Below, piece by piece: positions 1 to 64,000 of a DNA stretch of 64,000 nt (position 1 is the stretch's first letter; each line of letters opens with the position of its first letter). The notes under the pieces are model-generated. The model had not been told where the DNA came from and ran no database searches. It saw only the letters and a program-made list of their open reading frames with translations. Position numbers and translations under genes: made by a program. The stretch comes from Draconibacterium aestuarii. GTDB taxonomy: Bacteria; Bacteroidota; Bacteroidia; Bacteroidales; Prolixibacteraceae. Location of the stretch: NCBI GenBank assembly GCA_026671195.1, contig JAPOHD010000027.1:310001-374000 (forward strand), read 5' to 3'.

Positions 1-226
1 AATTCGAATAAGACTGTATTCTGCAATCTCGGCGGCCGCTGTAATTCTAATTGTACTCGCAGTTTTTCTGGATGCAAGGAAAACCAAAAAAACACAAATG
101 GCTGACAACTTTTTTGTAATGGAGCAGGCACTGTTTCAGGTTTCCGAGAGTTTGCAACCGCCGCAGGAGCCTGAAGAGATGCTGGTGCTTTGGGTTGATG
201 ATGAGGTGGAAATAATTATTAATTAG
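1..226 (+). CDS. C-terminal end of a small membrane protein (partial)
   Basis: The open frame enters from the left edge and stops with TAG at 224-226, giving at least 74 residues. It has one hydrophobic segment at about residues 6-23 of the visible part, followed by a basic stretch (DARKTKKT) and an acidic tail rich in Glu and Pro. This topology resembles the small single-pass proteins encoded between ECF sigma factors and DUF4252 genes in Bacteroidota, some thought to act like anti-sigma factors. The DUF4252 gene starts 82 bases downstream on the same strand, which fits. The family is not recognised; the role is inferred only from context. Confidence 0.6.
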   Translation, partial: IRIRLYSAISAAAVILIVLAVFLDARKTKKTQMADNFFVMEQALFQVSESLQPPQEPEEMLVLWVDDEVEIIIN

Positions 227-308
227 AAAAGGAAATTGAGTTTCAAAGGAACTGCAGGTCTTGAAGAATTCAAAAAAGAATAGAGTAAAAACATAAAAAA
301 GAATAGAA

Positions 309-1298
309 ATGAAAAAGATACTATTAATGGTTCTGGTACTTGGAATTTCATTCCCTGTGCTGGCACAGCAATCCGGAAATTTATTTGAGCAGCTAACCGA
401 AAAATATGCTGACAAAGATGGATTTAGTGCAAGTCGGTTAACAAAGGACATGTTCGATCTGTATTTGAGAAAGAAGAATGTGGAGGAGTCGTCGGAGGTG
501 GCAGTTGCACTTAAAAACCTGGATAATATTCTGGTAGTTTCCGAAAGTAATGTTCAGGGATTTCCATTTGGCACCGAAAATAGTTTTGGAGTGGGTAATT
601 CGGAAGATAAAATGAAGCCGGAAAAACGTTCGAAAGACGACTCGGATTTGATGCATCAGGAGATTTTGAACTACTATAAAAGTAATAATTATACGCTTTT
701 TAAAACCGAGAAGCGAATGGGAGAGGACATTAAAGTCTATCTGAAGAAGAACGACAGCGGGATAAAAGCTTTGGCGCTGATCACAAAATCGTCGATGGCA
801 ACAAACCTGGTGGAGTTGCAGGGGGATATTGATTTAACAACTGTGGCCTCCTTAAGTAAAGCTATTAATTTGCGGGGATTGGAAAATTTGTATAAAATCG
901 ATAACAGCGGTCCTTATTTCGGGCAATTCCCGTCGTCCGGACATTTTGAAATGACAGAAGAGAGGATCGCTGAAATGGAAGCCCGGGCACGTGAAATAGC
1001 GGAACGACATGTCGAGCTATCAGAAGAACAGCGGGCAAAAATTGAACAGCAGGCACAGTTTCAGGCTCAAAAGCAAATGGAAATGGCTGAAAAATACCGC
1101 GAAATGGCTGAGAAATATGGCCGTCAGCCTATTTTCTTAAGTACACCAGGCGATACCAACACGGTATATTATATTAATGGGAAAAAAGTGAAGCCGGAAG
1201 ACGTAAAGAAGAAGTTGCAAGATGAGGAAATAGAGCAGGTAGTAAAAAAACACGATGATAAAGAGGGGAAAACAGTGATAAAAATTACAACTAAATAG
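309..1298 (+). CDS. DUF4252 domain-containing secreted protein
   Basis: 329 residues starting with a signal peptide (MKKILLMVLVLGISFPVLAQ) at ATG 309. The body matches the general look of DUF4252, a Bacteroidota family of unknown function often encoded beside ECF sigma/anti-sigma genes. Residues about 218-268 form a charged, Glu/Arg/Gln-rich segment likely to be a long helix or coiled coil. The tail (about 285-329) is a small Lys-rich region containing YYINGKKVKPEDVKKKL. That helical insertion and tail make it longer than the simple members of the family as I recall them. It is probably cotranscribed with the small membrane protein upstream. The gene converges with the DUF4270 gene, with a shared terminator in between. 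No catalytic motif is visible. Confidence 0.7.
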   Translation: MKKILLMVLVLGISFPVLAQQSGNLFEQLTEKYADKDGFSASRLTKDMFDLYLRKKNVEESSEVAVALKNLDNILVVSESNVQGFPFGTENSFGVGNSEDKMKPEKRSKDDSDLMHQEILNYYKSNNYTLFKTEKRMGEDIKVYLKKNDSGIKALALITKSSMATNLVELQGDIDLTTVASLSKAINLRGLENLYKIDNSGPYFGQFPSSGHFEMTEERIAEMEARAREIAERHVELSEEQRAKIEQQAQFQAQKQMEMAEKYREMAEKYGRQPIFLSTPGDTNTVYYINGKKVKPEDVKKKLQDEEIEQVVKKHDDKEGKTVIKITTK

Positions 1299-1350
1299 TT
1301 TTAAATTTTGCCTTTTGGGCAGAGGATGCAAACAGATATTTGATAAAAGA

Positions 1351-1387
1351 GAAGGGGCAAAAATCACAATTTTGCCCCTTCTTTTAT
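1351..1387. terminator. Bidirectional intrinsic terminator between convergent genes
   Basis: A 12-bp perfect stem, GAAGGGGCAAAA (1351-1362) and TTTTGCCCCTTC (1370-1381), has a 7-base loop. It is followed by a T-rich run on the plus strand and mirrored by a T-rich run on the minus strand. It sits between the stop codons of the DUF4252 gene (plus) and the DUF4270 gene (minus), so it probably ends both transcripts. Confidence 0.8.
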
Positions 1388-1406
1388 ATCATCTTACTAT
1401 TCATTT

Positions 1407-2756
1407 CTATTCTAATAATTTAGAGTAGGTAACAATTAACTGAACACCGCTACCTTTAAGCGGACTCTCCAACACAACACGGTTAGCATAACTGGTTTTT
1501 CTGCCGGTGGAAAGGTAAAATCCATTATTGCCAACATCGCCTTCAATAACCCGTTGCATGTGCTGGGTAATATTAAAGCGGTATTGATAATTGCTGTTTA
1601 AATATCCACCATAAAATAACGGATTAAAGAAGTAATCTGCGGGAATCCGTTCTTCGCCGTCATCGTCAATAAATGTGACTAACAGTTGAGACGGTGGTGC
1701 AAAATTATCCTTGTCTGTTACAATAGTGTCAACCTGAAATACGAGCTCAGCTTTGTTGATTGCTGTATTGGTCGAATCTTTCCAGTTTTCAAGTCCTTCA
1801 ATGTAAAATTTCGATTTTAATCCTCCGGTTGGCTGAATGTATAAATATTCGTCCATTACAACTTCCTGGTTCAGGTTTCCTTCAAATACAGTTCCTGTAT
1901 AATCGTGTTCAATACTGTTCACGCGAGCACTGTATGGAGTAATTATAAAAGCACGCGACAAAGTATCCGCATCTTCCTCCGGATCCAGTTCTTTTTCAAT
2001 ATTCTCGTCGTTATTGTAATATACCACTAACGCTGAGCCCTGAAAAGAACTGCTGGATGCCGCTTCCAGTTTGATCATGTTGCCAACCGAGCCATTAAGC
2101 TTCTCTGCTTCAATATATAATCCTTTGAAAAACTTAAGGAATACATCGTTGCTTATAAGTGACAGCGAATCAAGATTAACGAGCTTTTCTCCCAGCGAAT
2201 TGTCCAAAGGAATACTAATTAACTGATAAAGTGTGTCTGTTTCTGTTGAATCCATCTTGACTTTTGCCAGGTAATCAATCTCACCCAGAACATTATCGTA
2301 GGCCATCGATTTTAAATCAATATCCTGTGTGTAATCGGTATAAGGATCAATCGACTCTGCCATTTCGTATACTTTCAGGTGTTGTGGCGTAATTGTATCG
2401 CCATATACCGTACGAAAGTATAAAAACAGCCTGACAGAATCGGGAACAGGATTTGTTCCAAATGCAGGATAAGAACTAAGTCTGAACTGGGCAGCAAAAT
2501 TTATATGTGAGCTTCCAAAAACAGGATCGTTTAAACTCCCAAGTAAACTTGTGCCCCCGCTGCTTATTAGTCCGTCTTCAGTATGTGTATAAGCCGAAAT
2601 GTCATCTTTTATAACAACGTTTTTTACGTTTATCAGATCTTCGCCCGGTAACATTTCAAAACCCAGATCATTTCTGTTATCACAAGCAGTAAAAGCTACG
2701 GCTAATAACAACATGCCTGCAATTACACGTAAATTTTGCTTAATATTATTTTTCAC
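1407..2756 (-). CDS. DUF4270 family lipoprotein
   Basis: About 449 residues. The N-terminus carries a lipoprotein signal ending in a lipobox-like AFTAC, so the mature protein should be a lipid-anchored envelope protein. The sequence after the Cys (DNRNDLGFEMLPGEDL) is characteristic of DUF4270, a Bacteroidota family of beta-rich lipoproteins of unknown function. No ATG lies before the signal peptide: GTG at 2756 or TTG at 2759 are the only sensible starts, and GTG is preferred. A -7-like box lies about 60 bases upstream. It is encoded next to a glycogen-synthase-like gene and panC, an order I believe recurs in Bacteroidales. No enzymatic motif was seen. Confidence 0.8.
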   Translation of the reverse strand: MKNNIKQNLRVIAGMLLLAVAFTACDNRNDLGFEMLPGEDLINVKNVVIKDDISAYTHTEDGLISSGGTSLLGSLNDPVFGSSHINFAAQFRLSSYPAFGTNPVPDSVRLFLYFRTVYGDTITPQHLKVYEMAESIDPYTDYTQDIDLKSMAYDNVLGEIDYLAKVKMDSTETDTLYQLISIPLDNSLGEKLVNLDSLSLISNDVFLKFFKGLYIEAEKLNGSVGNMIKLEAASSSSFQGSALVVYYNNDENIEKELDPEEDADTLSRAFIITPYSARVNSIEHDYTGTVFEGNLNQEVVMDEYLYIQPTGGLKSKFYIEGLENWKDSTNTAINKAELVFQVDTIVTDKDNFAPPSQLLVTFIDDDGEERIPADYFFNPLFYGGYLNSNYQYRFNITQHMQRVIEGDVGNNGFYLSTGRKTSYANRVVLESPLKGSGVQLIVTYSKLLE

Positions 2757-2813
2757 CAATTTTCTGATTTATTAAATTCGATACTCTTGTTGTGTTTTTT
2801 CTACTACGTTTCA

Positions 2814-2821
2814 CAAACGTA
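2814..2821 (-). promoter_or_regulatory. Candidate -7 box for the DUF4270 gene
   Basis: The minus strand reads TACGTTTG, a full match to the Bacteroidota -7 consensus TAnnTTTG, about 60 bases before the start codon. A convincing -33 TTTG at the expected distance is not visible, so support is partial. Confidence 0.35.
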
Positions 2822-2905
2822 TGAAAAATCAACGAGAGCTTTCTGAATTCATTGTATAATTGAACTATTTAAAATAAATATTGATTTTTTTACGAATACG
2901 GAACA

Positions 2906-3706
2906 CTATACTTTGTCGTAAAAATCGTTATACGAATCAATGTAAGTTTCTTTAGGCTGGAAGTCTAAGAACATCTTGCCCGATTCGGCGATGTATTTTT
3001 TAACACCTGCATTAATTGTCTCTGTTCCCTGAATTACAGCATCTGAATAATCGATAGCAAGTTTATTCACATTCTCGTATGTTGGATCCTGAATAATAGA
3101 AACATCTTCTTTTGTAATGCCATCAAGCAATAGTTTTTCGTTAAAATTGCTGTCAAGCGTATTTTTAAAATCATCGTCGTAGGCCGAGTAAACCACTTTT
3201 GAGTTTGCAAAAAGCGGATCGTTATAATAATACTTTTTAATGTAAAGCGGAACCAATGATGTTAACCAGCCATGGCAGTGGATGATATCCGGAGCCCAAC
3301 GCAATTTAATAACTGTTTCCAGTACTCCACGGGCGAAAAATACAGCACGTTCGTCATTGTCTTCAAACTCCTTCCCATCGGCATCGTTTAAGACAAACTT
3401 TCGCTGAAAATAGTCTTCATTATCGATAAAATATACCTGCATACGAGCAGCCTGGATAGAGGCAACTTTTATGATAAGCGGGTGGTCGGTATCGTTAATT
3501 ACAAGGTTCATACCCGACAAACGAATTACTTCATGCAATTGGTTACGTCGCTCATTTACACAGCCATAACGGGGCATAAATGTTCTAATTTCTCTACCTC
3601 TTTCCTGAACGCCCTGAGGTAAGTAACGGGCAATTTCCGACATTTCACTTTCAGGTAAATACGGTGTAATTTCTTGTGAAATATAAAGGATTCTTTTCTT
3701 TTCCAT
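2906..3706 (-). CDS. Glycogen/starch synthase-like protein, N-terminal GT5 domain only
   Basis: 266 residues from ATG 3706. The beginning (KKRILYISQEITPY) and the central PDIIHCHGWLTSLVPLY segment match the N-terminal Rossmann domain of family 5 glycosyltransferases (ADP-glucose-type glycogen synthases). A normal synthase has about 480 residues with a second, nucleotide-binding domain, which is absent here. The glycine-rich KxGG motif near the N-terminus that contacts ADP-glucose is replaced by ESEMSEIARYLP. Such short homologues are, to my knowledge, common in Bacteroidota next to panC. Seen: a single half-enzyme domain without the donor-binding motif. Inferred: it is probably not a functional synthase on its own and may be regulatory or have a different substrate. 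Confidence 0.75.
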   Translation of the reverse strand: MEKKRILYISQEITPYLPESEMSEIARYLPQGVQERGREIRTFMPRYGCVNERRNQLHEVIRLSGMNLVINDTDHPLIIKVASIQAARMQVYFIDNEDYFQRKFVLNDADGKEFEDNDERAVFFARGVLETVIKLRWAPDIIHCHGWLTSLVPLYIKKYYYNDPLFANSKVVYSAYDDDFKNTLDSNFNEKLLLDGITKEDVSIIQDPTYENVNKLAIDYSDAVIQGTETINAGVKKYIAESGKMFLDFQPKETYIDSYNDFYDKV

Positions 3707-3735
3707 GAACCAAATGTGCAGTTAAAAACAGGGTG

Positions 3736-3743
3736 CAAAAGTA
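3736..3743 (-). promoter_or_regulatory. Candidate -7 box for the glycogen-synthase-like gene
   Basis: The minus strand reads TACTTTTG, a full match to TAnnTTTG, 30 bases upstream of the ATG at 3706. A degenerate TTTTCG lies roughly where the -33 element would be. The plus strand just beyond it (TTTACTTTGC near 3828-3838) may hold the divergent panC promoter. Confidence 0.4.
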
Positions 3744-3855
3744 ATAAAAATAAACGAAAATTCAAGTTAAGTTCGTTAGCTTCAGTTACTATAGTTGTTT
3801 TTTTCGATGTTTTAACAATTAAATTTATTTACTTTGCAGCCGCAAAAATTGGGGT

Positions 3856-4695
3856 ATGATCTTGGTTAAAACATTAGAAGATTTACGTCGAGAGCTGGAC
3901 AGTTTCGACAAGGCTGAAACCGTTGGTTTTGTGCCAACTATGGGGGCTTTGCATCAAGGGCATTTGTCGCTTGTAGCAAAAGCTGTGGAAGAGAATCCGC
4001 ATGTAGTTGTAAGCATTTTTGTGAACCCGACACAGTTCAATGATCTTAAAGATTTGGAACGTTATCCGCGTACACTGGCAAGGGATATGGAATTGTTAAA
4101 ACCTACGGGTTGTTCCATTGTTTTTGCTCCCAATGCAAAAGAAGTATACCCTGAACCCGATTTACGAAAATTTAACTTTGGAAAATTGGAAGAAGTAATG
4201 GAAGGCGCACATCGCCCGGGACATTTTAATGGTGTGGCACAGGTGGTTAGCCGGTTGTTTGACATGGTTAAACCCGATAAATCGTACTTCGGACTAAAGG
4301 ATTTCCAGCAATTGGCGATTGTTAAAAATATGGTAAAACAATTACAACTTCCGGTTGAAATTGTACCTTGCGCCATAATTCGCGAAGAAAGTGGTTTAGC
4401 CATGAGCTCGCGGAATGAATTATTGACTAAAGAACAGCGGGAAAATGCTTCAGTAATTTCAACAACATTATTTAAGGCGAAAGAACTAATGGGGCAAAAA
4501 TCCGTAGAAGAACTGACCGGGTGGGTTGTTGATGAAATCAACAAAAATCCATTTCTAGATGTTGAATATTTTGAAATTGTTGACGACGAGCAACTGCAAC
4601 CAGTTAAAAGCTGGAACGAAGAAAGTACCAAGGTTGGATGTGTTGCTGTGTTTTGTGGCAAAATAAGACTAATTGACAACCTTGTTTTTAATTAA
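3856..4695 (+). CDS. panC: Pantothenate synthetase (pantoate--beta-alanine ligase)
   Basis: 279 residues, full length for the family. It condenses pantoate with beta-alanine using ATP to give pantothenate, the precursor of coenzyme A, in the cytoplasm. Visible signatures are the nucleotidyltransferase HxGH site in [14 protein letters not shown] (about residues 27-40), FVNPTQF, the FGLKDFQQ segment and the SSRN motif near residue 182. It starts at ATG 3856 and is followed 14 bases later by panD, which makes the beta-alanine substrate, so the two form a compact operon. A TTTACTTTGC sequence 20-30 bases upstream is a plausible -7 region. coaX, a later step of the same pathway, is elsewhere in this window. 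Confidence 0.97.
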
Positions 4696-4709
4696 GAAAA
4701 AGCAACGTT

Positions 4710-5060
4710 ATGCAAATTGAAGTTTGTAAATCGAAAATACATAAGGTAACCGTTACCGAAGCAAACCTGCAATATGTGGGGAGCATAACCATTGATGAAG
4801 ATTTAATGGATGCAGCCAACCTGATTGAAAACGAAAAAGTTCAGGTGGTAAATATTAATAATGGCGAACGTTTAGAAACATATGTTATTAGAGGGGAGCG
4901 GGGAACCGGAACAATCTGTCTGAACGGACCCGCTGCACGTAAAGTCGCAGTTGGCGATGTAGTAATAATAATTTCGTATGCTTTAATGGATTTTGAAGAG
5001 GCCAAAACGTTTAAGCCCAGCCTTATTTTTCCTGATATTGAGACCAATACGGTAGTTTGA
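4710..5060 (+). CDS. panD: Aspartate 1-decarboxylase proenzyme
   Basis: 116 residues, normal length. It decarboxylates aspartate to beta-alanine. The family is made as a proenzyme that self-cleaves between Gly24 and Ser25 to generate a pyruvoyl cofactor; the required pair is present exactly at residues 24-25 (YVGSITID). Also visible are the catalytic Lys9 (KSKIHK), Arg in the [10 protein letters not shown] segment (about 54-63) and [12 protein letters not shown]. Encoded 14 bases after panC and followed by a strong intrinsic terminator, it closes the two-gene panCD operon. Confidence 0.97.
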
Positions 5061-5085
5061 AAAGTAATAAAATATAAAAGATAGT

Positions 5086-5119
5086 ACCTCGTGGTTTTAT
5101 TAAGCCACGAGGTTTTTTT
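5086..5119 (+). terminator. Intrinsic terminator of panCD
   Basis: Stem ACCTCGTGG (5086-5094) pairs with CCACGAGGT (5105-5113) around a 10-base loop. A run of seven T follows immediately at 5113-5119. It begins 26 bases after the panD stop codon. Confidence 0.9.
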
Positions 5120-5187
5120 ATTTATGTTCGAAATCTATTCATCGTATTTCAAAGCGATCCATTCATTGCTCATGCTACTTTATATAG

Positions 5188-5233
5188 CAGAAGACCGAAG
5201 ATATTCCCATTGGCAATAATCTTCGGCCTTCTG
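5188..5233 (-). terminator. Long hairpin downstream of the GH3 gene, probable terminator
   Basis: A 15-bp stem pairs 5188-5202 (CAGAAGACCGAAGAT) with 5219-5233, with a 16-base loop. The single non-Watson-Crick position is an A-C mismatch on the plus strand but a G-U pair on the minus strand, which favours minus-strand RNA. It lies about 80 bases after the stop of the GH3 gene. The T-run is weak (CTATATAAAG), so it may act as a 3-prime stabiliser as much as a terminator. Confidence 0.55.
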
Positions 5234-5314
5234 TTTTCGAATAACCAGTAACAACACCCTCGAATGTTATCGGCAGGCTGTTATTTTATATAGTATTAAT
5301 ATGTACCGTTTGCC

Positions 5315-7654
5315 TTAATCCACGCGCAATGTCGATTCCAAACGAATATTATCGGATGCGGAACCAATCATGAGCTTAAAACTTCCCGTTTCAACAACTC
5401 GTTTCAAATTTCGGTTTACTATCGATAAATCATCCTCCGTAATAGTAAAGCTCAGTTCTTTTTCCGTTTGTTTTTTCAGAAAAATACGTTTAAAATGTTT
5501 GAGCTGTTTCATGGGTTGTACCATCGAAGCATATTCGTCTCTTAAATACAGTTGAGCCACTTCATCGCCATCGTAGTTTCCGGTGTTTTTTACCACAAAA
5601 GAAACCTTGAACTTATCGTTTGCCAATTTTTCTACCTTTAAGTTTTTGTATTCGAATGTGGTGTAGCTTAGTCCGTAGCCAAACGGGTATAGCGGAGTAG
5701 CCGACAGCTCGACATAGTTATGAGCATTCGGATTTTTCTTGTTGTAATAAATCGGTACCTGCCCAACGTTGCGGGGTACGGTTACCGGTAAACGACCGGC
5801 CGGGTTATAATCGCCAAACAGAATGTCGGCAATTGCGTTTCCTCCTTCTTGTCCCGGATACCATGCATTTAGCAGGGCATCTGCATTTTCATCAGCCCAG
5901 TTCATGTTTAAAGGACGTCCTTCAATGTAAACCACAATTAATGGTTTGCCTGTGGCTTTTACGGCCCTTAATAAATCCATTTGATACCCGAGCAGCCCCA
6001 GTGTTGCACGGTCAAAACCCTCGCCGCACTCCATATCGCTTACGGTAGTGGAAGAGGCTACTGCTGCTCCGGTTTCTTTGTAACTGGTTTTAAAGTCGCG
6101 GGCGCTCGATCCTCCAACAGCAACAACTATAACATCGGCATTTTTTGCCGCGGCAACCGCCTCTTCAATATTTTGCCAGGTGGTATCTCTAATAGAACAA
6201 CCTTTTACATATTCAACATTTTTGGCTCCTATTTTAGTAGAAATTCCGTCGAGAATTGTTTTTACATTACTGTCCTCCTGGGGAGCTGTATAGTCGCCCA
6301 GCATATTGTAACGGTTGTGTGCATTTGGGCCAATTACGGCAACTTTACCAATGTTCTTATCCAAAGGAAGTAGGTTGTTTGTATTTTTTAGTAACACAAT
6401 GGCTTGCTGGGCCGCTTTTCGGGCTATGGTAATGTTGGCTTCATTTCGTACTTCTTGTTTTGCTTTCAGAGGATCGACATAGGGATTTTCAAACAAACCC
6501 ATTTCGAACTTTAAACGAAGTACACGGTATGCAGCCGAATCGATCAGATCTTCTTTAATCTTCGACTCTTTGGCAGCAGCAATTAGTTTGGTATACGCAT
6601 CGCCGCCCAAATCCACATCAACTCCGGCTTCTAGTGCCAGCACTGCTGCATCTTGAATAGTAGGTGCTACATAGTGGCTGCCATGAATGCCTTCAATACT
6701 ATATAAATCAGAAACTGAATATCCCGAAAAATTCCAGTCGTTTTGCAGAATGTCGCGGTATAGATACGAATTTGCAGTACACGGAATTCCATCAATTGAG
6801 TTATACGAGGTCATTACTGATAAGGCTCCTGCATCGATGGCAGCTTTAAATGGTGGAAGAAAATTCTGGTGTAACTCATGCATGCCAACCGAAGAGGCAT
6901 TCCCGTTTTGGCCACTTTCAGGAACGCCATAAGCCACAAAATGTTTCAGGGTAGAAATTACACTGTTTTCATTGCTCAAGTCTCCTGCGCCTTCTCCTTT
7001 TACCATGGCAGCTCCAAGTTTTGCCGATAAAACCGGATCTTCGCCAAATGTTTCCTCTACTCTTGACCATCGTGGATCGCGCGCCAAATCAAGCACCGGA
7101 CCATAGGCAATATGGGCGCCCTGTAACCGAATTTCATTAGCCATAACGGCTCCAACTTCGGTTAAAAGGTCTTCCGACCAGCTGGATGCCAGGGCAATTC
7201 CTGTAGGAAAAACAGTAGTTCCAATGGCCATGTGTCCGTGTGGACTTTCTTCGGCAAGAAAAATAGGAATTCCAAGGCGGGTTTCTTCAATACAATAACG
7301 CTGCAGTGCATTTCCGGCTTTGGCTGCCATTTCCGGATTTAGTCCATTGTCCAGCGTTTTTCTTGTCCAGGGATCTGCCCTGTAGGTGGCCCAAAGCATA
7401 CCCGTATGTTTTTTTTGCAGCTCGTTTTTAAATTTGTCTGAACAGCTCACTTCGTCCCCGTTTTGTTCATACATTTCCCAACCCATGGGGCACAGCATCT
7501 GGCCCACTTTTTCTTCCAATGTCATTCGCGAAAGAAGATCGTGTGTGCGTTCAGCAGCGCTCAGGTTTGGATTTTTATAAGGTTGTGCCTGCAAAACAAA
7601 TCCGGATGCAAGCAGTGCAAAGAGCACAAAATACAAATAGCTAATTCTTATCAT
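5315..7654 (-). CDS. Secreted glycoside hydrolase family 3 (beta-glucosidase/beta-xylosidase type)
   Basis: 779 residues from ATG 7654 with a signal peptide (about residues 1-23), so it should act in the periplasm or outside. The order is the GH3 N-terminal TIM barrel (about 35-390), the alpha/beta sandwich (about 415-650) and a C-terminal fibronectin-III-like domain (about 690-775). Visible motifs are GPVLDLARDPRWSRVEETFGEDP and GYSVSDLYSI, in which Asp316 is the expected nucleophile. The PFGYGLSYTTFEY segment starts the C-terminal part. The family removes terminal beta-linked glucose or xylose from oligosaccharides; specificity cannot be told from sequence alone. It stands alone, with no SusC/SusD or transporter beside it. 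Confidence 0.93.
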   Translation of the reverse strand: MIRISYLYFVLFALLASGFVLQAQPYKNPNLSAAERTHDLLSRMTLEEKVGQMLCPMGWEMYEQNGDEVSCSDKFKNELQKKHTGMLWATYRADPWTRKTLDNGLNPEMAAKAGNALQRYCIEETRLGIPIFLAEESPHGHMAIGTTVFPTGIALASSWSEDLLTEVGAVMANEIRLQGAHIAYGPVLDLARDPRWSRVEETFGEDPVLSAKLGAAMVKGEGAGDLSNENSVISTLKHFVAYGVPESGQNGNASSVGMHELHQNFLPPFKAAIDAGALSVMTSYNSIDGIPCTANSYLYRDILQNDWNFSGYSVSDLYSIEGIHGSHYVAPTIQDAAVLALEAGVDVDLGGDAYTKLIAAAKESKIKEDLIDSAAYRVLRLKFEMGLFENPYVDPLKAKQEVRNEANITIARKAAQQAIVLLKNTNNLLPLDKNIGKVAVIGPNAHNRYNMLGDYTAPQEDSNVKTILDGISTKIGAKNVEYVKGCSIRDTTWQNIEEAVAAAKNADVIVVAVGGSSARDFKTSYKETGAAVASSTTVSDMECGEGFDRATLGLLGYQMDLLRAVKATGKPLIVVYIEGRPLNMNWADENADALLNAWYPGQEGGNAIADILFGDYNPAGRLPVTVPRNVGQVPIYYNKKNPNAHNYVELSATPLYPFGYGLSYTTFEYKNLKVEKLANDKFKVSFVVKNTGNYDGDEVAQLYLRDEYASMVQPMKQLKHFKRIFLKKQTEKELSFTITEDDLSIVNRNLKRVVETGSFKLMIGSASDNIRLESTLRVD

Positions 7655-7954
7655 GACTTTTTTTGTTATACAATTTTACACAAAGAAATAAAGATATTAT
7701 AAAAAAATTTAAGAAGTTCGTGTATTTATTTACCGCGACACATTTTGTTAAAACTGAAAACGTAGGTAATAATCTTGGTTCGATATAAAATACAAACACA
7801 GCTTTTGCTATTTGAGAGGATGAAGTACATAGGTAAACATATCCATTTATCGCCACAGGTAATTTAGAAGAGGAAAGATATCCGTTTTATTTCAAGATTT
7901 TATAACTACTTTTGGGCTTGAATTAACGGTTTTGAACCTTTTGAAATAAACTAA
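7655..7954. other. Divergent intergenic region between GH3 and rfaE2
   Basis: A 300-base AT-rich gap that should hold promoters for both divergent genes. On the plus side a full -7 match is present (7907-7914). On the minus side no clear TAnnTTTG box is visible. No credible small gene, tRNA or structured RNA was seen here. Confidence 0.6.
7907..7914 (+). promoter_or_regulatory. Candidate -7 box for rfaE2
   Basis: TACTTTTG fully matches the Bacteroidota -7 consensus TAnnTTTG. It lies 40 bases before the ATG at 7955. A TTTTA sequence about 20 bases upstream stands where TTTG of the -33 element would be expected. Confidence 0.4.
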
Positions 7955-8443
7955 ATGAACGTAGTTAGTAAATCGAAAATATTTTACGATTTTGAGTCGC
8001 TGAAGCCTTTATTGACCATTTGGAAGGGGAGTAATAATACCATTGTCTTTACAAACGGATGTTTCGACATAATACATCACGGGCATGTTGATTCTTTACA
8101 AAAATCGGCGGCTTTGGGTACACGACTGATCGTTGGTTTAAATTCTGATCAATCGGTGGAACTTTTGAAAGGGGAGAACCGTCCTGTTTTTAGTGAGCAA
8201 GCACGTGCTGAAATTTTAGCTGCCTTTGAATGTGTTGATGCAGTAATCATTTTCAAGGAGGAAACTCCGGCAGAAATCATTGCAAAAATTTTACCCGATG
8301 TTTTGGTAAAAGGTGCAGAATATAAAATTCATGAAATTGCCGGTCACGACACTGTATTGAGTAATGGAGGGAAAGTTGAAATTCTGGATCTAGTGGATGG
8401 AATTTCTACAACTGATATAATTGACCGGATAAAAAAACTATAA
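7955..8443 (+). CDS. rfaE2: D-glycero-beta-D-manno-heptose 1-phosphate adenylyltransferase-type enzyme
   Basis: 162 residues, matching the stand-alone adenylyltransferase half of HldE. It would activate heptose 1-phosphate with ATP to ADP-heptose for the inner core of lipopolysaccharide, in the cytoplasm. The nucleotidyltransferase motif TNGCFDIIHHGH (33-44, HxGH at 41-44) and the GLNSDQSVELLKG segment are clear; GENRPVFSEQARAEIL and DVLVKGAEY complete the family pattern. No kinase half is fused or adjacent. Related cytidylyltransferases of glycerol phosphate share the fold, but the C-terminal VKGAEY and the SDQSV motif favour the heptose enzyme. Confidence 0.85.
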   Translation: MNVVSKSKIFYDFESLKPLLTIWKGSNNTIVFTNGCFDIIHHGHVDSLQKSAALGTRLIVGLNSDQSVELLKGENRPVFSEQARAEILAAFECVDAVIIFKEETPAEIIAKILPDVLVKGAEYKIHEIAGHDTVLSNGGKVEILDLVDGISTTDIIDRIKKL

Positions 8444-8518
8444 ACAAGGTTTTGATTTCTTTGTGTTCTTTTAATACCAGAAACTTGCGCAAAGCCGGCA
8501 CATGGAAATACTAAGATA

Positions 8519-9877
8519 ATGGCCAAAACGAAAAGCATATATACCTGTCAGAATTGTGGGGCACAATCACCCAAATGGATGGGCAAATGTTCCTCTTGTG
8601 ACGAGTGGAATTCCTATGTTGAGGAGATTGTTGAAAAGAAACAAAGCACAGGGAAATTGTCAGTGCAAATTTCGGGTAACCAACCCTTGACGCTGGATAA
8701 GATTGAGATGGTAAAAAACCAGCGCATTTCGGTGGGTATTGAAGAGTTCAATCGGGTGTTGGGAGGAGGAATTGTACCCGGTTCCCTAATTCTTTTAGGT
8801 GGCGATCCCGGAATTGGAAAATCAACGCTGGCACTTCAACTGGCATTGGGATTAAGCGACAAAAAGATTCTCTACATTTCGGGAGAAGAGAGTTTGCAGC
8901 AAATAAAATTACGGGCGGAACGGTTGAGCAGCAACGGCAGTTCGTGTTTGTTTTTAAGCGAAACCTCGCTCGAACATATTATTGCACATACGGAAGAGGT
9001 TCAACCCGAATTGTTGATTCTTGATTCTATTCAAACTGTATCAACCGAGTTAATTGAGTCGTCGCCAGGTTCGGTAGGGCAGGTGCGCGAATGTACATCG
9101 GCTATTCTTAAATTCGCAAAAAAGAATAATGTGGCAGTAATATTAATCGGACACATTACAAAAGAGGGAAGCCTGGCCGGGCCAAAAGTGCTGGAACACA
9201 TGGTTGATACCGTTTTGCAGTTTGAAGGAGACACGAATTATATGTACCGGATTTTGCGATCGAACAAAAACCGCTTTGGCTCAACCAACGAACTGGGTAT
9301 TTTTGAGATGCGCAGCGACGGATTGCGTGAAATTACAAATCCTTCGGAACAGCTGATTTCCAAAGTTAACGAAGATGTAAGCGGAACCGCAATTGCTGCA
9401 ACGGTTGAAGGAGTACGACCGTTTTTAATCGAGATTCAGGCTCTGGTAAGTTCTGCTGCTTACGGAACACCGCAACGATCGTCTACCGGGTTTGATTTGC
9501 GCCGTTTGAATATGCTTTTAGCGGTTTTGGAAAAACGGGCAGGTTTTAAACTCATTGCAAAAGATGTTTTCTTAAACATTGCCGGTGGTTTAAAAATTAG
9601 CGATCCGGCCACCGATCTGGCTGTTATTTGTTCCATTCTTTCGTCGAATATAAATATTGCCATAAACCATAAAATCTGTTTTGCAGGAGAAGTGGGTTTA
9701 ACGGGTGAAATACGTGCTGTAGGCCGAATTGAACAACGTATTGCCGAAGCTTCCAAACTGGGATTTAAGCGGATTTATGTGCCAACGCTAAACAAAGGAT
9801 TCGATGTGAAAAATTTCGATATTGAGATTGTAAAAGTAAGCAGGGTAGAAGAGGTATTTAAAACCATTTTTGCCTGA
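8519..9877 (+). CDS. radA: DNA repair protein RadA (Sms)
   Basis: 452 residues, full length. It is a RecA-like ATPase that promotes branch migration during recombinational repair. Domain order is a C4 zinc finger (Cys10, 13, 24, 27), the ATPase core with Walker A GDPGIGKST (about 95-103), the family-specific KNRFG motif in the SNKNRFGSTNELG segment, and a C-terminal Lon-protease-like domain (about 285-452). All key motifs are intact. It starts at ATG 8519, 75 bases after rfaE2, and is followed 120 bases later by the DUF4296 gene on the same strand. Confidence 0.97.
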   Translation: MAKTKSIYTCQNCGAQSPKWMGKCSSCDEWNSYVEEIVEKKQSTGKLSVQISGNQPLTLDKIEMVKNQRISVGIEEFNRVLGGGIVPGSLILLGGDPGIGKSTLALQLALGLSDKKILYISGEESLQQIKLRAERLSSNGSSCLFLSETSLEHIIAHTEEVQPELLILDSIQTVSTELIESSPGSVGQVRECTSAILKFAKKNNVAVILIGHITKEGSLAGPKVLEHMVDTVLQFEGDTNYMYRILRSNKNRFGSTNELGIFEMRSDGLREITNPSEQLISKVNEDVSGTAIAATVEGVRPFLIEIQALVSSAAYGTPQRSSTGFDLRRLNMLLAVLEKRAGFKLIAKDVFLNIAGGLKISDPATDLAVICSILSSNINIAINHKICFAGEVGLTGEIRAVGRIEQRIAEASKLGFKRIYVPTLNKGFDVKNFDIEIVKVSRVEEVFKTIFA

Positions 9878-9997
9878 TTAAGCACACATTACGGCGGTGG
9901 TTTTTTAAAATGTAAAACTTATAAAAGAGCAAATAATAATTTTTAACGCAAGTTTTTTGAAATCTGTAACAACTATTTATAATTTGGCACCTTGGTT

Positions 9998-10393
9998 ATG
10001 AAGAAACTACAACTCATATTTTTAGTACTGATTTTTGCACTTGGGGCGTGTAAAAAAGATGAGGTTATTCCAAAACCCAAGGATCTGATAAAGGAAAAAC
10101 AAATGATTGACATGCTGGTTGACATTCATTTGGCAGAGGCTACTTTCAATAAGTTCCGTTACGATTCTATTATGCAGAATAATTCATCTGTAAATTATTA
10201 CTATTCGGTATTGGATAAATACCAGATTCCCGATTCGGTTTTTGAGAAGTCGTTTGTTTATTATGCAAGCGGACCTAAAAACTTTGAAAAGATGTACCGT
10301 AAGGTAATGAATAACCTTAGTCAAATCGAACAGGAGTTTTCGGGGCGTAAGGAAGAACTACTGAATTTGGAAGAGGAAATAAAAAGAAAGTAA
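9998..10393 (+). CDS. DUF4296 lipoprotein
   Basis: 131 residues. A lipoprotein signal ends in FALGAC, followed by KKDE, so the mature protein is probably anchored in the envelope. The region MIDMLVDIHLAEATF and the following helical segments are typical of DUF4296, a Bacteroidota family of unknown function. ATG 9998 is chosen over an in-frame TTG six bases upstream because it directly precedes the basic n-region of the signal. An imperfect -7-like sequence (TATAATTTG, 9978-9986) is so close that the leader would be very short. The amidohydrolase gene begins three bases after the stop codon, so the two are translationally linked. Confidence 0.8.
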   Translation: MKKLQLIFLVLIFALGACKKDEVIPKPKDLIKEKQMIDMLVDIHLAEATFNKFRYDSIMQNNSSVNYYYSVLDKYQIPDSVFEKSFVYYASGPKNFEKMYRKVMNNLSQIEQEFSGRKEELLNLEEEIKRK

Positions 10394-10395
10394 AT

Positions 10396-11589
10396 GTGAG
10401 GAAAATTGCTGCCACATATATTTTCCCGGTAAGTGGTGCTCCAATAAAAAATGGCATTTTAGTTTGTAACGATGATGGTACAATTGTCGAAGTTATAGAT
10501 CGCGGAGAAAACTTTCGTGAAGAAGCCGGCGTGGAATTTTATAGTGGAATTTTGGTGCCGGGTTTTGTAAATGTACATTGTCATCTCGAATTTTCGCATT
10601 TAAAAGATAAAATACCGGAAAAAACAGGACTCAGTGGTTTTATCGGCAAAATCAACCAGTTGAGAGATGACGATGAAAACACAAGGGAAAAATCAATCCA
10701 AATTGCCGATAAAACAATGTGGGCCGCTGGTACAGCTGCAGTTGGCGATATTTCCAACTCGGTACGTACCGTCGGAACCAAGTTAAAAAGTAAAATTCAT
10801 TACCACACTTTTGTTGAGTCGTTTGGATTTCATCCTTCGCGCGCCGAAAAATCCTTTAGCTATTCAGCGAATGTTTTAACCGAGTTTCAGAAGAACAAGC
10901 TCTCGGCTTCCATCGTTCCACATTCACCTTATTCGGTTTCCGAACCGCTTTTCACTAAAATAATGCAGAAAGCGGAAACGGAACAAAGTATTATTACCAT
11001 TCATAATCAGGAGAGCAGAGCTGAAAATGTATTTTTTAAAAAAGGCGGTGGTCCGATAGCCGGGCATTTACAAAATAACCTGGGTATCGATATATCGCAC
11101 TGGCAACCCAGCGGGAAAAGTTCGTTGCAGTCAATACTGAAATATATTCCAACAGCGAACAAACTGCTTTTGGTACATAATACGTTTACCCAAGAGGAAG
11201 ATTTGGAGGTGCTGAAACAAAACCGTGCAAAGGAAAATACCTGTTTTGTTTTGTGCCCGAATGCCAATTTGTACATCGAAGATCAACTGCCGCCGGTACA
11301 ATTGTTCCGCAACCATAAATTGAATATTTGTTTGGGCACCGATAGTCTGGCTTCCAATCACCAGCTTTCGGTTTTGCATGAAATGATAACACTTCAACTT
11401 CATTTTCCTGAACTTGAACTTAGCGAACTAATCAGCTGGGCAACCATTAACGGAGCCAAAGCTTTGGGTGTTGAAAACAGATACGGTAGCTTTGAATCCG
11501 GCCAAATACCCGGAGTTAACCTTCTTACAGGAATCAATTTCAGGCAGATGAAACTCACTTCAAATTCAAAAGTAAAACGCTTGCTGTAA
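10396..11589 (+). CDS. Amidohydrolase / cytosine-deaminase-like metal-dependent hydrolase
   Basis: 397 residues with a GTG start at 10396; the overlapping ATG at 10394 runs straight into TGA. Metal-binding signatures of the amidohydrolase superfamily are in order: HxH in NVHCHLEFSHL (about residue 58-61), a His in TIHNQES (about 204), LVHNTF (about 261) and Asp in LGTDSLASN (about 316). This is the pattern of the SsnA/chlorohydrolase/aminodeoxyfutalosine deaminase subgroup, which hydrolyses amino or amide groups on nucleoside-like rings. The substrate is not known. Position between a DUF4296 lipoprotein and dusB gives no firm clue. An aminofutalosine deaminase role in menaquinone synthesis is one option, but no other futalosine gene is in the window. 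Confidence 0.8.
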   Translation: MRKIAATYIFPVSGAPIKNGILVCNDDGTIVEVIDRGENFREEAGVEFYSGILVPGFVNVHCHLEFSHLKDKIPEKTGLSGFIGKINQLRDDDENTREKSIQIADKTMWAAGTAAVGDISNSVRTVGTKLKSKIHYHTFVESFGFHPSRAEKSFSYSANVLTEFQKNKLSASIVPHSPYSVSEPLFTKIMQKAETEQSIITIHNQESRAENVFFKKGGGPIAGHLQNNLGIDISHWQPSGKSSLQSILKYIPTANKLLLVHNTFTQEEDLEVLKQNRAKENTCFVLCPNANLYIEDQLPPVQLFRNHKLNICLGTDSLASNHQLSVLHEMITLQLHFPELELSELISWATINGAKALGVENRYGSFESGQIPGVNLLTGINFRQMKLTSNSKVKRLL

Positions 11590-11617
11590 GTGGAATTCTC
11601 AACCAAAAATATTTAGC

Positions 11618-11625
11618 TAAATTTG
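11618..11625 (+). promoter_or_regulatory. Candidate -7 box for dusB
   Basis: TAAATTTG matches TAnnTTTG fully, 16 bases before the ATG at 11641. Transcription would start only a few bases before that ATG, which argues against the in-frame TTG at 11623 as start because it lies inside the box. Confidence 0.4.
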
Positions 11626-11640
11626 CACCGGTTTAAAAAA

Positions 11641-12660
11641 ATGGAAATGAAGATCGGGAACATTAATTTGGAAGGAGTGCCCTTGTTTTTGGCACCCATG
11701 GAAGACGTTACATACAAGTCGTTCCGTTGGATGTGCAAAAAATTTGGTGCCGATGTCATGTATACCGAATTTATTTCGTCGGAAGCGCTGGTGCGTGACA
11801 TTGAAAAGACCAAACAGAAAATGCATCTTTTTGAGTTCGACCGGCCGGTTGCTATTCAGATTTACGGACACAATATCGATTCGATGGTACGTGCTGCACA
11901 GGTTGCTGAAGAATTTGAACCCGATTTCCTGGATATCAATTTTGGATGTCCGATGAAAAAAATCGTTCGTCACGGAGCCGGTTCTGCCCTGTTAAAAGAC
12001 CTTCCGAAGATGCAGCAAATGGCTGCCGAAGTTGTAAAAGCCGTTAAAATTCCGGTTACCGCCAAAACCCGCCTGGGTTGGACTGAAAGCGACAAACCAA
12101 TTGCCGAAGCTGCCGAACGTTTGCAGGATGCAGGAATCCAGGCGTTGGCCATTCACGGGCGTACCCGGGAGCAACTTTATACCGGTGTTGCCGACTGGAC
12201 TTTAATTGGTGAAGTGAAAAACAATCCGAAAATACAGATCCCGATAATTGGCAACGGCGATATAAACAGCGGTAAAAAGGCAAAACAATTTATGGATGAA
12301 ACCGGGGTTGATGCTTTGATGATTGGACGGGGAGCCATTGGCCGCCCCTGGTTGTTTCGCGAAGTAAAACATTATTTACAAACGGGTGAAGAGTTGCCAC
12401 ATCCAACCGTTGCCGAAGTAGTTGAAACATTAAAGGAACAACTGTGTTTAAATTTGAAATGGCGCGATAATGAAAGATCGGGTATTTTAATGATGCGACG
12501 GCATTTTGCAAAATATTTTCCCGGCCTTCCGAATTTCAGGGAATTAAAAATACAGTTGTTAAGGGCCGAAACAAACGATGAGGTACATTTAATTCTTGAA
12601 AAAATAGTGGAACAGTACGGTGGTTTTCAACTTGATTTTTCAAACGCCAGTTTAAAATAA
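11641..12660 (+). CDS. dusB: tRNA-dihydrouridine synthase, DusB type
   Basis: 339 residues from ATG 11641. It is an FMN-dependent enzyme that reduces specific uridines in tRNA to dihydrouridine using NADPH. The TIM barrel shows the family motifs APMEDVTYKSFR (about 18-29), the catalytic Cys103 in INFGCPMKKI, HGRTREQLYTG, and the phosphate-binding GNGDINSG and IGRGAIGRPWLF. The C-terminal helical domain (about 250-339) is present. A second in-frame ATG lies six bases later, so the true start may be 11647. Twenty bases separate it from the DUF1232 gene downstream. Confidence 0.95.
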   Translation: MEMKIGNINLEGVPLFLAPMEDVTYKSFRWMCKKFGADVMYTEFISSEALVRDIEKTKQKMHLFEFDRPVAIQIYGHNIDSMVRAAQVAEEFEPDFLDINFGCPMKKIVRHGAGSALLKDLPKMQQMAAEVVKAVKIPVTAKTRLGWTESDKPIAEAAERLQDAGIQALAIHGRTREQLYTGVADWTLIGEVKNNPKIQIPIIGNGDINSGKKAKQFMDETGVDALMIGRGAIGRPWLFREVKHYLQTGEELPHPTVAEVVETLKEQLCLNLKWRDNERSGILMMRRHFAKYFPGLPNFRELKIQLLRAETNDEVHLILEKIVEQYGGFQLDFSNASLK

Positions 12661-12680
12661 GCAGTCGAAATAACAAAAAC

Positions 12681-13061
12681 ATGGACGGTAAATATTCAAA
12701 ATACTTTTCAGAAAAATCGCTTTGGGATAAGATTAAAAGGTATTCGAAAGAAGCCGGAGAAAAGGTAATTTACGCCGTTTTGTTGTTGTTTTACACCATG
12801 CAGGATAAAAGTGTAAGTGCAAAGGCAAAACTCGGAATTGCTGCTGCGCTTGGCTATTTTATTTTACCCACCGATGCAATCTTCGATCTCACTCCTCTAA
12901 TTGGTTTTTCAGATGATTTAGGGGTTTTACTTTTTATCCTTTCTCAGGTATCGGCCAGTATTACGCCTGAAGCAAAGCAAAAAGCCCGAATAAAGTTATA
13001 TGACTGGTTTGGAGAGATTGATATTGACCAACTTCAAAACATAGAAAATAAGACTATTTAG
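12681..13061 (+). CDS. DUF1232 / YkvA family membrane-associated protein
   Basis: 126 residues. The core (about 45-90) holds the DUF1232 signature, including LGYFILPTDAIFDLTPLIGFSDDLGVL, which carries the typical P-D-x-I-P-like turn and two hydrophobic segments. The remaining N- and C-terminal parts are charged and helical. The family is widespread and uncharacterised. It follows dusB by 20 bases and probably shares its transcript. Nothing unusual was seen in its codon or base use by eye. Confidence 0.85.
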   Translation: MDGKYSKYFSEKSLWDKIKRYSKEAGEKVIYAVLLLFYTMQDKSVSAKAKLGIAAALGYFILPTDAIFDLTPLIGFSDDLGVLLFILSQVSASITPEAKQKARIKLYDWFGEIDIDQLQNIENKTI

Positions 13062-13070
13062 GAATTTTTC

Positions 13071-13099
13071 ACTACTAGGTTAACAGAGGTTAAAGTAGT
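13071..13099. repeat. Inverted repeat upstream of the sigma-54 promoter
   Basis: ACTACT (13071-13076) and AGTAGT (13094-13099) flank a stretch with a direct repeat of GGTTAA. It lies 17 bases before the sigma-54 -24 element. It could be a protein-binding site, but enhancer sites for sigma-54 activators are usually further upstream, so this is tentative. Confidence 0.25.
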
Positions 13100-13115
13100 T
13101 GGATTCTGTATGTTA

Positions 13116-13131
13116 TGGCACGTGCTTTGCA
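13116..13131 (+). promoter_or_regulatory. Sigma-54 (RpoN) promoter, near-perfect consensus
   Basis: TGGCACG (13116-13122), four bases, then TTGCA (13127-13131) match the sigma-54 consensus TGGCACG-N4-TTGCW at every fixed position. The invariant GG (13117-13118) and GC (13129-13130) have the obligatory 10-base gap. Transcription would begin about 12 bases beyond the GC, near 13142. It lies 55 bases after the DUF1232 stop codon and points toward a dyad-rich stretch ending in an intrinsic terminator, not toward a nearby protein gene. Activity would require RpoN and an AAA+ activator, neither of which is encoded in this window. Confidence 0.6.
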
Positions 13132-13141
13132 AAGATGCAGA

Positions 13142-13310
13142 TAGTTGCATATGTTGCAATTAAAATATTTTAATACAGATAGGACTGAGTAGAAGTTTTA
13201 AGTTACAGTTTAAACTGTAAAGATGGTTTTTGTTTTTTGTTTTTATTACGAAGGTTCCCCTCCTTCGAATTGTTAGCTTAAATAGCTCCGTTATGCGGGG
13301 CTATTTTTTT
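13142..13310 (+). ncRNA. Candidate sigma-54-dependent small RNA (about 170 nt)
   Basis: The stretch between the predicted sigma-54 start site and the intrinsic terminator at 13281-13310 has no reading frame longer than 13 codons from an ATG (13151). It contains a row of dyads: TTGCA/TGCAA hairpin (13145-13159), a perfect 14-bp palindrome (13160-13173), a perfect 18-bp palindrome TTACAGTTTAAACTGTAA (13203-13220), a CGAAGG/CCTTCG hairpin with 7-base loop (13249-13267), and the terminator stem. A T-rich single-stranded segment (13226-13246) separates the second palindrome from the last two hairpins. Seen: promoter, structure, terminator. Inferred: a regulatory RNA. It does not resemble SRP RNA, tmRNA or RNase P RNA, and the long end-to-end pairing of 6S RNA is absent. 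Confidence 0.45.
13281..13310 (+). terminator. Intrinsic terminator of the candidate small RNA
   Basis: AATAGCTCCG (13281-13290) pairs with CGGGGCTATT (13296-13305) with one G-U pair and a 5-base loop, followed by a T-run to 13310. It is too far from the DUF1232 stop (220 bases) to be an ordinary end of that operon, which supports an independent transcript. Confidence 0.85.
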
Positions 13311-13758
13311 ACGGTTTTGTTCTGAATAATTCAGTATAATGGAAAATTCGCTCCAAGCTCAGCTAGATTAGAACAGTCCGGCAATAAATCGACGAATCAA
13401 TTTTATCTCTTTACATCAATCCTGCAATAAAACAACAATTGCTTGATGATTCATTATCAGGTTCCTTATGCTTTTTTACCTTACACAAAACTTCTTTATA
13501 TACGTAGTTAAAATTATAACTGTAGTTACATTTAACCCGTATCCACATGACGAATATTTAATACAAAGCCAATATACCGGCCACTTTTACGGCAATGGCA
13601 AAACAAACTAACAGGCGATGGTTTCGGGATTCTTTTCTCCGGGGAAAGCGCTAACCGAAAATTATATGTTAATTTCAATAAAACAATGTTCATTCGTTTT
13701 CGGGCAAAGTTTTGCGTTGAATAAATTTTCAATACTTTAGTGTCTTTTCAAAATTTAT
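13311..13758. other. Gene-free stretch before the TauE/SafE gene
   Basis: About 450 bases with only short frames without recognisable similarity. A TACTTTAG sequence near 13733 is a one-mismatch -7 box for the downstream gene. No repeat, RNA gene or pseudogene could be supported. Confidence 0.5.
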
Positions 13759-14505
13759 ATGCTCGAATTTGATTTTTCAGTTATTCAGTGGATCCTGCTT
13801 GCCGTCTGTGGTATGTTTGTGGGAATGTCGAAAGTAGGGATACCCGGGGTTTCCATGTTGGTTGTGCCCACTTTGGCTATTATTTTTGGGGGAAAAGCAT
13901 CTACCGGCATTTTACTCCCAATGTTAATGATGGCCGATATTTTTGCCGTAAGTTATTACCATCGTCATGCCGAGTGGAAATATTTATGGAAACTACTACC
14001 CTGGGCATTTGTAGGGATCGGAATTGCTTTGTGGGTAGGCGAGGTGGTAAACGATATCTGGTTTAAGAATATAATTGCCATTCTGGTATTTCTATGTATT
14101 GGTTTAATGCTTTGGAAAGATCGCCGGAAGGGAAACAACCTTTTCCCCGACACTTTGTGGTTTGCTGCATCGATGGGAGTTTTAGGAGGATTTGCAACCA
14201 TGATTGGTAATGTGGCAGGACCCATTTTTGCTATTTATTTATTGGCTATGCATCTTCCAAAAAATAGTTTTATCGGAACCGGGGCATGGTTTTTTCTCAT
14301 TGTTAATTTCTCAAAATTTCCGCTTCATATTTTTGTCTGGAAAACCATCAGTTGGCATACCTTAACGCTCGATCTTTTAATGTTGCCAGGTATTGCCATT
14401 GGCGCCTTTCTGGGAGTACAACTGGTAAAACGTATATCGGAGGGTTTATACCGCACCGCAGTAATTATAATAACCGCCTTATCGGCCTTTTTACTTTTAA
14501 TCTAA
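13759..14505 (+). CDS. TauE/SafE family (sulfite exporter-like) membrane permease
   Basis: 248 residues and about eight hydrophobic segments. The repeated signature of the family is visible: GMSKVGIPGVSMLVVP near the N-terminus (about 22-37) and MIGNVAGPIFAIYLLA in the second half (about 152-167). Members export or import small anions such as sulfite, sulfoacetate or related organosulfur compounds; the substrate here is unknown. The stop codon overlaps the start of the methyltransferase gene (TAATG), so the two are co-translated. Length is normal for the family. Confidence 0.88.
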   Translation: MLEFDFSVIQWILLAVCGMFVGMSKVGIPGVSMLVVPTLAIIFGGKASTGILLPMLMMADIFAVSYYHRHAEWKYLWKLLPWAFVGIGIALWVGEVVNDIWFKNIIAILVFLCIGLMLWKDRRKGNNLFPDTLWFAASMGVLGGFATMIGNVAGPIFAIYLLAMHLPKNSFIGTGAWFFLIVNFSKFPLHIFVWKTISWHTLTLDLLMLPGIAIGAFLGVQLVKRISEGLYRTAVIIITALSAFLLLI

Positions 14506-15206
14506 TGAAACCACTAAAAACGTTTTTTCAGAATAAGCAGGTAAGAACTGTCCTTGACGTGGGAACAGGTACGGGCGATTTTGTAGCTGTATTAAAAGAG
14601 GTTTTCCCCGAAGCAAAAATTACCGGCGTTGATCCAAATACGAAGTCGCTGACAGAAGCTGCCAAATTATTTCCCGGTGTTGATTTTGTTGATATGGGAG
14701 GTGAACACCTGGATTTTGCTGACGATCAGTTTGATGTGGCCTCAATCTCAATGGCATTGCATCATTTACCGGATATTACGAAAACACTGGCAGAAATGCA
14801 ACGTGTAGTGAAACCTCGGGGTTGGATAATTGTAAATGAGTTATTTAGCGATAATCTGAATCCGGCGCAGGAAGTACATAAATTAATGCACCATTTCAGA
14901 AGTAAAATCGACCGCCTAAACGGTGTTAGCCACAACGAAACTTTAACAAAAGCTGAAATTTTGGAGCTGGTCGAAAATTCGGGAGTAACTATTCTTCATC
15001 ATTTTGAAAACAAAAAGGAACGAAAACCAACTACTGATGAGGAGATTAACGAGCGGATTGCAAAATTGAATGTTTTGCTCGATACGATCTCACACCGACC
15101 TGAATACCCCAATTTTGTTGCGGAAGCCAAAGAGATTAATGCAGGCCTAAAGTTGCATGGTTTTGCTATGGCAACCCGTGTTGTTATTATTGGCGTGGTG
15201 AGTTAA
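14505..15206 (+). CDS. Class I SAM-dependent methyltransferase
   Basis: 233 residues from ATG 14505, which shares its A with the stop codon of the permease gene; this overlap decides the start over longer upstream frames. Motif I VLDVGTGTGDF (about 16-26), the acidic residue ending strand 2 in ITGVDPN, and ASISMALHHLPD (motif IV region) mark a Rossmann-fold methyltransferase of the UbiE/Methyltransf_11 type. The substrate cannot be read from sequence. The C-terminal helical part (about 150-220) may form the acceptor site. Co-translation with a TauE-like transporter suggests a shared small-molecule role, which is inference. Confidence 0.85.
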   Translation: MKPLKTFFQNKQVRTVLDVGTGTGDFVAVLKEVFPEAKITGVDPNTKSLTEAAKLFPGVDFVDMGGEHLDFADDQFDVASISMALHHLPDITKTLAEMQRVVKPRGWIIVNELFSDNLNPAQEVHKLMHHFRSKIDRLNGVSHNETLTKAEILELVENSGVTILHHFENKKERKPTTDEEINERIAKLNVLLDTISHRPEYPNFVAEAKEINAGLKLHGFAMATRVVIIGVVS

Positions 15207-15307
15207 TAATCTGATTCCGTTTAACCCGGATTATGCATAAGTAGTTTCAATGTGCAATAGACTTTTTAATGCTTGTTGCGGGTGTAATATTTTAGAACGA
15301 AGAACTA

Positions 15308-16594
15308 CTACAGCCTGTTGTTTACAATGTTGTTATAAATCGATCCGAATTGAATGCGTACACCAAAATCGGCTCCCACTTCAAAAGTTGATGGTAGCTG
15401 CACTTTGTTTAGAAGTATATCTTCAAGCGAAACTTCGCCTTTGGGCAGATAGATTTGATCGTGTACATTCTCAATCCGAAATCCAAATCTCACCGAAAGT
15501 CCGCGAATTATCCGCACCGATAAATCAGAGTCGAAGGTAATCCGGTTTTTACTCCAGTCGTGCATGTAATTTGAGGCGTTTAATCCGGCTTCAATTTCTC
15601 CCCAGGTTTGTACAATTTGTAGATCCAGGCGCAGTGTTTGTTCCCATAAACTTTCCTGAAGTTTGTCGTAAATGGTTTCTTCGTAGTATTTTTTCCATTC
15701 GGGGCCAATGTAGTACGCAATTGTAAATACTTTCCGGTCTGAAATATCCCAGGGGAAAATGTTGTATTCGATGGCCGGTTTTACCGATATTGAGTACCAG
15801 ATATTGCTGTAATTACTGTTGCTGTAACTGGCAAATAACCCTGTTGACCACCGCGATGAAAGACTTTTTACCACACTCGATGTGAAATAGTTTGAGGTGT
15901 TGTTTGAACTGTATTCTTCGCCCTCGTTTGTATAGTTCTTTGTTCGCACCGATCGGCGGGCACTATTCCGATATCTCCAATCTTCGGTAACTTTGTCGGC
16001 CCTTGCATTAAAGTAATAATTATATATTTCCCTGCTTTCCTCGATATCAATACTTCCACTTACGTCGCCTCTGAATGTCCAGTGATTCCACGGATCATCA
16101 ACAGCAAAATCCTCTGCTGCCACGTCTTTCGAACGATACCGAATAACCAGGTTGTTCGATGCTTCTGTTTGGTTCACAAAGGGCATTAATCCCAACGTAA
16201 GGGCATCAGTTATTTTTTTTCTTTGTTCTTCGTAGGTGTCGCTCGATGCAGTTGTTGCAGTGATTGTAAAATCGCTTAAATTTTCGAAGGTTTTGTTGTT
16301 GTACATCAGCGAATACACTTGCCCGCCTGATCCGCTTATCCTGCTGTTTATAATAATGTGTACATCGGCTACTGCAGGATCGTTTACAAAATCAACAAAA
16401 CGCATATTTCGAAGCATATAATCCATATCTAATCTTATACCTTCGATATAAATTTTAGGCTTGCCCTCGCGCTTATCGTACGAATATACACCTTTTGCTT
16501 TTACTTTAGTATCGGTATTGCCGTTGCCAGCAAAAGCTGCAGAAGTGCTAAAAAAGAGCAAAGCAAAAATGATGAATAGATTTTTAGAAATCAT
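15308..16594 (-). CDS. Uncharacterised secreted beta-barrel-like outer-membrane protein
   Basis: 428 residues from ATG 16594 with a signal peptide (about 1-22, ending AAFAG). Residues about 25-150 look like a soluble beta/alpha domain (including YIEGIRLDMDYMLRNMRFVDFV and ADVHIIINS). Residues about 165-428 alternate hydrophobic and polar residues with many aromatic residues, as in a transmembrane beta barrel, and the protein ends near the beta-strand-like DFGVRIQFGS followed by IYNNIVNNRL. I do not recognise a named family. It stands between a methyltransferase and an FKBP gene on opposite strands, so it is probably a single-gene unit. Confidence 0.65.
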   Translation of the reverse strand: MISKNLFIIFALLFFSTSAAFAGNGNTDTKVKAKGVYSYDKREGKPKIYIEGIRLDMDYMLRNMRFVDFVNDPAVADVHIIINSRISGSGGQVYSLMYNNKTFENLSDFTITATTASSDTYEEQRKKITDALTLGLMPFVNQTEASNNLVIRYRSKDVAAEDFAVDDPWNHWTFRGDVSGSIDIEESREIYNYYFNARADKVTEDWRYRNSARRSVRTKNYTNEGEEYSSNNTSNYFTSSVVKSLSSRWSTGLFASYSNSNYSNIWYSISVKPAIEYNIFPWDISDRKVFTIAYYIGPEWKKYYEETIYDKLQESLWEQTLRLDLQIVQTWGEIEAGLNASNYMHDWSKNRITFDSDLSVRIIRGLSVRFGFRIENVHDQIYLPKGEVSLEDILLNKVQLPSTFEVGADFGVRIQFGSIYNNIVNNRL

Positions 16595-16777
16595 GGTTAT
16601 TCCCTTAAGATTAGGTTTTCAAACAGTTGGTTTACAAATAACGTACTTCATTGAAATACGCCGCTAAATTAAAATTTCAAACCAAATATAGGACCGTGAA
16701 AGGCATTTTTCTGCAGTGTATTAACAACTCGTTAGGAGTTTATGTTAACTGTGATCTCGCAATTAAACAAAATGGCG

Positions 16778-16785
16778 TATTTTTG
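16778..16785 (+). promoter_or_regulatory. Candidate -7 box for the FKBP gene
   Basis: TATTTTTG is a full match to TAnnTTTG, 38 bases before the ATG at 16823. No TTTG is found at the expected -33 position. Confidence 0.35.
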
Positions 16786-16822
16786 CTTTCAATATTTTAT
16801 CAGACTATTGTAGAAACACATA

Positions 16823-17254
16823 ATGGCCAGACGAGAAAAGAAATCGAGAAATAAGGGTTCGGCAGGTAATAACCGAAAAACAGGCGAAGATTTTTTGTTT
16901 CAGAACCAACAAAAAGAAGGAGTTTTTGAAAGTGATTCGGGCTTACAATATTTAATTCTGGAGGAGAAATCGGGTGCAAAACCAGGCATGTTTGATACGG
17001 TTCTTATTCATCAGCGCGCTCTGCTACTCGACGGAAAAATTCTGGAAGATACTTATCGTCAGAACCAACCAGCCGAAGTGAAAATTGATGAGCTGATAGA
17101 AGGATTGCAGGAAGGTTTACAAATGATGAGCGTAGGCAGCCGTTACAAATTTTGGGTGCCCGCTGATTTAGCGTGGGGTCGAAAAGGCACCGGAAATAAA
17201 ATACCTCCCAATGCCGTTTTAGCTTTCGATATTCGTTTGGTGGAGATTTGTTAA
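16823..17254 (+). CDS. FKBP-type peptidyl-prolyl cis-trans isomerase
   Basis: 143 residues with no signal peptide, so probably cytoplasmic. After a basic, Lys/Arg/Asn-rich N-terminus (about 1-25) comes one FKBP domain: GLQYLILEEKSGAKPG, a shortened central part, VKIDELIEGLQEGLQMMSVGSRYKFWVPADLAWG, and the terminal IPPNAVLAFDIRLVEI. Such isomerases accelerate proline isomerisation during protein folding. The usual YTG and D-S-S motif of human-type FKBP is not conserved (HQRALLLDGKILEDT instead), which may lower isomerase activity. It converges with the aldehyde dehydrogenase gene 21 bases away. Confidence 0.85.
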   Translation: MARREKKSRNKGSAGNNRKTGEDFLFQNQQKEGVFESDSGLQYLILEEKSGAKPGMFDTVLIHQRALLLDGKILEDTYRQNQPAEVKIDELIEGLQEGLQMMSVGSRYKFWVPADLAWGRKGTGNKIPPNAVLAFDIRLVEIC

Positions 17255-17274
17255 TTCTAACAACTTTTAATTTT

Positions 17275-18726
17275 TTATTCGATTAGCCATTTAATCAAAT
17301 TCATTTTTAATTTGGAATAAGGAGGATATTTTAAATTCGGCTCAAATCCAAACGGCTTTTGCATGATGCTTTTTTGGTGCGAAAAAGTATCGAAGCCGGC
17401 TTTCCCGTGATAACTCCCAATACCGCTAAATCCTACACCGCCAAAAGGAAGGTTGCTGTTCGAGAGGTGCATTACACTATCATTTACAGCGCCTCCGCCA
17501 AAAGAAACTTCATTTAGTACTTTATTAACCGTTCGTTTATTCTTCGAGTAAATATAACACGCCAGAGGTTTTGGTTTGGTTTTTATTTTACGGATGGCTG
17601 TATCCAGATTGGTAAACGAGAGAACGGGAAGAATTGGCCCGAAAATCTCTTCCTGCATAATTTCTTCTTCAAACGAAACATCTTTTAAAACTGTTGGACT
17701 GATGTATCTTTTTTCACGGTTGGTTCTGCCTCCCAAATAGACCCTGTCGCGGTCAATCAGTTTTTCGAGCCGGTCGAAGTTTTTTGTGTTAATTATTTGC
17801 AGGTAATTTTCGCGTGATTCATCAGTGTCGGGGTGATACTTTTCTATCTCAATCTGAAGTGCAAGTAGAAATTTTTCTTCAATTGTTTTTTCAACCAGAA
17901 CATAATCGGGTGCCACGCAGGTTTGCCCGCCATTGATAAATTTAGCCCACACCAGGCGTTTAACCGAAATATTGATATTACAATCGGCCATAATAATTGC
18001 CGGACTTTTTCCTCCCAATTCCAACGTAACGGGAGTTAGGTTTTTGGCTGCTGCCTGGTAAATAATCTTTCCAACAGGAACACTTCCTGTAAAAAATATT
18101 TTATCGAAATGTAACTCCAAAAGCGCTGTTGTTTCTTGCACTCCCCCTTCAACAACACAAAATAATTCTTTGCTAAAATTATCGTTAATTAGTTGAGCAA
18201 TCACTGCTGATGTATTGGCAGGAAGCTCGCTGGTTTTTAACAGAACCGGGTTACCTGCGGCCAGAGCTGCAACAGCTGGCATTAACGTCAAATGAATAGG
18301 ATAATTCCAGGGACCGATAACCAGAATGTTTCCTAAAGGCTCAGGTATAATAAAGCTTTTCCCGGGGAAATTAGCCAATCCGGTAGTCACCCGTTTTCGA
18401 TTGCTCCACTTTTTTATATTTTTAATGTTCAGGTTAATTTCGTGGTACAAAACTGCAAGTTCAGTGGCATAGGTTTCAAATTCCGATTTACTAAAATCGT
18501 TATAAATTGCCTCGTAAAGTTTTGATTCATTTGCTCGTAAAAGTGCTCTTATCTTTTTTAACTGCTCTATTCTGAAACCAATATCCTTTGTCGCATTCGT
18601 ATTAAAATATTCCTTTTGTTTCGAAACTATTTCGCTGAAAGGATTTGTTGGTGTGGTTGTTTTGTTTTTATCGTCCTGAAGTACAGGTTGAATCAGCACT
18701 GTTGTATTGTTGTTCCCGTCAGTCAT
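17275..18726 (-). CDS. Aldehyde dehydrogenase, ALDH3-like
   Basis: 483 residues from ATG 18726. Catalytic residues are present: Cys270 in NGGQTCVAPDY and Glu236 in TLELGGKSPAI; the cofactor-binding GPWNYP segment is at about 138-143. Length and the N-terminal helix arrangement resemble class 3 aldehyde dehydrogenases, which oxidise medium and long-chain or aromatic aldehydes with NAD(P). The first 30 residues are a polar extension without a signal peptide. It is the last gene of the minus-strand cluster that starts with an SCP2-like gene at 23573; gaps between genes are 14-59 bases. A hydrophobic aldehyde as substrate would fit the lipid-binding-type neighbours, but that is inference. Confidence 0.92.
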   Translation of the reverse strand: MTDGNNNTTVLIQPVLQDDKNKTTTPTNPFSEIVSKQKEYFNTNATKDIGFRIEQLKKIRALLRANESKLYEAIYNDFSKSEFETYATELAVLYHEINLNIKNIKKWSNRKRVTTGLANFPGKSFIIPEPLGNILVIGPWNYPIHLTLMPAVAALAAGNPVLLKTSELPANTSAVIAQLINDNFSKELFCVVEGGVQETTALLELHFDKIFFTGSVPVGKIIYQAAAKNLTPVTLELGGKSPAIIMADCNINISVKRLVWAKFINGGQTCVAPDYVLVEKTIEEKFLLALQIEIEKYHPDTDESRENYLQIINTKNFDRLEKLIDRDRVYLGGRTNREKRYISPTVLKDVSFEEEIMQEEIFGPILPVLSFTNLDTAIRKIKTKPKPLACYIYSKNKRTVNKVLNEVSFGGGAVNDSVMHLSNSNLPFGGVGFSGIGSYHGKAGFDTFSHQKSIMQKPFGFEPNLKYPPYSKLKMNLIKWLIE

Positions 18727-18783
18727 AAAGGCACTTTTAGAATCTGTTATTATTGATTTCTGCTTATTTTTACTATTGAAAAC

Positions 18784-19560
18784 TCAGGTTGTTAATGCCT
18801 GAATGCGCATCATAAAATCGTTAATGTTTGCCGCATATTCCGGCGAACCTTCAATACAAATGTATTTGTTATCCACGGCTTCCACAAATTCAGCGTCTTT
18901 TAAAAGTACCTTTAATGCGTTATCAACTCCATTAAACCGCATATGAACAAACGGTCTTTTTCGTTGGTAAAAACCTCTGCCCGATTTTGTTTTGCCTGCT
19001 TTTACACGTAGGTAAGCAGCTATGTCGGTATCATCTACCGACAATTGATAAATCCGGTCGGGTTGCTGGCCTGTCCATTCTGTCATGTCCAGATCGCCGC
19101 TTTTGTTGAGTTTACTGAGTGCCGTGGTTACCATGTAAAGCGCCATTTTAACCTTTAAATATTTTTTCTGTTCATCTTTGGGGCGGGCATCGGGCATCAT
19201 TAATTTCATGAGTAACAAGGTTGAAATAAAGCTTGTTAGTAGTTTGAATTTAAACAGACCTTTTATGGATGGAAGTGCCAGTCCACCTGCCAGAAAAGTG
19301 TTCATTTTTTTTACCGAACCGAATGTGAAAATAAGATCGCCACTGTTGAGCGGTTCTTCAGTTATACTTAATTTGCCTTTGTTAAAATACAGGTTTGCAC
19401 CAAGGTAACTATCTTCATGTCTGGCTCTGAATATAACATGTGCAGTTATGTTTTCAAACTTTCTGGCCGTTTTAGGATCGTCTTGGATTATAACTTTTAA
19501 AACCGGAAGAACAGCTTTTAAATAAAGATCAGCGACTAATAAATCTTTGTTGCTTGCCAT
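18784..19560 (-). CDS. Double SCP2-like (sterol carrier protein 2 fold) protein B
   Basis: 258 residues from ATG 19560. Two halves each look like an SCP2 lipid-binding domain. The first (about 38-105) shows YLGANLYFNKGKLSITEE, GDLIFTFGSVKKMNTFLAG and the P-S-I-K-G turn. The second (about 175-258) shows AYLRVKAGK, HMRFNGVDNALKVLL and ends IEGSPEYAANINDFM, matching the I-x-G-x-x-x-x-A-x-x-L end of the fold. No enzymatic motif or signal peptide is visible. It parallels protein A at the other end of the cluster (22812-23573), so the two are diverged paralogues. SCP2 folds bind lipids or other hydrophobic molecules; binding here is inferred. I know of no characterised homologue in such a setting. 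Confidence 0.65.
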   Translation of the reverse strand: MASNKDLLVADLYLKAVLPVLKVIIQDDPKTARKFENITAHVIFRARHEDSYLGANLYFNKGKLSITEEPLNSGDLIFTFGSVKKMNTFLAGGLALPSIKGLFKFKLLTSFISTLLLMKLMMPDARPKDEQKKYLKVKMALYMVTTALSKLNKSGDLDMTEWTGQQPDRIYQLSVDDTDIAAYLRVKAGKTKSGRGFYQRKRPFVHMRFNGVDNALKVLLKDAEFVEAVDNKYICIEGSPEYAANINDFMMRIQALTT

Positions 19561-19619
19561 CGAATTACTTTTTAATGATTACAAATCAGGTCAGGAAAGG
19601 GAAATGAACTTGTTTCACA

Positions 19620-20639
19620 TTATACTTCATCTTCCCAGTTCTCGTCTTCTTCAAAATCTTTCCCCATAATTTCACGAACCTTTTCAATAATGCCGCTGGC
19701 ATCGAGTTTATAATGCGCATACAAATCTTCCGGATAACCAATTTCTGCAAATTCGTCTTGCAAACCCACTTTTGAAAAAGCGCAACCTTTGCCACTTTCT
19801 GCTATTACATCGGCCACTGAAGTTCCCAGTCCTCCGGTAACATTGTGTTCTTCAACCGTTAAAATTCGCCGGGTTTCGGTAACTGCTTTTAATATCGCTT
19901 CTTTATCAATGGGTTTAACGGTGTGCAGGTTGATTACCCTCACACTCAAACCGTCGTTTTTTGCAAGAAAATCAGCAGCTTCGGCAGCCTGTAGCACTGC
20001 AATACCCATTGCGATTATGGTTATATCGGAACCATCGCGTATTTCAATAGCCTTGCCAATTTTAAAATCGTAATCTTCATTCTTATAGTACAAGGGTTCA
20101 AAACCTCTGCCTATACGTATATATACAGGTCCCTGGTGGTTAACAGCAGCCCGAACTGCTTTGGCCGTTTCAATTCCGTCGGCCGGCACAATAACGGTCA
20201 TATTTGCAAACGACCGCATAATTGCCACATCTTCGGTAGCGTGGTGCGTTGTGCCTGCCGAAGCAAAAGAAACGCCGCCATGGGTAGCAATTATTTTTAC
20301 ATTCAGATTCTGATAACAAATGTCGGTGCGCACCTGTTCGGCAGCGCGCATGGAAGCAAAGGCAGCCATGGTTGAAACAAAGGGTAATAACCCGGTTTTG
20401 GCCATACCCGCTGCAATTCCAAACATGTTTTGTTCTGCAATTCCCACATTTACAAAACGGTCGGGGAATTTTTCCTGAAACAAGCCTATTTTTGTGGATT
20501 TTGCGAGGTCAGCGGTGAGCCCAACAATTTCAGGATTGCTTTCGCCCAATTCACATAAAACTTGTCCGTATATTTCGGCCTGGGTTAATTTATTGGCATC
20601 GTAAACATTCCAGGTTGTTCCGGTTACTTCTTTACTCAT
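19620..20639 (-). CDS. Transketolase, C-terminal section (split enzyme)
   Basis: 339 residues from ATG 20639. It contains the pyrimidine-binding domain of thiamine-diphosphate enzymes with the activating Glu69 in VGIAEQNM, GVSFASAGTTHHATEDVAIMRS, and the C-terminal transketolase domain (about 200-310, including VEEHNVTGGLGTSVADV). The last 30 residues are an acidic extension. It follows the N-terminal section by 52 bases; together they form one complete split transketolase. A housekeeping transketolase is normally a single gene in Bacteroidota, so this pair, embedded with an aminotransferase, probably handles a special ketose or acyl donor rather than the pentose pathway (inference). Confidence 0.93.
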   Translation of the reverse strand: MSKEVTGTTWNVYDANKLTQAEIYGQVLCELGESNPEIVGLTADLAKSTKIGLFQEKFPDRFVNVGIAEQNMFGIAAGMAKTGLLPFVSTMAAFASMRAAEQVRTDICYQNLNVKIIATHGGVSFASAGTTHHATEDVAIMRSFANMTVIVPADGIETAKAVRAAVNHQGPVYIRIGRGFEPLYYKNEDYDFKIGKAIEIRDGSDITIIAMGIAVLQAAEAADFLAKNDGLSVRVINLHTVKPIDKEAILKAVTETRRILTVEEHNVTGGLGTSVADVIAESGKGCAFSKVGLQDEFAEIGYPEDLYAHYKLDASGIIEKVREIMGKDFEEDENWEDEV

Positions 20640-20691
20640 TTTTATATTTTTTTGATATAATTCCGGATTCCGGAATTAAAAGTTCAAACTC

Positions 20692-21528
20692 TTATTCATA
20701 ATAAATCTCGTCGATTGATGCATGTGCTTTTTCAGCCATTTCAGAGTCGATAGCACCGTAATGCCATTGTGTTTTATCTTCCATAAAATTTACTCCTTTG
20801 CCTTTTATCGTTTTCGAGATAATTACGGTTGGTTTATCTTTGGTATTTCGGGCCAGTTCAATTGCGGCGTCTATCTCGTGAAAATCGTGTCCGTTAATTT
20901 CGAGCACTACCCAACCAAAAGCCTTCCACTTATCGGCAAGTGGTTCCAGTTTCATTACATCTTCAACCTTACCGTCGATCATATGCATGTTTCTGTCGAC
21001 AAATACGGTAAGGTTATTTACTTTGTAGTGAGCAGCAGTCATGGCAGCTTCCCAGTTTGAACCTTCGTGTAATTCGCCATCTCCAACAATGCAGAAAGTG
21101 CGAAAGTTCTTTTTTTGTATTCTTGCCCCGAGGGCCATTCCTAAAGCAATGGGCAGACCATGACCCAGCGAACCGGTAGAAGCGTCGCACCCCGTTATTT
21201 TTAAACTGTCGGGGTGCATTCCAAAAGGCGATTTGAATTTGTTAAAAGAGTTTAGAAGTTTTTTATCAAAAAATCCACGTTCGGCCAGTGTGGGGATGTA
21301 GCCTATTGCAGCATGACCTTTACTTAGTACAAACCTGTCGCGGTTGGGATTATCCGGATCTGAAGGATCTACGTTCATGTGTTTAAAATACAGTGCTACC
21401 AGTATGTCAATCATACTCAACCCTCCGCCAAGATGTGCTCCACCCGCTTTTATGGTAGTTTCGATCATTAAATGCCTGATGGTACGTGCGGTTTGCAGTA
21501 AATCGTTATGTTCTGTTTTTGTAAGCAT
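20692..21528 (-). CDS. Transketolase, N-terminal section (split enzyme)
   Basis: 278 residues from ATG 21528. This is the thiamine-diphosphate-binding half. The GDG...N motif starts at GDGELHEGSNWEA (about 149-161), and catalytic-pocket His residues lie in AGGAHLGGGLS (about 28-38), SKGHAAIG (about 69-76) and GSLGHGLPIALG (about 119-130). It transfers two-carbon ketol units when paired with the C-terminal section encoded 52 bases downstream. The aminotransferase gene ends 36 bases upstream. All binding residues appear intact, so the split enzyme should be active. Confidence 0.93.
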   Translation of the reverse strand: MLTKTEHNDLLQTARTIRHLMIETTIKAGGAHLGGGLSMIDILVALYFKHMNVDPSDPDNPNRDRFVLSKGHAAIGYIPTLAERGFFDKKLLNSFNKFKSPFGMHPDSLKITGCDASTGSLGHGLPIALGMALGARIQKKNFRTFCIVGDGELHEGSNWEAAMTAAHYKVNNLTVFVDRNMHMIDGKVEDVMKLEPLADKWKAFGWVVLEINGHDFHEIDAAIELARNTKDKPTVIISKTIKGKGVNFMEDKTQWHYGAIDSEMAEKAHASIDEIYYE

Positions 21529-21564
21529 ATTTATTTTATTCTTTGGTATTACAAAATTCGACCG

Positions 21565-22797
21565 TCATTTTTTAATGGCTTTAAAAGCTTCATCAGCAAT
21601 TAATAGTGTCTTGGTAATGTCTTCATCAGAATGGGCGGCAGAAATAAACCAGTTGTGATGCGAGGTAAAATAGGCACCCCTTTTAGTACATTCGCCACAC
21701 CATTTTTGGTGCAGCATAAGGCTTGGATCATCGGTAATTCTGTAATACGACATTGCAGGGTGTCCGGTAATTTTTAAATCGTACCCGTGATCTTTGGCAA
21801 TTTCGGTCAATCCTTTGTTCAATTTTGTGCCCGTATCGAACATTTTTTTTACAGCATTTGTATGTTTTAATTCCCGAATTGTAGCCAGGGCGGCAGCCAT
21901 AGGTTCGGCCGAAAACCAGAAACTTCCGGTATGAAAAACATTGCTCGCGGCATTCATTAAGTCATTGGTTCCAACCAGGGCCGAAATTGGATAACCGTTA
22001 CCAATGGCTTTACAAAATGCAATTAGATCGGGTTTGAATCCAAAATACTCATTGGAGCCTCCCATATCAAGGCGGAATCCTGTTCGAACGTCGTCAACAA
22101 TCAATACTATTCCTTCGTTTTTGCAAAGATTCTCAACCTTTTTCCAGTAGCTATCTGCGGGGTATTCGTTATCGGCAAATGTGGGATGATGGTAAGGCGT
22201 TGAAATAATTCCTGCCACTTCATTTTTATGCTTGTGTACATATTTTTCAAGGTCATCGTAATTATTCCATTCTCCTATAACAATGTCATTGGCATCGTTA
22301 AATGTAATGCCATGATGATTTGGTGATTGTGCCCAGGGTGCAGTTCCATGGTATCCTCCTTTAAGACGTATTATTTTGTCGCGTCCGGTATAAGCACGTG
22401 CAATCATTAGAGAATAAGCAGTTACGTCGGCACCATTTTTCGCGAAGAAAGCCCAGTCGGCAATGGGAATTGTATTTACCAGTTCCTGAGCCAGATCTAC
22501 CATAACTTCTGCAGGCCCGGTGGCACAGTTTACGTTTTTGCGTTGTGTTCTGGCCGCCGTATCTATTACCGGATTGCTGTATCCGAGTACCATGGGGCCA
22601 TAGCCGCACATGTAATCGATAAACTCGTTACCGTCGACATCGTGGAATTTCGATCCCTCTGCCTTGGCAACATAAAACGGATAATCACTTGCAGGGATGA
22701 GCGGGGCAGGACTAAAATGGCCGTAAATGCCACAAGGAATTATATCCGCTGCTTTTTTAAATAGCTCTTGTGATTTTGTATAGGAATATGTTTTCAT
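21565..22797 (-). CDS. Class III aminotransferase (glutamate-1-semialdehyde aminomutase-like)
   Basis: 410 residues from ATG 22797. A PLP-dependent fold-type I enzyme; Lys263 in FCKAIGNGYPISA should form the Schiff base, and Asp in LIVDDVRTGFR holds the pyridine nitrogen. The N-terminal FHDVDGNEFIDYMCGYGPMVLGY and GGYHGTAPW segments are class III features. It differs from true HemL in the substrate-loop regions and is not near haem genes, so it is more likely an aminotransferase acting on an aldehyde or ketone. It is the second gene of the cluster, 14 bases after SCP2-like protein A. Pairing with a split transketolase suggests amination of a ketol product; the compound is unknown. Confidence 0.9.
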   Translation of the reverse strand: MKTYSYTKSQELFKKAADIIPCGIYGHFSPAPLIPASDYPFYVAKAEGSKFHDVDGNEFIDYMCGYGPMVLGYSNPVIDTAARTQRKNVNCATGPAEVMVDLAQELVNTIPIADWAFFAKNGADVTAYSLMIARAYTGRDKIIRLKGGYHGTAPWAQSPNHHGITFNDANDIVIGEWNNYDDLEKYVHKHKNEVAGIISTPYHHPTFADNEYPADSYWKKVENLCKNEGIVLIVDDVRTGFRLDMGGSNEYFGFKPDLIAFCKAIGNGYPISALVGTNDLMNAASNVFHTGSFWFSAEPMAAALATIRELKHTNAVKKMFDTGTKLNKGLTEIAKDHGYDLKITGHPAMSYYRITDDPSLMLHQKWCGECTKRGAYFTSHHNWFISAAHSDEDITKTLLIADEAFKAIKK

Positions 22798-22811
22798 CTA
22801 TGGGTAAAATT

Positions 22812-23573
22812 TTATGAGATATAATGGGGTACTCTGTCGAGGATGTGACTTAAATTGTCAAGCATGGGCGTTTGACCTTTTATCATTACTTCGCCACAGG
22901 CAATGGCTTTAAACGGATTGGATTTGCCGTTTAAAAAATCGTTGGCTGTTTGGTAATCTTTCATTTCCATTACAGCATCGGGTTTTTCTGCAATTCCCTT
23001 AAATGCTGAAATCGAACTTTTTTCAATTGTAAGGTAAACCGATGGACCTTCGGGTAAAACCTTTAATTGAATTTTCCCATCTTGTATCTGGCTTGCCGAT
23101 ATTGCTGCTTTACGGTCATACCTGCCAATTTCTGATAGTGCAAAGGCAGCTACAGTCAACGTAAACCTGGTATTTATTTTAATATATTCTTCAGATGGAG
23201 TTTTAACCTCTTCGGATTTGAGGTAATATTCCAGTTTACTTGTAATTTCGCTAAACTCGTTTTTTAGAAAGCCAAGTTTTGTAAGTCCTTTCAATGGAAT
23301 TGGATTTGCCTTTCCATCAAACATTTTGTTGAGGTGAGCAGGTGAGGTAAACCAAAGTTTTACGCCAGGACGTTTCATTTTTCCCTGACCAACATGGCAA
23401 GTTTCATTTTCAAATCTTATCCAGGCAGCGGGGCCGTTTTTTACCGTAAATTGTATGGATAAATTTTTACCTGCAAGCAATTTCTTACAGTGTTGATCCA
23501 GCTCAACCAGATCTTCCAGATTCTTTAAAACAGCATATAGATTGATACCTGCTTTTATTCGTTCGTATACCAT
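22812..23573 (-). CDS. Double SCP2-like (sterol carrier protein 2 fold) protein A
   Basis: 253 residues from ATG 23573. This start is preferred to a TTG at 23633 because it aligns with the N-terminus of paralogue B and because the TTG lies inside a likely operator. The first SCP2-like half (about 37-115) includes AAWIRFENETCHVGQGK and KLWFTSPAHLNKMFDGKANP. The second (about 160-245) includes KPDAVMEMKDYQTANDFLNGK and ACGEVMIKGQTPMLDNL, a very good SCP2 ending. No catalytic residues or signal peptide are seen. It leads the six-gene cluster. Possible role: holding a hydrophobic intermediate for the downstream enzymes (inference). A TAACTTTC sequence at 23597-23604 (minus strand) is a one-mismatch -7 box. 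Confidence 0.65.
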   Translation of the reverse strand: MVYERIKAGINLYAVLKNLEDLVELDQHCKKLLAGKNLSIQFTVKNGPAAWIRFENETCHVGQGKMKRPGVKLWFTSPAHLNKMFDGKANPIPLKGLTKLGFLKNEFSEITSKLEYYLKSEEVKTPSEEYIKINTRFTLTVAAFALSEIGRYDRKAAISASQIQDGKIQLKVLPEGPSVYLTIEKSSISAFKGIAEKPDAVMEMKDYQTANDFLNGKSNPFKAIACGEVMIKGQTPMLDNLSHILDRVPHYIS

Positions 23574-23621
23574 AAGCGATTTAGAAAAAGTTTGCTGAAA
23601 GTTACTATGATATCGGGCTAA

Positions 23622-23639
23622 TGATTTTGACAAAAATCA
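23622..23639. promoter_or_regulatory. Dyad operator between the cluster and its Crp/Fnr-like regulator
   Basis: TGATTTT (23622-23628), spacer GACA, then AAAATCA (23633-23639) form a perfect inverted repeat of the size bound by Crp/Fnr dimers, resembling an Fnr box in its TGAT/ATCA ends. It lies in the divergent gap between SCP2-like gene A (ATG 23573) and the regulator (ATG 23719). Relative to the candidate minus-strand -7 box it would be centred near -40, the position used by class II activators. Confidence 0.45.
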
Positions 23640-23718
23640 AGAAATGAAGATAATTATGTATTTCTGTAATTTTATTGGATTTAATAATCTGACTATATTT
23701 AACCAATATTTGTGGATT

Positions 23719-24285
23719 ATGACCGACGCCTTTTTAAACCTGCTTATTTCATTGGCTCCTTTTACAGAAAATGAGCTGGCAGACGCGCTTCCTTATTACC
23801 AGAGGATTCCCGTAAAAAAGAATGATTATTTTAGTAAAGCAGGTCGTATTTCCGACAGAATTGGTTTTGTAAGCAGTGGCCTTTTACGATCGTTTTATAC
23901 GATTAAGGGCAAAGAAGTTACAACTTTTTTTTTAACGCCGGGCACTATCGCAGCATCGTTAGTTAGTTTCTTAGAAGTCAAACCTGCCATCGAAAACATT
24001 CAGGCCCTGGAGGAATCTGAAGTGATTGTAATTAGTCGCAAACATCTGTTTCAGTTATATGAGGGAAACTGGAAATGGCAGCAAGTCGGTCGTATTCTTA
24101 TCGAAAATTATTATGTAAAAATGGAATACCGTTCCCTGTCATTGCAGAATCAATCAGCACAGGAACGCTATAAACAGTTCGTAATTGAGTATCCCGAAGT
24201 TTTGAAAGTGGCTCCACAACACCAGATTGCTTCGTTTTTGGGTATTGCCCCCGAAACGCTTAGCCGAATTCGTAAAGCAAAATAA
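23719..24285 (+). CDS. Crp/Fnr family transcriptional regulator
   Basis: 188 residues from ATG 23719. The N-terminal cNMP-binding-like barrel (about 10-115) includes GRISDRIGFVSSGLLRSFY. The C-terminal helix-turn-helix is the short Bacteroidota form ending HQIASFLGIAPETLSRIRKAK. No cysteines arranged for an iron-sulfur cluster are seen, so it is not an oxygen-sensing Fnr; the ligand is unknown. ATG 23719 is chosen over a frame extending to 23644 because the extra residues do not look like the family and a -7-like AATATTTG lies at 23705-23712. It is divergent from the SCP2/aminotransferase/transketolase cluster and is its likely regulator. Confidence 0.85.
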   Translation: MTDAFLNLLISLAPFTENELADALPYYQRIPVKKNDYFSKAGRISDRIGFVSSGLLRSFYTIKGKEVTTFFLTPGTIAASLVSFLEVKPAIENIQALEESEVIVISRKHLFQLYEGNWKWQQVGRILIENYYVKMEYRSLSLQNQSAQERYKQFVIEYPEVLKVAPQHQIASFLGIAPETLSRIRKAK

Positions 24286-24307
24286 TTTCGTCAGGATTCT
24301 TTTAAAC

Positions 24308-25183
24308 CTAATTTAGCGTGATAGGATAAGTAATGCCAAAAATGGTAAAGGCTGCCTCGCTGTTACACATATCTCCCACATCCGAATCGGGGCGGTAATC
24401 AATTTCACAGCTTAAATTATTATCTGGTAAACTAACCGATAAAATACCCTCCATTACATACTTGCAGCAAACATTTACATGCAGCGGATCATTTAAGGCA
24501 GACATGGTATAGGTGTAACCATCGGAACTTACACCGCTGTGTGTACCAGAAATCAGGTATTCGTCGTCGCACAGATCTTCTATATTGCCGGTGGTTACGT
24601 AGTGTGTGTCGTGTCCGTAAATCCATTCTCGTTTTGTATCCTGTTCGAAGTAAAATAACTTACCGGCAGGAGTGGTAATCACTCCATCGATGATGGAACA
24701 TTCATATTCAGGATTATTACTGGTATTCAAACCTGTATACTTAATGGTTTGTGTTCCTTCAACTTTGTGGTCGTTCTGGTAATAATCGGAGAATGTAATT
24801 TCCCAAACTGTATTCTCAATTTCTGCAAAATTATGGGCTTTTATTAGCATTACGCCTCTTCTGTAGCGGCCATCAATTCCCAAATGATTTTCCGGGCCAT
24901 AGTCGATTGTAATTGTTTTGGGCCATTCTGTAAGGTTAAAAGGATCTATCGTAATAACAGGATATTCGTCAGTATTTGTCTCCGCACTTTTTAAGGTGTT
25001 TTCCGATTCAAAAGCAGCTTTGGTTGCATCTTCCTGGGTTTTTGAATAAATGCTGAATGCAGTTACCGCTTCAGTAAGTAACGTTTGAGCTTCGCCGGAT
25101 GTTAGAGTTTTTTTTTCAATATTCTGGCAGGCCGAAAAAATTATTATAAGTAAAATACTTAGCGAAATGACAGTGTTTTTCAT
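24308..25183 (-). CDS. Hypothetical lipoprotein
   Basis: 291 residues from ATG 25183. A lipoprotein signal ends in IIFSAC (Cys19), so it should be attached to a membrane on the envelope side. The mature part is polar with many Thr, Asp and Tyr and a predicted beta-rich pattern (WEITFSDYYQNDHKVEGTQTIKY and similar strands), with several Cys near the C-terminus (NVCCKYV, SCEIDYR, DMCNSE). I do not recognise a family. It is a single gene, convergent with the Crp/Fnr-like regulator 22 bases away and separated from the chaperone gene upstream by a terminator. Confidence 0.7.
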   Translation of the reverse strand: MKNTVISLSILLIIIFSACQNIEKKTLTSGEAQTLLTEAVTAFSIYSKTQEDATKAAFESENTLKSAETNTDEYPVITIDPFNLTEWPKTITIDYGPENHLGIDGRYRRGVMLIKAHNFAEIENTVWEITFSDYYQNDHKVEGTQTIKYTGLNTSNNPEYECSIIDGVITTPAGKLFYFEQDTKREWIYGHDTHYVTTGNIEDLCDDEYLISGTHSGVSSDGYTYTMSALNDPLHVNVCCKYVMEGILSVSLPDNNLSCEIDYRPDSDVGDMCNSEAAFTIFGITYPITLN

Positions 25184-25283
25184 AGCAGGTTGATTTATTC
25201 TGGTGATACCTTTTTAACGATGAGTTTTGTTTAATATTGTTTTGCTACGATTTGACAAACAGAATGTTCTGTTTAAAAATGCA

Positions 25284-25318
25284 AAAAGCCGCTTCTGCAA
25301 GTTACAGAAACGGCTTTT
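25284..25318 (-). terminator. Intrinsic terminator of the PpiD/SurA-like gene
   Basis: AAAAGCCG (25284-25291) pairs with CGGCTTTT (25311-25318). After one mismatch TTCTG (25293-25297) pairs with CAGAA (25305-25309), with a 7-base loop. On the minus strand the stem ends in TTTTT. It lies 22 bases after the stop codon at 25341 and closes the long minus-strand block. Confidence 0.88.
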
Positions 25319-25340
25319 AAATATCGTAGTAAGCTTACTA

Positions 25341-27464
25341 TTAATAAAATTTAGCTCTTTTGTCTTCGATTTCTACAGAGTTGCGGTGAGCCTGAAAAGC
25401 TTGCGAGGCAACACGGTAACCGTTTGTTTGTGCCAAACGCATTTTTTCAGCGGTTACATTTGCTCCGGCACCTTCGCTTTCCGAAGTAACCATCACAACA
25501 AATACGCCGTTATTTCCTGCAATTGGTTTCGAAATTTTATCAACTTCCAAAGCTGAAACGGTTCCTATTACGGCTGGTTCCAGTCCAATTCCCGGAATTG
25601 AGAATGAGTTGAAGTTTATATTATTGGCACTTTGAACCTCAGTTTCAAGTGCAGTTGCAATTGAAGTTAAATCTGAATTACCCGATAAGGCGGCGTTGGC
25701 TTTCTCAACCAGGTATTCTGCTTTTTTCTCTTTCACAACAGCCAATTCAACCCGTGCTTTTACATCTTCGAATGCAGCAACACCTTCATCAATAGCTTGC
25801 GTAAGAACAGCAACTACAAAGTTATCGCCCAATTCAAAAATCGGTGATTCCTGCGTTGTTTGCAAAATACCGTTAACTTCTGCCTCGTATGCCGCTTTTA
25901 TAAGTGGTCTGGCATTTTCAAGTCCAACAATCTGACGATCGTTTTCGCCAAAGTTAGCAACACGTTTGGTTAAATTCTCTGCAGTAACTGCTGCATCAAA
26001 TGCTTCTTTTGTTGTGTTTTCACCTGCAAATTTACTAGCTTTTGCGTAAGTGTCCTGGTATGTTTTAGTACTTGGAACAACATTGCGGGTTAAGTAAGCT
26101 ACCTGAACCTGTGGAGTTAATTTCCCTCGTTTTGTGGTTTGAATCAGGTGAAGACCAAATTGAGTTCCAACAATTGTAACACTATCTGTAGTATTGTTAA
26201 ACGCTGCTTCTTCAAAAGGTTTTACCATTTGATTGCGACGGAACCAACCCAGGTCGCCACCATTAATTGCTGAACCTTGATCGGTAGAATTCTCGCGGGC
26301 CAGTTTTGCAAAATCAGCTCCGTTTTCGATTGCTGTTTTTAAGCTGTCCGCCAATAGTTGAGCAGCAGCCAATTCAGCTTGTGTTGTTACCTGTAATAAA
26401 ATATGACGGGCTTCAACTGAGTCGGGCATCATTTCCGATTTGTGCAATTTTGCCAATGTAAACGCATCGCCGTCTGCATAAGGACCATAAACTGCATTAA
26501 CTTCAGCTTTTTCATCAAATATCCAGTTTCCGATATTTTCGGGAAGATCATCTTTTTTGTTCCAAACGTTTTCGAAATTTACATCCGAGTTCGAGTTTAC
26601 AAATTGAACGTTGTCTTCCGTTTTTTCGAAATCGCTTTTAATATCGTTAATCCACTTTTCTGCATTTTTATAATCTGCATCAGACGGAGTAACTGCATAC
26701 GTTAAGTATTCAATTCTTCTGCTTTTTTCTTGTTTATAATCGTCCTGGTGTGCGTTATAATACGCTTTTAAATCTTTCTCGGTAACGGTAACTTTATCGT
26801 TGGCCACTGAACTGTGTGCCAGGGTTACATAGTCGAAATTTACGGTTTTATTTCCGGCGGTAGCGCTTGCCTGTGCCTGCTCGTTGGTAACATAAAGTCC
26901 TTTTGCTACCATATTTACATATTTCGACTGGGTACGTTCATCCTCTATCTGTTTTTCAAGATTTAACCAGTAAGCTCTTTGGTCTTGAGCAACCCCTGTT
27001 TCCAGTTTTTTCAGGAAACCAACAACTGAAGCCCTGTCGAATTGACCTGTTTCTGGATTACGGAAAATTTGCTGAACGATTTGATGAGGATTCGATCCCT
27101 GCAACATATCGAAAAGCTCTTCTGAACTGATTTCAATTCCGAGTTTTTCATACACATCGCCCATAACAATCTCGCCAATACTGGTTTGCCACGCTTGGTC
27201 TCTAACTTGCGTCCATGCGTTGTCGTCTAACTGATTTGTTTGGTAGTTTTGTTTGAATATTTCACCCAATTCTTCTACTCTTTTCTGAAACTCAGGATAC
27301 TGAATTGATTCTCCGTCAATTACCCCTACTTCTAACCGGTTACGTTGAAACATCGACGAACCTCCCTGTAACATATCGCCAAGTATAAACGCTGCCAATG
27401 AAACGCCGATTACGATTGCTACTAATAATCCTGCTTTTGTTCTGATTTTTTGTAAAGTTGCCAT
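25341..27464 (-). CDS. PpiD/SurA-like periplasmic chaperone and peptidyl-prolyl isomerase
   Basis: 707 residues from ATG 27464. A short cytoplasmic N-terminus is followed by one transmembrane segment (about 12-30, LLVAIVIGVSLAAFILGD), then a SurA-like helical chaperone domain (about 35-200) and one parvulin-type PpiC domain (about 350-445) with ARHILLQ, FAKLARENSTDQGS and GGDLGWFRRNQMVKPFEEAAF. A second, degenerate domain follows. The topology is that of PpiD, a membrane-anchored helper for outer-membrane and secreted proteins. It is the last gene of the nadB-to-chaperone minus-strand series. TATCTTCG about 50 bases upstream is a one-mismatch -7 box, so it may also have its own promoter. Confidence 0.92.
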   Translation of the reverse strand: MATLQKIRTKAGLLVAIVIGVSLAAFILGDMLQGGSSMFQRNRLEVGVIDGESIQYPEFQKRVEELGEIFKQNYQTNQLDDNAWTQVRDQAWQTSIGEIVMGDVYEKLGIEISSEELFDMLQGSNPHQIVQQIFRNPETGQFDRASVVGFLKKLETGVAQDQRAYWLNLEKQIEDERTQSKYVNMVAKGLYVTNEQAQASATAGNKTVNFDYVTLAHSSVANDKVTVTEKDLKAYYNAHQDDYKQEKSRRIEYLTYAVTPSDADYKNAEKWINDIKSDFEKTEDNVQFVNSNSDVNFENVWNKKDDLPENIGNWIFDEKAEVNAVYGPYADGDAFTLAKLHKSEMMPDSVEARHILLQVTTQAELAAAQLLADSLKTAIENGADFAKLARENSTDQGSAINGGDLGWFRRNQMVKPFEEAAFNNTTDSVTIVGTQFGLHLIQTTKRGKLTPQVQVAYLTRNVVPSTKTYQDTYAKASKFAGENTTKEAFDAAVTAENLTKRVANFGENDRQIVGLENARPLIKAAYEAEVNGILQTTQESPIFELGDNFVVAVLTQAIDEGVAAFEDVKARVELAVVKEKKAEYLVEKANAALSGNSDLTSIATALETEVQSANNINFNSFSIPGIGLEPAVIGTVSALEVDKISKPIAGNNGVFVVMVTSESEGAGANVTAEKMRLAQTNGYRVASQAFQAHRNSVEIEDKRAKFY

Positions 27465-27627
27465 TGATTTACAATTATATTAATGCAAATTTTATTTGAT
27501 TTTTTCGAGCTACGAAGATAACAATTTTAACTATTTTACCTCGATATTTATTTTTTTTTTAGCGAAGCTATTTTGGTGTATGTAATGTGTTGACAGGTAA
27601 TGATTTGGAATAGGGAGTACTTCGTGT

Positions 27628-28893
27628 TTATTCCACTGAAAGTGTGAGCTTTACCAATTCGATTTTGGTATTGGTAGCTTTTAATATTTTGAAATGGAAT
27701 TTTCCTATTTTGATAAGGGAATTTATTTTGGGTATACTTTCGTGATGGAAAAGTATAAATCCTGCAAGTGTTTCGAACTCTTCAGTTTCAGGAAGGTTTA
27801 AAAAATATTTCTCGTTTAACAGGTCAATCTCAGCTCTACCTGAGAAAATAAATTCGGTTTCGCTGATCATTTTTTCCACAATATCCCTGGTGTCGTGTTC
27901 ATCTTCAATTTCACCAAAAATTTCTTCTAAAATATCTTCGCTGGTTACCATCCCTGAAGTTCCTCCAAATTCGTCGACCACAATTGCAATGCTGCGGTGT
28001 TCCTGAATAAAGGTACTCAGTAATTTATTTGCCGACATGGTTTCCGGAACGATCAGTACTTTTTTTATATGCGATTCGATAGAGGTTGGATTATGAAATA
28101 AAACGGAGGAGTGCACATATCCAATTATATTGTCGATGTTTTCATTATAAAGAAGAACGCGGGAATACCCCGTGTCAACAAACTTTTGGCGAAGTTCGGC
28201 AATGGATACGCCAATTTCCAGCATTTCAATTTCGGTGCGCGGAACCATGATCTCGCGTAGTTTTACTTTTGAAAAGTCGAGGGCGTTTTTAAAGAGTTTT
28301 ACTTCTGTTTCGACGTTTTCCTTTTTTTCCATTCTTGTATTGTCGGACTCATTTACAAATTCATCTAAATCAATCCGGCCAAAAACCAGGTTCTGATTCC
28401 GCAGATTCACATCAGTTTTTAGAAATTTCTTTAATAATGAGTTTGTAATGGCAATAGAAAAACGGGTGATAGGGTAGAATAGAATGTAGAAGAAAGCCAG
28501 TGGAGCCGAAAAGATATTTAACAGCGTATTGGGGAAAATACGAAACAGGGTTTTGGGCAGAAACTCTGCAAAAAACAAAATTAATAGTGTTGAAATAATT
28601 GTTTGAAGTAACAGAATTATCGATTCGGACTGAACGAAGGATCCCAAAACGGGTTCCAGAATCGCTGCAAAAGCAATACCGTACACTACAAGAGCAATAT
28701 TGTTCCCTACCAACATTGTGGCTATGTATTGCCCTCCGTTTGCAGTAACAAACTTTAAAATTCGCGAACTAAAAGGTTCTGATTGTTTGTCGAGCTCCAG
28801 TCGGAGTTTATTTGCCGATACAAAAGCAATCTCCATCCCCGAAAAGAAAGCAGAAAGTAGAATTGTTATAAGAATCAGCAAATAAAGATTCAT
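27628..28893 (-). CDS. Hemolysin-family / CNNM-CorC-type transmembrane protein
   Basis: 421 residues from ATG 28893. It has an N-terminal DUF21 (CNNM) domain with about four membrane segments (1-150, beginning LLILITILLSAFFSGMEIAFVSANK), two CBS domains (about 205-325, including IMVPRTEIEMLEI and IVVDEFGGTSGMVTSEDILEEIFGEIEDEHD) and a C-terminal CorC/HlyC domain (about 340-415). Relatives act in magnesium or cobalt export; the name hemolysin is historical. It starts 12 bases after lptC and belongs to the envelope gene block. GldE is a related Bacteroidota protein, but no gliding genes are nearby. Confidence 0.92.
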   Translation of the reverse strand: MNLYLLILITILLSAFFSGMEIAFVSANKLRLELDKQSEPFSSRILKFVTANGGQYIATMLVGNNIALVVYGIAFAAILEPVLGSFVQSESIILLLQTIISTLLILFFAEFLPKTLFRIFPNTLLNIFSAPLAFFYILFYPITRFSIAITNSLLKKFLKTDVNLRNQNLVFGRIDLDEFVNESDNTRMEKKENVETEVKLFKNALDFSKVKLREIMVPRTEIEMLEIGVSIAELRQKFVDTGYSRVLLYNENIDNIIGYVHSSVLFHNPTSIESHIKKVLIVPETMSANKLLSTFIQEHRSIAIVVDEFGGTSGMVTSEDILEEIFGEIEDEHDTRDIVEKMISETEFIFSGRAEIDLLNEKYFLNLPETEEFETLAGFILFHHESIPKINSLIKIGKFHFKILKATNTKIELVKLTLSVE

Positions 28894-28904
28894 GGTAGTA
28901 AATA

Positions 28905-29591
28905 TTACTTGAATTGTAACTTTTGGGTTTCAGGTTGTTTGCTTTTATGCATATCTGCTGGCGGTGCAGGTTGTTTGTCCGGTTCAACAGGCGCATTACT
29001 TTTATCAACATCAATTAAAATGGTTCCCTGTGGGTTTTTAATTTTCCAGTTGAGCATGTCCTGGTCCGAAACAAGTCCGATGCCAGTGATGGTTTGATTG
29101 TCACGTATTATTCGAACAAATTCCTCGGTGTAAATTTTCTCCGTTTTTTCTTCCCAAATCAGGTGTTCCGTTTTTAACGAATCGCCCTGGGCATTGGTAA
29201 CCACTACATTATTTTTGGCTTCCCACTTCGAATCTTTTACAAATTGTTTGGCGTAGTCGGCAGTAATGCTTGAAATAATATTTTGGTTGGCATCGTATTT
29301 TATCAACTGCATACCAATCGGAAATTCAGTGTATTCTTTTCCGTCGTTTTCAAAACGGAGCAGTTTGGGTGTTTTAAGCGAAAAACGCACCTGTCCCGAA
29401 TCGGTATAAATGGTTTCGAAATTGATAGCTTCCTGTATTGGAAGGTTTTCCTGTGTGTTAAATGCTTGAATTTTATCTATGTTGTTGTTGTTACACGCAT
29501 AGAAAAGTATTGCAGTCCCCATAACGAGAACTGCAATATAAATATTTTTTATGTGCTGAAAGATCCTAGAATCTAACTTTCGTATTTTCAT
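28905..29591 (-). CDS. lptC: LPS export protein LptC
   Basis: 228 residues from ATG 29591. An N-terminal hydrophobic segment (about 17-32, ending FYAC) is followed by a single beta-jellyroll domain: TIYTDSGQVRFSLKTPKLLRFE, FPIGMQLIKYDANQNIISSITADYA, KWEAKNNVVVTNAQGDSLKTEHLIW. This is the periplasmic part that passes lipopolysaccharide from LptB2FG to LptA. A Cys at the end of the hydrophobic segment suggests a lipoprotein variant. The C-terminal tail (about 200-228) is Pro/Lys rich. The first 26 bases overlap the end of the TPR gene, and the hemolysin-family gene follows at once. Confidence 0.88.
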   Translation of the reverse strand: MKIRKLDSRIFQHIKNIYIAVLVMGTAILFYACNNNNIDKIQAFNTQENLPIQEAINFETIYTDSGQVRFSLKTPKLLRFENDGKEYTEFPIGMQLIKYDANQNIISSITADYAKQFVKDSKWEAKNNVVVTNAQGDSLKTEHLIWEEKTEKIYTEEFVRIIRDNQTITGIGLVSDQDMLNWKIKNPQGTILIDVDKSNAPVEPDKQPAPPADMHKSKQPETQKLQFK

Positions 29592-31212
29592 TTATCCAAC
29601 CTCCAACTTTATACGTTGAGCCCGACTGAAGGCCTTCCATAAAAGCTTCCTCTTTGTTAGGGAAGTATTTTTTGTACTTGGCCAAATTTTCGGCAGCGTC
29701 AAATGAACAATCTTCACCTTGACGGGCTTTGGCAAAGTAATCGCAGGCTAACCAGAATACCGCTGATTTTTCCAATGCACTACCTTCGAATTTTTGTGAA
29801 GCGGCAACATAAATATTACCAATCAGCATATTTGCATCGCAATAATCAGATTTTATTTGAAGTGCTTTTCTGGCATCTTCACGTGCACCTACAAGGTTGT
29901 TAAGTCGTGCATAACGTAACAATCCTCTTTCGTAGTAATAAGTTGCCAGTAATTCGTTATCAGTTTCCTGGTCGATCGCCATCTGATAATATTCCCTGGC
30001 TTTTTCCATATCGTCTTTTTTCAGATAACGACGTGCCATGTTAAATGCAGCTTCTGCTGATGGATCTAACTCGTACTGGCGTTCAGTAGCTTGCGCAAAC
30101 AGATCACTTTCGGTACATTTTGCACGGCTTAAACGGCGCAACATTGATTTAATAAATTCTGCATCGTCTTTTTTGTTCTCATATTCTGCAGCATAAATAT
30201 TTACCAACGCTTCACAATCTGCAGCCCCCGATTTTCCAAACAATGTTTCGATGTAAGGAAGCACAGTTTCCTGGGTTTGTTCAGTTGTTTTAGGATCTTC
30301 GTTTGCGGCAATAATTGAATTGGCCACTTCAACTGATCTTTCGTAGTTTTTTACAACTTGTTCTTTTGGCATTTCTCCAAGTTTGAACAAGGCAACAGTA
30401 GTATTCATAAAAAGGATCAGTACCGGTGGTTCAGTTTCAGCTCCTTGTAAGGTTATCGATTCGTTAACCCATTCGTAACCTGCTTTATGAATCGCTATAA
30501 GGTCGGCCCCTTCAGGAGATTGTTCTCTGCTTGGATCAAGTTTGTATTTTAACCATGACGTACCTTTTCTTCCTAATACATACCCTTTTTGTCCAAAGTA
30601 CTTTATTCTTTTGTCGTACAATTTCATGTACTCTTCAATCAGTTTGTCGCGTTCGGCATCGGTGCTTGCTTTTTCCAGCATCGACTCATACATTTTTCCT
30701 CCGTGAATGTAGAGATTGGAAGAGGATTTTGGGTATTTGGTGTACAGGTTTTTCCAGTGAGGAAAGGCCGACTTATAATCATCTTGTTTGAAGAACTCGC
30801 GGTACATCGATAATTCGTTCATAAAGTCTTTATCCTGTGCCTTTACTAATTCCTCGGCTGTGCCCAGGTTTATTTCGTCACTGTTTACTTCTTCATTACC
30901 ACCTTCAGACGGAAGTTTTCCCGAAAAGGCAAAATCGAATACATCACCTGATTTGCCTTCAATATCAAGTTTTTGACTTTCGTCGATAAACGTAAATTTA
31001 ATGTACTTCGATTTAGCATCGGCCTCAATCTCGTACTTTCCGTCAAAACTTGTCATCATACTACTCCCTTTGTGAGCTTCAACAGTTATTCCTGCAGCCG
31101 GCTCTCCTTCCATGTAGACGGTTCCCTTAATTACTCTTTGTGCCTGTGCAACTGTAATGGCAGTCATTACAATCGATACAAATAAAAGAGATATGCGTAA
31201 AAAAGTTTTCAT
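29566..31212 (-). CDS. Secreted TPR protein with carboxypeptidase-like regulatory N-terminal domain
   Basis: 548 residues from ATG 31212, with a signal peptide (about 1-24, ending TVAQAQ). Residues about 25-90 form a small beta sandwich of the carboxypeptidase-regulatory type (RVIKGTVYMEGEPAAGITVEA). The rest is helical with tetratricopeptide repeats, clearest at about 385-520 (AEAAFNMARRYLKKDDMEKAREYYQMAI). Such proteins are scaffolds in the Bacteroidota periplasm. Its 3-prime end overlaps lptC and its 5-prime end is 28 bases after the FadL-like gene, so it is part of the envelope operon. The exact partner is unknown. Confidence 0.85.
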   Translation of the reverse strand: MKTFLRISLLFVSIVMTAITVAQAQRVIKGTVYMEGEPAAGITVEAHKGSSMMTSFDGKYEIEADAKSKYIKFTFIDESQKLDIEGKSGDVFDFAFSGKLPSEGGNEEVNSDEINLGTAEELVKAQDKDFMNELSMYREFFKQDDYKSAFPHWKNLYTKYPKSSSNLYIHGGKMYESMLEKASTDAERDKLIEEYMKLYDKRIKYFGQKGYVLGRKGTSWLKYKLDPSREQSPEGADLIAIHKAGYEWVNESITLQGAETEPPVLILFMNTTVALFKLGEMPKEQVVKNYERSVEVANSIIAANEDPKTTEQTQETVLPYIETLFGKSGAADCEALVNIYAAEYENKKDDAEFIKSMLRRLSRAKCTESDLFAQATERQYELDPSAEAAFNMARRYLKKDDMEKAREYYQMAIDQETDNELLATYYYERGLLRYARLNNLVGAREDARKALQIKSDYCDANMLIGNIYVAASQKFEGSALEKSAVFWLACDYFAKARQGEDCSFDAAENLAKYKKYFPNKEEAFMEGLQSGSTYKVGGWINENTKVRF

Positions 31213-31240
31213 AATAGTTTATTTGTTTTTTTATTCCGAT

Positions 31241-32521
31241 TTAATCAATTTTTCGTTGCATAAACCACAAGTCGTGTAAGTTCACGCTTAAATTAACTTT
31301 TGCATAATTTTGTAGAACAAGGTTGTTGTCTTTTGTTCCTCTTCTTCCTATTTCTGCTCCAATATTTATTGTTGAAGCCGAATGGTACAACGGTACTCCA
31401 ACACCAAAACTTATGCCAAAGTCATTTATCTGATAGCCATCAAACGAATGATAAGTTTGCTCGTACCTAAAACCGGCGCGGTAAGCTATACGGTTTAATG
31501 CGCTTCTGATTGAGTACTTGTCCGGTATCCATTCTGCACCGATTGCAAATTTATTTAAATCTGTTAAAAAAGTACTTTCTTCTCCAAAAAATGTGGACTG
31601 TGACCAGTTTTGATGGAAATAGTCGAAATTGATTTCATATACATCCTTTTTTCGGAACGAAATTCCACCGCCTAAAGTGTAGGGGAACTGAATGGAACTT
31701 TTGGTTTCCTCCTGGTGAAATAAGGTGTCCTGGTCATAAGATGTCCCGTAATATGTGTTTTTTAGAATAATATCGGAATATAAAGTAGTGTATTCGGGTT
31801 GGTTCGCAAATACGGCAGCAAAAATAAGTTCTTTATTGTCTTTCAGCGGAAGAGTTGCTTGTAATCCAAAATCAACGGAAAAGTCACGCATACGAAGTGT
31901 TGAATAGCGTTGAACTGCATAAAAGCCGGCTCCTGCAAATGCCAGTTCCGAATTTCGGCTCAAATTGCCAAACAAATAATTCACATTCATTCCAACCGAA
32001 ATGTTTTTAACTGGCTCAACAGCTACTCCTATATAAGCTTTCGAAATGGTTCCGGTACCATAATAATTGTTCTGAAAGTCGCCAATGTTTTCGTGCGTGT
32101 CATTAACCAGTACCTGGTATCCAACATCGGAGTATGGTTGTAAACCAATGGATGTTGCCATCCAGTCAGTTATACGAAAAGCCATCGAAAAATAATTGAA
32201 ATTAATATCGTTGGTTTTCAGTTTACTCTCATTGGTCTTGTATGTTGAAAAGTTTCCTTGAAGTCCAAATTCAAAAAGAAAGTTCAACGAGTCGATGGCT
32301 GTGTACGAGGCCGGATTCGATGAATTTATCTGAAGGTTGTTCCTGCTGGCCAATGACGCACCTCCCATTGCGGTTGTTCTTCCAAAACTATACGAATGCA
32401 GATCACCTAATCCATATCGCGAATACGGCGATGAAGTATTATTGTTAAATTGTGCGAATAATACGGCCGGGAAAATTAATAACCCGACAATTAAAAAACT
32501 TACTCTACTATATCTCCCCAT
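31241..32521 (-). CDS. FadL/OmpP1-like outer-membrane beta-barrel protein
   Basis: 426 residues from ATG 32521, with a signal peptide (about 1-23). The mature N-terminus NNNTSSPYSRYGLGDLHS, followed by GRTTAMGGASLASRNNLQINSSNPASYTAIDSL, is a recurrent start of Bacteroidota outer-membrane proteins distantly related to FadL transporters. The remainder alternates in a beta-barrel pattern. The gene overlaps the end of coaX by 14 bases, so they are co-translated. The usual genomic neighbours (coaX before, TPR and lptC after) hint at a role in envelope assembly or uptake of hydrophobic compounds; the substrate is unknown. Confidence 0.85.
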   Translation of the reverse strand: MGRYSRVSFLIVGLLIFPAVLFAQFNNNTSSPYSRYGLGDLHSYSFGRTTAMGGASLASRNNLQINSSNPASYTAIDSLNFLFEFGLQGNFSTYKTNESKLKTNDINFNYFSMAFRITDWMATSIGLQPYSDVGYQVLVNDTHENIGDFQNNYYGTGTISKAYIGVAVEPVKNISVGMNVNYLFGNLSRNSELAFAGAGFYAVQRYSTLRMRDFSVDFGLQATLPLKDNKELIFAAVFANQPEYTTLYSDIILKNTYYGTSYDQDTLFHQEETKSSIQFPYTLGGGISFRKKDVYEINFDYFHQNWSQSTFFGEESTFLTDLNKFAIGAEWIPDKYSIRSALNRIAYRAGFRYEQTYHSFDGYQINDFGISFGVGVPLYHSASTINIGAEIGRRGTKDNNLVLQNYAKVNLSVNLHDLWFMQRKID

Positions 32522-33239
32522 TATGTTGTAAAATGCGGTTTAAACCCAAGCTGGTTAAATTAAAGTGTACAAAGAAAGAATTTTTTAACTTGTTAGCAAA
32601 AAAATCAGCATCACCCCCTGTGATTATAACCTGTAAATTATTATAAAAATCCTTAAACGAGGTAATTGTGGAATCTATTTCGTATAAGAAACCGTTTTGT
32701 ACACCTGCTCTTATGGCCTGCTCTGTAGTTTTCCCGTATAATTTATTAAATTCTGCTTTTTCAATTTTTGGCAGTTTCCCGGTGAATTGGTGTAATGCTT
32801 TAAAACGCATTTCCAGGCCCGGAGAAATATTGCCGCCTAAATATTTGCCATCCTTGCTTAAGATGTCGTATGTAATTGCTGTTCCTGCATCAATTATCAA
32901 AACATTTGTTTTGGGATAAAGATCGAAAGCACCAACAACAGCCGCAATTCGGTCTTTACCCAATGTTTCTTTCGATTCGTAACAGTTTTCAATCGGCAGA
33001 GGAGTATCAGCATCCAGTTCAATAAAAGTTTTAAACTTGTTTTGAAGCGTGGTTTTCAATTCGCCAGGATAGTCTTTAACGGCTGAAAGTATAACATTAT
33101 CCAGTTGCTCGTATTCAAGTTTCAGAGCATCAATGTGCGATGGCAGAAACTCATCAACGGGTACGGTTGTTAAAACGTCTCCCCGGTTACAAACCGAAAA
33201 TTTGGTACGCGTATTACCGATATCGATTACCAGGTTCAT
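32508..33239 (-). CDS. coaX: Type III pantothenate kinase
   Basis: 243 residues, normal length. It phosphorylates pantothenate in the first step of coenzyme A synthesis. ASKHA-fold motifs are clear: phosphate 1 DIGNTRTKFSV (6-16), KDRIAAVVGAF (about 94-104), phosphate 2 DAGTAITYDIL (about 117-127) and GGNISPGLEMRFKALHQFTGKLP. It begins right after the nadC stop codon (adjacent bases) and overlaps the FadL-like gene. Together with panC and panD it gives the first part of the CoA pathway in this window. Confidence 0.96.
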   Translation of the reverse strand: MNLVIDIGNTRTKFSVCNRGDVLTTVPVDEFLPSHIDALKLEYEQLDNVILSAVKDYPGELKTTLQNKFKTFIELDADTPLPIENCYESKETLGKDRIAAVVGAFDLYPKTNVLIIDAGTAITYDILSKDGKYLGGNISPGLEMRFKALHQFTGKLPKIEKAEFNKLYGKTTEQAIRAGVQNGFLYEIDSTITSFKDFYNNLQVIITGGDADFFANKLKNSFFVHFNLTSLGLNRILQHNGEI

Positions 33240-34085
33240 TTAATCTATTATGCGCTGGCTGATATCCAATGCTTTTACCGAGTGTGTTAATGCCCCGATT
33301 GAAATATAATCAACTCCGGTGTGTGCCACTTTGCGAATTCGTTTTATGGTCATATTTCCCGAAGCTTCAATTTTTGCTCTTCTATCGATAATTTCTACGC
33401 ACTCTTTCATTAAAGTAGAACGCATATTGTCCAACATAATTATGTCAACGTCGGCAGCCAGAGCTTCTTTTACCTGTTCGATAGTAGTTGTTTCCACTTC
33501 GATCTTGATACTTTTCGGAATTTTTTTACGAATGGCTTCAACTGCCTGGGTAATTCCTCCGGCAATTTGAATATGGTTGTCTTTTATCATTACCATATCA
33601 TACAAGCCAAAACGATGGTTCGAAGCACCACCCATACGCACAGCGTATTTATCGAGATAACGGTAGCCTGGTAGAGTTTTGCGGGTATCCAGAATCTCAA
33701 CCTTGGTGCCCTGGGTCTCAATCATACAAAGGCGAGAGTAACTTGCAATTCCTGATAAACGTTGAAGGAAATTTAATGCTTTTCTTTCACCGGATAATAA
33801 AGCACGGTAGTTCCCTTTAAATTCTACAATAACATCTCCTGGAATCACCGTGTTTCCATCGGGAATCAGTACGTTCCATTCCATGTTTTTGTCAAATCGT
33901 TTAAAAACCATTTCAGCCACCTGCAAGCCTGCAATTACTCCTTCTTCTTTGGCAATCAACTGTGCAGTTTTATTCTGGTTTGGATCAATCAGGTTGTTTG
34001 TAGTTATATCTCCGTCGCCTATATCTTCGGCATAAGCTAAATCGAATAGTACTTCTGCCGATTTTAATGTTTTCTCGTCCATCAT
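33240..34085 (-). CDS. nadC: Nicotinate-nucleotide pyrophosphorylase (carboxylating), quinolinate phosphoribosyltransferase
   Basis: 281 residues from ATG 34085 (a second ATG follows at once). It converts quinolinate and PRPP to nicotinate mononucleotide in NAD synthesis. Family motifs are the early EDIGDGDITT (about 15-24), LNFLQRLSGIASYS, RKTLPGYRYLDKYAVRMGG, HRFGLYDMVMIKDNH and IEVETTTIEQVKEAL, all intact. It lies four bases after nadB, the enzyme making the precursor iminoaspartate; nadA is not in the window. Confidence 0.97.
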   Translation of the reverse strand: MMDEKTLKSAEVLFDLAYAEDIGDGDITTNNLIDPNQNKTAQLIAKEEGVIAGLQVAEMVFKRFDKNMEWNVLIPDGNTVIPGDVIVEFKGNYRALLSGERKALNFLQRLSGIASYSRLCMIETQGTKVEILDTRKTLPGYRYLDKYAVRMGGASNHRFGLYDMVMIKDNHIQIAGGITQAVEAIRKKIPKSIKIEVETTTIEQVKEALAADVDIIMLDNMRSTLMKECVEIIDRRAKIEASGNMTIKRIRKVAHTGVDYISIGALTHSVKALDISQRIID

Positions 34086-34089
34086 AATA

Positions 34090-35661
34090 CTAATTTCTTA
34101 TCGGTTCAAAATGTATTTTTTTATCTTTTTGTTGAATAATGTGTGTTTTAAAATCAGGATTTTCCTTTTGAAAATCTTCCCGGATGTGTCCACCTCTACT
34201 TTCTTCGCGAATTAAAGCTGCCGTGGCAATAAGTTTACAGATGTTCACCGCATTTTTTATTTTAATTAAATTGTATTTGTTTTCTTCTTTACTGAATTGT
34301 TTCAAAATTTCATTGAAACGTGCCAGTGCGTATTCAAGCGATTTCTTATTTCTTACAATGCCTAAGTTTTCGCTCATTAAAGTTGCCAGTTCGTTTTGGT
34401 AGTTTAAAAACAACTCTTCGTTGTCTGCATCCAGAATAATTGGCTCAGGTTCTTCCAGCGTGAAGTGTGGATCTTTTAATTTTGCAGCCTTCTCGCTGGC
34501 ACGTTTGCCAAAAACCAGACATTCTAAAAGGGAGTTGCTGGCCAGTCGGTTGGCTCCCATTACACCGGTTGATGCTACTTCCCCGCAAACAAACAGTCCC
34601 GAGATATTGGTTTCTGCATCAAGATTTGTTCGAACACCACCAACCATATAATGGGCGGCCGGTGATATCGGCAATAAATCTTCGGTTAAATTAAAACCAT
34701 ATTCCTGCAAATGTTTGTCGATATTTTTAAATCGGTTTTTTATCTTTTCCTTGTCGAGATGTTTTAGCGAAAGGTAAATGTGTTTTTTGTCCGACTTTTG
34801 AATCTGGCGGAAGATACTGTAAGCCACTACATCGCGCGGTGCAAGTTCGGCAAGCGGATGAATGTCTTTCATAAACCGATCGCCTTTTTGATTTAACAGC
34901 CATGCTCCTTCTCCGCGAACTGCTTCGCTTATTAAATAAGCTTCTTTTTTCGGGACGTACAATGCCGATGGATGAAACTGGATAAATTCCAGATCTGCAA
35001 GTTTTGCTCCGGCTTCGTAGGCCATTGCAATACCGTCGCCTGTTGCCGTGTGCGGATTGGTTGAACGGGAAAAAATCCTTGACAAGCCTCCGGTTGCAAG
35101 AATTACAGCCTTGGTTTTAAAAACGATGTTTTTGTTTGTTTTAAAATCGTAAGCCTGTACGCCAAGCATACAGTTATCTTTATGAAGTAATTTTATGGCA
35201 GCAACAAATTCGAAAGCCTGAACATTTTTTTCTTTTCTAATTAAATCAAGCTTAAAACAGGTTAGCTCTTTCCCTGTGGCGTCGCCTCCTGCATGTAAAA
35301 TCCTTCGTTTTGTGTGTCCACCTTCCAGACCAAGTATAAAATTATCACCTTCTTTATCAAACGGCATTCCCATTTTTACGAGTTCCAGCACACGTTCTTT
35401 CCCCTCTTTAACCAACACGTCAACTGCATCGTGATCGCAAAGACCGCGTCCGGTAACAAGGGTGTCGTGCGCATGTTGTTCCGGAGAATCGTTATCGGCA
35501 ATAGCTGCAGCAATTCCGCCTTGTGCGTAATATGAATTGCTCGTGTCGAGCTGTGATTTGGTGACAATTGCCACCGAACCAAATTTTGAAGAATGATATG
35601 CAGCTGACAGTCCTGCCAGTCCGCTTCCTATTACAACCGTATCAAATTCAAGTACTTGCAT
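34090..35661 (-). CDS. nadB: L-aspartate oxidase
   Basis: 523 residues from ATG 35661. It is a flavoenzyme that oxidises aspartate to iminoaspartate, the first step to quinolinate. Visible are the FAD dinucleotide motif GSGLAGLSAAYHSSKFG (about 12-28), SNSYYAQGGIAAAI, GGHTKRRILHAGGDATGKEL, HPSALYVP, and the capping region around ELAPRDVVAYSI. ATG 35661 is preferred to an in-frame TTG at 35691, because the TTG sits inside a -7 promoter box. It heads the series nadB-nadC-coaX and onward. Confidence 0.96.
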   Translation of the reverse strand: MQVLEFDTVVIGSGLAGLSAAYHSSKFGSVAIVTKSQLDTSNSYYAQGGIAAAIADNDSPEQHAHDTLVTGRGLCDHDAVDVLVKEGKERVLELVKMGMPFDKEGDNFILGLEGGHTKRRILHAGGDATGKELTCFKLDLIRKEKNVQAFEFVAAIKLLHKDNCMLGVQAYDFKTNKNIVFKTKAVILATGGLSRIFSRSTNPHTATGDGIAMAYEAGAKLADLEFIQFHPSALYVPKKEAYLISEAVRGEGAWLLNQKGDRFMKDIHPLAELAPRDVVAYSIFRQIQKSDKKHIYLSLKHLDKEKIKNRFKNIDKHLQEYGFNLTEDLLPISPAAHYMVGGVRTNLDAETNISGLFVCGEVASTGVMGANRLASNSLLECLVFGKRASEKAAKLKDPHFTLEEPEPIILDADNEELFLNYQNELATLMSENLGIVRNKKSLEYALARFNEILKQFSKEENKYNLIKIKNAVNICKLIATAALIREESRGGHIREDFQKENPDFKTHIIQQKDKKIHFEPIRN

Positions 35662-35688
35662 TGTTTCTGCTTTCTGCAAACGAGCGTG

Positions 35689-35696
35689 CAAAGTTA
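35689..35696 (-). promoter_or_regulatory. Candidate -7 box for nadB
   Basis: The minus strand reads TAACTTTG, a full TAnnTTTG match, 28 bases before the ATG at 35661. A TTTG lies on the minus strand at 35711-35714, but only 14 bases away, which is shorter than usual. Confidence 0.45.
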
Positions 35697-35830
35697 GTAT
35701 TTCTTTTATGCAAATACCTATTAGAAAGCTGATAATTTACATTTCTGCAATTTAATTTATCATTGGCAGGTTTTGTTTGCTATCGGGTAGATAAGGAACT
35801 TTTGTAAAGCGATTGAATTGTGCAGATTGT

Positions 35831-36160
35831 TTATTGATTAGGAAGATAATCAGTGCGGATTGGTGTAAAAAGCTCAAGCACAATCGAGGCTTCTAAAATC
35901 TTGACTTCGTGTTCCATATTTTCGGGAATGCTCCAACTGTCGCCACTTTCTGCCACGAACCATTCTTTGCCAATTCGTAAATCCATTTTCCCCGAAATCA
36001 AATAGCCGGTTTGTTCGTATGGATGCTGGTGAGCCGGCAAATCACTTCCTTTATCGAGTTTGAATTCGCACAAAATAGTTTTTTCTTCAAACGCTAAGGG
36101 ACGCATGGCAACACCTTTTATTAAAGGGCGAAAATTTCGAGAGTTGTTTTTAGTAAACAT
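35831..36160 (-). CDS. Small cupin-domain protein
   Basis: 109 residues from ATG 36160. One cupin barrel: motif 1 includes HQHPYEQTGYLISGKMDLRIG (about 42-62) with the metal-binding H-x-H and Glu, and motif 2 GDSWSIPENMEHEV (about 72-85) carries the last His. Metal-binding residues are therefore all present. Single cupins of this kind act as small isomerases, dioxygenases or sensors of sugars or phenolics; the substrate is unknown. It is divergent from the RND efflux operon across a 44-bp perfect palindrome, so the two may be controlled together. Confidence 0.85.
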   Translation of the reverse strand: MFTKNNSRNFRPLIKGVAMRPLAFEEKTILCEFKLDKGSDLPAHQHPYEQTGYLISGKMDLRIGKEWFVAESGDSWSIPENMEHEVKILEASIVLELFTPIRTDYLPNQ

Positions 36161-36234
36161 ATCTTCAAGAATTAATTTAAAGGCTAAATTAAAATAAAAT
36201 ATTCTTCAAATTAAACCTTTTTGGTAACCCAGTA

Positions 36235-36278
36235 GTCTTTATAAAGTCTGAAAGAATTCTTTCAGACTTTATAAAGAC
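36235..36278. repeat. Perfect 44-bp palindrome in a divergent promoter region
   Basis: The two 22-base arms (36235-36256 and 36257-36278) are exact reverse complements with no spacer; the centre is GAATTC at 36254-36259. Each arm also contains its own smaller palindrome CTTTATAAAG (36237-36246 and 36267-36276). It is 75 bases from the cupin ATG and 47 bases before the -7 box of the RND operon. There is no T-run, so a terminator is unlikely. A double operator for two repressor or activator dimers, or a cruciform-forming element, is the best reading. Confidence 0.9.
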
Positions 36279-36324
36279 AAAAATAACTTACTATAAGCAA
36301 TAAGCTGTTTGTGTAACTTGCATA

Positions 36325-36332
36325 TAAGTTTG
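36325..36332 (+). promoter_or_regulatory. Candidate -7 box for the first RND efflux operon
   Basis: TAAGTTTG matches TAnnTTTG fully, 52 bases before the ATG at 36384. A TTTG at 36308-36311 is a possible -33 element but with only 13 bases between them. Confidence 0.4.
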
Positions 36333-36383
36333 GAACTTGATAGAAATGAACTTGATTAAACATTTTAATTAGAAAATAAAACC

Positions 36384-37571
36384 ATGAGTTGGAGGAAAAT
36401 TACATTCATTATTGTGGCCCTGATTGTTCTGCTGGGTGGTTCAGCAGCTCTTTCAGAGTTATTTGTGTCGATGAAACCGGAGCCGATGAAAAAGCCGGAG
36501 CAGACATTAAAACGTTCTGTTAAAGTAGAGGAAGTCGTTTATTCAGATATTGTTTCTCCACTAACAGTGCAAGGTAGAGCCGTGTCGGGGAGCGAAGTTG
36601 TTTTGGTTGCTGAAGCAGCAGGGAAAATTGAACCTGGGGCGGTAAGGCTTCGAAAAGGTACCAAATTTACAAAAGGACAGTTGTTGGCCGTAATTTATAA
36701 GGATGAAGCGGAATTGGCATTGAAAGCACGCAAGAGCAATTTTTTGTCAACAATGATTTCGTTGCTTCCCGATATTAAAGTTGATTTCCCGGAGGTGCTC
36801 GAAACCTATGAGAATTTCTTTCACAATATTGATTTAAACAAAAATCTGCCTGCACTGCCGGAAGTAAAAAATGAAAAGTTAAAAATATTTTTAGCCAGCA
36901 GGGGAGTGTTTAACGAATACTATGGAATTTTGCAGGACGAGAAAAAATTGTCGCGTCATTCGCTTTATGCTCCATTCGATGGAACTTTTACCCAGATAAA
37001 TTACGAAGTTGGAGCGTATGTAAATACCGGCGCCCAAATTGGTAGAATGATACGAACTGACAACGTTGAAATTGAGGTTCCGGTCCCCAACGGCGATAGC
37101 AAGTGGATTAAAGTTGGCGACAAAGTGGAAGTTTACGATAATGATTCGGATGGAATTAAACAAGGAACAGTTGTTCGGAAATCAAACTTTATTGATGAAG
37201 CCACACAATCGCGAAGTATTTTTGTTGAAGTACAAAGTAGCCCAGCTGATGAATTACTTACCGGAGAATACAAAGTAGTTGATTTTCCCGGTCATAAAAT
37301 TGCACGTTCGATGGAAATTCCACGTAACGCGGTTTTTAATTCAAACGTGGTTTATGCTGTAGTAAACGGTCAGCTCAAAAAGCGGGAAATTAATATACTA
37401 AAGACCATGGAAACCACTTTGATTTTTAATGGAATTGAAGAAGGTACAAAAATGGTAGTTGAGCCCTTAATCAACGTAAAAGAAAATACCCCTGTAAATA
37501 TTTTAGGAGAAGAAGTTGTTAAAGAGGGTAACAGAAAATCTAAATCAACTAAAGAGCAAGCTTCATTATGA
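36384..37571 (+). CDS. RND efflux periplasmic adaptor (membrane fusion protein), system 1
   Basis: 395 residues from ATG 36384, with an N-terminal membrane anchor (about 6-26). Adaptor features are a split lipoyl-like domain (VVLVAEAAGKIEPGAVRLRKGTKFTKGQLLAVI and HSLYAPFDGTFTQINYEVGAYVNTGAQI), then beta-barrel and membrane-proximal domains. The helical hairpin between the lipoyl halves is only about 80 residues and contains no long heptads. The stop codon overlaps the pump start (ATGA at 37568-37571), a sign of coupled translation. The tail after residue 375 is Lys-rich. It should link the inner-membrane pump with the TolC-like channel. Confidence 0.92.
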   Translation: MSWRKITFIIVALIVLLGGSAALSELFVSMKPEPMKKPEQTLKRSVKVEEVVYSDIVSPLTVQGRAVSGSEVVLVAEAAGKIEPGAVRLRKGTKFTKGQLLAVIYKDEAELALKARKSNFLSTMISLLPDIKVDFPEVLETYENFFHNIDLNKNLPALPEVKNEKLKIFLASRGVFNEYYGILQDEKKLSRHSLYAPFDGTFTQINYEVGAYVNTGAQIGRMIRTDNVEIEVPVPNGDSKWIKVGDKVEVYDNDSDGIKQGTVVRKSNFIDEATQSRSIFVEVQSSPADELLTGEYKVVDFPGHKIARSMEIPRNAVFNSNVVYAVVNGQLKKREINILKTMETTLIFNGIEEGTKMVVEPLINVKENTPVNILGEEVVKEGNRKSKSTKEQASL

Positions 37572-40500
37572 AAAAAGCAGTTGAGCTATTTGTTCGGTTC
37601 CCATTTTACGCTAACCTGATTCTAATCTTTTTTGTGATTGTAGGGGGCATTAGTCTTTACTCCATGAAAAAGTCGTTTTTCCCCGAACGGGAATCGCATT
37701 ATATTAATGTAAGTGTTATGTATCCGGGAGCCTCTCCTATTGAAATGGAGGAAGGAATTACGTCAAGGGTTGAAGAAGCAATTCGTTCTATTCCCGGCAT
37801 TTATGAGATCAATTCCGTTTCGTCGGAAAACAGTGCCAGGGTAACCATTGAGTTTGAGCCTGGTTATGATATCGATGAAGCTTTAATCGAAGTAAAAAAT
37901 GCGGTAGATGGAATATCGGCACTGCCGACGGCATCGGAACGGCCTATTGTTGCCAAGTCACGGACTACATCGCCGGCCGCTCGTATGTTGGTTACCGGCG
38001 ACGTTGACTTAATGACCCTTAAAAGTTATGCGCAGCAAGTAGAAGAAGATTTCCTTTCTTCCGGCCTGATGAGTCAGGTTTCTATTTCCGGTTTTCCTTC
38101 ACTCGAAATTTCGGTAGAAGCTTCTGAAGAGGATATGTTACGTTACGGATTTACCTTTAGCGATCTGCAAAATGCAATCTCCAATAACAACCGTGATGTA
38201 TCGGGCGGACAAATTCGTTCGAAGGAAGAAGAATTGCTTATTCGATTGCGCTCACGAAGCGCCGATCCGAATAAAATTGGCAATATTATTCTTCGTGCAA
38301 ATGCTGATGGAAGTGTGATTCGGATTAGGGATATTGCTTCGGTTAAAATGAAGTTCTCAGATGTACCAAACAAAGCACTTGAAAACGGTAATCCGGTGAT
38401 TAGCATGCGTGTAAATAAGCTGATAACGGAAGATCTTGATGATATTGATGAGTACATTACGAATTATGTGGAAGATTTTAATGCCAAAGACTACGGTGTT
38501 AAACTGATTTTGTCGCGTTCTTATCTCGATCTTCTGAAATCGAGGTTAAGCTTATTGTATACTAACGGAGGACAGGGATTGATTCTGGTGGTACTTATTT
38601 TGGGGTTAATGCTTAGCACGCGTCTGTCCTTGTGGGTAGCATGGGGTATTCCGGCGTCCTTCCTTGGTATGTTCATTATAGTGAACATTATGGGGGTTAC
38701 CATTAATATGATGTCGGTGTTCGGGATGATCCTGGTTGTTGGTATTCTTGTAGATGACGGAATTGTGATTGGTGAAAATATTTTCCAGCATTTTGAGCGG
38801 GGGAAACGCCCCATGCGAGCAGCAGTGGATGGAACAGTAGAAGTAATACCGGCTGTAATTACATCGGTATTAACTACTGTCGTTGCTTTCTCTCCGCTTA
38901 TTTTTATTACCGGAAGAATGGAGATGATGTATGAAATGGCACTGATTGTTACATTCAGTTTGCTTGTTTCAATGGTGGAAGCGTTTTTTGTATTACCTGC
39001 CCACCTGGGGAACAAACACGTTTTAAATCGTAAAGTTCTAACACGGAAAGGGAAGGGATTTAGAAAATATATTGAACGCTTTTTTAGCTGGTTACGCGAT
39101 TATGCCTATGATGGTGTTATCAAGCTCATAATAGAATGGCGCTACATTGTTATGGGAATACCGGTTGCAATGATTGTAATAACACTGGGACTAATTGGAG
39201 GACAGATTATTAAAACCACGTTCTTCCCGCGTATGGAATTTGACGACTTTAATATAAATATTGCTTTTACTCCTGGTTCGGGCGAAAGGCAAACCATGGA
39301 ATACCTTACTCATTTTGATAGTATTGTTTGGGTGGTGAACCATGAGTTAATGAAAGAATACAATGATACGATCCCATATATCGAAAGTAGTATCATTAAT
39401 TTGGGCTCTGGATTTGATCGTACTGAAAGTGGTGCGCATACCGGGAATGTTGATGTTTCTCCACGAAATTCGGAAGAAACAGGAATTAGTTCATTTGAAA
39501 TTATTAATCGTTTACGAAAACATATTGGGTCGGTTCCTGAGGCCGATAAATTCACAATCGGAGCACGTGGCCGATTTGGATCACCGGTTTCAATCGGTTT
39601 GCTTTCACGGAATATTGAAGAGCTGGAAGCAGGGCGCGATTTTATAATGGAGCGACTTTTAGAATACCCGCAACTAAAAGATGTTGTGAATACCAATGCC
39701 ATGGGTAAAGAAGAGATTTTACTCGAACTAAAACCCGAGGCCTATATGTTGGGATTAAACGAGATAATAATTGCCAATCAGATTCGTCAGGCTTTTTATG
39801 GAGGTCAGGCACAACGTTTACAAGTGGGGCGCGATGAAATACGTATTTGGGTGCGTTACCCTGCTGAAGGACGAGCGAAATTAGGACAACTCGAAAAAAT
39901 GAAGATTGTAACCGCACAAGGTGAATATCCATTTTCCGAATTGGTTGATTATTCTAAAAAACGTGGCCCGGTTAATATTAACCGTTACAACAGCAAACGC
40001 GAAATACGAGTGAATGCCGAAATGGTTGATCCAGATGCTTCAGTAACCGATATGCTCGAGATTATCCGGTCTGAAGTGATTCCTGAACTAAATGTAATGT
40101 ATCCGGGTATTACTGTCGAATTTCAGGGGCAGTCACGAGAAAGTCAGCGAAATATGGGAGATTTACTCTTCCTGTTTCCAATGGCATTTTTGGCTATTAT
40201 TTTTATTCTGATGGTGAATTTTAAATCGATTGAACAGCCAATAATCATTCTGATAATGATTCCGATTTCGATACTAGGTGCAGTTTGGGGACATGGCATA
40301 CACGGGAAGCCTCTTTCTATATTGAGTTTATGGGGAATTGTAGCATTAACGGGAGTAATTGTGAACGATGCTGTGGTTTTTCTGGCCAAATACAATCTCC
40401 TTATTGAGTCAGGGGTAAAAGTAAAACAAGCGATTGTAGAAGCTGGAAAATCTAGACTTCGTGCAATTATACTCACCACCTTAACCACTTCATTTGGTCT

Positions 40501-40780
40501 GTTTCCACTGATTTTGGAGAAAAGTTTTCAGGCGCAGTTTTTAATCCCAATGGCCATCTCGCTGGTTTACGGTGTTGCTTTCGGAACCTTTTTTATCCTG
40601 ATCTTTTTCCCTGCTTTGATTATGGTGTTAAACGACATCAGAAGAGTATCTAAAAAACTTTGGACCAGTGAAGACGTGGAACCTGAACATGTAGAGATTG
40701 CGTGGATACATTCGCAACGAAAAATTGATAACAGCCTTTACCAAGAAGATGAAGAAAATAAACAGCATGAAGAAATTTAA
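37568..40780 (+). CDS. RND efflux pump, inner-membrane transporter, system 1
   Basis: 1070 residues, AcrB size: twelve transmembrane segments with two large periplasmic loops. In TM4 the proton-relay pair is present in GILVDDGIVIGENIF, as in AcrB. The TM10 region reads GVIVNDAVVFLAKYN. It starts with four bases of overlap with the adaptor gene and overlaps the TolC-like gene by 14 bases, so the three form one operon. Substrate class (drugs, bile salts, fatty acids or metal) cannot be read from sequence; the aspartate pair argues against loss of activity. Confidence 0.94.
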   Translation: MKKAVELFVRFPFYANLILIFFVIVGGISLYSMKKSFFPERESHYINVSVMYPGASPIEMEEGITSRVEEAIRSIPGIYEINSVSSENSARVTIEFEPGYDIDEALIEVKNAVDGISALPTASERPIVAKSRTTSPAARMLVTGDVDLMTLKSYAQQVEEDFLSSGLMSQVSISGFPSLEISVEASEEDMLRYGFTFSDLQNAISNNNRDVSGGQIRSKEEELLIRLRSRSADPNKIGNIILRANADGSVIRIRDIASVKMKFSDVPNKALENGNPVISMRVNKLITEDLDDIDEYITNYVEDFNAKDYGVKLILSRSYLDLLKSRLSLLYTNGGQGLILVVLILGLMLSTRLSLWVAWGIPASFLGMFIIVNIMGVTINMMSVFGMILVVGILVDDGIVIGENIFQHFERGKRPMRAAVDGTVEVIPAVITSVLTTVVAFSPLIFITGRMEMMYEMALIVTFSLLVSMVEAFFVLPAHLGNKHVLNRKVLTRKGKGFRKYIERFFSWLRDYAYDGVIKLIIEWRYIVMGIPVAMIVITLGLIGGQIIKTTFFPRMEFDDFNINIAFTPGSGERQTMEYLTHFDSIVWVVNHELMKEYNDTIPYIESSIINLGSGFDRTESGAHTGNVDVSPRNSEETGISSFEIINRLRKHIGSVPEADKFTIGARGRFGSPVSIGLLSRNIEELEAGRDFIMERLLEYPQLKDVVNTNAMGKEEILLELKPEAYMLGLNEIIIANQIRQAFYGGQAQRLQVGRDEIRIWVRYPAEGRAKLGQLEKMKIVTAQGEYPFSELVDYSKKRGPVNINRYNSKREIRVNAEMVDPDASVTDMLEIIRSEVIPELNVMYPGITVEFQGQSRESQRNMGDLLFLFPMAFLAIIFILMVNFKSIEQPIIILIMIPISILGAVWGHGIHGKPLSILSLWGIVALTGVIVNDAVVFLAKYNLLIESGVKVKQAIVEAGKSRLRAIILTTLTTSFGLFPLILEKSFQAQFLIPMAISLVYGVAFGTFFILIFFPALIMVLNDIRRVSKKLWTSEDVEPEHVEIAWIHSQRKIDNSLYQEDEENKQHEEI

Positions 40781-42056
40781 AATATTTGCCTTTTTACTGT
40801 TGAGTGGATTGATTGTACAGGCACAACAACCACTCTCACTTACGGACGCAATCGCAAAAGCGCTTGAAAATAATTACGATATACTACTTGCAAAAGGAGA
40901 TCAGCAAGTGGCTGAAATAAAAAATAATTGGGGAGCTGCCGGCCGCTATCCATATATAAATTTATCGGCAAGCGATAATAATTCGTATGTAATTCAGGAA
41001 AGCGATAATAATATCAGCAATCGTTTTTCAGGAGGAACATCGCTCAGCTGGACGATATTCGATGGCTTTTCAGTGAAAATTAGTAAAGCACGACTTGATG
41101 AGTTGGAGAATATTTCGAAAAATAATACGGCCACAATGGTTGAAGGTACCATTCAATCTATAATCTTGGCGTATTACGATGTGTTACTGCAAAAGGAGAA
41201 ACTAGTAACTTACGAAGAGGTAATGAATCTTTCGAACGATAGATACGAACGCGAGAAGCAACGAAAAGAATATGGCTCGGCGGTGACTTACGAAGTTTTA
41301 CAGGCACAAAATGCCTACCTTGAAGATCGTGCCAGTTATCTGTTGCAAGAGGTTGCATATAAAAATTCCAGGCGTAATCTGGGATATTTAATGGCAGAAA
41401 AAGAGAATACTGATTATCATCTAAGTGAAAAATTTGAGGCAGTATTGGAAGAGTATTTGCTGGCGGATTTATTGACGCAAATGTTGGAGAATAATAAAAG
41501 TCTTCAAACGCAATTCATAAATCTACGTTTGCTTGATAATCAGATTGCATCTTCCAAAAGCGCTTATTCGCCATACCTCGATTTTAATGGTGGTGTTACC
41601 GGAACAACAACTCGGATGAAGACTGTAGAGCAAGATGCAAGTTGGAGCAAGAATGCAACTTTATATGGCAATTTTACTTTAGGATGGAATCTTTTTAGTG
41701 GTGGAAACCGCAAACGTGCCGTGCAGATTGCAGAGATTGATCGCGAGTTGGGAGATGTTCAGTTGGCTGATATCCAGCACAATTTATCCAACCGGTTAGC
41801 CAATTTATTCGAATTTTATGAGGTGCGGAAAGAACTATTGGTTTTGGCGAAAGAAAACCTGGAAGCCGCTCGTTTAAATATGCAAATTTCGAGAGAAAAA
41901 TTTGAATCAGGAGCTATTAACTCGTTTAACTATCGCGATGTGCAGCAGATTTATTTAAATGCAGCACAGGGCGAGTTGCAGGCCATTTATTATTTTATCG
42001 ATGCACAAACATCATTACTGCGTTTAGCAGGCGTGATTGTTCAGCAATATGATTAA
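40767..42056 (+). CDS. TolC-family outer-membrane efflux protein, system 1
   Basis: 429 residues from ATG 40767; a signal peptide (MKKFKIFAFLLLSGLIVQAQ) begins exactly there, so longer in-frame starts upstream are rejected. It has two repeated outer-membrane-efflux domains with long helices; SLTDAIAKALENNYDILLAK and the second-half FESGAINSFNYRDVQQIYLNAAQGELQA are typical. It starts 14 bases inside the pump gene and is followed by a strong terminator at 42061. It completes a tripartite pump with the two preceding proteins. Confidence 0.93.
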   Translation: MKKFKIFAFLLLSGLIVQAQQPLSLTDAIAKALENNYDILLAKGDQQVAEIKNNWGAAGRYPYINLSASDNNSYVIQESDNNISNRFSGGTSLSWTIFDGFSVKISKARLDELENISKNNTATMVEGTIQSIILAYYDVLLQKEKLVTYEEVMNLSNDRYEREKQRKEYGSAVTYEVLQAQNAYLEDRASYLLQEVAYKNSRRNLGYLMAEKENTDYHLSEKFEAVLEEYLLADLLTQMLENNKSLQTQFINLRLLDNQIASSKSAYSPYLDFNGGVTGTTTRMKTVEQDASWSKNATLYGNFTLGWNLFSGGNRKRAVQIAEIDRELGDVQLADIQHNLSNRLANLFEFYEVRKELLVLAKENLEAARLNMQISREKFESGAINSFNYRDVQQIYLNAAQGELQAIYYFIDAQTSLLRLAGVIVQQYD

Positions 42057-42060
42057 AACT

Positions 42061-42093
42061 ATTGAGCAGGTGGAGAATAATCACCTGCTCAAT
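42061..42093. terminator. Bidirectional hairpin between RND operon 1 and the MazG-like gene
   Basis: ATTGAGCAGGTG (42061-42072) pairs perfectly with CACCTGCTCAAT (42082-42093), with a 9-base loop. On the minus strand it is followed by AGTTTT. The plus-strand side lacks a T-run, so it terminates best in the minus direction, but it sits between two convergent stop codons. Confidence 0.75.
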
Positions 42094-42102
42094 AAAATAG
42101 AG

Positions 42103-42426
42103 TTAAACTGATTCCCACGATCGGATTTTATTTTTTTCTTCTTTTTTTCGGAAGGCTTCTTCCAGCTTTATTCCTTTTCGGTTGGCAATAGCACAGAGGT
42201 AAATAAATATATCTGCCAGTTCATCTCCAACTTCTGAGATAGTTGAGTTTGTATCTACCAACAAACCTTCAGTTTTCCTTACGGCTTTAAAAAGTTCGCC
42301 AACTTCTTCTCCCAGCAATAGGCATTTGTCAATGGTGGTTTGGGTTATAAAATTCCGCTCGTATTCGAGTTCAGTTACATATTCCTGAAAATCGGAAAGG
42401 GTTGGTTTTTCTTTTAATTCAGGCAT
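42103..42426 (-). CDS. MazG-like nucleotide pyrophosphohydrolase
   Basis: 107 residues from ATG 42426. The all-alpha MazG-type site is present: EEVGEL (about 46-51) and DELADIFIYL (about 73-82) give the E-x-x-E...E/D-x-x-D metal-binding pattern. Such enzymes hydrolyse nucleoside triphosphates or dNTPs to monophosphates, often as house-cleaning. It follows the TIM-barrel isomerase-like gene by two bases on the same strand, and is the last gene of that small operon. Confidence 0.85.
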   Translation of the reverse strand: MPELKEKPTLSDFQEYVTELEYERNFITQTTIDKCLLLGEEVGELFKAVRKTEGLLVDTNSTISEVGDELADIFIYLCAIANRKGIKLEEAFRKKEEKNKIRSWESV

Positions 42427-42428
42427 AA

Positions 42429-43334
42429 TTAAATTTTTTGAAGTGCAGATTGTACTTTTTCCAGCAGTACAGGAATTTTTTCATAGGGATCGCCGGCACC
42501 CAACGTTTCTAATGGAAGATAACCACGATACCCTGCTTCTTTTATTATTTTAAAAAGTTTTACAAAATCAGTTGGAGTTTCTTTTCCATCAATCCAAACA
42601 TTCTCTTTTATCTGCCAGGTTACGGCAAATTTTATATTCTTCTTAATTTCTTCGTACGGATCGTGTTGACGATAACTACCAATGTCGAGATTTAATCCCA
42701 GCCAGTCAGAGTCTACCATTTCAAATATCCGGGTCACATCGGCAGCGGTTTTCAGAAAATCGTTGTGATTTTGAATGGCTATAATTACACCGTGTTCTCT
42801 TCCAAACATACAACAATCCTGTAGATCTTTTGCCATCCAGGTGAATACCTGGTCGCGCGAAAAACCTTCGTGTTTATTTGTTCCGGAAAATACACGAATC
42901 GCAGGTATTCCCATTTTTGCTGCGGCAATAATCCATTCTTTAATAAATTTTATATCGGCTTGCCGACTCGTTTTGTCGGGATTGGCAAAGTCATTCCGTA
43001 CTCCTGTTCCACTAATATCCAGACCGAGCAGAAATGCCTGTCGTTTAAATTCGCGCATAAAATTGGCAGAAGGAACTTCCGGATAGCCAGGGAAATAATA
43101 ACCGGTTGGATCGATGGCGTCGAAATTATATTTGGCGCAAAAATTCAATACATCGAACAAATCAATTTCGCCGTCGCGTAAAAGCTGGTTAAACGAGTAA
43201 ACGTTTAAACTAAACTTGAATTTATGACTAAAAGTTTCCGAAACTGAATTGAAATGCAAAGGCGAGAGGCCGGAAGCCATCAAAGGAACTGCCAGCATCG
43301 ATTTCATAAAATCCCGTCGTTTTGTTGGTTTCAT
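42429..43334 (-). CDS. Sugar phosphate isomerase/epimerase-like TIM-barrel protein, exported
   Basis: 301 residues from ATG 43334. The N-terminus MKPTKRRDFMKSMLAVPLMASG has a Tat-type RRDFMK motif and hydrophobic stretch, so export is likely. The rest is an AP-endonuclease-2/xylose-isomerase-like TIM barrel: FDAIDPTGYYFPGYP, PAIRVFSGTNKHEGF, IAIQNHNDFL (metal His), LGLNLDIGSYRQHDP and GYLPLETLG (metal Glu). This superfamily isomerises or epimerises sugars; periplasmic forms are frequent in Bacteroidota near polysaccharide genes. It resembles the protein at 59470-60372 in design, but the two are not close in sequence. Confidence 0.85.
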   Translation of the reverse strand: MKPTKRRDFMKSMLAVPLMASGLSPLHFNSVSETFSHKFKFSLNVYSFNQLLRDGEIDLFDVLNFCAKYNFDAIDPTGYYFPGYPEVPSANFMREFKRQAFLLGLDISGTGVRNDFANPDKTSRQADIKFIKEWIIAAAKMGIPAIRVFSGTNKHEGFSRDQVFTWMAKDLQDCCMFGREHGVIIAIQNHNDFLKTAADVTRIFEMVDSDWLGLNLDIGSYRQHDPYEEIKKNIKFAVTWQIKENVWIDGKETPTDFVKLFKIIKEAGYRGYLPLETLGAGDPYEKIPVLLEKVQSALQKI

Positions 43335-43385
43335 AGGTGTTTTGTTTAAGTAAGTTTTGCTTTGTATTGTACTTAGGTTTCTTTT

Positions 43386-44099
43386 TTAACTTATGCTGAA
43401 AGGTGTTTCTAAAACCACTTCTTTTACACAGGCGCTGGTCGAAAGGCTTAGTAGCCATTTAATTGTTTGAAATAAATCGTCGGGCTGAATCATTTCGTTG
43501 GCTTTCAGAGGAGTGCCGGCTTCGGTTGCCATTTCGGTATTTACCCAGCCCGGGCAAAGTGCCGTAACCGAAATTCCAAGCGGCGTTAATTCACGATACA
43601 ATGCTTCGCTTAACCCAATCATTCCGAACTTCGAAGCGCTGTAGGCTCCGCTTCCGGCAAAGCCCACTTTCCCCGAACGCGATGCAACATTAAAAATGTA
43701 CCCCGATTTTTGCTCCTTCATAACCGGTACCACTTCTTTTAAAATCACATATTGGGCGGTTAAATTGGTAGCCAGCATTGTAGAAAAATCAGTTTCTGAA
43801 ATCTCAACCGTACCGTCGAAATAAATGCCGGCATTATTTACCAAAATATCAATCTGCCCGTATTCTGAAACAATTGTGGAAATTGCATTTTTTACTTCGG
43901 CAGTTTGTGTAATGTCGAGTTGTATAACTTTCGACTCCAACCAGGATTCTGCACGAATTATACCAGCTACTTTTTCCAGGTTTTCCAGGTTTCGGCCAAT
44001 AAGAATTGTTTGATACTTAAGTGCAGAGAGACCGGTTGCAATAGCTTTTCCTATGCCTTTACCTGCTCCGGTTATTATGGCTACTTTATTTCTTGTCAT
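43386..44099 (-). CDS. Short-chain dehydrogenase/reductase
   Basis: 237 residues from ATG 44099. Classical SDR motifs: cofactor site TGAGKGIGKAIA (about 11-22), NNAG (about 88-91), the catalytic Ser in NVASRSG and Y-x-x-x-K in AYSASK (about 152-157), then CPGWVNTEM. It is thus a complete NAD(P)-dependent reductase of the 3-ketoacyl reductase-like type; the substrate is unknown. It lies 51 bases upstream of the isomerase-like gene in the same direction. The plus-strand sequence just beyond its ATG holds TATCTTTA on the minus strand, a one-mismatch -7 box. Confidence 0.9.
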   Translation of the reverse strand: MTRNKVAIITGAGKGIGKAIATGLSALKYQTILIGRNLENLEKVAGIIRAESWLESKVIQLDITQTAEVKNAISTIVSEYGQIDILVNNAGIYFDGTVEISETDFSTMLATNLTAQYVILKEVVPVMKEQKSGYIFNVASRSGKVGFAGSGAYSASKFGMIGLSEALYRELTPLGISVTALCPGWVNTEMATEAGTPLKANEMIQPDDLFQTIKWLLSLSTSACVKEVVLETPFSIS

Positions 44100-44450
44100 A
44101 TTGCATTTTAGATATTAAAGATAGTAAAATGAAAAGATTGTGTAAGAGGGATTTAATAAAAATGAATGACCATCTTTTTATTGATTTAGTTGAATGATAA
44201 TCCGGATTTTGTTTTTTAACACTTTTAAAAATTACAGCTTATAACATGGAACGTACTCCGACTGTAAAATCACGGGTTAAAATTATTTTTAATATATGGT
44301 TAAGATTACCAGGCATATAAAGGTTTAGTGATTAAAAAATGCAATTTGTTTAAGTGTGTGAAGCTTCTCAGTCGTCATAACATTAGATAAAGCTTAACAG
44401 CTGAATATTTAAATTTTTAAAGTATCATTTTATAATCTTGCACATAGTTA

Positions 44451-44458
44451 TAACTTTG
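44451..44458 (+). promoter_or_regulatory. Candidate -7 box upstream of the small ORF and sulfatase
   Basis: TAACTTTG is a full TAnnTTTG match, 42 bases before the small frame at 44500 and 195 bases before the sulfatase ATG. A TTTT lies about 20 bases upstream in the -33 position. Confidence 0.4.
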
Positions 44459-44499
44459 GTTCAGCTACAAAAAATAAAACGTAAAACAATTTGGCCTTT

Positions 44500-44622
44500 A
44501 TGAAAAATTACATTAATACAATTTTTCTTCTGCTACTTTTAAGGATTGGCTGGAGTATATATCAGACAAAAAATAACTCCGGTAAACATTGTCAGAATTA
44601 TTTTAGTAAAAGCAATTATTAA
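44500..44622 (+). CDS. Possible small secreted peptide or gene remnant (40 aa)
   Basis: ATG 44500 to TAA 44622. The first 20 residues (MKNYINTIFLLLLLRIGWSI) look like a signal peptide, followed by a short polar tail with no known motif. It lies between a good promoter and the sulfatase gene, ending 30 bases before it. The start followed by a polar segment resembles the beginning of a SusC-type receptor cut short, so it might be a relic of a lost gene; it might equally be a chance frame in a long leader. Confidence 0.3.
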   Translation: MKNYINTIFLLLLLRIGWSIYQTKNNSGKHCQNYFSKSNY

Positions 44623-44652
44623 TCAGTATTTAACGAGTAAATATACAATAGT

Positions 44653-46551
44653 ATGAAAAGGATAGGGATTCTGTTTTTCGCGCTTATTTTAATTAGTTTC
44701 ATTTCATCTGGGCAGAAAGGACCCAATATACTTTGGATAACTATTGAGGATACTTCGCCACAATTTATTGGCTGTTACGAAAATAAGGATGCAAGTACGC
44801 CAATAATTGATAGGTTGGCCGGCGAGGGGGTACGTTTTACCAATGCTTTTTCAACCGGAACAGTTTGTTCGCCAAGCCGAAGCACCATAATTACAGGCGT
44901 GCGCACCTATAAAATGGGAACAGGGAATCACCGAAGCAACTATTCAATTCCTTCTACTATTCACGGATTTCCTTTTTATATGCAGCAACAGGGATATTAC
45001 GTAACCAACAATGCCAAAACCGATTATAACGTTGGCAATGTAAAAGCGTTTATACAAGAAGCCTGGCACGAAAGTTCGGCTAAAGCCGGATGGTGGAACC
45101 GAAAACCGGGGCAACCCTTTTTCTCGGTTTTTAATTTTAACGAATCGCACCAGTCGCGAACCATGACAAATTCATATTCGTGGTATCTGAAAAATGTTTG
45201 GGAGCAGTTGCCCACGGGTGACAGAATTGGGGAAGATGCTTTTGAAATGCCCCCGATTTATCGCGACAGCCCGGAAATGCGAAAACATTTTGCACGGGTT
45301 TACAACTCGATAAAATTAACCGATAACCGAATTGGTGAGTTATTGGAAAAATTAGATAAAGATAATTTACGCGACAGTACCATCATTTTCTTTTACGCAG
45401 ATCATGGTGAAGGAGAACCCCGTGGGAAAACAAACGGAATAAACTATGGTTACCGTGTACCTTTTATTATTTGGTTTCCGGAAATGTATAAACACCTTTC
45501 GCCTTGGGGAACAAGTGGTGTGGTGACGGATGAGTTGGTTGATTTTGAAGATCTGGCGCCAACCTTAATCAGCCTTGCCGGCGGAACAATTCCTGATTAT
45601 TTGAAAGGTCGTGTTCTGATTGGGGAAAATCGCTCGAAAAAAGTCGATCACCTCATTTTGTCAGCCGACCGTTCGGATAACGGAATTGATATGGTTAGAA
45701 GTATTACAGATGGAAAATACATGTACTCCCGAAATTTTATGCCTTTTATTCCACAGCAACGCTACATCAGGTACATGGAAATCTCTGAAATTGTAAATCA
45801 AATGCGGGCCGATTGGAAAGCCGATCTGCTAAATCCGCTTCAAAAAAGTATATTCGAGGCACGCCCGGCAGAATTTCTTTTTGATATTGAAAACGACCTT
45901 TGGGAAACCAAAAATCTGGTTGACAATCCAAAATATATAAAGGTTTTGGCAAAAATGCGCAAACAGCTCGATCAACAAATTATGGAGGCGCGCGATGTAA
46001 TGTTTCTGCCGGAATATGAAATTGCTATGATTTCTAAAACAGGAACTCCCTACGAGTTCAGAATGGATAAAACCCAATATCCTTTAGAATCCATTTATGC
46101 AGCAGCTTCGCTTTCAGGGAAAAGAGGTGCAGGTATTGCGGAAAAACAAATACAACTCTTAAAAAGCAAAAATAAGATTATCCGCTACTGGGCTATTGTT
46201 GGCTTACGATCGCAAATGCCGGAAACACTGAAACCTTTTCAAAACGAAATTGAACAGGCGATGAACGATGTATATCCGCCGGTAGCAGTTGTTGCTTCGG
46301 CAATTGTTTTGCAAGAATTTCAAAATCCCAAAGCAGAAAGTTCGTTAAAGCGTTTTTGCCTGGATGAAAACAATGACATTGTACTTTTAGCCATAAATCT
46401 TCTGATGTATATGAATGACAAACAATCGTTTGTTGAAACCATAAGGGCAACTTATGAACAGCCGAACAGGAACTATAATGTACAGGCCGGCTGCATGGAT
46501 TTTTTAGGAAGTCTTGCATTGGTTCCAAATGATTTTGAACATAAAAATTAA
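44653..46551 (+). CDS. Secreted sulfatase, formylglycine type
   Basis: 632 residues from ATG 44653 with a signal peptide (about 1-20). The sulfatase domain (about 23-440) starts GPNILWITIEDTSPQFIGCY, and the sulfatase signature CSPSRSTIITG puts the formylglycine-forming Cys at residue 72. FYADHGEGEPRGKTNG holds the second metal-binding Asp/His. The C-terminal part (about 470-632) is helical and HEAT-like. It removes sulfate esters, probably from polysaccharides. It requires the anaerobic or aerobic maturase encoded elsewhere. A GH43 gene follows 54 bases downstream, which suggests a sulfated plant or algal glycan as target. Confidence 0.92.
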   Translation: MKRIGILFFALILISFISSGQKGPNILWITIEDTSPQFIGCYENKDASTPIIDRLAGEGVRFTNAFSTGTVCSPSRSTIITGVRTYKMGTGNHRSNYSIPSTIHGFPFYMQQQGYYVTNNAKTDYNVGNVKAFIQEAWHESSAKAGWWNRKPGQPFFSVFNFNESHQSRTMTNSYSWYLKNVWEQLPTGDRIGEDAFEMPPIYRDSPEMRKHFARVYNSIKLTDNRIGELLEKLDKDNLRDSTIIFFYADHGEGEPRGKTNGINYGYRVPFIIWFPEMYKHLSPWGTSGVVTDELVDFEDLAPTLISLAGGTIPDYLKGRVLIGENRSKKVDHLILSADRSDNGIDMVRSITDGKYMYSRNFMPFIPQQRYIRYMEISEIVNQMRADWKADLLNPLQKSIFEARPAEFLFDIENDLWETKNLVDNPKYIKVLAKMRKQLDQQIMEARDVMFLPEYEIAMISKTGTPYEFRMDKTQYPLESIYAAASLSGKRGAGIAEKQIQLLKSKNKIIRYWAIVGLRSQMPETLKPFQNEIEQAMNDVYPPVAVVASAIVLQEFQNPKAESSLKRFCLDENNDIVLLAINLLMYMNDKQSFVETIRATYEQPNRNYNVQAGCMDFLGSLALVPNDFEHKN

Positions 46552-46605
46552 ATTTTTCTCCTCTTTTAAGTAGAGAGATCGTTTTTTAATTCAAACGAAT
46601 AAAAC

Positions 46606-47748
46606 ATGAAAATCACTCAACAAATTCTTTTGGGATTGCTTGCATTCTTAGTTGTTTCTTGCTGCCAGGAATCAAAAACGATAAAACCCGGTGAAATTTG
46701 GCCCGATAACAATGGGGTACATATAAATGCGCATGGTGGGGGAGTAATGTTTTATGAAGGGAAATATTACTGGTTTGGTGAGCATAAAATAGAAGGAAAG
46801 GCAGGGAATAGGGCTATGGTTGGTGTTCATTGCTATTCGTCGAAGAACCTGGTTGATTGGAAAGATGAAGGGATTGCTCTGGAAGTAGTAAAAGATGATC
46901 CTGATTCGGATATTGCGGAAGGCTGTATTCTTGAACGTCCAAAAGTGATTTACAATCCCCAAACCCAAAAGTTTGTGATGTGGTTTCACCTTGAACTAAA
47001 GGGAAAGGGATACGATGCTGCACGTTCGGGAGTTGCTGTAGCTGATCAGATTACTGGTCCCTATCAGTTTGTGAAAAGTCACCGACCCAATGCCGAACAC
47101 TGGCCGCAAAATGTAAAAGCAGTTCATAAGTTGCCTGTTGGGCCTGATGTAAAAGAACATTATTGTGGTGGCAAGGGCTGTTTGCCCGCACATCCGGATA
47201 CCGTGAATCTTCTGGGGCGTGACTTTGAAATAGGGCAAATGGCGCGAGACCAAAACCTGTTTGTTGACGACGACGGGAAAGCCTATCATATTTATTCGTC
47301 GGAAGAAAACAGCACGCTGCATATTTCTCAGTTAAGCGACGATTTCCTGACAGATTCAGGAAATTATATACGTGTTTTTTCGGGAAGGTACATGGAGGCT
47401 CCGGCCATGTTTAAATACAGTGGAAAATATTTTCTGATAGCATCAGACTGTACCGGCTGGGATCCGAATGCAGCCCGTTTGGCATGGGCACCAAATATTT
47501 TTGGCCTCTGGGAAGAGTTGGCTAATCCGTGTATTGGCGAAGATGCTAATCTGACTTTTCACTCGCAAAGCACATTCATTTTGCCGGTTAATGGCAAACA
47601 GGATGCATTTATATACATGGGCGACAGATGGATTCCGGATAATGCAATTGACGGTCGTTATATTTGGTTGCCTCTTCAGTTTAACGAAAAAGGAATTCCC
47701 TATCTGGAATGGATGGCTGAATGGAGCATGGATATTTTTAATAAATAA
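46606..47748 (+). CDS. Secreted family 43 glycoside hydrolase
   Basis: 380 residues from ATG 46606. A lipoprotein-like signal ends VVSCC (about residue 19-20). The five-bladed propeller begins WPDNNGVHINAHGGGVMFYEGKYYWFGEH, an opening shared with the GH43 members that act on galactans or related galactosides. ERPKVIYNPQTQKFVMWFHLE and the SGRYMEAPAMFKY segment carry likely catalytic acids (Glu in YMEAPAMF, Glu in ERPKV). It acts in the envelope or outside with the sulfatase upstream. No SusC/SusD pair is in the window, so this is not a complete polysaccharide utilisation locus. Confidence 0.88.
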   Translation: MKITQQILLGLLAFLVVSCCQESKTIKPGEIWPDNNGVHINAHGGGVMFYEGKYYWFGEHKIEGKAGNRAMVGVHCYSSKNLVDWKDEGIALEVVKDDPDSDIAEGCILERPKVIYNPQTQKFVMWFHLELKGKGYDAARSGVAVADQITGPYQFVKSHRPNAEHWPQNVKAVHKLPVGPDVKEHYCGGKGCLPAHPDTVNLLGRDFEIGQMARDQNLFVDDDGKAYHIYSSEENSTLHISQLSDDFLTDSGNYIRVFSGRYMEAPAMFKYSGKYFLIASDCTGWDPNAARLAWAPNIFGLWEELANPCIGEDANLTFHSQSTFILPVNGKQDAFIYMGDRWIPDNAIDGRYIWLPLQFNEKGIPYLEWMAEWSMDIFNK

Positions 47749-48052
47749 TCCGGATAGTAATCTTTAAATCAGATTCTTTCAATACGCATCACTCACATTT
47801 CCTGTTTTTCGTGTTTTTCTGAATTTCATTCCGTTTCAACCCCGTGTACTGCTCATGTAGTGGTTTTTGTATATGGCCAACAGTAAAACACCAGTTATCT
47901 GCCCTTGTTTTTCCAGATCGTGGTCAAAAGCAATATCATTTCAATCACACCATCTTCATTTCACGAAGCAGTTTAAGCACTTCAACCAATGACCTTATAC
48001 TTATAACTTTTAAAAGTTTAAAATTTGTGCTGCCACGAAAACATAACTAACA
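47749..48052. other. Intergenic stretch between GH43 and glycosyltransferase genes
   Basis: 304 bases without a credible gene. A perfect 14-bp palindrome AACTTTTAAAAGTT lies at 48005-48018 and is followed by AAAATTTG, a near -7 box, 25-30 bases before the glycosyltransferase ATG. No terminator hairpin was seen after the GH43 stop codon. Confidence 0.5.
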
Positions 48053-48826
48053 ATGAATACCAGCATTATTATTTGTACATACAACGAGGCTGAAACAATA
48101 TTTGGCGTTGTTGCTGCATGTTGCAAACACAATCACGAAGCCGAAGTAATTGTGGTCGACGATGGTTCTACCGACAATACACAGGCAATTCTAGAAACTT
48201 TAGCGTTTCACCACAAATTTGAGTATTTGAAACTTAGCCAGAACTATGGCAGAAGTTATGCAATGGCTTACGGAATAGAGTATGCCACAAACGAGATCGT
48301 CTTGTTTCTGGATGCCAATGTAAAAGAGGTAAGAAAGCAACATTTTAACAGTTTAATCGACCCGATATATCGGGGAGACGCTGATCTGGTTTTGGGCGGA
48401 CCATCTGGATTTACTGTTGATTTCGGATTGAACCCATACAAATCGGTAATTGGTCAGAAGGCCATGCTGAAAACCGATCTAATGCCAATATTGAATGATT
48501 TAAGAGAAATCCGATTTGGTGTTGAATCCTTTATTATTCTTTACTATCAGAGCCAGAGGAAACGTGTACATTTTGCCATGCTTAGCGGTTTGCAAAACCA
48601 ATCTGATGAAATTAGTGATCAACAGTTTTCAGTTGCTGATGATGCCAAACTGGAAATTGCCAATGCCTTATTAACAAATGTCGATTTGATCACAAAACGT
48701 ATTCAAAATACCATTCTGAAGACACAAAATTATACACAGTCGACCATAAGCAGCGTGCAAATGGAGCTGAATAAAAAAATGAAAGCCCTCAAGGAGAAAA
48801 ACCGAAAAATGGAACTGATCAACTGA
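48053..48826 (+). CDS. Family 2 glycosyltransferase with unusual C-terminal half
   Basis: 257 residues from ATG 48053. The N-terminal GT-A domain (about 1-120) is clear: SIIICTYNEAETI, VIVVDDGSTDNTQAIL (DDGS) and FLDANVKEV (D-x-D replaced by DAN). The usual acceptor-side ED and QxxRW motifs are not evident. The last 60 residues are Lys/Gln-rich and look like an amphipathic helix or coiled coil. No membrane segment is present, so it is a soluble or peripheral enzyme. It precedes the second RND operon by about 120 bases in the same direction, but a functional link is not evident. The acceptor and sugar are unknown. Confidence 0.8.
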   Translation: MNTSIIICTYNEAETIFGVVAACCKHNHEAEVIVVDDGSTDNTQAILETLAFHHKFEYLKLSQNYGRSYAMAYGIEYATNEIVLFLDANVKEVRKQHFNSLIDPIYRGDADLVLGGPSGFTVDFGLNPYKSVIGQKAMLKTDLMPILNDLREIRFGVESFIILYYQSQRKRVHFAMLSGLQNQSDEISDQQFSVADDAKLEIANALLTNVDLITKRIQNTILKTQNYTQSTISSVQMELNKKMKALKEKNRKMELIN

Positions 48827-48944
48827 TTATTACATTTCATGATCGGGATTTAGCACTTCAGGTTATTTTAGAAATAGCTAAAAGACAGACACTATAAATT
48901 CGCACAAAAAATCAGAATTCAAAAAACAAAAAATAGAAACAAAA

Positions 48945-50015
48945 ATGAAAATCTGGAAAACAGCTTTATTGTTCCTAACTTCGGTCCTGGCATTAAACGG
49001 ATGTAAAACAAACGGAGAAACACCTCCGGTCAAAACAGTTAAATATGTTAAAGTACACACCATAAGTGGTGATGATTCAGGTGAGAGAATGGTGTTGAAT
49101 GGGAAGATTAAGGAAAAGAGCCTGACTTCTCTTTCGTTTCGTGTGGGAGGACCGCTTGCGAAACTGAACGTTGAACCAGGTGATTATGTACGTGCCGGAC
49201 AGGTAGTCGCAGTGGTTGATAAACGCGATTACGAATTACAGCTTGAAACAACAAAAGCACAGTATGAGCAATTGGAGTCGGAATACAAACGTTACAAACA
49301 ACTGGTTGAACAAAATAAAATTCCGGAAAATACTTTTGAGAAAATTAAGTCGGGATATTTAATGGCAAAAACCTCCTACGAAAATGCGCAAAACCAGTTA
49401 CGCGATACTGAGTTAGAAGCTCCATTCTCAGGTTATATCTACGAGAAATTTAGTGAGGCGCATCAAACGGTTGGGCCTGGTGCCCCCATTGTGTCGCTAA
49501 TCGATATGTCGCATCTGGAAGCTGTTGTGGCGGTTTCCGAGAGTCAATTACAAAAAGTGAGAAGCGATAAGGAAAGCTATTTAACTGTGGCAAATGCAAA
49601 TGTCAGTATGCTTCCTGTATCGTTGTTGAGTGTGGGAGAAAAGGCGATGCCTGATGGACTCTACGAAGTGAAATTCTCATTCAAAAACAGCGAAGCGTTA
49701 AAAATAGCTCCGGGAATGACTGCTGAGGTGACACTTATTTGCGACAAAGAAGAGAATAGTTTAACGATTCCTGCAACTGCTGTTTTTCATGAAAAGACCA
49801 GCAATTACGTGTGGGTATATAACTCTGCCACAAATAAAGTTGAGAAACGAGAGGTTGCACTGGGTGGGCTGAAATCACAGGCTCAGGTTCAGATAAAGGC
49901 CGGATTAAAATACGGCGAGCAGGTAGTTACTGCCGGTGTTCATTACCTTGTAGATGGACAAAAAGTAAAAACAATCCAGAACCCATCTGTAACTAACGTT
50001 GGAGGATTATTGTAA
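48945..50015 (+). CDS. RND efflux periplasmic adaptor, system 2
   Basis: 356 residues from ATG 48945. A lipoprotein-type signal (ALNGC, about residue 21-25) suggests membrane attachment by lipid. It has the lipoyl half-motifs SFRVGGPLAKLNVEPGDYVRAGQVVAVVD and ELEAPFSGYIYEKFSEAHQTVGPGAPIVSL, a short helical hairpin in between (about 85-140), then beta-barrel and membrane-proximal domains. Its stop codon TAA (50013-50015) shares the A with the pump's ATG. It is related to the adaptor of system 1 only by family; the adaptor is shorter and lacks the long insertion. Confidence 0.93.
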   Translation: MKIWKTALLFLTSVLALNGCKTNGETPPVKTVKYVKVHTISGDDSGERMVLNGKIKEKSLTSLSFRVGGPLAKLNVEPGDYVRAGQVVAVVDKRDYELQLETTKAQYEQLESEYKRYKQLVEQNKIPENTFEKIKSGYLMAKTSYENAQNQLRDTELEAPFSGYIYEKFSEAHQTVGPGAPIVSLIDMSHLEAVVAVSESQLQKVRSDKESYLTVANANVSMLPVSLLSVGEKAMPDGLYEVKFSFKNSEALKIAPGMTAEVTLICDKEENSLTIPATAVFHEKTSNYVWVYNSATNKVEKREVALGGLKSQAQVQIKAGLKYGEQVVTAGVHYLVDGQKVKTIQNPSVTNVGGLL

Positions 50016-53000
50016 TGCTGGAAAAATTATTGAACCAAAAAGCAATGATCTCAACCATACTGTTTGCAGTATTGTTTGGAGGATTGATTGCGTATAATAA
50101 TATTGGGAAGCTGGAGGATGCTGAAATCCCGATTAAGTCAGCTATGGTAATTACGGTTTACCCGGGAGCAACTGCTCACGAGGTGGAACTGGAAGTTACC
50201 GATGTACTTGAAAAAGCCATTCAGAAGCTTGAAAATGTTGATGAAATTAATTCGATTTCACGTCCCGGTGTTTCAATGATTACAATTGATATTCAGGAGA
50301 CAGTTAAAACGCCAAAGTTGCCCCAGCTGTGGGATCACCTCCGCCGTAAAGTGAACGATGTAAAAGGAAGTCTTCCTGCCGGTGCCATGGAGCCCATTGT
50401 AAACGACGATTTTGCAGATGTTTATGGCATTTTATATGCAATAACAGCCGAAGGATTTTCTCATAAAGAGTTGATTAAATATACCGAGTACATCGAACGG
50501 GAACTTGTAGGAATTGAGGGAGTTCGCCGTTCGCAGGTTTTTGGTGAAGAGATGGAGGTAGTCGATGTTACTTTCTCGCCTGAAAAACTGGCCGGATTAA
50601 GTATAAATCCGATGGTAATTGCTGCGGCAATTCAAAACGAAACTGCGATTATTGATCCCGGATCAATTGTGACCGGGAAAGAATCGATCCGGGTTGGTGT
50701 AGGACAAAAGATTACAACCCTTGAAGAAATTGAAAACCTGTTGATTCAGGTGCCCGGTGGGGGCAACTTTCGTTTGGGAGATATTGCAACCATTAGCCGT
50801 TCGTACATGGAACCAAAACAGGAAGCTTTATATTACAACAATAAGGCGGGTTTGGTACTGGGACTTTCGAACGAAAGTGGAATAAATGTTGTAAAACTTG
50901 GCGAAAAACTTGATGCCAAACTTGCGGAGATTCAAAAGGAACTGCCCGTTGGAATCGAAGTGAACCAGGTGTATTATCAGCCCGATCGTGTTGACGCAGC
51001 TGTTAAAGATTTTATGATGAACCTGGTTGTATCGGTTGGTATTGTGATTGTAGTGCTGATGTTTGCCATGGGACTGCGCTCGGGCTTGCTTATTTCAAGC
51101 GGACTGGTATTTACTATTTTGGGTACACTAATAGTAATGCTGGCAATTGATTTGCCGCTTCATCGTGTTTCATTGGCGGCCATTATTTTGGCAATGGGTA
51201 TGTTGGTTGATAACGCCATTGTTGTAGCCGACGGCATTTTAGTTGATTTGAAAAATGGAATGGATCGCAGCAAGGCTTTTGTTAATACAGCACAAAAAAC
51301 AGCTTTGCCTTTATTAGGGGCAACTGCGGTAGCAATTCTGGCCTTTTTGCCATTACGAATGTCTCCCAATGCTGCCGGTGAGTTTTTGGCTTCATTGTTT
51401 ACAGTTCTTATTATTTCGTTGAGTCTGAGTTGGTTGTTTGCTATGATTCAAACACCATTTAATGCCAAATATTTTTACCGTAAAGAGCGTCCGAAAGGCG
51501 AACACGCAGAACACTACGACAATAAGTTTTATACAGCTTTTCGTCGTTTCCTTGAGTGGGCATTGCGTCATAAAATACTTTTTACTACGAGTAGTTTTGC
51601 CATTCTCTTTTTTGCGTTTTATTCCTTTCGTTTTGTAACGGTCGATTTTATGTCCAAAATGGATTACGACCAGTTTTATGTCGAATATTACTTGCCTCAA
51701 GGATCTGATATTAATGCCGTTGAAGCAGATGTGGAATCTATCCAGGAAGATATATTGAAAATGGATGGAGTTCATTCTGTAACAGGATCTGTTGGACGCC
51801 CACCGGCTCGTTATCTTTTAATGCGTGGAATGGCAAAAGGAGGTGCAAATTATGGCGAATTTATCATTCAAACCAATGATCCGGAACGCGTACCAATCTT
51901 GATTCCTGAAATTGAGGATTATTTGAACAAAAATTATCCAAATGCTTTTACGCGTGTAATTGAATATGGTGCAGCCTTTGCCGATGCTGACATTGAGGTG
52001 GAATTTACCGGTCCTGATCCTGCTGTTTTGAAAGATCTGGCCAACCAGGCAAAACAAATTTTTTTAGAAGAACCGGCAGCGATTCACGTTACCGATAATT
52101 GGAAAAATCAGACTAAAAAGATCGTACCCAAATATTCGGTTGAAAGGGCTCAGCCACTTGGTCTCACTCGTTCCGACATGGGTAATTCAATAAAAATTGC
52201 CACCAATGGTATGCCAATCGGTGCAATCTACGAAGGAGATAAAATGATGCCTATTGTGCTAAAAACATCAAATGATGTAGCTCAGAATATGGAAGGTTTG
52301 ATGACCATTCCGGTTTGGGGGCAGCGGAGTGTTGCAAGTATGCCGCTGGCACAGATTGTAGATACCATGCAAGTGACCTGGGAATATGAATTAGTCAATC
52401 GTTTAAATGGTGAACGTTCAATTAAAGCCCAGTGCGATGCTGCTAAAGGTTTTACGGCTCAGCAAGTACAAGATAAATTTCAGGCTAAGGTTGAGGCAAT
52501 TAATGTCCCCGAAGGATATAAAGTTCGCTGGGAAGGGGCAACAGCCCGGTCGGGCGATGCAAACGAAGCCTTGTTTATGTTCTTGCCTCTGGCGATTGGT
52601 TTGATGGCGATAATTATTATCGGACTATTTAATAATCTGAAACAGCCGGTTATTATTTTCCTTGTTGTTCCATTTGCTTTTGTAGGGGTTGTATTGGGGC
52701 TGGTAAGCACCGGAACCTTTTTAACATTTGCCGGAATTATCGGTGCACTTGGTTTAATTGGAATGATGATTAAAAATGCGGTGGTATTGCTGGATGAGAT
52801 TAACCACAACTTGCGAACTGGGAAACCCCGGTTGGAATCAACTATCGACGCTGCTCTTTCAAGATTACGCCCGGTAATGATGGCTTCGCTTACTACCATT
52901 TTGGGTATGACGCCCCTGATTAATGATGCCATGTTTAGTTCAACAGCCATTGTAATCATGTTTGGTTTGGCAGTTGGTTCGGTAATTACACTGGTAGTGG

Positions 53001-53065
53001 TCCCCGTATTGTATACAGTACTTTACCGGGTTGATAGCAGTGAATTAAAAAAAATAAGAAGTTAA
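50015..53065 (+). CDS. RND efflux pump, inner-membrane transporter, system 2
   Basis: 1016 residues with the twelve-segment RND layout. In TM4 the motif reads GMLVDNAIVVADG, so the second Asp of the AcrB-type proton relay is Asn; this DN variant occurs in a subset of the superfamily. The TM10 region reads MIKNAVVLLDEINHN. The first periplasmic loop starts VYPGATAHEVELEVTDVLEKAIQ. It overlaps the adaptor stop by one base, and a TolC-like gene follows 42 bases later. Substrate unknown. It differs from the pump of system 1 in length and TM4 residues, so the two are not recent duplicates. Confidence 0.94.
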   Translation: MLEKLLNQKAMISTILFAVLFGGLIAYNNIGKLEDAEIPIKSAMVITVYPGATAHEVELEVTDVLEKAIQKLENVDEINSISRPGVSMITIDIQETVKTPKLPQLWDHLRRKVNDVKGSLPAGAMEPIVNDDFADVYGILYAITAEGFSHKELIKYTEYIERELVGIEGVRRSQVFGEEMEVVDVTFSPEKLAGLSINPMVIAAAIQNETAIIDPGSIVTGKESIRVGVGQKITTLEEIENLLIQVPGGGNFRLGDIATISRSYMEPKQEALYYNNKAGLVLGLSNESGINVVKLGEKLDAKLAEIQKELPVGIEVNQVYYQPDRVDAAVKDFMMNLVVSVGIVIVVLMFAMGLRSGLLISSGLVFTILGTLIVMLAIDLPLHRVSLAAIILAMGMLVDNAIVVADGILVDLKNGMDRSKAFVNTAQKTALPLLGATAVAILAFLPLRMSPNAAGEFLASLFTVLIISLSLSWLFAMIQTPFNAKYFYRKERPKGEHAEHYDNKFYTAFRRFLEWALRHKILFTTSSFAILFFAFYSFRFVTVDFMSKMDYDQFYVEYYLPQGSDINAVEADVESIQEDILKMDGVHSVTGSVGRPPARYLLMRGMAKGGANYGEFIIQTNDPERVPILIPEIEDYLNKNYPNAFTRVIEYGAAFADADIEVEFTGPDPAVLKDLANQAKQIFLEEPAAIHVTDNWKNQTKKIVPKYSVERAQPLGLTRSDMGNSIKIATNGMPIGAIYEGDKMMPIVLKTSNDVAQNMEGLMTIPVWGQRSVASMPLAQIVDTMQVTWEYELVNRLNGERSIKAQCDAAKGFTAQQVQDKFQAKVEAINVPEGYKVRWEGATARSGDANEALFMFLPLAIGLMAIIIIGLFNNLKQPVIIFLVVPFAFVGVVLGLVSTGTFLTFAGIIGALGLIGMMIKNAVVLLDEINHNLRTGKPRLESTIDAALSRLRPVMMASLTTILGMTPLINDAMFSSTAIVIMFGLAVGSVITLVVVPVLYTVLYRVDSSELKKIRS

Positions 53066-53107
53066 AGGGATCAGAAAAGGGAAAAATAAATTCAGAAGGA
53101 AAGAAAA

Positions 53108-54502
53108 ATGATTCAATCAATTAAATATATCATCAGTACAGTTATTATCCTGGCAACAGTGGTGAGTTCAGCTACTGCTCAAAAAGTGATGACTTTGGAA
53201 GCATGCAGGGAGCAGGCTGTTGAATTTAATCGGGAGTTAAAAATTGCTGCATTACAAAATAAAGAAGCCCTGGCCAATCAGGAAGTGGCACGAACGGCTT
53301 ATTTACCGAGTTTGAGTGGTAGCCTTTCATTAACACACAGTCCGGGTTTCGACGGAATTTCAATACCCGGGTATTTTTTACCCACCGCCGACAGCGAAGC
53401 CGATGCTTTAAACGGAAACTTTTCGGGCACCAGTAATGTTTGGAAACCTGGAACAGAAATCGATATGAATTCACTTAGTCTGCTTCAGACAGGTTTGTCG
53501 GTTTCGCAACCCATTTACGCAGGCGGAAAAATAAAGTATTCAAATAAACAAGCCGATGCAGGTGTCGAAATTTCAGATTTGGCATTAAACATGAAATATT
53601 CGGAAGTAATTGAAATGACCGACCAGGCATTTTGGAATGTGGCTATGGTAGAGTCGAATATCGAGATTGCTGAAGATTATATAAAGATGCTAAACGAACT
53701 GGAAGACCAGATGACTGCAATGTATGAGGTTGGCTTACAGCCCGCCAGCGAAAAATTGCGTGTAAGTGTTCAGAAAAACCAGGCAGAACTAGGTTTGTTG
53801 CAAGCAAGAAACGGACTACGCTTGGCTAAGATGAATTTAAACCAGATATTGGGACAGAGCCTGGATACGGATATCCGGATAAATTATGATCCGGGTCAGG
53901 ATGTAAAACTTTTTAATACCGATGACGGAATTACACAGGCAGGTAGCAAACGTAACGAATTAAAAATCCTGGAGAAGCAAAAGGAAATTTCAGTGCTGGA
54001 TGCTAAAATTACGCGGGCTGATTATTTACCAACAGTTGGGCTTGGAGCTCAATACACCAATTTTTGGATAAAGGATTTAAACGAAGAAGTAAATTTTCGA
54101 ACGATGTTGGCAGCGCAGGTTTCTATTCCAATATTCCAATGGGGTCAAGGGAAGAAAAAACAACGTGCAGCAGAATTCAGGATTCAGCAGGCGCAAACCG
54201 ATTTGCAAAACACAAATGAATTAATTAACCTTGAAGTAATGCAGGTTCAGGTTCAGGTGGAGGAAGCGTATCAATCGATTGTTATTGCACAGAAGAATAT
54301 AGCCGAAGCCGAAGAAAGTCTGGAAGAAACAAGAGCAAGTTTTGATGTTGGTTTAAATACAACTACCGATTTGTTGAATGCTCAGGCACAGTGGAGAGAG
54401 GCCGAGGCTCAGCTCATTCAGGCAGTGGCAAAGTATAAAGTGTTAGAAACCAGCTGGGAAAGAGTTACGGGGAATTTGTATATTCCGGCCGGAGAAAAGT
54501 AG
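53108..54502 (+). CDS. TolC-family outer-membrane efflux protein, system 2
   Basis: 464 residues from ATG 53108 with a signal peptide (about 1-24, ending SSATAQ). Two efflux repeats are visible: MTLEACREQAVEFNRELKIAAL at the start and FDVGLNTTTDLLNAQAQWREAEAQL near the end. An insertion of about 40 polar residues (about 78-115, including GISIPGYFLPTADSEADALNG) lies in the region expected for the first extracellular or periplasmic loop. It is the third gene of the operon and is followed 23 bases later by a sensor kinase gene. Confidence 0.93.
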   Translation: MIQSIKYIISTVIILATVVSSATAQKVMTLEACREQAVEFNRELKIAALQNKEALANQEVARTAYLPSLSGSLSLTHSPGFDGISIPGYFLPTADSEADALNGNFSGTSNVWKPGTEIDMNSLSLLQTGLSVSQPIYAGGKIKYSNKQADAGVEISDLALNMKYSEVIEMTDQAFWNVAMVESNIEIAEDYIKMLNELEDQMTAMYEVGLQPASEKLRVSVQKNQAELGLLQARNGLRLAKMNLNQILGQSLDTDIRINYDPGQDVKLFNTDDGITQAGSKRNELKILEKQKEISVLDAKITRADYLPTVGLGAQYTNFWIKDLNEEVNFRTMLAAQVSIPIFQWGQGKKKQRAAEFRIQQAQTDLQNTNELINLEVMQVQVQVEEAYQSIVIAQKNIAEAEESLEETRASFDVGLNTTTDLLNAQAQWREAEAQLIQAVAKYKVLETSWERVTGNLYIPAGEK

Positions 54503-54525
54503 TTTTTAGGATTTTTGAACAGTAA

Positions 54526-55593
54526 ATGAAGTGTTTAGATCTACATAACAGGAAAAAACAGGCACTTGCAATGCGCTTACCCAGCTATAAACCACTGAGT
54601 ATTTTAGTTCGGTTTATCATTGTCAGTATTATTGCAATTAGCGTCTTAAATCTTATTGAGTTTTTGGTTGGAACAAGAGGTCAGGCCGCTAAGCCTGCTT
54701 ATTACTATTATGTTCTGATAATTATTTCGTTTAACATGGTGGCTGAATCTCAAATTATTCTGGACAATATATTGGAACGATTTTTACCTGTTCCCGAAAA
54801 AATAAAGTTAAGATTAGCCATCCAGTTTGTTTCGGGTTTACTTGTGCTTATTTTGGTATTGAAAGTTTTGCTGCGGTTTATCGAGCCTCAGTTATTGGAC
54901 GCAAGCACACGGCCCGGCATTTTTATGGGACTTCTTTTAGGACTGCTTTTCGTTCAAATGACAGCCAGTTCGTTGGCGGTAGCCCGGTTTACTCAAAAAT
55001 GGGTCGACTCGCAGGAGCAAATAGCTGAAATGAAACGCGAAAAACTTCGTATGGATTACAACTCGCTGCAAGATCAACTGAATCCGCACTTTCTGTTTAA
55101 CAACCTGAGTGTATTAAAATCGCTGATTATTTATGATTCGGATTCCGCCTTAAAATTTACGGAGAATTTTACAGATGTGTATCGATATGTACTTCAGAGC
55201 AAAGACAAACGTCTGGTGAAAGTGGCTGAAGAAATTGAATTTATTGAATCGTATATCAGCCTTCATAAGGAAAGAGTAGGGGCAGGTTTGGAGGTTGAAA
55301 GTTCAATTTTAACCGAAGACCTTGGTTTGGAAATTGCCCCTTTAACCTTGCAGCTTTTGGTAGAGAATGCAATCAAGCACAATGTAACAAGTAGGGAAAC
55401 TCCTTTGAAAATTGTAATTGATACAGATGCCAATTACTTAACCGTATCAAATAGTTTGAATCGCCGTGTTTCGTCGTACTCCACAAAAACGGGCTTGAAA
55501 AACCTGGTTAAACGTTATGAGATGCTGACCTCAGAAGAAATTGTGGTGCAGTATGACGATGAACGATTTGAAGTTAAAGTACCCTTGTTGTAA
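54526..55593 (+). CDS. LytS-type sensor histidine kinase
   Basis: 355 residues from ATG 54526 (ATG 54571, at MRLPSYKP, is an alternative start). Four membrane segments lie at about 25-165, then a short coiled linker and the His_kinase domain with LQDQLNPHFLFNNLSVLKSL, where His188 is the expected phosphorylation site, and an ATPase part with LQLLVENAIKHNV. It pairs with the LytTR response regulator encoded 16 bases downstream. Location directly after RND operon 2 on the same strand suggests that the pair controls that pump, perhaps in response to its substrate or to membrane stress. Confidence 0.92.
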   Translation: MKCLDLHNRKKQALAMRLPSYKPLSILVRFIIVSIIAISVLNLIEFLVGTRGQAAKPAYYYYVLIIISFNMVAESQIILDNILERFLPVPEKIKLRLAIQFVSGLLVLILVLKVLLRFIEPQLLDASTRPGIFMGLLLGLLFVQMTASSLAVARFTQKWVDSQEQIAEMKREKLRMDYNSLQDQLNPHFLFNNLSVLKSLIIYDSDSALKFTENFTDVYRYVLQSKDKRLVKVAEEIEFIESYISLHKERVGAGLEVESSILTEDLGLEIAPLTLQLLVENAIKHNVTSRETPLKIVIDTDANYLTVSNSLNRRVSSYSTKTGLKNLVKRYEMLTSEEIVVQYDDERFEVKVPLL

Positions 55594-55609
55594 TCATAAA
55601 ATCACAGCA

Positions 55610-56380
55610 ATGCGAATAATTATAGTTGAAGACGAACTGCACAATTACCGTTTACTAAAAGGGATGATCGAAAAACTGCGTCCTGAATGGGAAATAGTTG
55701 AAGGATTTGAAAGCGTAAAAAGCACTGTGACCTGGCTGGAAAGAAATCCGGCACCCGACCTTATTTTTATGGATATTCAGCTTACCGATGGAATCAGTTT
55801 TTCGATATTTGACCAAGTAGATGTGGAAAGTATGGTAATATTTACTACAGCCTACGATGAATATGCTTTGCGGGCGTTTCAGGTAAACAGCATTGATTAT
55901 TTGTTAAAACCGGTAAAAGAGGAAAAGCTCAGGTTGGCAATCGAAAAATTTGAGAACCATTTTTATCAGCCGGAGAAGAAAGTCGACAATAACCCCGATT
56001 ACCACGAAATTTTACAAGCAATTACGCAGGGCGAAAAAAAGTACCGGAAACGTTTTTTGGTGAATGGAGCTACTTCGTACAGCAAACTCGATGTGGCAGA
56101 TATTGTATGGTTTAGCACCGAAAACAGGGTAACTACAGCTTTTACGCTCGATGGGAAAGCGCATATTATTGATTTAACCATTGAAAAGCTGGAAGAACAA
56201 CTAGATCCGGAAGTGTTTTTTCGCACCAACCGAAGTACAATTGTTCACATAGATTCTATACGAAAGTTCGAAAATCACTTTGGAGGAAAGTTAATTCTGC
56301 GCCTGGTACATCCTTTTAACGAACCTATAATTATTAGCCGCTTAAAAGCAACAGACTTTAAAGAATGGGTTGGTAGATAA
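55610..56380 (+). CDS. LytTR-family response regulator
   Basis: 256 residues from ATG 55610; MRIIIVEDELHNYRLL is the canonical receiver start, so longer frames are rejected. The receiver domain (about 1-120) has Asp55 in LIFMDIQLTDG as the phospho-acceptor and Lys in YLLKPVKEEKL. The LytTR DNA-binding domain (about 150-250) includes FRTNRSTIVHIDSIRKFENHFGGKLIL. It forms a two-component pair with the kinase encoded just upstream. LytTR proteins bind direct repeats upstream of target genes; no such repeat was confidently found ahead of 48945. Confidence 0.93.
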   Translation: MRIIIVEDELHNYRLLKGMIEKLRPEWEIVEGFESVKSTVTWLERNPAPDLIFMDIQLTDGISFSIFDQVDVESMVIFTTAYDEYALRAFQVNSIDYLLKPVKEEKLRLAIEKFENHFYQPEKKVDNNPDYHEILQAITQGEKKYRKRFLVNGATSYSKLDVADIVWFSTENRVTTAFTLDGKAHIIDLTIEKLEEQLDPEVFFRTNRSTIVHIDSIRKFENHFGGKLILRLVHPFNEPIIISRLKATDFKEWVGR

Positions 56381-56444
56381 TAAATTGAATTTTATTACGC
56401 TTAGAAATAAATAATATCAATATTTAGAACATTAAATACAGACT

Positions 56445-56621
56445 ATGACAAAACGTGATCGACTTTACAACAAAGCCATTTCACTCATTGAATCATCTAC
56501 CCCGCATAAAGAAAGTATTTTGTATCACAATATATATTCTTTAAAGGTAGATGGTGGTTATCCTTTTTCTTCTGAAAAAGAAGTAAGAGAATTGGTGAAT
56601 TTCTTAAATTCGTATGATTAA
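56445..56621 (+). CDS. Small hypothetical protein (58 aa)
   Basis: ATG 56445 to TAA 56621. The sequence (MTKRDRLYNKAISLIESS ... ELVNFLNSYD) is polar, predicted helical at both ends and free of signal peptide or membrane segment. Codon use looks like that of its neighbours, and the frame occupies most of the 300-base gap between the response regulator and the patatin gene, which favours a real gene. The family is not recognised. It might be a small partner of the two-component system upstream, but there is no evidence beyond position. Confidence 0.55.
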   Translation: MTKRDRLYNKAISLIESSTPHKESILYHNIYSLKVDGGYPFSSEKEVRELVNFLNSYD

Positions 56622-56682
56622 AAAGGCCGCCTGACTAATTCTTTAAAGGCACGCCTGATATGCTGATTCTAATCCTGTGCCT

Positions 56683-58958
56683 ATGATCAGATTTTTACCC
56701 GCTCTATTCTTGGCATTCATTCTTGTTTATGCATACAAAGGTTATGCTCAGGAAACAGATGCAGCCAAAACAAAACCAAAAATTGGCTTGGTATTAAGTG
56801 GTGGTGGTGCAAAAGGAATGGCGCACATTGGGGTAATTAAGGTTTTGGAAGAGGCTGGAATAAAACCCGATATTATTACCGGAACCAGTATGGGAAGTAT
56901 TATCGGGAGTTTGTATGCTGTTGGCTATACCGCCGTCGAACTTAGCGATATAAACAAAAATGCCAATTGGGAGTATCTGTTAACCGATAATGTTCGGCTC
57001 CGTAAAGTGGCAATGGATGAAAAACGTGAAATAAGAAAATATCTTTTTGTAATTCCCATTCAGGATAATAAAATTAATCTGCCGGCAGGTCTGATTGAAG
57101 GACAACAGTTAGAAGCTTATTTTTCAAAATTACTTTGGCCGCTTACTGCCCACGAAGATTTTAATAATTTACCCATCCCTTTTCATTGCATGTCGGTTGA
57201 TATGGTTTCTGGTAACGTTATCGAACATCAATCGGGAAATCTGGTAAAAGCTATTCGTGCGAGCATGGCTATCCCAACAGTGTTTTCGCCTGTGCTTATC
57301 GACAGTATGTTACTGGTTGATGGAGGTGTAGCTCGTAATTTTCCGGTGCAGGAGGCCATTGATATGGGAGCCGATATTATTATTGGTATTTACGTTGGCT
57401 TTCAGGAAGATGTTGAGGCTGCAGATCTGCAATCGATGACTGATATATTATCACGATCGATTGCCCTTGCCGGAATTGTTGATGCACGAAAACAATTGCC
57501 TAAATGCGATGTGCTGATTGTACCTGATTTGGGTGACTACGGGGCTGGTGACTTTAATAAAAGCACAATAATTCAGCAACTGGGAGAAGATGCTGCCCGC
57601 AAACAATTTGATGAGTTGGAAGCTATTGCAGCAAGTACACAAAGTTCGTTTAAGCCGGTTGAAAAGTTGGAGAAAGCGGAAAGGATTCTGGTAAGTGGTT
57701 TTGAGGTGGAAGGATTACAATACCAAAGTAAAAAATTTGTGTTGTCAGTTTCCGGACTTCATAAAGGCGACTCGCTAAGTATCGCAGATATAAATGAAGC
57801 CATTGAATTTATGTATGGAACACAGCATTTCAGAAAGCTTACTTTTGCATTGAAAGAAAACAAGGATCGTAATGGGTATATATTGGTTTTTCACGTCATC
57901 GAAAATTCCCGAGCCTTGTTCAAAATTGCACCATCGTACGACGACGATCTGGGGGTTGGTATCGTAACCAATTTTACATTACGCAATATGGTTGGTCCGG
58001 CCACACGAATGCTTGTTTCGATGTATATAGCAGAAAATCCGGGATTGGAAATATCGCTTAATAAAACGGTAGGGGAAAAACAAAATCTATCAGACTGCTT
58101 TTACCTGAGAAGCTACGGATATAATCTTCCTTTTTACGATAAAGGCGATCGCCTGGGCAATTATAAACACGGATTTTTTGAAGGAGGTTATGGTTTGCGG
58201 TATTTATTGGGGCTGAACCATCAAATTGGTGCGAATGGATTTTTCAAACATAACCGATTAATTCCACATTCCGATTTACGGTCCATTTATCCCGAAGCAG
58301 ATTTCGATCGATTTCAGTCCGGAGATTGGGGATACAGACTGTTTTACAAGGTGAACACAACCGACGATTTTTACTTCCCCAAAAAGGGAATAAAGTTGGA
58401 AGTCGATTTTGCCCATTCAATGGCCGTTCGCTCAAAAATGAAGGGGGTGAAAGATGTATCGATCAATTATTTTATTATTGAAAGTAACGCGCCTTATGCT
58501 ACATTAATGATTGACCATAATTGGTTTAAGACCTTTGCTCGTCGGGTGACATTTAATTTTGGAGCAGGTGCAGGATTTACCTCTGAAGACTCAGGACCAA
58601 CGGTTTGTTTCTGCTTGGTGGTGCACAATTGGGAGACTCTCGTCTACAGTTCAAAAACCTGGCCGGATTCAACCTTGGCGAAATTTACACCTCCAATGTT
58701 GCTTGTGTAAAATGGGCTCTAAATATTGAATTAACTACTGGATTGTATTTATCAGGAACATTAAATATGGCAACAACTGCCAATAGATATAACTATATTT
58801 TTAACGATCTGCCGAATAAAAACATCGACGATTACATTTGGGGATATAATTTTGGTGTAAAGTATAACTCGTTACTCGGTCCAATTCAGTTACTTATTTC
58901 TGACAATAACAGAGATAGTAAAACCCGTGTCCATTTTAGTATCGGATTTCCGTTCTAA
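56683..58958 (+). pseudogene. Patatin-like outer-membrane phospholipase, broken by a frameshift
   Basis: Starts at ATG 56683 with a signal peptide (about 1-22). The patatin domain (about 34-320) has the oxyanion loop SGGGAKGMAHIGV, the nucleophile in GTSMG and the partner Asp in LLVDGGVARNFP; then a POTRA-like domain (about 330-400) and a 16-strand-type C-terminal barrel, as in PlpD-like type Vd proteins. Near 58594-58607 the frame shifts: after GFTSEDSGP the original frame gives unrelated residues and stops at 58710, while the -1 frame continues as NGLFLLGGAQLGDSRLQ and ends in the proper barrel terminus HFSIGFPF at 58958. One missing base explains it. It may be a true mutation or a sequencing error. 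There is no slippery heptamer. Confidence 0.85.
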
Positions 58959-59469
58959 GCGTTTTTCTTGAAAGTAAAATCTATTTTTATATATTTGTAA
59001 GTGAATGTGTCCGGTTGACATAAAAACTTATTTAAGGCATTTTTATCGTTTGAGAACTGGCCGGGAGATGTTAGCTGGGGGCTTCTGTTTTGAGTAATGC
59101 CTCTACTATTCAAAAAATAAATTGATGTAATATGCGGGCTCTTTTTACCTTTACTTATAGAATTACCGATTATCCAGATTGTTGGTTCAATCGGAAACGT
59201 TCTCGAAAAATAATTTGAATGTCCGTTATGCGTCATAAAGCGAACGTTACCCTGAATTTGCTTCACGATGATGGTTGTAATTGACAGAATATCAAAGCTG
59301 TAAGGGTGTTGGGCAAGTCCGGCATGGCGTGTAAATAAAGGATCTGACAAAATACGGATATTCGAAAAAATAATGAATTCGTATTTAAATTAATGGGTTT
59401 GCGTTATATTTATTAACGTTTTACACAAAAAGTACAAAAATTCAATAGTTAACTAATAAAAGATTAATC
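58959..59469. other. Gene-poor stretch after the patatin gene
   Basis: About 510 bases. A minus-strand frame of 131 codons (58955-59350) has no recognisable domain, no promoter box and unusual composition, so it is not called. AT-rich sequence before 59470 should hold the promoter of the isomerase-like gene. Confidence 0.45.
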
Positions 59470-60372
59470 ATGAAAAACAGAAGGGAATTCCTTAAAATTT
59501 CGACGGTTGGAGCTCTTGGAGCAATGGCATTAGGACCGATGGCTTGTGCATCATCAGTTGCATCAAAACCTGTTCCTGGAGTGGGCTTGCAGTTATATAC
59601 TATTCGCGATGCCATAGCTGCCGACTTGTTGGGATCGTTAAAAAAGGTGTCAGAACTGGGCTTTAAATTTGTAGAACTTGCCGATTACAACGATGGCAAA
59701 TTTTACGGCAAGTCACCAAAAGAATTTAAAAAGATTATTACTGACCTTGGTATGGAAATTAAAAGTAGTCATACCAGTGTTGAGGCTGAAGGAATAACTA
59801 CTGAGAGCGCAAAGAAAATGGCAGATGCACATGCCGAAATGGATGTTGAATATTGTGTACAGCCATGGATTGAAGAAGTAGACAGAAATGTTGAAACCTA
59901 TAAAAGAATGATTGCTGACTGGAATAAAGTGGGCGAGATCATGAAAAATGTTGGAATTCAGTTTGGATACCACAACCACAATTTTGAGTTTCTGCCTACC
60001 GATGGAATGGTACCTTATTACGATATTTTCCTTAAGGAAATGGATGCCGATTTAATCACAATGGAATTGGATTTATATTGGGCTACCAAAGCCGGACAAG
60101 ATCCTGTTGAGATGTTTAAAAAATATCCGGGACGCTTCCAGTTGTTGCATTTTAAAGATGCCGGGCAAAAAGCCGAACCTTATTACGACGTAATTAAAGA
60201 CGATATTACTTCAGTGGGAGCAGGCCATATCGACTTTAAACGTATTTACGATGCCCGCGATATTGCAGGTATGAAATATTTATTTGTAGAAGATGACAAC
60301 CAGGGTAACGGAAAACCCTTTGAAGGAATCGGAACCAGTATAAAAAATATCCAAAGTAAAATATTTGTATAG
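59470..60372 (+). CDS. Sugar phosphate isomerase/epimerase-like TIM-barrel protein, Tat-exported
   Basis: 300 residues from ATG 59470. The N-terminus KNRREFLKISTVGALGAMALG is a Tat signal; a Cys near residue 26 may be lipidated. The TIM barrel of the xylose-isomerase-like superfamily has GLQLYTIRDAI, FVELADYND, FGYHNHNFEF (metal His), ELDLYWATKAGQDP and YLFVEDDNQG. Proteins of this type in Bacteroidota are often periplasmic and act on sugars or inositol-like compounds. It is a single gene closed by a strong terminator at 60393. The specific reaction is unknown. Confidence 0.87.
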   Translation: MKNRREFLKISTVGALGAMALGPMACASSVASKPVPGVGLQLYTIRDAIAADLLGSLKKVSELGFKFVELADYNDGKFYGKSPKEFKKIITDLGMEIKSSHTSVEAEGITTESAKKMADAHAEMDVEYCVQPWIEEVDRNVETYKRMIADWNKVGEIMKNVGIQFGYHNHNFEFLPTDGMVPYYDIFLKEMDADLITMELDLYWATKAGQDPVEMFKKYPGRFQLLHFKDAGQKAEPYYDVIKDDITSVGAGHIDFKRIYDARDIAGMKYLFVEDDNQGNGKPFEGIGTSIKNIQSKIFV

Positions 60373-60392
60373 TTTTTTGTGGAACTACAGGG

Positions 60393-60422
60393 AAACCGGA
60401 CTCATCTGAATCCGGTTTTTTT
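60393..60422 (+). terminator. Intrinsic terminator of the isomerase-like gene
   Basis: AAACCGGA (60393-60400) pairs with TCCGGTTT (60411-60418), with a 10-base loop and a T-run to 60422. It starts 21 bases after the stop codon. Confidence 0.88.
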
Positions 60423-60590
60423 GTTCCCAATTACACCCTTCATTGCAGCCCTCCGCCAAAATCATTTTCAGGAAGAGACTTTGGTTGCGCTTCACAGAAT
60501 CAACCTCTTCAAAAAAGTTAAAGTCAAAATCCAAACTTTAAATTAGTCTTAAATACCGGAAAGATGTGATGTCTGATTTAAAAATGTTAT

Positions 60591-60598
60591 TACATTTG
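60591..60598 (+). promoter_or_regulatory. Candidate -7 box for the TetR efflux operon
   Basis: TACATTTG fully matches TAnnTTTG. Transcription would start near 60605, immediately before the operator palindrome at 60610, an arrangement typical of an autorepressed promoter. Confidence 0.5.
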
Positions 60599-60609
60599 CA
60601 CGAAAAATG

Positions 60610-60623
60610 AATGAACGTTCATT
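60610..60623. promoter_or_regulatory. TetR operator, perfect 14-bp palindrome
   Basis: AATGAACGTTCATT is a perfect palindrome located between the -7 box (60591-60598) and the TetR start codon (60639). TetR dimers bind such short palindromes, and blocking at this place would stop transcription of the whole efflux operon. Confidence 0.65.
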
Positions 60624-60638
60624 TATTAAAAGAATGTT

Positions 60639-61220
60639 ATGGCACGAATTACAGATCAGAAAAAGATTGAGCGCTTGAAGCAGGCAACTATGAAACTGGT
60701 TGTTGAACGCGGTTTTGGTGGAGCATCGGCAGCTTTAATTGCAAAAGAAGCCGAGGTTGCATCGGGCTATTTTTACATGCATTACAAAGGCAAATACGAA
60801 ATGGTAAATTCTATTTTACAGGAAGTTTACCAGGAAGTATTTGAAGAGTTTGAGCTCCTTCTGCAAGAGAAGTTAACGTTTTGGGAACTCATCGGAAAAA
60901 TGGTCCGGCATTTTGTTACAATCGCGAATTCGGAACCCATAAAAGTTAAGTTCCTTTATGTTTTAACCAACGATTACAGTTTTGTTATCGACCCGCATAT
61001 CAGGGAAAAAACGTATGAGATAATCCGAAAAGTTAAGGAGCTGGGACACAACGCCGGGGTACTTGATAAAAAGCTGGGCGAGGAAGACTTATTCCTCATT
61101 TTATTTATCAATACCATTCAGTTCATCAACCAACGTTATAAAAACAGCACACAAAAAGTCACCATTTCGGAAGACGACATCGAGCATGTGCTGTATGTGT
61201 TTAAAAAGGTTTTAAGCTAG
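60639..61220 (+). CDS. TetR-family transcriptional repressor
   Basis: 193 residues from ATG 60639. The N-terminal helix-turn-helix is clear (ATMKLVVERGFGGASAALIAKEAEVASGYFYMHYKGK, given here as a region of about residues 16-52). The C-terminal ligand-binding domain is helical. It is the first gene of an operon with TolC, HlyD and an ABC-2 permease, and a perfect palindrome overlies the transcription start region, so it probably represses its own operon until an efflux substrate binds. The inducer is unknown. Eight bases separate it from the TolC-like gene. Confidence 0.92.
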   Translation: MARITDQKKIERLKQATMKLVVERGFGGASAALIAKEAEVASGYFYMHYKGKYEMVNSILQEVYQEVFEEFELLLQEKLTFWELIGKMVRHFVTIANSEPIKVKFLYVLTNDYSFVIDPHIREKTYEIIRKVKELGHNAGVLDKKLGEEDLFLILFINTIQFINQRYKNSTQKVTISEDDIEHVLYVFKKVLS

Positions 61221-61227
61221 ATTTACC

Positions 61228-62736
61228 ATGATAGAAAAGCAAACAATTAAAGCATTGTTTCTGTTAATGCTGTGTCCTTTTTTTGGGGCTGCGCAGCAGC
61301 AAACGCAGCTTCTGTCCTTTGAGGATGCACTGCACATAATGACAGAGCAAAACCCGGCACTCTTGCGTGTAAAGCAAGAGATAAAACAAAAGGAATACGA
61401 GGTAAAAGCCAAAAGGGGGATGCATTTACCACAGGTGTCAGTGAGTGCGCAGGCCATTTCCATGTCGGATGCACTGCATGTTGATTTAACAGAAGTACGC
61501 GATGCAATTACACCCGTGTACAGTGCTTTGGGTAATTATGGTGTGTTTTCCGGCGTTCCCAATCCCGGTAATCCGGGCACGGTTTTACCCGACGATGTGA
61601 GTACTGCTGTGGTTCGGCAACAGTTATTGGATGCTGAACAGACAATAATGGCTGGCGAATGGGATAAAATGATTCAGGAGAAAAATTTTGCGGCAGTAAC
61701 GGCCAATGTAATGTGGCCGATTTATGCCGGCGGGAAAATCCGTGGCGCCAACGATGCGGCCGATGTAGAGGTTAAAATGAGCCAGGAAGAATTGCGCAAC
61801 ACCGAAGGTGCTTTATTAACCGAACTGGTTTCGCGTTATTACGGGCTGGCTCTTGCGGTACAGGTTCGCGAACTTCGCCAGCAAATACTGGAGGGAATGG
61901 AAAACCATTATTCCGATGCGCAAAAACTCTTTGATAACGGAATGATTGCCAAAGTGGAATTGTTGCATGCAACGGTTTCGCGAAACGAAGCGGAACGGGA
62001 GTTGAAAATGGCCGAACGCAACATCGAAATTATTCAGGCGGGACTGGCTGCAACTCTTGCGAGCGATTCGTTAACACAGGTTGTGCCAGTCAGTAATTTG
62101 TTTATGAACAAAGAATTAACAGATCTTTCTTACTGGATACAAAAAGCCAAAATCAACAATCCCCAGTTGAAGCAAATTGAGGGGAAACGAGAGTTGGTAG
62201 AAATTAAACACGGTATTGAAAAGAAAGAGTATTTACCAACCATTGCTATGATGGGAACCTACAACATGGTGGATAAGAATTTGTCGCCATACATGCCCAA
62301 CTGGCTGGTTGGAGTGGGTATGAAATGGACGGTTTTTAATGGGATGGCCCGAAAGAATGATATCAAAGCCAGTGAGACTATGCAAAACCAGGTGGATTTT
62401 GCAGAACAAAAAGCGCACAACGATTTAGAAGCCTATCTGACCAAATTGTACCAGGAACTTCAGATGCAAATAGAGCAAAGGACAGAGCTGGAAACTACCC
62501 TCGACCTGTCGGAAGAATACCTGCGAAGTACACAAACCGCTTTTAACGAAGGTTTGGCAACATCAACAGCAGTGGTTGATGCCTTTACGAAAGTTGCCCA
62601 GGTAAAAACATTAAGCTTAAAAGTATTGTACGAGTACGATGTGGCGTTGGCCTGCTTCATGCAAACGGCTGGTGCTCCCGAAGAATATATTGACTTTTGT
62701 TCGGGTGAAAATGTAATAACCGGTTCTATAAAATAG
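61228..62736 (+). CDS. TolC-family outer-membrane efflux protein, system 3
   Basis: 502 residues from ATG 61228 with a signal peptide (about 1-22, ending FFGAAQ). Two efflux repeats: LSFEDALHIMTEQNPALLRVKQEI at the start and FNEGLATSTAVVDAFTKVAQVKTL at the end, with a long loop insertion (about 100-140, rich in Pro, Gly and Asp). It would form the outer-membrane exit duct for the HlyD and ABC permease proteins encoded downstream, in contrast to the two RND-linked TolC proteins in this window. Confidence 0.92.
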   Translation: MIEKQTIKALFLLMLCPFFGAAQQQTQLLSFEDALHIMTEQNPALLRVKQEIKQKEYEVKAKRGMHLPQVSVSAQAISMSDALHVDLTEVRDAITPVYSALGNYGVFSGVPNPGNPGTVLPDDVSTAVVRQQLLDAEQTIMAGEWDKMIQEKNFAAVTANVMWPIYAGGKIRGANDAADVEVKMSQEELRNTEGALLTELVSRYYGLALAVQVRELRQQILEGMENHYSDAQKLFDNGMIAKVELLHATVSRNEAERELKMAERNIEIIQAGLAATLASDSLTQVVPVSNLFMNKELTDLSYWIQKAKINNPQLKQIEGKRELVEIKHGIEKKEYLPTIAMMGTYNMVDKNLSPYMPNWLVGVGMKWTVFNGMARKNDIKASETMQNQVDFAEQKAHNDLEAYLTKLYQELQMQIEQRTELETTLDLSEEYLRSTQTAFNEGLATSTAVVDAFTKVAQVKTLSLKVLYEYDVALACFMQTAGAPEEYIDFCSGENVITGSIK

Positions 62737-62776
62737 AATACTCAATTCATTGTCTAAAATATAAATACAATATAAA

Positions 62777-63763
62777 ATGAATAAAAAAACATTAACCACA
62801 ATAGTTGTACTGCTCGCTATTCTCGCTTTTATAGCGTACACGTTTATTGTTGTAACAAAACCGCAACCCGTAATTTTGCAGGGCGAAGTGGAGGCCAAAC
62901 AGTTTAGCATCGCCTCAAAAGTTCCGGGACGAATTCAGGAAGTAGCCGTAAACAAAGGACAAAAAGTAAAAAAAGGCGATTTTATTTTTTCGATCAGCAG
63001 CCCTGAAATTGATGCAAAACTGGCCGAGGCACATGCTGCACGTTCTGCTGCCAGTGCACAAAGCCGGAAAGCTCAAAACGGAGCCCAGGAAGAAGATATT
63101 GTTGCCGCTTACAGTGTATATGTAAAAGCTGAAGCAGCAGCACAGTTTGCCGAAAAATCATTTACACGTATTCAGAATTTATTCAACGAAGGTGTGGTGC
63201 CGGAGCAACAACGTGATGAGGTGGAAACAAAAATGAAGGCCGCCCGTGAGTCAGCCAATGCAGCAAAAGCCGTTTGGCAGAAAGCCGAAAAAGGAGCACG
63301 CGAGGAAGATAAGGCCACCGCAGCTGCTCTTGTAAAACGTGCCGACGCTGCCATCGATCAGGTGCAGGCCTACCTTGACGAAACCACCATTAATGCCATT
63401 GCCGATGGCGAAGTGTCGGGTGTAAATGTTGAGACAGGCGAGTTGGTGTCGACCGGGTTTCCTGTGGTAACAATTTTAAATCTCGACGATATTTGGGTAA
63501 CACTTTTCGTACGCGAAGATTATTTAAGTCATTTTAAAATGGGAAGTACTTTTAAAGCCATTTTACCCGGTTTGGAAAATAGATCGTACGACTTTAAGGT
63601 AAGTTCCATTAGTCCTGCCGGAAGTTTTGCCCGCTGGAATGCCACAAAAACCTCGGGTGAGTTTGATCTGAAATCGTTTGAAATTGAAGCCCGTCCGGTG
63701 ATCCATATCGAAGGCTTGCGTCCTGGAATGTCGGCAGTTGTAACCTTGCCCGAAAAGCAATAA
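62777..63763 (+). CDS. HlyD-family periplasmic adaptor, ABC-type efflux
   Basis: 328 residues from ATG 62777. One N-terminal membrane segment (about 7-27) is followed by a lipoyl half (VEAKQFSIASKVPGRIQEVAVNKGQKVKKGDFIF), an Ala-rich helical hairpin (about 75-200) typical of YbhG/HlyD adaptors, a second lipoyl half (INAIADGEVSGVNVETGELV) and a beta-barrel domain ending LRPGMSAVVTLPEKQ. It connects the ABC-2 permease encoded next with the TolC-like protein encoded before. Four bases separate it from the permease gene. Confidence 0.93.
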   Translation: MNKKTLTTIVVLLAILAFIAYTFIVVTKPQPVILQGEVEAKQFSIASKVPGRIQEVAVNKGQKVKKGDFIFSISSPEIDAKLAEAHAARSAASAQSRKAQNGAQEEDIVAAYSVYVKAEAAAQFAEKSFTRIQNLFNEGVVPEQQRDEVETKMKAARESANAAKAVWQKAEKGAREEDKATAAALVKRADAAIDQVQAYLDETTINAIADGEVSGVNVETGELVSTGFPVVTILNLDDIWVTLFVREDYLSHFKMGSTFKAILPGLENRSYDFKVSSISPAGSFARWNATKTSGEFDLKSFEIEARPVIHIEGLRPGMSAVVTLPEKQ

Positions 63764-63767
63764 TCCT

Positions 63768-64000
63768 ATGAAGGGAATGACGAATCATCCCATGTTTCTT
63801 GTTCTTTTACGGGAAATCGAACGGATTAAACTTAATCCTGCTTATCGTTTCCTGTTGTTTGGCGGACCACTGATCGGTATTCTGCTGCTGTTTTTTATTT
63901 TTCATCAGGGCACTACACAAAAATTACCAATTGCAGTGGTCGACCAAAGCAACTCGACGCTCTCGATAAAAATCAGCAACGCCTTAAATGCATCGGCCGA
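63768..64000 (+). CDS. ABC-2 type transporter permease, N-terminal part (partial)
   Basis: ATG 63768 opens a frame running off the right edge (77 codons visible). The N-terminus is a short cytoplasmic arm (FLVLLREIERIKLNP), then one membrane segment (about 25-45, with FLLFGGPLIGILLLFFIF) and the start of an extracytoplasmic domain (QKLPIAVVDQSNSTLSIKI), which is typical of YbhS/YbhR-like or YhhJ permeases of drug or lipid exporters. It continues the TetR-TolC-HlyD operon; the ATPase and second permease are expected beyond the window. Confidence 0.85.
   Translation, partial: MKGMTNHPMFLVLLREIERIKLNPAYRFLLFGGPLIGILLLFFIFHQGTTQKLPIAVVDQSNSTLSIKISNALNASA

Follow-up and report, generated by a model that had tools for sequence, protein, structure and literature searches.

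The DNA analysed here, a stretch of 64,000 nucleotides from Draconibacterium aestuarii (the window), contains a spacer between genes for a DUF1232 protein and a TauE/SafE permease in which a sigma-54 promoter precedes a predicted small RNA. The features of this interval, given as window coordinates and strand, are:

12681..13061, +, upstream gene for a DUF1232 protein (PF06803)
13080..13093, no strand assigned, palindrome TTAAC-AGAG-GTTAA, predicted from its conserved arms and spacing to be the site of a sigma-54 activator (bEBP)
13116..13131, +, sigma-54 -24/-12 promoter TGGCACG-N4-TTGCA (TGGCACGTGCTTTGCA)
13142..13310, +, predicted small RNA of ~169 nt, its 5' end placed from the promoter spacing and its 3' end from the terminator
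13142..13163, +, predicted 5' hairpin of variable sequence (from the fold)
13203..13220, +, 18-bp palindrome forming the middle hairpin, its position kept in 16/19 loci
13225..13244, +, unpaired U/G tract GGUUUUUGUUUUUUGUUUUU, a candidate seed or protein-binding site
13249..13267, +, hairpin CGAAGG...CCUUCG (from the fold and the alignment)
13267..13278, +, unpaired conserved stretch GAAUUGUUAGCU (from the alignment)
13281..13310, +, intrinsic terminator, with two-sided changes in 5 of 10 modelled pairs
13733..13740, +, TACTTTAG, 26 bp upstream of the ATG of TauE and probably the -7 box of a promoter belonging to that gene
13759..14505, +, downstream gene for a TauE/SafE permease (PF01925), the next large ORF on this strand

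Conservation of the palindrome and promoter

The initial annotation had placed a sigma-54 promoter at TGGCACG-N4-TTGCA, and we find it there with GG (13117-13118) and GC (13129-13130) at the 10 bp -24/-12 spacing, from which transcription would start at approximately 13142. The rarity claimed for this string did not withstand a genome-wide count. The exact string occurs once in the 64 kb of the window, where allowing up to three mismatches gives 41 matches versus 48.9 expected, and in the whole 6.37 Mb genome TGGCAY-N5-TTGCW has 14 matches versus 12 for the pattern read backwards. As this realistic consensus is not enriched genome-wide, the promoter motif alone is weak evidence, and the count favours a reading in which the string is a chance resemblance in spacer DNA and the terminator belongs to DUF1232.

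A second element, overlooked by the initial annotation, is the palindrome TTAAC-N4-GTTAA, which ends 22 bp before the promoter and gives the window both a -24/-12 element and a dyad upstream site at fixed geometry, as expected of a sigma-54 transcription unit. A search of 140 genomes of the family for palindrome and promoter separated by any spacer of 14-24 bp returned one match each in 28 genomes, versus 1/140 for the reversed pattern used as control; conservation therefore lifts the promoter above chance. Those 28 comprise 26 genomes of the same genus together with G156 and G092, and among the 26 same-genus matches the distance from palindrome to TGG is 21-22 bp in 24 and 15 bp in G010 and G014. 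Conservation of GG and GC, which had been proposed as a check, was borne out in part: TGG and TTG are kept in all 19 aligned loci, but the base after TTG is C in only 11 of them (T in five, A in three). The palindrome reads TTAAC-N4-GTTAA in most loci, with variants such as TTAATAGCGGTTAA (L003), TTAATAGAAGTTAA (L012) and TTAAGAGACGTTAA (L014). Its arms are mostly kept while the four middle bases vary (AGAG, ACTC, ATTC, GAAA and others), a pattern that would fit a dimer site. As the predicted activator site it is the best clue to regulation of the RNA, and its distance from the promoter is shorter than that of many known sites of this kind.

The wider unit is similarly distributed. BLAST of 13050-13330 gave matches in 20 of 61 genomes, its own included, of which 19 are from the same genus; the match in G059 consists of the terminator only. 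All 19 aligned loci share one order of elements: a TTAA-type palindrome, 21-22 bp, TGGCAY-N5-TTG, a variable 5' region, the U/G tract, a GAAGG/CCUUC-type hairpin, CUUCRAAUUGUUAGC and the terminator. A covariance model (R1), built from 17 sequences for the 3' portion of the RNA, was run against the 140 family genomes. It gave matches at E <=1.9e-14 in 21 of the 37 genomes of the genus, among them the genome of the window with a single match, and these 21 share the palindrome and promoter as well as the U/G tract, hairpin, GAAUUGUUAGC and terminator. In five further same-genus genomes, palindrome and promoter stand at the locus while the RNA body has diverged or is a different one. Diverged versions lie behind DUF1232 in G010, G014 and G031, and in G018 and G021 a different RNA follows the promoter, behind which TauE was not seen; in G021 (L147/L173, after 1551) an apparent insertion-sequence gene cuts the RNA body shortly behind the promoter. 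Across the genus, the promoter unit is thus at the locus in 26/37 genomes, elsewhere in two (G025, G027) and not found in nine: the inspected spacer behind DUF1232 is without it in G001, G011, G015, G016, G019, G022 and G026, and neither the unit nor DUF1232 was found in G023 and G035. Diverged versions are also present in G156, the same spacer as L026 (Tangfeifania), and behind DUF1232 in G162, where there are a sigma-54-like site and a U/G tract, with no palindrome noted. The chance reading is at odds with a palindrome, a promoter and a core of the RNA that are all conserved across the genus, as it is with G032, where DUF1232 lies 16 kb away from the RNA and the unit stands without it; we regard it as very improbable. 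Loss of the promoter or stems from close relatives, named by the initial annotation as a sign against its interpretation, was not what we observed: promoter, RNA core and terminator are conserved.

Over 393 genomes of the order, R1 gave only six matches besides the own copy, at E 8e-4 to 0.008. Of these six the one inspected, L106 (~620-735), has no promoter in that stretch and is antisense to a gene start (AAAAAACAAAAAACAATG), an illustration of how similar the U/G tract is to the complement of an A/C-rich translation start. Within the family, R1 also gave one weak match in a genome of another genus (L105, E 0.0068), which was rejected; it lies beside an Hsp20-like gene, with no promoter in the stretch inspected. 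Separately, behind DUF1232 in L154, L155, L156 and L158, from genera g45 and g39, a TGGCAT/C site resembling a sigma-54 element is followed not by an RNA but by a gene that reads as encoding a secreted W-rich protein.

Elements of the predicted RNA and its separation from TauE

The stretch behind the promoter had been described as dyad-rich, non-coding and terminated. Nucleotides 13140-13312 fold at -41.8 kcal/mol versus a mean of -30.2 (z -3.7), better than 200/200 dinucleotide shuffles, and the terminator was found at 13281-13310 as given. The 18-bp palindrome that had been singled out is present at 13203-13220, but its sequence is not conserved in relatives; the middle hairpin folds in 16/19 homologues and ranks among the top 5% of shuffles in just four of the 19. 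Compensatory changes were likewise found in some stems only: the terminator stem has them, whereas covariation in the 5' hairpin was not significant. Both modelled helices together have 19 cells with two-sided changes versus a shuffled mean of 6.2, a number reached in 0/500 shuffles, although these counts refer to sequences rather than events, and a single switch affecting a whole clade accounts for much of the signal; in 10 of the 17 sequences the two outer pairs of the terminator do not form. The most constant parts of the RNA are unpaired, namely the U/G tract and GAAUUGUUAGC, the former being nearly invariant in the main clade and having related tracts in L115, L119, L120 and L153. No Rfam family reached its gathering score anywhere in the window and nothing relevant appeared at E<=10; the RNA family is new to Rfam 15, in keeping with its earlier designation as a candidate new RNA.

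No open reading frame conserved in length and frame was found among the homologues of the predicted RNA, which agrees with the non-coding assignment. This bears on the possibility that a short Phe-rich leader peptide (MVFVFCF...) is translated from the RNA, for which it can be said that an ATG-MVFVFCF frame of at least 8 codons is present in 13/19 homologues and that a PSNC end recurs in five of the 19 (L001, L008, L010, L011, L012). The frame nevertheless ranges from 10 codons to open, has no such ATG version in L010, L012, L014, L018 and L019 and is shorter than 8 codons in L017, and in many homologues CUUCGAAUUGUUAGC, which is conserved, comes after the stop or is out of frame. As the constancy crosses stops and frames, the constraint appears to act on RNA rather than peptide, and translation of such a peptide seems most unlikely.

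The downstream gene TauE, or part of it, lies behind the RNA in 19/19 aligned loci and begins 46-132 nt past the modelled RNA end in 14 of them (443 nt in the window; four were unmeasured). Such proximity would fit a cis-acting arrangement in which TauE is transcribed from the sigma-54 promoter, with the RNA as its 5' leader and the terminator as an attenuator. Several observations argue otherwise. A TAnnTTWG box (TAnnTTTG or TAnnTTAG; the -7 consensus is TAnnTTTG, PMC9723704) is kept behind the terminator, 24-28 bp before the TauE ATG, in 20 of the 22 examined loci with the promoter-RNA unit, the two others being L153 and L010, which has no intact TauE; the box is present in 5/11 loci without the unit. 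The terminator forms with pair probabilities >=0.97 in 21/21 sequences, and a competitive alternative pairing was found in none of these 21, since pairing of its left arm with upstream sequence yields -0.3 to -7.4 kcal/mol versus -15.6 to -21.1 for the terminator. TauE is also found without the RNA, adjacent to DUF1232 in L116, L122, L123, L132, L137, L138 and L140. Finally, in G033 (L010, 1597-1809) the RNA is intact (R1 E 7.8e-16) and is immediately followed by all that is left of TauE, residues 178-248, the first 177 residues being gone; because of this truncation we lowered what was already a small probability for the leader arrangement, and consider it unlikely. In the window itself, 13321-13700 appears as extra DNA between the terminator and the TauE promoter box.

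The predicted RNA has a predicted promoter and a terminator of its own, no conserved ORF and independence from its neighbours. Taken together, the conserved promoter, core and terminator, the compensatory changes in the terminator and the lack of an Rfam family support the earlier small RNA interpretation, and we put the probability that 13142-13310 is a stand-alone, sigma-54-dependent non-coding sRNA at roughly 0.7. Comparison among relatives supports the promoter, palindrome, RNA core, terminator and separation from TauE that enter into this prediction.

Candidate activator, proposed mode of action and target searches

The genome of the window encodes six full-length bEBP ATPase domains. TTAAC-N4-GTTAA was sought around all six genes and found at none, while the looser TTAAY-N4-RTTAA occurs once near them, as TTAATCCGCGTTAA (L083, 4152-4165), 9 bp behind the C55 bEBP gene. 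In G092 (L159, 1501-1750) a palindrome-promoter pair and a terminated stretch are divergent from a bEBP gene whose product is 58.5% identical to the C55 bEBP, its closest match in the genome of the window. A C55-like bEBP may be put forward as a candidate activator, as a lead only, and the G092 site itself may be due to chance. With up to two mismatches, the palindrome has 19 matches in the own genome versus 28 for the control, so a wider palindrome regulon is not seen there. On the minus strand of L191 (1501-1550), a palindrome and sigma-54-like pair is oriented divergently to a gene whose translation resembles that of rpoN itself.

For the steps of RNA action, from transcription, the identity of the activator and the stress signal to pairing and targets, we infer the following scheme. 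A bEBP bound at the palindrome (13080-13093) would activate sigma-54 RNA polymerase at 13116-13131, and transcription would end at 13281-13310, ahead of the promoter that belongs to TauE. The working surface of the RNA would be its unpaired U/G tract together with the GAAUUGUUAGC stretch; the U/G tract would pair with a small number of envelope-protein mRNAs at their A/C-rich translation starts and block their translation as FopS does, which represses SusC mRNA by pairing at the mRNA 5' region (PMC11697453). The trigger would be a sigma-54 stress of protein quality or the envelope. Such stress is a likely signal because the sigma-54 regulon of Flavobacterium psychrophilum consists largely of chaperones, Lon and envelope proteins, and includes the putative regulatory RNA Rfp36 (PMC9723704), and because a sigma-54-like site precedes a Lon-like gene in the own genome.

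We rate the base-pairing step at a little under even odds. Pairing of the U/G tract with 126 own-genome translation starts was no better than that of the tract's shuffles, and a mild pairing signal against random positions was discarded when it disappeared under the shuffle control. Across six genomes, the complement of the tract occurs at 45 sites (including six sRNA copies) versus 49 for the reversed control; three of the 24 sites inspected out of the 39 non-self sites abut an ATG. In G034 and G013 the ATG of a MacB/FtsX permease gene abuts a one-mismatch complement of the tract, making this permease the best candidate target as a lead, although not every shuffle falls short of this match. 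In eight genomes, GAAUUGUUAGCU has four perfect partners beyond the sRNA itself, and the three inspected are unlike each other. The target tests were negative or at most suggestive, and no convincing target emerged.

The same absence of enriched pairing with translation starts, together with the near invariance of the U/G tract in the main clade, would also suit a variant of the stand-alone sRNA in which base pairing plays no part and the tract instead serves to titrate or recruit a protein that binds RNA, of the RRM type seen in RbpB. Against this variant speaks the anti-start element carried by the FopS-like RNAs that follow the same type of promoter, and we give the variant a minor share of the probability.

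Related promoter-RNA pairs and known sRNAs

The palindrome-promoter pair also stands before other RNAs. In G025 and G027 it lies between divergent LepA-like and convergent oxidoreductase-like genes (named from their translations) and is followed by a stretch ending in UUUUUUCAUAAGUUUGGUUUAGUUAGGUUUAGUUUGA and a terminator; Rfam made no FopS call here, the likeness being by eye. On the minus strand of loci L172 and L175 (~1501-1720), both from same-genus genomes, the pair precedes a non-syntenic RNA that has a FopS-like UUUUUUCAUAAGUUUGG element, and behind this RNA no gene was found on that strand. In another family, f30, 17 palindrome-promoter sites occur in 9/60 genomes versus 1/60 for the control. 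Fourteen of these belong to genus g191, where seven of nine genomes have one to five copies each with spacers of 21-22 bp, and all 14 precede UUUCAUAGAUUAGG-type FopS-like units, one unit at two sites and two at the other 12. The unit reads UUUUUCAUAGAUUAGGUUAGGGUUUAGG, and the g191 loci are L239 (1501-1760), L188, L189, L194, L195, L240-L243 and L245-L249. The remaining three f30 sites precede a similar unit (L238), a Lon-like gene (L237) and another terminated stretch (L244). Three g191 loci were given to Rfam for comparison and two matched, the nearest model being FopS at sub-threshold scores (L241, 34.3 bits; L239, 31.1 bits; versus 56). The g191 unit looks antisense to translation starts, as its reverse complement reads as an A/C-rich leader, ATG and AAA AAA. 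An order-wide search for the pair gave 10 sites in 8/393 genomes versus 1/393 for the control: the own site, four with FopS-like RNAs in g191, and five that lie next to or within genes or in AT-rich spacer. Sigma-54-like sites also stand directly before Lon-like protease genes in three genomes, the own genome (L067, ~950, minus strand) and those of L192 and L237, which agrees with the Flavobacterium regulon as published.

Small RNAs under alternative sigma factors include enteric GlmY/GlmZ and the sigma-E sRNAs MicA/RybB, and sigma-54-dependent sRNAs are known in proteobacteria. The predicted window RNA resembles GlmY/GlmZ and MicA/RybB in being an sRNA under an alternative sigma factor. The initial annotation knew of no RpoN-controlled sRNA in Bacteroidota, yet Rfp36 of F. 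psychrophilum, a putative regulatory RNA with a predicted sigma-54 (SM4) promoter, is already listed (PMC9723704, Table 2). Our literature search for sigma-54-driven sRNAs in Bacteroidota returned this one listed case, with no function assigned, and the main text of a computed sigma-54 regulon (PMC12316311) contains none of the terms sRNA, small RNA, non-coding or ncRNA. Rfp36 and the window RNA are alike, when compared by description rather than sequence, as putative Bacteroidota RNAs under predicted sigma-54 promoters; they differ in that no activator site is named for Rfp36 in the available text of PMC9723704. FopS/GibS of Bacteroides (RF04319) is likewise a Bacteroidota sRNA with an unpaired stretch before its terminator (PMC11697453), and in g191 FopS-like elements lie behind the same palindrome-sigma-54 pair. 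FopS differs in having a housekeeping sigma-ABfr promoter, a length of ~65-70 nt and 14 copies (PMC11697453), whereas the window RNA has no match to RF04319 even at E 10 and one R1 match in its own genome. A sigma-54-driven sRNA is thus already known as a kind, and the window family itself is absent from Rfam.

These occurrences permit a joint reading, which we offer tentatively and consider less probable than not, that a single sigma-54 activator of Bacteroidales binds TTAAY-N4-RTTAA 21-22 bp upstream of the -24 box and serves mainly to control sRNAs, with one sRNA per genome in the genus of the window and up to five FopS-like, mostly tandem sRNAs in the other family. It would constitute a sigma-54 envelope-stress arm that represses the synthesis of exported proteins, a possible counterpart of the enteric sigma-E/MicA-RybB loop. 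Given a conserved family whose activator site can be recognised, one can test whether Bacteroidota respond to protein or envelope stress by switching on sRNAs through sigma-54, and the palindrome provides a DNA motif with which the activator and more such sRNAs may be found.
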